Positions 1 to 9,198 of a stretch of 9,198 bases of DNA are shown here, piece after piece. The stretch's first letter is position 1; each line of letters begins with the position of its first letter. The notes under the pieces were generated by a model. That model did not search any database and was not told the origin of the DNA. It worked only from the letters and a program-made list of their open reading frames with translations. Source of the stretch: Acholeplasmataceae bacterium (lineage in GTDB: Bacteria; Bacillota_I; Bacilli_A; ML615J-28; CAG-698); NCBI GenBank assembly GCA_012841765.1, contig DUUA01000037.1, positions 1-9,198 of the forward strand, in the 5' to 3' direction. The position numbers and the translations under genes are program-made.

Positions 1-42
1 ATTAAATATATTATATCATAAATATTACTTAATTACTATAAA

Positions 43-69
43 AAAATAAACCGTAAAACGGTTTATTTT
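43..69 (-). terminator. Intrinsic terminator after the TetR gene
   Basis: An 11-bp perfect stem (43-53 paired with 59-69) closes a 5-nt loop. On the minus strand the A-run at 41-46 reads as a T-tract. The TAA stop codon of the TetR gene (63-65) lies inside the first stem arm, so the hairpin starts within the coding end. It probably ends the M29-EIIC-TetR transcript. The hairpin is symmetric with T-runs on both sides, so it could also act weakly on plus-strand transcripts. Bases 1-42 beyond it are AT-rich and hold nothing I can recognise. Confidence 0.85.
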
Positions 70-659
70 GTAAATTCTAATTTTAAAAAATCTATATATT
101 GATTGTAATCTTCAATCGCTTCTTCTTTCCCAATCATCTTTAATAAATAATTTGAAATACAATTTCGACCAATCATCATTACTAAATCTCTTAGTTTATT
201 AGTTGTGCCTGTTTCAGCCATTTCAAGTGGCAAAACATGTCCTTCTAAATAATCTTCAGAACTATACTTTAAAGCACTATCCTTTGTTTCAGATTTTTCA
301 AAGTTCATCATTGTTTGCATAACATTAAGTCTAAACTGTCTATTTTTTTCTTTTTCTAAACTACTAACTTTATTAGCAAAATTTAATTTTAAAGCTTCGT
401 AAACATCATTATCAGTTTTCTCTAATGTTTTAACAAATCTATACTTATCAAACCCATATAAGTAGTCCAAAAGATATTTAAATAAATCTTCAATATCTTC
501 AAAATACTGATAAAAACTTCCTCTGGGTATTTTAGCTTCTTTAACAATATTAGCAATAACAGCCTTTTCCAGAGGTACTCGTGAAAACTCACTTTTAGCC
601 GCTCTTAGTATTCTTAATCTCTTATCTTTCGATAAATTCATAAATGTATTAGTTGGCAT
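63..659 (-). CDS. TetR/AcrR-family transcriptional regulator
   Basis: The 198-residue product has the usual TetR length. The N-terminal DNA-binding domain spans about residues 10-60: a first helix (KRLRILRAAKSEFSR), then the helix-turn-helix, ending in the family hallmark GSFYQYFEDIEDLF (47-60). Residues 65-198 are helical and would form the ligand-binding and dimer domain; they are too divergent to suggest a ligand. The ATG start is supported by AAAGGAGGT at 666-674, with GGAGG ending 7 nt upstream. It is the last gene of a same-strand run behind an EIIC-like membrane protein gene (53-nt gap) and also has its own promoter. A near-palindrome over that promoter suggests autorepression. The natural hypothesis is that it senses a substrate or product of the adjacent transporter and peptidase. 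Family assignment is firm; targets are inferred. Confidence 0.92.
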   Translation of the reverse strand: MPTNTFMNLSKDKRLRILRAAKSEFSRVPLEKAVIANIVKEAKIPRGSFYQYFEDIEDLFKYLLDYLYGFDKYRFVKTLEKTDNDVYEALKLNFANKVSSLEKEKNRQFRLNVMQTMMNFEKSETKDSALKYSSEDYLEGHVLPLEMAETGTTNKLRDLVMMIGRNCISNYLLKMIGKEEAIEDYNQYIDFLKLEFTK

Positions 660-685
660 AAAAATACCTCCTTTCCTATAAATCT

Positions 686-714
686 ATTATACACTATTTT
701 CTTAAGTCTGTCTT
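686..714 (-). promoter_or_regulatory. Promoter of the TetR gene
   Basis: A perfect TATAAT -10 (686-691) is followed upstream by a 17-nt spacer and AAGACA (709-714), matching four of six bases of the TTGACA consensus. The -35 element overlaps the TAA stop of the upstream EIIC gene (713-715). The -10 lies 26 nt before the TetR start codon, leaving room for a short leader with the Shine-Dalgarno site. The 13-nt core around the -10 is identical to that of the M29 peptidase promoter. Confidence 0.7.
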
Positions 715-716
715 AA
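702..716. promoter_or_regulatory. Candidate TetR operator (15-bp near-palindrome)
   Basis: TTAAGTCTGTCTTAA has perfect 5-bp arms (TTAAG/CTTAA) and one mismatched pair inside. It covers the -35 hexamer of the TetR gene's promoter. TetR-family repressors often bind 15-20 bp palindromes overlapping their own promoters, so this is a good candidate autoregulatory site. It also covers the last codons and stop of the EIIC gene. AT-rich DNA produces chance palindromes, so this rests on position as much as on symmetry. Confidence 0.45.
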
Positions 717-1831
717 ATAGCTAAATCGCCTTTTTTAATCCATCCAAATTTTCTAAATATTATATCAACACCTAAAACTAAAACAATAGGCAAAATAATC
801 TGTAAAATTACTATTGCTATAATTGAAGATGAATTAACTCCCATGGAATCAATTGTGGCAAGTTGCCCAACAAAACCGGAAGTACCCATACCAGCGCCGA
901 TACTAGTTGTTGTCATTTTAAATAACACCGTTGACAAAGGCCCTAAAATTGCACTTACAATAATTGTAGGTAGCCAAATAATAGGTTTTTTTAAAACATT
1001 TTTAAACTGTAACATACTTGTACCCAGGCCAACTGATAATATAGTTCCAATATTATTATCTTTTCTAGACATAACTGCAAAACCAAGCATTTGAACACAA
1101 CAACCTGTTAGAGCTGCACCACCTGCAATTCCTAAAATGTGCAAATCAGCTGCAGAAAAACCTGTCGCATTCGTTCCTAATTGGATTGCAACTGCAATAG
1201 CTGCACTTGAAATTGGAGCCGTTAAGGCCATTCCCATGACAACTGCAATTAGAACTCCCATAAAAAATGGGGTTGTATTTGTAGCTAAAATAATAAATGT
1301 ACCAATTGATTTAATTCCTAAACTAATAGGAATAGTGACAACAAGGCTAATAGAGAACGCTAATATTATTCCTACAAGAGGAATTAAGATTATATCAAGA
1401 GGGGTTTTTTTAGGTAAGATAGTGTCCATAAATATTAAAGTACCAATTACAGTAATATATATTACTAATGGATCTGCTCTTAAAGCAACTATTTCTCCTA
1501 AAAATGCAAAAGTATAAGTATCACCAATATAGGGAGCCATGCTGAAGGCAATACCACCACTAACAGCACCAACAATTAGTTTGAGTCCATCAAACTTTAA
1601 ACTCCAAGCGACACCTAAACCAATACCAACTCCCATTAAACTTTTTACTATTTTTGCTACTTCTTCAAGAGCAGGATAATTAATAATATACTGGTTCATT
1701 GTTGAAATGATTGTTCCAATTATTAAGGTAGCGAAAAGACCATAAGCCATTCCATTTAAAGTTTTAATAAAGAAATCTAAAACTCCTTTATTTTCATTTA
1801 TATACTTTCCCTTAAAATCATATAATTTCAA
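713..1831 (-). CDS. PTS EIIC_2 / PfoR-type multi-pass membrane protein
   Basis: The 372-residue, very hydrophobic product has about ten likely membrane segments (roughly 26-48, 64-80, 84-99, 120-139, 147-170, 176-200, 203-218, 230-253, 285-305 and 335-358). It resembles the PTS_EIIC_2 family, often annotated as PTS transporter subunit IIC or as the putative toxin regulator PfoR. Features recalled for the family are the glycine-rich GVGIGLGVAWSLKFDGLKLIVGAVSGG stretch (67-93, in parts), KKTPLDIILIPLVG (141-154) and GAGMGTSGFVGQLATIDSMG (312-331). There is no EIIA or EIIB domain in the protein or beside it, so phosphotransfer is unproven and the substrate is unknown. The start is TTG: it follows an in-frame TAA closely, and GAGGAGGA lies 10 nt upstream. 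It lies 37 nt after the M29 peptidase gene with no terminator between, so co-transcription is likely. Confidence 0.82.
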   Translation of the reverse strand: MKLYDFKGKYINENKGVLDFFIKTLNGMAYGLFATLIIGTIISTMNQYIINYPALEEVAKIVKSLMGVGIGLGVAWSLKFDGLKLIVGAVSGGIAFSMAPYIGDTYTFAFLGEIVALRADPLVIYITVIGTLIFMDTILPKKTPLDIILIPLVGIILAFSISLVVTIPISLGIKSIGTFIILATNTTPFFMGVLIAVVMGMALTAPISSAAIAVAIQLGTNATGFSAADLHILGIAGGAALTGCCVQMLGFAVMSRKDNNIGTILSVGLGTSMLQFKNVLKKPIIWLPTIIVSAILGPLSTVLFKMTTTSIGAGMGTSGFVGQLATIDSMGVNSSSIIAIVILQIILPIVLVLGVDIIFRKFGWIKKGDLAI

Positions 1832-1840
1832 AATATATTA

Positions 1841-1848
1841 TCCTCCTC
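1841..1848 (-). promoter_or_regulatory. Shine-Dalgarno site deciding the TTG start of the EIIC gene
   Basis: GAGGAGGA on the minus strand is nearly complementary to the 16S tail. Its core ends 10 nt before the TTG at 1829-1831. An in-frame TAA lies between this site and that TTG, and no in-frame ATG is nearby. The rather long spacing is tolerable in Gram-positive bacteria. Confidence 0.7.
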
Positions 1849-1868
1849 TTAAAAACAATTATTAAATC

Positions 1869-3101
1869 TTAAAATACAAAATTTCCTTTTTCAAATACTT
1901 TAACTTCTTTTCCATCTTGAGTAGTCCCAACAATTTTCATATCTTCACTACCAAACATAAAATCAACATGAGTCATAGATTTATTATAACCTTTTGCTTT
2001 TAGTTCTTCTTCAGACAAAGTATACCCGTCTTTAATATTCATTGTATAAGCATTTCCAAGGGCTAAATGGCATGAAGCATTTTCATCAAATAAAGTATTA
2101 TAGAATAATATATTTGTATTTGAAATTGGTGAATCATGAGAAATCAATGCAACTTCTCCTAATCTACTACTTCCTTCATCAAGTTCCAATAAGCTCTTTA
2201 AAGCAGCTTCTTCTTTATCAGCATGATATTTAACTACTTTACCGTCTTTAAACTCTAACCAAAATCCTTCAATAAGCTTTCCAGAATAATTAAGAGGTTT
2301 TGTCGAAACAACTTTACCATTAACGCCATCTTTATGAGGCATTGAAAAAGTTTCTTCAGTTGGGATATTAGGTGCAAAATAAACTCCAGTTTGTGAAAGT
2401 TCTCCTCCACCACCCCAAATATGATTTTCAACTAATTGAACTTCTAAATCAGTTCCTAAGTTGTTTTTAAAATGCAATTTCTTAAAGTTATATTTATTTA
2501 ATTTTTTATTATGAGCATCTAAACGTTCCATATGTTCTGTCCATTCTTGAACAGGATCATTGTCCTCTGTTACTCTTGATGCTGTAAGTATTGCATCCCA
2601 TAATTGATCAACGACTTCAGAAAATTTAGCGTCTGGGAATACTTTCTTTGCCCAATCATAATTTGGAGCTGCAATAACAGTCCATTGGCCTCCATTACTC
2701 ATTGTATATTTTCTTAAAAAAGACATTTTTTCATTAGCTGCTTTTTGAGAAATCATCATCTTCTTAGGATCAACATCTGCCATCAATCCTGGATTTGGAG
2801 AAGCAATAGATAAAAAAGCTCCTTTTTTATCAACAAAATATTCTCCTTGTTTAACTACATGTTCAGGTACTTCTTTTAATACATCATCACTTACATTTAA
2901 ATAATAAAATTTGTTTGTAACTGAATCGTTCCATTTAACAACGACATTACCTGACTTTGCTTTGTACGCCTCTTCAACAATTAATCTTACAAAGTCATAA
3001 CATTCTACAGGAGCATTAACAACTAGTAATTGTCCTTCTTGAATGTTTACTCCAACCTTAACTGCTAAATTAGCAAATTTTCTTAATAATTTTTCGTTCA
3101 T
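1869..3101 (-). CDS. ampS: M29-family metallo-aminopeptidase (AmpS/PepS type)
   Basis: This 410-residue cytosolic enzyme has the usual M29 length and removes N-terminal amino acids from peptides using two bound divalent metals. The family's metal and catalytic residues, recalled from the AmpS/AmpT structures, are all visible: E250 in NIPTEETFSMP, E316 in RLGEVALIS, H345 in ENASCHLALGNAY, Y352, and H378 and D380 in MTHVDFMFGS. Residues 1-190 form the N-terminal domain and 191-410 the catalytic domain. The ATG start is supported by AAAGGAG at 3109-3115, 7 nt upstream. It is the first gene of the M29-EIIC-TetR run and has its own TATAAT promoter just after the reductase gene. It probably recycles peptides; an association with the transporter's substrate is speculation. 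Confidence 0.95.
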   Translation of the reverse strand: MNEKLLRKFANLAVKVGVNIQEGQLLVVNAPVECYDFVRLIVEEAYKAKSGNVVVKWNDSVTNKFYYLNVSDDVLKEVPEHVVKQGEYFVDKKGAFLSIASPNPGLMADVDPKKMMISQKAANEKMSFLRKYTMSNGGQWTVIAAPNYDWAKKVFPDAKFSEVVDQLWDAILTASRVTEDNDPVQEWTEHMERLDAHNKKLNKYNFKKLHFKNNLGTDLEVQLVENHIWGGGGELSQTGVYFAPNIPTEETFSMPHKDGVNGKVVSTKPLNYSGKLIEGFWLEFKDGKVVKYHADKEEAALKSLLELDEGSSRLGEVALISHDSPISNTNILFYNTLFDENASCHLALGNAYTMNIKDGYTLSEEELKAKGYNKSMTHVDFMFGSEDMKIVGTTQDGKEVKVFEKGNFVF

Positions 3102-3127
3102 AAATAAACTCCTTTCAATTACAAACT

Positions 3128-3156
3128 ATTATACACTAAATTGCCTATATTTTTAA
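3128..3156 (-). promoter_or_regulatory. Promoter of the M29 peptidase gene
   Basis: A perfect TATAAT (3128-3133) with a 17-nt spacer to TTAAAA (3151-3156), which matches four of six consensus bases. The -35 element overlaps the stop codon of the upstream reductase gene (3153-3155), the same geometry as at the TetR promoter. The 13-nt core at 3126-3138 is identical to that at 684-696. No terminator separates it from the upstream gene, so read-through may also feed this operon. Confidence 0.65.
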
Positions 3157-4001
3157 GTTAAATTTTTTAAATATTTATTGATTGCGAGTGATGCAGCTGT
3201 TCCATCGCTTATTGCTTTAGAAATTTGCAATATTCCGCCAATACAATCGCCTGCAGCATATAGTCCTGGAATATTAGTTTCATGATTAGTATTAACAACA
3301 ATTTTGTTATTAGATACTTCAGCACCCATTTTTGTAGCAAAATCAGAAGCTGATGCTGTTCCCATAGCAACAAAAATTCCATCAATGTCATACTCCCCAT
3401 CTTTAGTAATAATCTTTTCTAATTTAACATTTCCTTGTAATTCAGTAATTTTTGATTTAATTACTGGATAATCAACTTCAACTTCTAAGCTAGTTTCATT
3501 TGTAAAAACTAAAATATCTTTTGTATATTCTTTTAAAACATTTAATTCTTCTTCCATATATTTACCATTACCAATTATAGCTAACTTTTTATTCTTATAA
3601 AAGAAACCATCACAGATTGCACAAAAGCTAATACCTTTTCCAACATAATCTTCAAAACCTTTAACACGTAATTTTGATCTATTTGAGCCGGTTGCAAGTA
3701 AAACAGTTTTAGCTTGATATTCTTTATTTGCAGTTTTAACTAGATAATCTCCATCATATGATAAGTTTATAACTTCATCTTCAATAATTTCTACACCAAG
3801 TTTCTTTGCTTGTTCCATGCCGTTTTTTACTAATTCACATCCACCAATGGTATTGAATCCATAATAGTTTTCAACAACATCAGTTTTGCCTAATGCTCCA
3901 CAATCTTTCATGATAACTGTGACGTTTTTTCCAAATCTCTTTAAATAAATTGCAGCAGTCATTCCTGCAGGACCACCACCAATAATAATTGTATCTTTCA
4001 T
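3153..4001 (-). CDS. Thioredoxin-reductase-like FAD/CxxC flavoprotein with degenerate NAD(P)H site
   Basis: The 282-residue protein has the TrxB fold signature. It shows an N-terminal FAD-binding IIGGGPAGMTAAIYL (6-20), LLATGS (101-106), the redox-active disulfide CAIC followed by DG (127-132), and the second FAD motif GLYAAGDC (246-253) with a typical C-terminal SKAISDGTAASLAI. It should pass electrons through FAD to the CxxC and then to thioredoxin or another disulfide protein. The NAD(P)H domain is odd. The usual GGGxSA is replaced by GNGKYM (144-149), the HRRxxFR-type NADPH motif is absent (VFTNETS at 165-171), and the protein is about 25-35 residues shorter than usual TrxB. It may therefore use another donor, such as ferredoxin, as described for clostridial FFTR enzymes. 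The Shine-Dalgarno AGGTG, 4 nt before the ATG, is weak. Fold is certain; electron donor and partner are open. Confidence 0.88.
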   Translation of the reverse strand: MKDTIIIGGGPAGMTAAIYLKRFGKNVTVIMKDCGALGKTDVVENYYGFNTIGGCELVKNGMEQAKKLGVEIIEDEVINLSYDGDYLVKTANKEYQAKTVLLATGSNRSKLRVKGFEDYVGKGISFCAICDGFFYKNKKLAIIGNGKYMEEELNVLKEYTKDILVFTNETSLEVEVDYPVIKSKITELQGNVKLEKIITKDGEYDIDGIFVAMGTASASDFATKMGAEVSNNKIVVNTNHETNIPGLYAAGDCIGGILQISKAISDGTAASLAINKYLKNLT

Positions 4002-4056
4002 TTTGCACCTATTTTCTTATATTTTATATATTTATATTCTTTTTAAAACTTTATAA

Positions 4057-4077
4057 AAAAGGAGTCTTACTCCTTTT
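4057..4077 (-). terminator. Intrinsic terminator after the InlB-repeat gene
   Basis: A perfect 9-bp stem (4057-4065 with 4069-4077) has a 3-nt loop, and a T-run (minus strand of 4055-4060) follows the GC-containing part. The TAA stop of the InlB-repeat gene (4067-4069) sits in the loop and stem edge. It should separate the OsmC-InlB pair from the reductase gene, whose own promoter is not clear in the AT-rich 4002-4056 stretch (several TATAAA-like boxes, no convincing -35). Confidence 0.85.
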
Positions 4078-5314
4078 CATAAATTGCATATAAAGTTTTA
4101 AAAGCATGTTCGTTAGCACTTGCTTTTAAAACAATATCAGACCCTTCAATATCAAGAGACCACCCAATAACTTTCTTCCCAGAAAGTCTTTTTGGTAATG
4201 ATATTTCTTTATCAGCTGCTATATATTTTTTTTCAATTAAAGAAGCTGTAGAACTTGCTAAGTTTTCTTTTATTCCATCTCCACTATAATCGACAGTTTT
4301 TGGCCAATTTAAATGAAATCTCCCTACAAATAATGAATTTAATTCATAACGAACTTGCGGTTCAGAATTAAATTTATTGTTTTCATAATTAAATTTTTCT
4401 TTTATTAAATGGTCACTAACATTATTTTGTAAATATTTAATTAACCAAATCCATTTAGTATACATTTTCTTATTGCTTAAAAAATAATCTAATTTTCCAC
4501 CATAGCTTTTTACAAGAAAATCACAAATAGAACCATGAACTTTATTTTGAATACTTTCCTTTGTTACATTTAATCCTGTAATTAAAGAAAAATCTTTTAA
4601 AAAATCAGTATATAAAGACTCAAAACTATTGTATCCATCATTTGAATGTAGATTAACAATTGTTTTCCATTTTGCATATAATGTTATATTTTTAGTTAAT
4701 TTACCATTAAATAAAAATCTAAAACTAGAGTCAGTATACCATCCTAGAAATAAATAATTATTTCTTTGGGGAATCGGAACTACTATTTCTTTTTCATCTG
4801 TTTCAAAAACTTCAATTATAGCATCAGGGTAGGTTGTCATATATTCCCATATTAAATCACTATTCTTAATTTGCGGGGCTTCTTTACTATTTTGTAATTG
4901 CTCTTTTGTTTCAAATTTAAAATACTTTGCTGTATCTACAAGCGCAGCCCAAGAACTCGCGAAAAAATCATCCGCATTAAGTTCATTACAATGTTCAATT
5001 GTTCTCCAATTTTTGAAGAAAGGAATTAACAATTTTATTAAATTTACATGTTTATTGTTTTTATAACAATAACCAATAAAATAATCTTCAGATTGTTCTT
5101 CTAATTTACTACCAGGTTTTTGCTCTAAAAAATATTTCCCAGCGTACTTTCCTATTAAATATGGTTCCAAGTGAATAAATTCAATAAACTCAATTTCAGC
5201 TAATGCTTGATTATAATTTTCATTAATGAAGTAATATAAATCTTGATAAAACTTTACTTTAATATCATTTTTAGGGTTAAAAACTCCCCCATTTAATTCA
5301 TACTTTATTTGCAA
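4067..5314 (-). CDS. InlB B-repeat (Flg_new)-like protein with helical insertions, unknown function
   Basis: The function of this 415-residue protein is not recognised. InlB B-repeat pieces are visible but split. YELNGG (5-10) looks like the first strand of a repeat. Its usual second half, VPIPQRNNYLFLGWYTD...ITLYAKW (179-216), comes only after about 150 residues rich in aromatics and probable helices. A second helical block (223-305) follows. Then VRYELN (321-326) is matched by ISLPKRLSGKKVIGWSLD (371-388) and LYAIYEK (408-414), again separated by extra sequence. FFKNWRTIE (99-107) and YTKWIWLIKY (285-294) may be equivalent positions of a repeated helical insert. There is no signal peptide, membrane segment or LPXTG, although InlB repeats usually occur on surface proteins. 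The TTG start is fixed by GAGGTGA 7 nt upstream, which overlaps the OsmC stop, so the two genes are translationally coupled. Confidence 0.8.
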   Translation of the reverse strand: MQIKYELNGGVFNPKNDIKVKFYQDLYYFINENYNQALAEIEFIEFIHLEPYLIGKYAGKYFLEQKPGSKLEEQSEDYFIGYCYKNNKHVNLIKLLIPFFKNWRTIEHCNELNADDFFASSWAALVDTAKYFKFETKEQLQNSKEAPQIKNSDLIWEYMTTYPDAIIEVFETDEKEIVVPIPQRNNYLFLGWYTDSSFRFLFNGKLTKNITLYAKWKTIVNLHSNDGYNSFESLYTDFLKDFSLITGLNVTKESIQNKVHGSICDFLVKSYGGKLDYFLSNKKMYTKWIWLIKYLQNNVSDHLIKEKFNYENNKFNSEPQVRYELNSLFVGRFHLNWPKTVDYSGDGIKENLASSTASLIEKKYIAADKEISLPKRLSGKKVIGWSLDIEGSDIVLKASANEHAFKTLYAIYEKE

Positions 5315-5320
5315 GATTAA

Positions 5321-5327
5321 TCACCTC
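5321..5327 (-). promoter_or_regulatory. Coupling Shine-Dalgarno site over the OsmC stop codon
   Basis: GAGGTGA on the minus strand contains the TGA stop of the OsmC gene (5321-5323). It lies 7 nt before the TTG at 5312-5314. Ribosomes finishing OsmC would be placed directly at the start of the InlB-repeat gene. This supports the TTG start and a co-expressed pair. Confidence 0.8.
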
Positions 5328-5719
5328 AATATTTCTACTTTTAATTCCATTTCAGCAACATGACCAATAGTGTTATATATTGAACAATACTTAGCACCAA
5401 GTTCTGCACTTCTAATAAGTTTCTTTTCATCAGAAGGACTTTTAATTTTCACATCAACTAAAACATGTCCTAAAGTTCCAATTTTATCATCTTGTTTCTC
5501 CCCTGAAATTTCAATCGTTGCGTCAATAATTTCCAATTGCATTTTGTCAGCAATAGATAAAAATGTTGCATAAAAACAGCTCCCTAAAGCTCCATATAAT
5601 AAATTATAAGGAGCTAATGTGTTTTCCTTTGCTCCAACCTTTGTATTTCCTCTAGGCCCAATTAATTCTCCTTGATATCCTTCGCTAAAATTTAATGTTA
5701 CCGATTCTGTTTTTTTCAT
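5321..5719 (-). CDS. OsmC/Ohr-family peroxiredoxin-like protein
   Basis: This 132-residue protein has typical OsmC-family length. The two family cysteines are present: C48 in GALGSCFYATF and C112 in AKYCSIYNTIGH. In OsmC and Ohr enzymes they form a thiol-disulfide pair in a dimer that reduces organic or hydrogen peroxides in the cytosol, recharged by a dithiol such as lipoyl protein. The context LAPYNLLYGALGSC matches the family's usual A-P-(X)-LL-aSlgsC pattern, while the Ohr/OsmC/YhfA subgroup cannot be told from reading alone. The ATG is supported by AAAGGAG (5728-5734), 8 nt upstream. It is the first gene of a coupled pair with the InlB-repeat protein, and a thioredoxin-reductase-like gene follows beyond the terminator, so a local thiol-redox theme is plausible but inferred. 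Confidence 0.92.
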   Translation of the reverse strand: MKKTESVTLNFSEGYQGELIGPRGNTKVGAKENTLAPYNLLYGALGSCFYATFLSIADKMQLEIIDATIEISGEKQDDKIGTLGHVLVDVKIKSPSDEKKLIRSAELGAKYCSIYNTIGHVAEMELKVEILR

Positions 5720-5756
5720 ATTCTTCTCTCCTTTACAATTTATACATTGTTATCTT

Positions 5757-5766
5757 ATTATAACAT
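5757..5766 (-). promoter_or_regulatory. Extended -10 promoter of the OsmC gene
   Basis: TGTTATAAT forms an extended -10 (TATAAT at 5757-5762 with TGn just upstream), 37 nt before the OsmC start. At 17 nt further upstream is only TTTTAA (5780-5785), a poor -35, which is acceptable for an extended -10 promoter. The surrounding 104-nt spacer (5720-5823) also has an A8 run at 5782-5789 (T8 on the minus strand) that may help end acyltransferase transcripts, although only a weak stem precedes it. Confidence 0.55.
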
Positions 5767-5823
5767 TTATTTGATAATATTAAAAAAAATAAGCCCTAAT
5801 ATGTACCTGTTGCGATACTTAGT

Positions 5824-7110
5824 TTAATTATCTTTATTTCTAATTTCTTCAATTTTTAGTTTATATAATTCTTCTACAGCAAAATGGATCTTAGTAACAA
5901 TATCTTTTTTATTAATTGGAAATAAATAATAAGTATCATTAGAATTAGAAAAACTAAAAGCATCTCCTTTTCCAAAGTAATCATACTCTACATGAATACC
6001 ATAGTTTTCTAAAACAGATTTATGTATTTTTAACTCTTCTGTCTCATTTTTAAAATGCAAAGAAAACCCATTATAGTCATGAACAACACTCCCTTTGCCA
6101 ATCCTATAAAACCCATCACTATTTGGCAATGAATCAATATTCACATTAATCTCCAAATGATAATTTCCGCTTAAAATCTCTTTTTTTACTTGTTTTCTTT
6201 CCCACTCATACCAGTCTGGAATATGGGAAAACTCAGTTTTTCCAGCTATAGCTTTTAATCTTCCAAGTGTATCCATTTCATATTTTTTCCCGCAGGATTC
6301 ACACCAAATATAATTATCTTTAGTATTCATTTCGTGTTCTACAAAACAACTAGGGCATTGATACAAAACTTTATTTAATCCCTCTGCTCTTTTTTGATAA
6401 TGATTATGAATATTATTTTCTACTTGATAAGCATAATCATCATAAATAAAAACTTTATTAATTTTTGCAGTAATTTCCTCAACTGATAAATTTTTTATTT
6501 CTTCTGCGGTAAATAATTTTTCTAAATTAGCATTTATTTTGACTTTATTCTTACGTAAATTCCAAACTGGCTGACGTAAATGATTACCATGAGTAATAAA
6601 AGTAGCTACTGGAACATTTAAATACTTAATAATTTTACCTAAACTCTGAGGTAAAATTGCATTAGTTCCAACCAATGAATATCTCGCTTCGGGATATAGG
6701 GCACAAATATATTTATTATTTACAACGCTATGTTTGATTTGCCTAATAAGATTAATATCAGAAATAAATTTACGTTTACCGATACCACCAACATTTCTAA
6801 GTAAATTTTCACGATTAATAAATCCATCAATAGCAACAACATAATTAGCAGGTCTTGGAAAAATAGCTTTTGTAAGAACTGCAAAGTCAGTAAAACTATT
6901 GTGATTACATAAAAGCAAATACCCATCTTTAAAATCTTCCATATTTTTTTTATGTATTTTTGTTTTACAAATACTATTTTCTGGTAAACTAAAAAGCCAA
7001 GTAACTGGTCTTAAATACCATTTAGTTTTTTTAGGTAGCATCTTCATATCAAATCGAGCCATAGCATCAATTTCTTTTATTGTTTTGTATTTTATATCTT
7101 TAATCTTCAT
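5824..7110 (-). CDS. PlsC-like acyltransferase with C-terminal zinc ribbon
   Basis: The 428-residue protein starts with a lysophospholipid/glycerol-phosphate acyltransferase domain (about 50-230). The catalytic HNSFTD (H70, D75) matches HxxxxD. YPEARYS (139-145) stands where the family has PEGxRS, and PVATFITHGNH (167-177) is a further family-like block. This enzyme class moves an acyl chain to a lysophospholipid-type acceptor at the inner membrane face. Next comes a zinc ribbon with CPSC (252-255) and CESC (270-273), then a domain of about 150 residues that I do not recognise. An open frame runs 9 codons further up to a TTG at 7137, but that stretch holds the -10 box and AAAGGGG. I therefore chose the ATG at 7108-7110. 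Normal stand-alone PlsC is about 200-250 residues, so the C-terminal half is an addition. Acceptor and acyl donor are unknown. Confidence 0.85.
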   Translation of the reverse strand: MKIKDIKYKTIKEIDAMARFDMKMLPKKTKWYLRPVTWLFSLPENSICKTKIHKKNMEDFKDGYLLLCNHNSFTDFAVLTKAIFPRPANYVVAIDGFINRENLLRNVGGIGKRKFISDINLIRQIKHSVVNNKYICALYPEARYSLVGTNAILPQSLGKIIKYLNVPVATFITHGNHLRQPVWNLRKNKVKINANLEKLFTAEEIKNLSVEEITAKINKVFIYDDYAYQVENNIHNHYQKRAEGLNKVLYQCPSCFVEHEMNTKDNYIWCESCGKKYEMDTLGRLKAIAGKTEFSHIPDWYEWERKQVKKEILSGNYHLEINVNIDSLPNSDGFYRIGKGSVVHDYNGFSLHFKNETEELKIHKSVLENYGIHVEYDYFGKGDAFSFSNSNDTYYLFPINKKDIVTKIHFAVEELYKLKIEEIRNKDN

Positions 7111-7116
7111 AAATTT

Positions 7117-7123
7117 CCCCTTT
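7117..7123 (-). promoter_or_regulatory. Shine-Dalgarno site of the acyltransferase gene
   Basis: AAAGGGG lies 6 nt before the ATG at 7108-7110. It decides the start: the longer in-frame TTG at 7135-7137 has no such site and would translate through this one. Confidence 0.65.
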
Positions 7124-7128
7124 ATAAT

Positions 7129-7134
7129 ATTATA
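7129..7134 (-). promoter_or_regulatory. Putative -10 box of the acyltransferase gene
   Basis: TATAAT lies 18 nt before the ATG. A start about 7 nt downstream would leave a leader of only about 11 nt containing the Shine-Dalgarno site. No good -35 is found at 16-18 nt upstream (ATGCAA at 17). It directly follows the terminator of the upstream gene, which supports an independent promoter here. Confidence 0.45.
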
Positions 7135-7167
7135 CAATTATTACTCATATTTTGCATTAAATATACC

Positions 7168-7194
7168 AAAAAAGAGACATTAATAATGTCTCTT
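7168..7194 (-). terminator. Intrinsic terminator after the large surface-protein gene
   Basis: A perfect 10-bp stem (7172-7181 with 7185-7194) has a 3-nt loop. Six A residues at 7168-7173 read as a T-run on the minus strand. The TAA stop codon (7193-7195) overlaps the outer base pairs of the stem. It is the strongest terminator in the window. Confidence 0.9.
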
Positions 7195-9198
7195 AAATGT
7201 TTGGTGTGTAATCAATTACATCTTGTTTACCCCAATCTAATTCAGTATTATCACTTACAATTCGTAAAATCATATCATACCTTTTTGGAACAAGTTCAGA
7301 TGGAATTGTTATCGTTTTATCGACAATTGTGACACCAGATGACACGAATTCTATTTGAAAATCATATCCCTCTGGTAAATCAATATCAATACTATACTTA
7401 CCACTCATGGAACTTCTAAATTGTTTATTAATGCCTGTTCTTGTTCCATCAAAATAACTAAATAGAGACATTGAGCTTTGAATTAATTCATTTTGATATA
7501 GATTAAAAGTAACAAAAACTTTTTCAAAATCAAAATCAACTACACTATTGTCAACAAGAATAGTTAAATTAAAATATATGTTATTAGTAATATCTTGAAC
7601 AGAAACAAAATAATCTGTATAATGTGTCGAATAAATAGGATCACCTATAATATAATCTTCAGCATAAATACGGTATTGAACATATTTAAATCCGCCAGCA
7701 ATATCAAAAGTAAAGTCATCAAATAAATCTGTTGACTGCATATTTGGATCATTCGCATTATTTTCATCAACTATTTTTCTAATAATAGAACCAGTTGGTA
7801 AATAAAACAACGGTGAATAATAAGCTAAATCACTCTTTTGGACTTGGCCAATAACATAAAATGTTTGTTCATTTTCATATTCATTATAACTAATTCCAGA
7901 TGATGGAAGAGTAGTTATTCTTCTTGTTGAAGGATTATCTATATAAGAAATATAAGTAACTTCAGTAATAAGTTCATAATCCATTATTATATTTAAACCC
8001 GCATAAACTGTATCAGAAATAAATGTAATGTTTGTTAAATTACTAACATCACTAGCTAACTTAATTATTGTCATTGTTTCAAAAACAAATTCCCAATTAA
8101 CTGTTTCTCCTGCAATTGTAAGTTCTTGCTGAAACAAAGGACTATAGGAATAATTACCAATTGCTGCAGAATAATCATAATCTATTTCAAATCCTTTGAT
8201 AATATAATCAATAAAATATGCTTGATTTAAAATAGCATTGTCTGGGTCTCCTCCTGTATAACTACTTTCAACAGTAAAATTATTATTTGCTAGATAAACA
8301 TTCGATAAATCATATTCAATTCTAAAGAAAGAAATTTCTTCTCTTAGCAAACTTGATTGATTTAGAGGTATTTCTAATTCATTACCATCTTTATATGATT
8401 TGATAATCAATTCGGAAGGTTCTTCCTCAATCAATTTATGAGTAAATGTCTTAATAGTTCCATCTTCAGCAACTATTGTATAAATTATTTCATATTGATG
8501 CTGGTAAGTTAAGGAATCGTAAATAGAAATATTAAAGTCAACATTAGTTAATTCTGCATTAACAGATAAAGAATAAGCATCCAAATAACTAGGTAATATA
8601 ATTGATTCAACATCACTAAAATTAACAATTTTAGTGTTTGTATCTTCTGATCTATAAAATATACCATAAGGAATAGAACTAATTAATTCAGTTTCTCCAT
8701 AAATATCATAAACATTTCCATTGTATATAAATTCAGTAAATTCTGCTTCATTACTCATTTCTTTTGAAATATGAATGTCATATAAATCATCAATTGCAAG
8801 CCCTGTTTCTATTCTATAGTCACCACTTGCCATCAAGTCACTAAACCTCAAAATAATCTTAACACTACCTACTCCGTAAGTAGCAAGATTTTCATTGTAA
8901 GCTTCAACAGTCTCAACAATCCCATTTTCAAGAGTGTAAAGAGATGAATCAACAACATTATTTAACGCATCATATATTTTTATATTATGTTTTAAATCAG
9001 TACCATCAGGTACATTATTAGTTAAATAAGAAAATTCTAAACTTGGAGCAGCGCTTGCTTTATAAAGAGCTGAATTTGTAATATCTATATTATTTATATT
9101 GGTGTAGGTAGAATTACTATTTATTCCATCAACTTTTATATCTGTAATACCCGTAATAGATTGTGGTTGAACACGTTTAATTAAAACTTTATAATCTC
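7193..9198 (-). CDS. C-terminal part of a large cysteine-free, beta-rich, probably extracellular protein (5' end outside window)
   Basis: The frame stays open to the window edge: 115 codons without a stop precede the TTG at 8849-8851, and that TTG has no Shine-Dalgarno site. The gene is therefore partial, with 667 residues visible, and begins beyond base 9198. The visible product has no cysteine, few Trp, and many Tyr, Ile, Asn, Asp and Ser, with alternating short strands typical of stacked surface beta-sandwich domains. YTIVAEDGTIKTFTHKL (visible residues 239-255) resembles the final strands of cadherin-like or Ig-like bacterial surface domains. Near the C-terminus, SGKYSIDIDLPEGYDFQIEF resembles a carboxypeptidase-regulatory-like fold. 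There is no LPXTG, membrane segment or charged tail at the C-terminus, so any anchor would have to be N-terminal (for example a lipobox) or absent. Secretion is inferred, because the N-terminus is not visible. Function is unknown; adhesion is only a guess. Confidence 0.85.
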   Translation of the reverse strand, partial: DYKVLIKRVQPQSITGITDIKVDGINSNSTYTNINNIDITNSALYKASAAPSLEFSYLTNNVPDGTDLKHNIKIYDALNNVVDSSLYTLENGIVETVEAYNENLATYGVGSVKIILRFSDLMASGDYRIETGLAIDDLYDIHISKEMSNEAEFTEFIYNGNVYDIYGETELISSIPYGIFYRSEDTNTKIVNFSDVESIILPSYLDAYSLSVNAELTNVDFNISIYDSLTYQHQYEIIYTIVAEDGTIKTFTHKLIEEEPSELIIKSYKDGNELEIPLNQSSLLREEISFFRIEYDLSNVYLANNNFTVESSYTGGDPDNAILNQAYFIDYIIKGFEIDYDYSAAIGNYSYSPLFQQELTIAGETVNWEFVFETMTIIKLASDVSNLTNITFISDTVYAGLNIIMDYELITEVTYISYIDNPSTRRITTLPSSGISYNEYENEQTFYVIGQVQKSDLAYYSPLFYLPTGSIIRKIVDENNANDPNMQSTDLFDDFTFDIAGGFKYVQYRIYAEDYIIGDPIYSTHYTDYFVSVQDITNNIYFNLTILVDNSVVDFDFEKVFVTFNLYQNELIQSSMSLFSYFDGTRTGINKQFRSSMSGKYSIDIDLPEGYDFQIEFVSSGVTIVDKTITIPSELVPKRYDMILRIVSDNTELDWGKQDVIDYTPNI

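What the first reader, a model, noticed from the sequence alone, without database searches (positions are those of the whole stretch)
4067..5314. InlB B-repeat halves split by long helical insertions in a protein without a signal peptide
Seen: YELNGG at residues 5-10 and its expected partner GWYTD...LYAKW at 191-216 are separated by about 150 extra residues. The pattern recurs at 321-414 in degenerate form, and the two inserts share a W-containing patch (FFKNWRTIE and YTKWIWLIKY). Known: InlB B-repeats (Flg_new) are compact, about 70 residues, and mostly on surface proteins. Inferred: this is a rebuilt architecture in which the repeat strands frame a helical module, perhaps cytosolic, co-translated with an OsmC enzyme. 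It may be an undescribed domain family.
Basis: partly seen in the sequence, partly recalled or inferred. Interest (0 to 1): 0.7.

Follow-up and report, generated by a model that had tools for sequence, protein, structure and literature searches.

The report
Surface-protein repeats split by helical domains
A bacterial protein without an export signal is built from two small repeat domains of a kind usually found on cell surfaces, each cut open early to hold a separate, undescribed helical domain, and the same nesting recurs in surface proteins of related bacteria.

Summary
The 415-aa ORF (4067-5314, minus strand) belongs to a conserved family (46 rows including the window, 39-78% identity). A confident AlphaFold model superposes residues within 1..218 on one InlB B-repeat and within 217..415 on a second; each is split after its first strand by about 155 and 130 residues.

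The inserts are not two copies of one module. Insert 1 (type 1) recurs in 156 other proteins fetched here, 121 with an N-terminal signal, often as the C-terminal unit of a short B-repeat array or in GH18 proteins. Insert 2 (type 2) recurs in large B-repeat proteins, where 43 of 61 copies precede a B-repeat lacking its first strand. No Pfam or NCBIfam family covers them.

None of the 46 family members shows an export signal. OsmC adjacency holds in 3 of 8 loci.

Best reading: a cytosolic offshoot of a surface-display architecture in which the B-repeat's first loop hosts helical domains. Ligand binding is inferred, not shown. New variant of a known kind.

The parts
4067..5314 (-). Two-module split B-repeat protein, 415 aa, TTG start
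   Evidence: ORF; 45 full-length homologues; codon-position pattern
5285..5314 (-). First strand of B-repeat 1, residues 1-10 (MQIKYELNGG)
   Evidence: Strand 2-6 in the model; aligned within B-repeat superpositions with model range 1..218 and 1..220
4820..5284 (-). Insert 1 (type 1, FFxxWRxxE ... WAxLVDTxKxF), residues 11-165
   Evidence: Folds alone with pLDDT 93.7, pTM 0.89; found in 169 of 227 proteins and 202 of 260
4661..4819 (-). Second part of B-repeat 1, residues 166-218
   Evidence: Flg_new at 174-215, profile 20-65; TIGR02543 at 182-218; superposition
4637..4666 (-). First strand of B-repeat 2, residues 217-226; continuous with the last strand of repeat 1
   Evidence: Strand 210-223; superposition range 217..415
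4244..4636 (-). Insert 2 (type 2, KWxW ... H ... DY), residues 227-357
   Evidence: HMM from 46 exported rows only finds it at E 4.8e-17; HMM from 13 rows at 2e-7
4070..4243 (-). Second part of B-repeat 2, residues 358-415 (degenerate in sequence)
   Evidence: Superposition; C-terminal halves of repeats 1 and 2 match by hhalign, probability 96.9
5320..5327 (-). Shine-Dalgarno-like GAGGTGAT, overlapping the end of the OsmC gene
   Evidence: Sequence
5321..5719 (-). OsmC gene directly upstream, six bases before the start codon
   Evidence: PF02566, E 1e-14; same order in L001 and L052

Best explanation
The gene encodes a cytosolic protein made of two InlB-type B-repeats (beta-grasp folds) in tandem. 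In each, the loop after the first strand holds an autonomous, mainly helical domain: type 1 in repeat 1, type 2 in repeat 2. Shown: the split fold (by prediction and superposition), the two insert families, their recurrence in exported B-repeat proteins, and the absence of a signal in this family. Inferred: in exported proteins the B-repeats form the stalk and the insert-bearing repeats are the working, ligand-binding units; this family is a signal-less offshoot of that architecture. The two stable beta-grasp frames hold the two helical domains in a fixed relative orientation, and the protein acts by binding one or two intracellular ligands, probably through the strictly conserved W-R-E / W-VDT-K-F face of insert 1 and the HSNDGY, KWxW and H-x(7)-D-Y-S-G residues of insert 2. 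It is not a dedicated OsmC partner.
For: Split fold. Insert 1 alone folds confidently. Insert-1 HMM built without family rows finds 46 of 46 family members (E 1.2e-41 to 1.3e-29; no reversed decoy hit). Type-2 HMM from 46 exported rows only finds insert 2 in 46 of 46 (E 1.6e-19 to 3.7e-10; best reversed decoy 0.5); a 13-row HMM gives 46 of 46 at E < 0.05, 41 at < 1e-3, best reversed decoy 4.2. Exported context: 121 of 202 insert-1 carriers have a hydrophobic N-terminus, 114 of them with a lipobox-like Cys; in 82 of the 90 shorter than 720 aa the insert ends within 90 residues of the C-terminus. 28 of 33 long carriers have GH18. 43 of 61 type-2 domains are followed by a B-repeat lacking its first strand. 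No signal in 46 of 46. One clade on the tree (SH-aLRT 100). Residues F100, W103, R104, E107, W122, V126, D127, K130, F132 at 1.00 (rounded) in 169 rows.
Against: No ligand, partner or activity is known for either insert. Conserved residues could be structural; a diverged carrier in L058 has Q and S at the E107 and D127 positions (read by eye). 18 of 61 type-2 domains are not followed by a half B-repeat, and P0205 has two type-2 copies in tandem without one between them, so type 2 does not need the frame. About 20 of 202 insert-1 carriers have lost the GW motif of the second half. The signal test is a hydropathy window, not SignalP. Direction of evolution (surface to cytosol) is not rooted. Selection of ORFs for searches was biased to those with hits.
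Confidence: 0.6

Rival explanations
1. An enzyme: one or both helical inserts carry an active site, and the beta-grasp halves are only a frame.
For: Polar residues invariant in 46 of 46 rows: R104, E107, D116, D127, K130 in insert 1; N225, D226, K287, E324, N326, H334, D342, S344 in insert 2. Insert-1 residues are kept in exported carriers too. Enzyme-like genes neighbour it, but differ between clades.
Against: No Pfam, NCBIfam or PDB sequence match for the inserts and no Foldseek match at E <= 0.001. Exported type-2 domains keep little but K-W (one invariant column of 222, K71), unlike a catalytic site.
Confidence: 0.2
2. It is a surface protein exported without a classical signal, working as its lipoprotein relatives do.
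For: 121 of 202 insert-1 carriers have an N-terminal signal-like segment; B-repeats are described as stalk domains of adhesin-like proteins (PMC9210967, passages).
Against: 46 of 46 family rows begin directly with the first strand and lack a hydrophobic N-terminus (max mean hydropathy 0.86 against a cut-off of 1.9). Other signal-less insert-1 proteins exist, one fused to a Dabb domain (P0217).
Confidence: 0.12
3. It works with OsmC in peroxide or thiol stress as a co-translated pair.
For: Adjacent to OsmC in the window, L001 and L052, overlapping its end in the latter two; M29 and PTS genes follow in all three, a thioredoxin-reductase-like gene in two.
Against: OsmC is not next to the gene, nor anywhere in the DNA held, in L002, L004, L005 and L006; L003 is cut off about 600 bases upstream.
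Confidence: 0.08

Closest known systems
InlB B-repeat / Flg_new (PF09479, TIGR02543); PDB 2y5p, 7nms, 10qi
   Same: Beta-grasp-like fold; YxLNGG first strand; GW[Y/F] and LYAKW motifs; tandem arrangement with the last strand running into the next repeat
   Different: First strand separated from the rest by about 155 and 130 residues; no signal peptide; second repeat degenerate. PMC8900821 (passages) describes the InlB B repeat as compact, with an extended loop instead of the helix between strands 2 and 3; the insertion here lies earlier, before strand 2
Fibrillar adhesin-like proteins with Flg_new stalks (PMC9210967, passages)
   Same: Exported relatives have a lipoprotein anchor, B-repeat array and an undescribed domain, often C-terminal
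   Different: The undescribed domain is nested inside a B-repeat, and the window protein has no anchor or signal
Pilus adhesins whose binding domain is nested in a stalk-type fold (such as RrgA; recalled, no call)
   Same: Idea of a functional domain presented by insertion into a stalk domain
   Different: Different folds throughout; no sequence or structural relation tested

Membership tests
InlB B-repeat (Flg_new) | Sequence match above the curated cut-off | tested here: met
   Repeat 1: 38.9 bits against 27, but profile positions 20-65 only. Repeat 2 of the window is not detected; relative P0027 has two matched stretches
InlB B-repeat (Flg_new) | Beta-grasp-like fold | tested here: met
InlB B-repeat (Flg_new) | One contiguous unit of about 65-75 residues | tested here: not met
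   Both units are split; 1 of 87 hits full length in the family. Hence filed as a variant, not an ordinary member
Fibrillar adhesin-like surface protein | Export signal and surface anchor | tested here: not met
   0 of 46 family rows by hydropathy and lipobox pattern; met by 121 (signal) and 114 (lipobox-like) of 202 insert-1 carriers
Conserved OsmC gene pair | Adjacency kept across the family | tested here: not met
   3 of 8 loci yes, 4 no, 1 cut off
Known helical domain (Pfam, NCBIfam, PDB sequence) for the inserts | Significant match | tested here: not met
   No family shared by members at E <= 10 (30 of 45 reduced type-1 rows; 12 type-2 rows); PDB sequence search none for type 1 and best E 0.25 for type 2; NCBIfam on whole window protein and six other inserts
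Known fold for insert 1 | Structural match in PDB | tested here: inconclusive

The most novel reading that the evidence does not exclude
In one order of Bacilli the loop after the first strand of the InlB B-repeat is a general docking site for whole domains: at least two helical families and one further, apparently beta-rich class have been inserted there, giving surface proteins in which plain repeats alternate with domain-bearing ones, and this kit has been taken into the cytosol in the family of the window.
Probability: 0.6. Interest if true: 0.7.

Novelty: new variant of a known kind. Interest (0 to 1): 0.6.

Why it matters
B-repeats are known as small, compact stalk units whose partners are largely unknown. 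If their first loop regularly carries whole domains, many InlB B-repeat proteins of uncultured Bacilli are under-annotated: domain scans report half repeats and miss the modules. It gives two definable new domain families with conserved residues to test, and a case where a surface-type architecture appears in a protein with no export signal.

Tried and rejected
Chance motif: rejected by the model, the superpositions and 45 full-length homologues.

Tandem copies of one insert: insert 1 against insert 2 gives only the first strand plus helix (hhalign probability 25, 14, 80 and 68 depending on the profiles; reversed control E 0.69). Insert-1 HMM finds insert 2 at best E 0.18; type-2 HMMs find the N-terminal part of insert 1 at best 5.7e-4 and 3.2e-5. 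Distant kinship of the entry segment stays open.

Viral origin: no relatives in viral contigs; phage records match P0052 only in its ordinary B-repeats, query positions 23-178, before the insert. One BFVD hit at E 4.5e-4, a phage tail protein (TM 0.17), was not followed up. PHROGs: no family shared by members.

Fold library: absence of a PDB match for insert 1 is no proof of a new fold.

Papers: five searches, listings only except passages of PMC9210967 and PMC8900821; no listed title or abstract opening describes inserts in B-repeats. Preprints other than those in PMC and subscription papers were not searched.

Failed or empty: searches (no genome held for the window; wrong handle form; machine busy; same request repeated, answered), scripts 87 and 88 (my regular expressions found no repeats; mended in 89). 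The regex count (112 of 202) was too strict and is replaced (179 of 202, plus P0162, P0166 and P0169 by eye).

Full report
What is there. The minus-strand ORF 4067-5314 encodes 415 residues from a TTG with GAGGTGAT upstream. A protein search gave 224 proteins at E <= 0.01, of which 120 were listed; the first 46 rows (the window and 45 others, 415-428 aa, 39-78% identity) align end to end. Further rows match only in part.

Insert 1. Alone, with 30 of 45 reduced rows as alignment, it folds at pLDDT 93.7 and pTM 0.89. No Foldseek match is better than E 4.7. Its HMM finds 169 of 227 proteins from the first two searches and, rebuilt, 202 of 260 from all three. An HMM without any family rows still finds 46 of 46 family members, window E 4.6e-31. 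In 169 rows F100, W103, R104, E107, W122, V126, D127, K130 and F132 are at 1.00 after rounding; a carrier in L058 departs at the E107 and D127 positions (by eye). Of 123 non-family carriers in the first two searches, 83 have signal plus lipobox, 7 signal only and 33 neither, some of these visibly truncated. In all, 121 of 202 have a hydrophobic N-terminus, and 82 of the 90 under 720 aa end within 90 residues of the insert. Of 33 long carriers 28 have GH18; P0178 shows a weak dockerin match below its cut-off, P0217 a Dabb domain. 179 of 202 keep an F-x(1,2)-W motif after the insert, and 3 more do by eye. P0247, P0254 and P0255 have two insert-bearing repeats among plain ones.

Insert 2. It aligns with stretches of exported P0199, P0205 (twice), P0208 and P0209. 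In large ORFs of the same order it is typically followed by a B-repeat hit starting at profile position 16 or later. In 107 ORFs of at least 300 aa from 30 loci chosen for such hits, 211 B-repeat hits reach the profile end: 120 start at 6 or before and 80 at 13 or later. Of these 80, 29 follow a type-2 and 2 a type-1 insert, 31 follow an unassigned gap of 60-260 residues, 13 a shorter and 5 a longer gap. By single linkage 13 of the 31 join the type-2 cluster that holds the window's insert 2; 5 others form a third class that reads as beta-rich, an impression from sequence only; at least three of the 31 are not inserts (leader or repeat sequence). An HMM from 46 exported rows finds insert 2 in 46 of 46 family members (E 1.6e-19 to 3.7e-10), reversed decoys 0.5 or worse. 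Those rows had been gathered partly with a profile that included family members; a 13-row HMM of inserts first noticed only as gaps in split repeats still gives 46 of 46 at E < 0.05, 41 at < 1e-3, window 2e-7. Of 61 type-2 domains in 34 ORFs, 43 are followed by a half B-repeat, 7 by a full one, 11 by none. Of those 34 ORFs, 19 show signal plus lipobox, 8 a hydrophobic N-terminus without my lipobox pattern, and 7 no hydrophobic start (apparently cut at the locus edge).

Distribution. The insert-1 profile matches 21 of 296 sampled genomes of the class of G001, 20 of them among the 43 genomes of one order, and 6 of 392 of the phylum. The two-insert protein occurs in 6 of those 43, once each. Type 2 matches 36 of 296. 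On a 68-row tree of insert 1 the 18 two-insert rows are one side of a branch (SH-aLRT 100).

Neighbourhood. By tblastn with the window's proteins, OsmC lies next to the gene in L001 (75%) and L052 (45%), not in L002, L004, L005 or L006; L003 ends about 600 bases upstream. M29 and PTS genes follow in L001 and L052.

Function. Nothing here shows an activity. The binding-module reading rests on the exported relatives (B-repeat arrays ending in or carrying the insert, fused to GH18 or amidase) and on Flg_new being treated as a stalk domain (PMC9210967, passages). In InlB the groove beside strand 2 is proposed as a binding site (PMC8900821, passages); the inserts sit just before that strand, which may be no accident (inference).

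Noticed in passing
L097, L105, L110, L090 (large B-repeat ORFs): A third class of insert in split B-repeats (five linked sequences, W-x-Y-K-I-L-L ... WTHAL), looking beta-rich; other unassigned inserts (U10/U13, U03/U23, U24/U28) may be distant kin.
   Followed up: partly
L089:43-8658, L098:4243-13596, L099:885-10418: Proteins of 2872-3178 aa with 10-13 Flg_new stretches, Big_2 domains and a C-terminal Amidase_2 domain, with several domain-bearing B-repeats.
   Followed up: partly
L007:8918-12868 and L008:7359-11204: Lipoproteins with insert 1, a further B-repeat and a C-terminal GH18 domain, in a conserved place between thrS-like and amidohydrolase/trmFO-like genes (names by eye).
   Followed up: partly
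P0217; L055:5347-6367: Signal-less insert-1 protein fused to a Dabb domain in P0217; in L055 a Dabb-like ORF overlaps the start of a similar insert-1 ORF.
   Followed up: no
window 7193-9196: Large protein, open at the window end, with no Pfam or NCBIfam match; a homologue lies at the same place in L001.
   Followed up: no
window 5824-7137: Acyltransferase-like protein (PF01553 below cut-off) with a cysteine pattern like a zinc ribbon in its middle.
   Followed up: no
BFVD A0A8S5R1G9: Phage tail protein matched to the full model at E 4.5e-4 over 247 columns but TM 0.17; may hold split B-repeats.
   Followed up: no
L058:4559-5563: Diverged lipoprotein with insert 1 in which the otherwise constant E and D positions read Q and S.
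   Followed up: no
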